Positions 1 through 7,145 of a DNA stretch of 7,145 bases are shown here, one piece after another. Both the position numbers and the translations under genes were made by a program. Within the stretch, counting starts at the first letter, position 1, and each line of letters begins with the position of its first letter. Location: positions 1-7,145 of the forward strand of contig JAJRUA010000278.1 of NCBI GenBank assembly GCA_024278035.1, read 5' to 3'. Below the pieces are notes generated by a model. That model did no database searches, was not told where the DNA came from, and saw only the letters and a list, made by a program, of their open reading frames with translations. Origin of the DNA: Planctomycetota bacterium. GTDB taxonomy: Bacteria > Planctomycetota > Planctomycetia > Pirellulales > Lacipirellulaceae.

Positions 1-2136
1 GAACCGACAGGGCCACTGCTTACAGAACCTGATTTTATTGCTGAACAAGAGGAGCCCCGTTCACTTGAGAGCAAGGCATCCGAAGACATCGTCGCAGAAG
101 AACAGAAAACAACGGCCCCCTCCCCACACCAAGCCGGACCACTCTTTGCTGCTCCTTCGGCAGATACCTTGGACGCCGTGGTTCCCGAAACGCCATCGGC
201 TCCCTCTCCCCGCAACCAGCCGGGCACCTCGGAAAACCTCCCCGAAGAAAAAGTGCGGCCGAAAGAGGTCGTTTCCGCTCCCACCAAGCTATTTGCACCT
301 CCTGCCCCTGCTTCCCCATCCGCTTCGCACCACCCGACCCCTTCGATCCATGGAGCGGGCGCCGCAGCGGCTGCGCGTAAGGCGGCGGCTGGCAAGTCGG
401 CCGACCTGTCGCATGCTGAGCTGTATGCTCAAAATTGTTATCCTTCGGCGAAGGATTGCGCGAAGTGCCACGAGAAAATCTACAACGAGTGGAGCTTGTC
501 GAGCCACGCCTACGCCTATGTCTCGCCCATGTTCCATCGGTTCGAGCAGACGATCAACGACTTGAGCCAAGGGACTATCGGCACGTTCTGCCTGCGTTGC
601 CATTCACCGGCAGGCATCTCCATGGCTCCGGCAGTAGGTGAAAACAGAGCAACTCCGATCGCCGAGACCTCTGCCGTCACTCGGGACGGAGTCGGCTGTA
701 TTTCTTGCCATCGGGTCAACGAACGGTTTGGCAAAGTAAACGGCGAACGGCGGATCGTACCGGGCGACTTGTTCGACCCCGTTTACGGTGGCCTGGATGG
801 CGACGGCGTCGCTGCAGCGATTGCGGATAAGACGAAGCACAAACTAAAAACGTCCGCTGATGAGAAGGGACCAGGGCAGCCCATCCATAACGAAGGACGG
901 TTTTTCGACCAACTCACTCGCGCCGAAGTCTGCATGAGCTGTCATCAAGTGGCCGTTCAGCCGGGGATTAAGCTTGAAGTCGTCTGGGAGCAGTACCGCG
1001 CCTCGCCGGCGTGTAAGAAGGGCGTGAGTTGCCAAGATTGCCACATGGGCCGTGTGCCGGGCATTCCCTCTGGCTACAACTATGGCCCCATCGCAGAGAT
1101 CAATGGCAAAACGGTCCGAACCGATCGAAAGCAATCGAACCACTCGTTCTACGGCCCGGGCTACTCGATCGCCCATCCGGGCATTTTCCCTCAGCATCCT
1201 AAGTCGGAGCGGTGGAGCATCGACGAGTGGATGCTCTTTGATTGGCGTGCTGGTTGGGGAACCGAGGCGTTTGAGGACCGCATTGCCGATGCCGAAGAGG
1301 CAGGCCAAAACCTGGCTGCCATGTTCCCGCCGATTTGGCGCGAAGTGGATGATCGCTACGATGCGCGGGATATTGTCGCGGACAATCTTGAGAAGCTGAA
1401 AATTAAGCGGTGGCAACGGGAACAAGTGATGGAGAACGGCTCGAAAGTCGACGGCCCCTTCTTCCGCGATCCGCCGATTGCGGGGCAAGACCTGAAGTTT
1501 GAGTACATCGTGACAAACCTCAACGAAGGGCACAACTTGCCGACGGCGTCGCTGGGAGCACAGCCGCAGCTATGGGCCAACGTCGTGTTGATCGGCCCCA
1601 ACGGGCGACGGGTTTGGGAGAGCGGCTACACCGATTCGCTGGGCGATGTGTGCGATATCCATTCCGAGGATGTGCAAAAAGGCCGGGCTCCGTACGATTC
1701 GCAACTGTTCAACTTGCAGACGATGTTTTTGATTACCGGAGCGACCGGGACCGATCGAGAGTTTTTCTTGCCGGTGAATCTGAGCATTGATCAGGTGGCA
1801 CTTTTGAGACCGGGCGTCCAGCCCATAAGCGTGATGAACCATCCGCCGTTTATCCGCATGGAGAGTCGCTCGATTGCTCCGCTGGGAAAGAAACGGGCCA
1901 AGTACCGTGTGCCGGCGGAGGTAATGCGTCAGCCGGGGCATTACCGTCTGAGTTTCCGACTGAGAAGCCGTCTCGAACCGATGTACTTTATGCGTTTCGT
2001 CGGTGCGACGGAGGAGATGCAGCGAGCGATGACCGAGGGGATCCTCGACGTTCACCCGATGAGCATTGAGTTTGAGGTGAAGGCTCCGCTACCAACGGCC
2101 CAACGGCCCGCTTTGAATGAGGGGTGGAGACGATGA
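1..2136 (+). CDS. Pentahaem c-type cytochrome, cytochrome c554-like, 5'-truncated
   Basis: The reading frame is open from the first base, so the gene starts upstream; 711 residues are visible. In-window residues 1 to about 140 are rich in Pro, Ala, Glu and Ser and look like a disordered linker; a signal peptide, if any, lies outside the window. Five haem-binding CxxCH motifs follow: CAKCH 153-157, CLRCH 197-201, CISCH 233-237, CMSCH 311-315 and CQDCH 344-348. The segment around the first motif resembles the cytochrome c554 family. After the haems comes a haem-free C-terminal half with an N-x4-GHNLPT motif (residues 506-515), a pattern I associate with beta-sandwich domains attached to multihaem cytochromes. 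It should act outside the cytoplasm, transferring electrons or reducing a small substrate. All motifs are CxxCH; there is no CxxCK as in NrfA and too few haems for hydroxylamine oxidoreductase. The exact function is unknown. Its stop overlaps the start of the barrel gene by 4 nt. Confidence 0.9.
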   Translation, partial: EPTGPLLTEPDFIAEQEEPRSLESKASEDIVAEEQKTTAPSPHQAGPLFAAPSADTLDAVVPETPSAPSPRNQPGTSENLPEEKVRPKEVVSAPTKLFAPPAPASPSASHHPTPSIHGAGAAAAARKAAAGKSADLSHAELYAQNCYPSAKDCAKCHEKIYNEWSLSSHAYAYVSPMFHRFEQTINDLSQGTIGTFCLRCHSPAGISMAPAVGENRATPIAETSAVTRDGVGCISCHRVNERFGKVNGERRIVPGDLFDPVYGGLDGDGVAAAIADKTKHKLKTSADEKGPGQPIHNEGRFFDQLTRAEVCMSCHQVAVQPGIKLEVVWEQYRASPACKKGVSCQDCHMGRVPGIPSGYNYGPIAEINGKTVRTDRKQSNHSFYGPGYSIAHPGIFPQHPKSERWSIDEWMLFDWRAGWGTEAFEDRIADAEEAGQNLAAMFPPIWREVDDRYDARDIVADNLEKLKIKRWQREQVMENGSKVDGPFFRDPPIAGQDLKFEYIVTNLNEGHNLPTASLGAQPQLWANVVLIGPNGRRVWESGYTDSLGDVCDIHSEDVQKGRAPYDSQLFNLQTMFLITGATGTDREFFLPVNLSIDQVALLRPGVQPISVMNHPPFIRMESRSIAPLGKKRAKYRVPAEVMRQPGHYRLSFRLRSRLEPMYFMRFVGATEEMQRAMTEGILDVHPMSIEFEVKAPLPTAQRPALNEGWRR
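2119..2124 (+). promoter_or_regulatory. Ribosome binding site deciding the start of the barrel gene
   Basis: GAGGGG lies 8 nt upstream of ATG 2133, inside the last codons of the pentahaem gene. It supports ATG 2133 over the in-frame GTG at 2124, which overlaps this site. With the ATGA stop-start overlap it suggests translational coupling of the two proteins. Confidence 0.6.
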
Positions 2137-3851
2137 TTCACGCACGGTTCAAAACGGCCGCTCTGTTGTTTTGCTACTTGCTGATAGCAGCAGAATCGGC
2201 ACACGCTCAAGAAGGCCCCCTCTTCACGGCACCGGCGATCGCTTCGGAAACCCCCGCCCCGCTGCGGACCGCCTGGACTTGTGGCGTGGAGTCCGGTTTT
2301 CAGCCAGCAGTGGGTCGGTTCGGACTTTTTCCGCCTCCGCCCCTCGACGAAGCCCCCTACGCTCACTCTGCCTACGGAGATTGCGGCGTCACGAACAAAA
2401 AAGAAAGCGAAAAGGAAAAGAAGGGGAAAGAAAAAATCCCCCTGGTTGAAACGCACCCCCCTCGTATCGATCCAAACGCCTATGGCGTTCCGTGCGCGAC
2501 GGGCGACTTTAGTGCCGACGCCTTTTTCGATCAAGCGTACAACGGACGTGAAGAGCAAAAAGCCTACAGCGACAAAAAAGAGATCGACACGCAGCGGCCA
2601 CTTATCGAATGGGGATTGCCTTTTTACCAAGCGGGCCCTATTCCGCAGTCGAAAGAATGGTTCGGACCGACGAACTTGTCGCAACCGAAGTTCTATGTTT
2701 ATGGCGACTACCGTTTGGCTTTCGCCCAAAATGATTTGGTCGGTCGCGAAGAGACGGTGCTTGCCCATCGGCTCAATTTGGATGTCGATTTTATGCTGAC
2801 CGCAACCGAACGAATCCATGCGTTCATCGGCCCGTTCCAAGAGGACGGTCGTTTTATGCGGGTAGTCAACGGGGAGTTTTTTGGGGAAGCGAGCTTTTTC
2901 CAGGCGGACACCGACGCCCTGTTTTTTGAGGGCGACTTGGGACAAATCCTGGGCGGCCTTGAGCACCAGTACGCTTCGTTCGACTTGCCTGTGACGGCGG
3001 GACTGATTCCACTGCTCTTTCAGAACGGCGTTTGGATGCAGGATGCGATCGTGGGCGTTGCGGCAACGATTCCCGCACGAAACAGCCCGGGGCTCGATTG
3101 GTCCAATTATGACGTGACCTTTTTTGCCGGCGTCGATCGCATATCGACGGGCGCGTTCGACTTTGACGACGACGCGGGCGCTTTGCTCGGGGTGACGACG
3201 TTCATCGAATCGCGCGGCGGGTACTTCGAGATCGGCTATGGCTACGTGAGTGACCAAGAAGGGGAAGACCGAAGCTACCACAATATCGGAATCAGCTACA
3301 CTCGCCGCTATTTGGGAGCGATCTCCAACTCCGTACGGGTCCTTATCAACACAGGACAAGACCCCAATGGGGGAGCCCGGCAGACAGCCGACGGCGTGTT
3401 GTTGCTGGTTGAAAACTCGTTGCTTTCGTCGAACCCCTACAATACGGTTCCTTACCTCAATTTCTTTGCTGGCTTTGATCGTCCCCAACCGCTTGCCCGG
3501 GCGGGTGCCTTTGGTGGAACGCTGTTCAACACGGGCATCTTGTTCCAAGGAGACCAACTCACCAGCTATCCGTCCCTTGATGCAACGGGCAACAACACGG
3601 TCGGTGCGGCGGTGGGAATCGATTTCTTATCCCCTGCGTTCAATCAACAATTGATTTTAGAAGTCGCGGCGGTCCACGCCACAGGCCCGGCCGTAAACCG
3701 AGCCGCCGCCGGCGATCAAGTCGGTGCCGCCGTTCGCTGGCAAAAGCAACTCACCACGTCGCACCTTATAAGAGCCGACGCCATGGTCGGCCTCCTCGAC
3801 AATTCAGATGACATCGCTGGTGCCCGCGTTGAATACCGCTGGAAGTTCTAA
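2133..3851 (+). CDS. Putative outer-membrane beta-barrel (porin-like) protein
   Basis: This 572-residue protein begins with a signal peptide (basic start, hydrophobic residues 8-20, likely cleavage after AHA at 25). Mature residues 26 to about 185 form a soluble-looking region with PPPP, three cysteines (C50, C84, C121) and a Lys/Glu-rich stretch at 88-101. From about 186 onward, alternating aromatic and aliphatic segments with Gly/Asp/Asn turns look like amphipathic beta strands (for example YVYGDYRLAF, GGYFEIGYGYV, VEYRWKF). The chain ends in Phe, the usual beta-barrel assembly signal. I infer an outer-membrane channel but recognise no named family. It has no CxxCH motif. Its coupling to a multihaem cytochrome gene raises the option of a porin-cytochrome conduit; an ordinary porin is the simpler alternative. 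The predicted barrel is smaller than MtrB-type sheaths, which run to about 700 residues. ATG 2133 is chosen for the ribosome binding site and the 4-nt overlap. Confidence 0.75.
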   Translation: MIHARFKTAALLFCYLLIAAESAHAQEGPLFTAPAIASETPAPLRTAWTCGVESGFQPAVGRFGLFPPPPLDEAPYAHSAYGDCGVTNKKESEKEKKGKEKIPLVETHPPRIDPNAYGVPCATGDFSADAFFDQAYNGREEQKAYSDKKEIDTQRPLIEWGLPFYQAGPIPQSKEWFGPTNLSQPKFYVYGDYRLAFAQNDLVGREETVLAHRLNLDVDFMLTATERIHAFIGPFQEDGRFMRVVNGEFFGEASFFQADTDALFFEGDLGQILGGLEHQYASFDLPVTAGLIPLLFQNGVWMQDAIVGVAATIPARNSPGLDWSNYDVTFFAGVDRISTGAFDFDDDAGALLGVTTFIESRGGYFEIGYGYVSDQEGEDRSYHNIGISYTRRYLGAISNSVRVLINTGQDPNGGARQTADGVLLLVENSLLSSNPYNTVPYLNFFAGFDRPQPLARAGAFGGTLFNTGILFQGDQLTSYPSLDATGNNTVGAAVGIDFLSPAFNQQLILEVAAVHATGPAVNRAAAGDQVGAAVRWQKQLTTSHLIRADAMVGLLDNSDDIAGARVEYRWKF

Positions 3852-3857
3852 AAAAAC

Positions 3858-3940
3858 GAATCCGCCACGGAGAACACAGGAGACACGGAAAAGAATTAGA
3901 CGCGGATGAACGCGGATTGGTCGGATAAGCACGGATCAAT
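3858..3940. repeat. Degenerate short-period intergenic repeat block
   Basis: Two adjacent periodic tracts fill the start of the convergent intergenic region. The first has CAC(A)GG cores at 3866, 3875 and 3884, a 9-bp period. The second has CGGAT cores at 3903, 3913, 3922 and 3932, spaced 9-10 bp, and includes CGCGGATGAACGCGGAT at 3901-3917. From memory, near-identical phrases occur in dispersed intergenic elements of many Planctomycetes and other environmental bacteria; I cannot search to confirm this. A further phrase of the same flavour, ATCTGCGTCAATCT, is at 4005-4018. The rest of 3852-4046 is AT-richer, with no gene and no convincing stem-loop plus T-run terminator for either converging group. 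Confidence 0.55.
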
Positions 3941-4046
3941 GAAAAAATCACCCCTCTCCACGAATCGGTTGAGGAAAATGCGTGTTCATTTTTAGGGAGA
4001 TATTATCTGCGTCAATCTACCCGATATTGCTACACTGCTCCGGAGT

Positions 4047-6119
4047 CTAATTTTTCTCCGTGCCCACTGCGATCTCCGTGGTAAATCCTTCCGCTGATTG
4101 TGGTGAGACGTGGTAGTTGTGGCATTGGGTGCAATGGTCGCCGGCGGCTTGAGGGCGGTGGCAGTCCGTGCAAGCCGACTTGGAAAGCGAGAGAAACTCA
4201 CTTCTAAAACGGTGGGGATCGCCCCCAACATAAACGGCTTTAAGGTCCGCCGACGGATCTATTTTATGGCAGTGAGTGCAATCGGCCAGTTCGGGCTGCG
4301 ACAAGTGCGGACGGTGTGAGAAATGAGTAAAACCGCGCGGTTCGCTCCGTCGATTGCGCCCTGACCAGTGAACGACGGGCACGCCCAGCGCGTCACGATC
4401 AAGGCTATGGCATGTGAAACAGGAGCCGGAGGCACCTTGTCGCGTGAACTCCGCTAAGCACGCTTCGCGCAGTTCGTTTTGGGCCTCGGGTAGAGCAACG
4501 ATTAAATCGATCCACGCCCGAAGGAAAGGATCATCATGGCCCGCCGGACGGTAACGGAGCGACAACGAAGGGCCGTCGAGCCACCAGCCACCCCCGGTAC
4601 GACGGTCTTCCATCGCGTCGAAATTTGCAAACGATGGCGAGCTTTCCTTACGGAACCAAACCGCCTGCAACTGATCGACCAGTTCGATTGGTAGTCGGCT
4701 CACCAGGTCGGCAAGCGAAACCGGCAAAGCGGTCGTCCCGAGTAACGTTCGTAAACGATTGTCAAAATTCGCGTGCCCCTCTTCTTGAAGCTCTTCGAGG
4801 AGGTTCCGTAGCGAATCGACGACATTGGCCGCCAAAGCGACCTGCTGAGGATCGTCCGCGTTAATATCGAAAAATGAAAAATCTTCGCCAAGCTGTCCGA
4901 ACGCTTCGCTCGCTTGCGGATCGGCGGCAAGCAACAGCTTGAGCAGTGCGGGCAACTCGCCATCGAAGTCGCCAATCGCTGCGGCAGGCCATTCACGAAG
5001 TGCGTGCCCCGCTTCGCTGAGGGCCGAATCGTCGAGCGTTGGTAAAGCGAGCAAGGGGATGCCACGAGCAAAACTCTTCGCAAGATCGGCTTCATGGCAT
5101 TCGCCACAAGAGGCGTTGTAATCGAGGCGAGCCGTGAGATCGCCCGTCGCATCGATTCCATGGCACTCACGGCAATCGAAGGGACGCTCCGCTTTGTCAA
5201 AGTGAAACGCTTCGTGGGATGCGTGGTTGAAGGTGATTCGCGTCCGTCGCACATAAGGCCAGGGACCAAAATCAGGGTGCCCCGATTCGGCAGGACTACT
5301 GACGAAGTCGGCGAAGACCTCCTGATGACACGCTTGGCAGCGGGCGTCGGTGAGGGCCGTTAGGTCATGCTTTGCGCCATGGTGCTCTTGATGGCAAACG
5401 GCACAGGCAAGCGGTTCATTAGGCGAGGCGTGATTTTTTGGGGGGGCAAGCGTTTCGGTGGGAAGTCCGTGTGCCAACAAAGGCTCTGCGCCCGGCATGG
5501 AAAAATTTTGGTGGCATTTAAGACAAAGCATGGACTGCGTTTCTTCCGAGGCCCCGGCACCGCGTACGCCATCGCCAACTAAAGTGAGAGCGTCGCCATT
5601 CGCGCCCGGGTGACACGTGGCACACCGTTCGGTCCCCGCTGTGCGAGCGATCACTTGGGCATGATGGGAAGTGAGCGTCCCTGGAACAATCCACTCGTTT
5701 CGGTCTGCTGAGCCGAGCGTCAAGAGTATCGCTCCGAGCGAAAGCAGCGCGGCTCCCCCGATCCAACGGCCTCGTCGAACACGCAGGCTTCGCTTCGGTT
5801 TGCAATGGCGGGCAAGGCAACACTGGCCCTCGGGCGTCGGTCCTTCTCCGTCGCCCTCGGGTCCGTCGCAAGGGCCACCGCGCAGCTCCGATCGATTGCA
5901 AAGCCATCGGTCCCCATCACGGACCGGTTGGCATTCAACAGCCCCGGGGCATCGTCCCGACGTTGTTGGCCCTGCAGAACAGGGACACCCCTCTTCCTCT
6001 AAGCCGCAGAGCCAAGAGCGATGGGGACGATCGTAGTCGGCTGGCGGAGTGTCGCCGTACAGATTGGCCCGGCGGGGTGGCCTTTTTTCGTCGTCTGAGT
6101 GGGGCTCAGGATTGGTCAT
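4047..6119 (-). CDS. Membrane-anchored decahaem c-type cytochrome with Cys-rich N-terminal head
   Basis: The protein has 690 residues. Residues 1-110 carry ten cysteines (38, 45, 47, 57, 63, 74, 84, 100, 101, 106). A basic stretch (residues 108-118) and one hydrophobic helix (about 119-136) follow, so by the positive-inside rule the Cys-rich head is cytosolic and the rest periplasmic. Ten CxxCH motifs start at C166, C199, C239, C261, C316, C338, C567, C614, C650 and C663. A haem-free segment of about 224 residues (343-566) splits them into groups of six and four. Extra histidines near the motifs could supply bis-His ligation. Likely role: accepting electrons from the cytochrome b encoded just upstream and passing them through the periplasm. 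MtrA also binds ten haems but is far shorter and soluble, so this is not MtrA. ATG 6119 is chosen because GGAGGTG lies 4 nt upstream and the start overlaps the previous stop as ATGA; a start at 6212 would overlap that gene by 97 nt. Confidence 0.92.
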   Translation of the reverse strand: MTNPEPHSDDEKRPPRRANLYGDTPPADYDRPHRSWLCGLEEEGCPCSAGPTTSGRCPGAVECQPVRDGDRWLCNRSELRGGPCDGPEGDGEGPTPEGQCCLARHCKPKRSLRVRRGRWIGGAALLSLGAILLTLGSADRNEWIVPGTLTSHHAQVIARTAGTERCATCHPGANGDALTLVGDGVRGAGASEETQSMLCLKCHQNFSMPGAEPLLAHGLPTETLAPPKNHASPNEPLACAVCHQEHHGAKHDLTALTDARCQACHQEVFADFVSSPAESGHPDFGPWPYVRRTRITFNHASHEAFHFDKAERPFDCRECHGIDATGDLTARLDYNASCGECHEADLAKSFARGIPLLALPTLDDSALSEAGHALREWPAAAIGDFDGELPALLKLLLAADPQASEAFGQLGEDFSFFDINADDPQQVALAANVVDSLRNLLEELQEEGHANFDNRLRTLLGTTALPVSLADLVSRLPIELVDQLQAVWFRKESSPSFANFDAMEDRRTGGGWWLDGPSLSLRYRPAGHDDPFLRAWIDLIVALPEAQNELREACLAEFTRQGASGSCFTCHSLDRDALGVPVVHWSGRNRRSEPRGFTHFSHRPHLSQPELADCTHCHKIDPSADLKAVYVGGDPHRFRSEFLSLSKSACTDCHRPQAAGDHCTQCHNYHVSPQSAEGFTTEIAVGTEKN

Positions 6120-6964
6120 GCCGCACCTCCCCGAAAGGCAACGGCCAGCAAACCATGCAATGCGCCGAAGAGAATTAGCCCCCAAGTAAGCGCGACATGG
6201 GCAAAAACCCACAACTTCAGAAGCCCTTGTCTCGATTCATGGAAATCAAGGTCATCCTTCCTGCGTACGAGCTTAAAGAGCCGCTCACCGGCCATATGTT
6301 CTCCTTCGGTCGAAAGGCGATCGATGGCCGTAAGTTCATCGAACAGCCGCTTACGGGTTGCGCTAGTCGGTCGCCACCAGTAAGCAAGTGAGCGTGGTCG
6401 AGCGAAGAACCCATGCAGCCGGTCGGCATAATAATCGGCTAAGGTCGTCGCGCCGGTTGCATGGACAGCACGAAGGACCGTCGCCCGCGCTTCGTTGCGA
6501 ACTTGGGCCCGGAGCCGTGGAATCCGTTCGTAAATGAACGGTTCCCCCGTCCGTGTGATTTGCTTCGGAATCGTTCGTGTTAGGTAAAGTCCTATCAAGC
6601 CACTTGTGAAAGTGGCGAGAAAAAGAAAAGCCAGTAAGCCTTCGATCCAACCGCTGGGCCAGCTTAAGCCCCCTCCGGCGGGGTGCTGTGCCGTAAGATG
6701 CCACCAAAAAATCATGCCTGAGCCCATCCCCGTCCAAAGATGCGCCTGCATCCAACCGGCACTACTGCCCAATGGCAGACTGGGCAGTTTCTTCCGAAGA
6801 TTGTAAGCCGCTAGGAACAGGACCATCGTATAAAGGGCATAGCCCGTAGCATGGCCCGATCGAGCAAGCGAACGATCGAGCCAAGCCATCCAAACAACGA
6901 CCGCCACCCCACCGCCGGCAAGCAGCAAGGCATTTTTTATTCGGCGGCGAGTAAGATAACGCAT
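6116..6964 (-). CDS. Five-helix membrane protein, probable dihaem cytochrome b
   Basis: The protein has 282 residues and no signal peptide. Hydrophobic helices lie at about 10-29, 38-56, 72-92, 107-128 and 248-275. Helix 3 carries H75 and H89 and helix 5 carries H256 and H270; both pairs are H-x13-H, the spacing that binds two stacked b haems in cytochrome b-type four-helix bundles. Basic residues at the N-terminus, at 57-59 and throughout the 129-247 loop put the N-terminus and that loop in the cytoplasm. H75/H256 would then sit toward the cytoplasmic face and H89/H270 toward the periplasmic face. This suits transmembrane electron transfer between a cytosolic Fe-S partner (gene 6 nt upstream) and the periplasmic decahaem cytochrome (gene overlapping by 4 nt). 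I do not recognise the specific family. There is no clear Shine-Dalgarno before ATG 6964, so translation may be coupled to the preceding gene. Confidence 0.75.
   Translation of the reverse strand: MRYLTRRRIKNALLLAGGGVAVVVWMAWLDRSLARSGHATGYALYTMVLFLAAYNLRKKLPSLPLGSSAGWMQAHLWTGMGSGMIFWWHLTAQHPAGGGLSWPSGWIEGLLAFLFLATFTSGLIGLYLTRTIPKQITRTGEPFIYERIPRLRAQVRNEARATVLRAVHATGATTLADYYADRLHGFFARPRSLAYWWRPTSATRKRLFDELTAIDRLSTEGEHMAGERLFKLVRRKDDLDFHESRQGLLKLWVFAHVALTWGLILFGALHGLLAVAFRGGAA
6124..6130 (-). promoter_or_regulatory. Strong ribosome binding site of the decahaem cytochrome gene
   Basis: On the minus strand GGAGGTG ends 4 nt before ATG 6119. It is a full 7-base match to the 16S anti-Shine-Dalgarno core CACCTCC. 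It lies within the last codons of the cytochrome b gene and fixes the decahaem start at 6119. Confidence 0.75.
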
Positions 6965-6970
6965 CGTTTT

Positions 6971-7145
6971 CTAGCGATTGGTCCAGGTCGTCAGCGGCGC
7001 CGGTTCGGCTAAGTTAATCCGAACCAGTGCATCGTGGGGACAAGCGTTTTGACAGGCCGGACCGGTCCATTGATCGACGCACAGGTCACATTTGGTTGCC
7101 CGCAAGATCGGTTGGCCCGTGGTTTCATCAAAGATGAAGGCTTCC
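6971..7145 (-). CDS. 4Fe-4S ferredoxin-type protein, C-terminal end only
   Basis: Only the last 57 residues are in the window; the gene enters from the right edge. They hold four cysteines in the order C-x2-C-x8-C-x3-C-P, in KCDLC followed by GPACQNACPHDAL. This is the pattern of a 4Fe-4S site in DmsB/NrfC/HybA-like electron-transfer subunits and in C-terminal ferredoxin domains of larger oxidoreductases. Such proteins pass electrons to or from a membrane cytochrome. The four visible cysteines would complete one cluster, or share it with a second motif upstream. The stop codon (complement of 6971-6973) is 6 nt before the cytochrome b start, indicating one operon. Whether the full protein is cytosolic, Tat-exported, or a fusion with flavin or nucleotide-binding domains cannot be seen here. 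Confidence 0.85.
   Translation of the reverse strand, partial: EAFIFDETTGQPILRATKCDLCVDQWTGPACQNACPHDALVRINLAEPAPLTTWTNR

Follow-up and report, generated by a model that had tools for sequence, protein, structure and literature searches.

The best-known bacterial extracellular electron routes begin at the quinol pool. In MtrCAB, a decahaem cytochrome is combined with an outer-membrane barrel, MtrA lying within a barrel of 26 strands (PMC7198977). In CbcL of Geobacter sulfurreducens, a transmembrane dihaem b domain feeds a periplasmic multihaem c domain; the protein is a single chain that has six helices and carries nine c haems, each with two His (PMC9129911). He et al. (2017, PMC5566968) proposed a further putative porin-cytochrome cluster, PCC4, with Planctomycetes among its hosts, which come from iron-rich habitats, and with a model that ends in the quinone pool. 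That paper states that dihaem HX13H proteins can be quinone-active. Its subgroup II of PCC4 comprises a barrel, three cytochromes (4, 5 and 10 haem motifs), an inner-membrane protein with two WX3HX13H motifs and SGXXG, a pfam13247 Fe-S gene located upstream of this protein's gene and a redox gene upstream of the tetrahaem gene. No experiment on PCC4 was found in the open-licence literature. Here we analyse a stretch of 7,145 nucleotides (the window) from a planctomycete, which fits PCC4 subgroup II and probably carries the greater part of such a cluster, from a Lacipirellulaceae-like host. The cluster itself has been known as a proposal since 2017; its domain content now suggests an NAD(P)H-like input and possible binding of a cyclic nucleotide by its Fe-S protein.

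Results

On the minus strand, the window encodes the C-terminal 57 residues of an Fe-S protein (6971..7145, stop codon at 6971-6973, frame open to the right edge), a dihaem cytochrome b of 282 aa (6116..6964, ATG at 6964), which corresponds to the 'inner membrane protein' of PCC4, and an anchored decahaem cytochrome c of 690 aa (4047..6119, ATG at 6119, ten CXXCH). As the initial annotation had reported, a gap of 6 nt separates the Fe-S stop from the cytochrome b start, and the cytochrome b stop and decahaem start share a 4-nt ATGA overlap in the window's ORFs. The decahaem gene also has an alternative, longer GTG start at 6212; the ATG at 6119 is adopted here. On the plus strand lie a pentahaem cytochrome truncated at its 5' end (1..2136, five CXXCH, PF13435 above cut-off) and the 'porin' of the cluster, an outer-membrane barrel protein of 572 aa (2133..3851) with an AlphaFold2 barrel model. 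In relatives the full cluster consists of reductase, tetrahaem, Fe-S hub, cytochrome b, decahaem, pentahaem and barrel genes. The module list of the initial annotation, which stopped at three genes, is therefore incomplete: the window adds the pentahaem and the barrel, and the relatives add the reductase and the tetrahaem, whose genes lie outside the window.

Several of the features that define PCC4 subgroup II are found in the window itself. The cytochrome b is modelled with five membrane-length helices, with WX3HX13H on TM3 and TM5 and SGXXG on TM4, the two window cytochromes carry five and ten CXXCH motifs, a barrel gene is present (2133-3851), and the Fe-S gene that lies upstream of the cytochrome b gene is of the pfam13247 type by way of the hub alignment. 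The tetrahaem with its redox gene is seen in relatives. The earlier statement that the set matched no nameable system holds for NrfABCD, formate dehydrogenase and hydrogenase subunits, whose NCBIfam equivalog cut-offs were reached by none of the five window proteins among the matches listed; it does not hold for PCC4 subgroup II, of which the three genes form the inner-membrane part.

Gene order is conserved. The hub adjoins the cytochrome b in 18/18 loci with room, the cytochrome b adjoins the decahaem in 19/19 (in L008 the cytochrome b lies at 8651-9334), and the order and strand of the three genes are kept over three phyla in the fetched loci. Reductase and tetrahaem stand immediately upstream of the hub in all 15 loci with room, including L001, L013 and L015. 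Six loci (L008, L010, L011, L013, L015, L016) carry all seven genes on one strand; the Verrucomicrobia loci are three (L008, L013, L015). Reductase, tetrahaem, decahaem and barrel occur in each of the 16 genomes behind the loci, and the pentahaem in 15. An ORF of 1035 aa in L018 was considered as a hub-cytochrome fusion and rejected, as it has no Cys and the hub was found upstream, in a separate match.

Of 244 genomes sampled from a single planctomycete phylum, 26 gave a strong cytochrome b match, and every one of these also holds decahaem, hub and barrel, against a chance expectation of 2.9 to 4.4 genomes per family pair. This count excludes 15 of the 41 cytochrome b genomes, whose matches (E 3e-22 to 6e-12) fall short of E 1e-29, as well as 6 of the 43 genomes with a barrel match (at E 1e-30 to 1e-43) and any second copy or second fragment; the E limits were set after the lists had been inspected. 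In 13 of the excluded 15, the cytochrome b match stops by model position 160, and it is longer in G205 and G235; none of the 15 holds a hub at E <= 1e-80, two hold a decahaem (G068, G235) and four a barrel (G053, G068, G082, G235). With the excluded genomes restored, cytochrome b and decahaem occur together in 28 of 41. Hypergeometric p values are too small because related genomes are treated as independent, and absences are less certain than presences because scoring in the phylum searches was confined to the top 4 to 10 candidates from each genome. The expectation that would have spoken against the module, namely that its three families rarely co-occur, is contradicted by these counts, and adjacency and co-occurrence beyond chance bear out the proposal of one conserved module.

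The cytochrome b carries the sequence signature of two haems, in agreement with the initial annotation: WX3HX13H occurs twice (W71/H75/H89 and W252/H256/H270), together with S121GLIG. The four candidate haem ligands are His in 75/75 aligned homologues and form an H-X13-H pair on each of two helices. H75 (6740..6742) on TM3 and H256 (6197..6199) on TM5 are probably on the cytosol side, and H89 (6698..6700, TM3) and H270 (6155..6157, TM5) on the periplasm side, all encoded on the minus strand. The AlphaFold2 model has a mean pLDDT of 93.5 and five membrane-length helices. Comparison of this fold with the PDB gave no significant match, the NOX and b561 rows being within noise for helical bundles, and the Pfam scan returned no family at E <= 1, the ferric reductase transmembrane domain included.

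The decahaem matches PF14522 and PF22113 above cut-off. Its ten-haem region (residues 153-670, 4110..5663, minus strand), delimited by haem motifs and ligand candidates, holds ten CXXCH motifs and, besides these, ten His that are invariant in 19/19 aligned rows, giving ten second-ligand candidates for ten haems. The claim that this cytochrome has its own anchor agrees with the hydropathy scan, which places hydrophobic residues 120-138 (5706..5762, minus strand) behind an Arg-rich stretch. Ahead of the anchor, conserved Cys define a tandem four-cysteine domain (residues 38-106, 5802..6008, minus strand), over which Pfam gave no match at E <= 1; it is predicted to lie in the cytosol because of the Arg-rich flank of the anchor, and such a putative cytosolic domain on the decahaem is new here. 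The domain is found in three phyla and was lost in one lineage. It is missing from the decahaems of L004-L007 and is therefore dispensable for the wire. A cysteine-pattern count that permits overlapping matches, in which 4 or 5 matches correspond to two copies with nested starts, gave zero in L014, L017, L018 and L005-L007 (L004 was excluded, as its contig ends) and in 0/220 control ORFs.

The Fe-S fragment of the window contains one CxxC...C...CP motif within its 57 aa, that is, one of four cluster motifs, and in alignment corresponds to the C-terminal end of 16 full-length hub relatives, with 65% identity to the L002 protein (Botrimarina colliarenosi). The remainder of the gene, outside the window, encodes cyclic-nucleotide-binding domains and the rest of 16 cluster cysteines in these relatives; the 16 Cys are kept in 16/16 aligned hub rows. 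In the PF00027 phosphate-binding cassette of the relatives, Glu is present in 16/16 and Arg in 15/16; binding of a cyclic nucleotide by the hub is possible. PF13247 is above cut-off in both hub relatives scanned (n=2) and gave no match in the window's own fragment, which is too short to show the domain. No twin-arginine motif occurs in the aligned hub relatives.

The reductase of the relatives has the Pfam domains FAD_binding_6, NAD_binding_1 and Fer2. The pentahaem has five CXXCH in 10/10 aligned rows and, ahead of its haems, a linker rich in Pro/Glu/Ser/Thr/Ala. Beyond the haem motifs, the decahaem has ten invariant His for its ten haems, the pentahaem six for five and the tetrahaem four for four. 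A search of the periplasmic cytochromes for a haem clearly without a second-ligand candidate found none, and thus no candidate catalytic haem. The AlphaFold2 monomer model of the barrel has 16 long strands and shorter ones, about 18 in all, and its fold matches are OprD/Occ, MOMP and AlgE. A barrel that, as modelled, resembles OprD/AlgE and not the 26-strand MtrB is new for this cluster, and weakens the cytochrome-in-barrel picture; a narrow barrel may still enclose a small haem domain, in the manner proposed for Cyc2.

Discussion

We propose that the cluster encodes a transmembrane wire running from NAD(P)H via reductase, hub, cytochrome b and decahaem outward, an explanation to which, taken whole, we assign a probability of about 0.5. 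The membrane-anchored FAD/[2Fe-2S] reductase would take electrons from NAD(P)H and pass them to the cytosolic hub, whose four [4Fe-4S] clusters would reduce the cytosol-side b haem; control of this flow by the hub's cyclic-nucleotide-binding domain is possible. The electron would then cross to the periplasm-side b haem and enter the ten haems of the decahaem, which is anchored next to the cytochrome b. The tetrahaem and pentahaem would relay electrons towards the outer-membrane barrel. The acceptor would either lie at the outer membrane or outside it, or be a soluble mediator entering via the barrel. NAD(P)H as the input is suggested by the domains of a reductase encoded outside the window. 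Given such an NAD(P)H-type cytosolic input and possible cyclic-nucleotide binding, electrons may flow outward along the wire without passing through quinones, and since the relay resembles that of the NADPH oxidases and ferric reductases, a quinone need not participate. Against this explanation stand the published PCC4 model, with its end point in the quinone pool (PMC5566968), a barrel model unlike a cytochrome sheath, and the cytochrome b itself, which gave no significant fold match in the PDB and may have a quinone site.

The published alternative is a porin-cytochrome conduit fed from outside the cell, for example by Fe(II), with electrons passing via outer-membrane and periplasmic cytochromes and the dihaem cytochrome b to the quinone pool. 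It draws on the iron-rich habitats of the hosts and the possible quinone activity of dihaem HX13H proteins (PMC5566968). A pure wire is moreover plausible since no periplasmic haem clearly lacks a second-ligand candidate. Yet delivery to quinone leaves two conserved cytosolic-side components unexplained, namely the reductase of NAD(P)H type and the hub with its four clusters, and the barrel model is more like 18-strand channels than MtrB, so that we regard it as possible but rather unlikely. In a second alternative, a reductase system with its own channel, the OprD/AlgE-like barrel would admit a soluble substrate or electron shuttle (a metal chelate, flavin or humic compound) that periplasmic haem proteins reduce, with no protein-borne crossing of the outer membrane by electrons; with every cytochrome holding at least as many extra invariant His as haems, and with the barrel known as a monomer model only, this too is rather unlikely. 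That the three genes are mere neighbours without a shared pathway is hardly credible in view of an order and strand conserved across three phyla and a co-occurrence so far above expectation.

Returning to the NAD(P)H-driven wire, we tentatively suggest, with clear reservations, that PCC4, instead of a quinone-linked porin-cytochrome complex, is a dismantled cyclic-nucleotide-gated NADPH oxidase. Its pieces would be the flavoprotein, the four-cluster hub with its cyclic-nucleotide sensor, the dihaem cytochrome b and the decahaem; the cytosolic four-cysteine repeats of the decahaem would provide additional metal sites on the entry side, and electrons would pass outward beyond the quinones. If so, electrons would be sent outward in this manner in planctomycetes, verrucomicrobia and proteobacteria. 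More generally, a route started by NAD(P)H would constitute another electron dump, controlled by a second messenger, in phyla little studied for such routes.

The likeness to the NADPH oxidase/ferric reductase superfamily (FRD, PF01794) lies in two HX13H motifs on TM3 and TM5, as described in PMC5566968, and in the presence of a gene for a flavin-NAD(P)H protein; the transmembrane relay would here be divided among several proteins and continue into a chain of many haems. The hub shares 16 cluster cysteines and an above-cut-off PF13247 domain with four-cluster Fe-S subunits of the DmsB/NrfC/HydN type, but is far below the NCBIfam cut-offs for these families among the matches listed, has no twin-arginine motif and possesses extra cyclic-nucleotide domains. 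As in CbcL, a dihaem b protein would feed a multihaem c protein, although here in two proteins with a 4-nt gene overlap, five membrane-length helices, ten c haems and an additional hub and reductase, instead of dihaem b and nonahaem c in one chain. With MtrCAB the cluster shares a decahaem and a barrel, and the decahaem profile matches 6r2q chain A (E 4.8e-7), a match which haem-motif spacing alone may explain; unlike MtrA, the decahaem is anchored, behind a putatively cytosolic domain. The Verrucomicrobia porin-MHC system was rejected as the same system, as its cytochromes are assigned eight haem sites in the accessible portion of PMC5615132. PCC4 subgroup II is matched in its genes, while all three cytochromes are termed periplasmic in the available sections of PMC5566968, whose main text does not contain the words 'FAD', 'ferredoxin' or 'cAMP'. 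Beyond the account given there, the present locus and its relatives contribute a decahaem with a probable cytosolic cysteine domain, a hub of cyclic-nucleotide type, a barrel whose model resembles OprD/AlgE, and loci from Verrucomicrobia.

Results

The window holds two convergent gene blocks separated by 195 bases, in which no terminator-like site was found. On the minus strand, transcription passes first through the end of a gene for an Fe-S protein, here called the hub, of which the C-terminal 57 residues are visible (6971-7145), then through genes for a 282-residue membrane protein, cytochrome b (6116-6964), and for a 690-residue decahaem cytochrome (4047-6119). The plus strand carries a pentahaem cytochrome with its start cut off (1-2136) and a 572-residue outer-membrane barrel protein (2133-3851), whose gene overlaps the pentahaem gene by 4 nt. 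The 6-nt gap and 4-nt overlap that the initial annotation described between the three minus-strand genes are both present. The nearest species-named relatives are Botrimarina, with 60-63% identity for cytochrome b, 52-57% for the decahaem and 62-67% for the barrel, which points to a Lacipirellulaceae-like planctomycete as the probable source.

A scan taking one genome per species gave 19 related loci (L001-L019), whose titles name Planctomycetes, Verrucomicrobia, Gammaproteobacteria and one 'uncultured bacterium'. By profiles made from the window and locus proteins, cytochrome b adjoins the decahaem in all 19; the hub lies directly upstream of this pair in 18/18 loci with room (L005 starts at a contig end), and a reductase and a tetrahaem cytochrome lie upstream of the hub in 15/15 with room. 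Six loci (L008, L010, L011, L013, L015, L016) have all seven genes on one strand, in the order pentahaem, barrel, reductase, tetrahaem, hub, cytochrome b, decahaem, while the pentahaem-barrel pair is convergent in L001-L003, as in the window, and placed elsewhere in other loci. The 16 whole genomes counted, those behind all loci except L005, L014 and L019, each contain decahaem, barrel, tetrahaem and reductase, and 15 contain the pentahaem.

Co-occurrence was counted in a sample of 244 genomes belonging to the same phylum as Botrimarina colliarenosi (G002). Of these, 26 have cytochrome b (E <= 1e-29), 29 the decahaem (E <= 1e-20), 27 the hub (E <= 1e-80) and 43 the barrel (E <= 1e-20; 37 kept for counting); the count leaves out 15 genomes whose cytochrome b matches were weaker and mostly partial. 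All 26 cytochrome b genomes contain all four families, against a chance expectation of 2.9 to 4.4 per pair. The hub adjoins cytochrome b on the same strand in 27/27 cytochrome b loci and the decahaem does so in 26, the two lying on separate contigs in the 27th. The proposal of the initial annotation that the three genes form one module is thus sound, given their adjacency across loci and their joint presence. Two of the genomes left out, G068 and G235, carry decahaem and barrel on one contig without a hub, an arrangement similar to the published subgroup I. The barrel family also occurs without the full four-gene set in G037, G053, G068, G074, G082, G096, G151, G199, G225, G235 and G243; in G068, G151 and G235 the decahaem shares the hub-less barrel contig, perhaps representing other cluster sub-types. 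Genome G062 (contig C1) has four decahaem-family genes, one beside cytochrome b, with the barrel megabases away.

In cytochrome b, H75, H89, H256 and H270 are His in 75/75 aligned rows and H242 in 72/75, and the motifs W71-X3-H75-X13-H89, W252-X3-H256-X13-H270 and S121GLIG are present. The AlphaFold2 model (mean pLDDT 93.5) has membrane-length helices at 2-31, 36-59, 68-91 and 106-137, followed by a helical region, and a helix at 220-276 bearing H242, H256 and H270. From the charge distribution, H75/H256 would face the cytosol and H89/H270 the periplasm. H242 (6239-6241) precedes H256 by 14 residues on this long helix, a spacing that keeps the register of the haem ligands, and sits below the membrane. 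Structure comparison gave no match to a known fold above helical-bundle noise.

Ten CXXCH motifs occur in 19/19 decahaem rows, and in 117/120 among the matches listed. Beyond these motifs, exactly ten His are conserved in 19/19 rows and an eleventh in 18/19, so that every haem could have a second His ligand; H153 lies 15 residues past the anchor. The domain before the anchor has a tandem pattern, C-x8/9-C-x9-C-x5-C-x-P with GP...G ahead of the third Cys, the second copy being lengthened by an insert in the window. This tandem domain is found in the window, L001-L003, L008-L013, L015, L016 and L019, and at least 8 Cys precede the first haem in 108/120 homologues among the matches listed. The corresponding region of L017 and L018 is rich in Cys at other spacing, and no anchor was found in the L014 decahaem. 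Within the Pirellulaceae, the decahaem group of L004-L007 lacks any Cys ahead of the anchor, keeps the flanking YxRPN and Arg-rich stretches and, judged by sequence, has lost the cytosolic cysteine domain. No Pfam family covers this domain at E <= 1; our guess would be two metal sites, Fe-S or zinc. It is not essential to the wire, because the cluster persists in one lineage whose decahaem has lost these cysteines.

The visible end of the hub aligns with 16 relatives, and the two scanned contain cNMP_binding and PF13247 domains, both above cut-off. Sixteen cluster Cys are present in 16/16 rows; at such spacing they usually bind four [4Fe-4S] clusters, as in DmsB/NrfC-type proteins. The phosphate-binding cassette of the cyclic-nucleotide domain has Glu in 16/16 rows and Arg in 15/16 (His in L002). 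A twin-arginine motif is absent from all 16 hubs, and a 19-residue segment above hydropathy 1.6 from 14 of them, L008 and L017 exceeding this value. The reductases of two scanned relatives contain FAD_binding_6, NAD_binding_1 and Fer2 domains; RCYSLS and CxxGxCGxC motifs occur in 12/12 aligned sequences, whose N-terminal segments reach hydropathies of 1.56 to 2.86. Each tetrahaem row (12/12) shows four CXXCH plus four other invariant His, and each pentahaem row (10/10) five CXXCH plus six others.

The pentahaems of the planctomycete loci L001 (16154-19456), L002 (14700-17909) and L003 (15162-18131) begin with one hydrophobic segment, then a linker of about 420 to 520 residues before the first haem, 57-60% of it Pro/Glu/Ser/Thr/Ala; the corresponding stretch of the window is 1-456. 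Pentahaems of six other loci have their first haem at residue 41 to 86. The linker might, at a guess, tether the inner membrane to the outer one. Barrel residues 24-134 (2202-2534) form an N-terminal stretch mostly below pLDDT 50, and barrels from Gammaproteobacteria are shorter by about 100 residues. The PDB chain 6r2q_A is labelled 'Cystathionine beta-synthase', seemingly wrongly, 6R2Q being the Shewanella baltica Mtr complex.

Discussion

The cluster is almost certainly a member of PCC4, a putative porin-cytochrome cluster, its gene content fitting subgroup II of He et al. 2017 (PMC5566968). The hosts named there include Planctomycetes, the cytochrome b motif set is given as the signature of the PCC3 and PCC4 inner-membrane protein, and the reductase gene, directly before the tetrahaem gene, fits the redox gene described there upstream of the tetrahaem. 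The set had already been described as a putative cluster, and the earlier view that it matches no nameable module is not supported. A literature search of open-licence papers returned no experimental study of PCC4 subgroup II; 'PCC4' appears a single time in a metagenome paper of 2026. He et al. proposed that an external donor delivers electrons to the quinone pool (PMC5566968).

We propose a different mechanism. The conservation of two cytosolic redox proteins alongside the membrane pair makes NAD(P)H the probable terminus of the wire on the cytosolic side, and this would in turn set an outward direction. Flow outward from NAD(P)H is downhill in both redox and electrical terms, and transfer from an external donor to NAD(P) through a plain haem wire is uphill in both. 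We give an NAD(P)H-fed outward wire a probability of about 0.5: electrons would leave NAD(P)H and pass outward along the haems, and the cyclic-nucleotide domain of the hub suggests gating of this flow. The interest of the cluster lies in this re-reading of the mechanism and in cytosolic domains that the available portions of He et al. (PMC5566968) do not describe. The proposed mechanism would follow the logic of NADPH oxidases and ferric reductases, divided here among several proteins and coupled to a multihaem chain.
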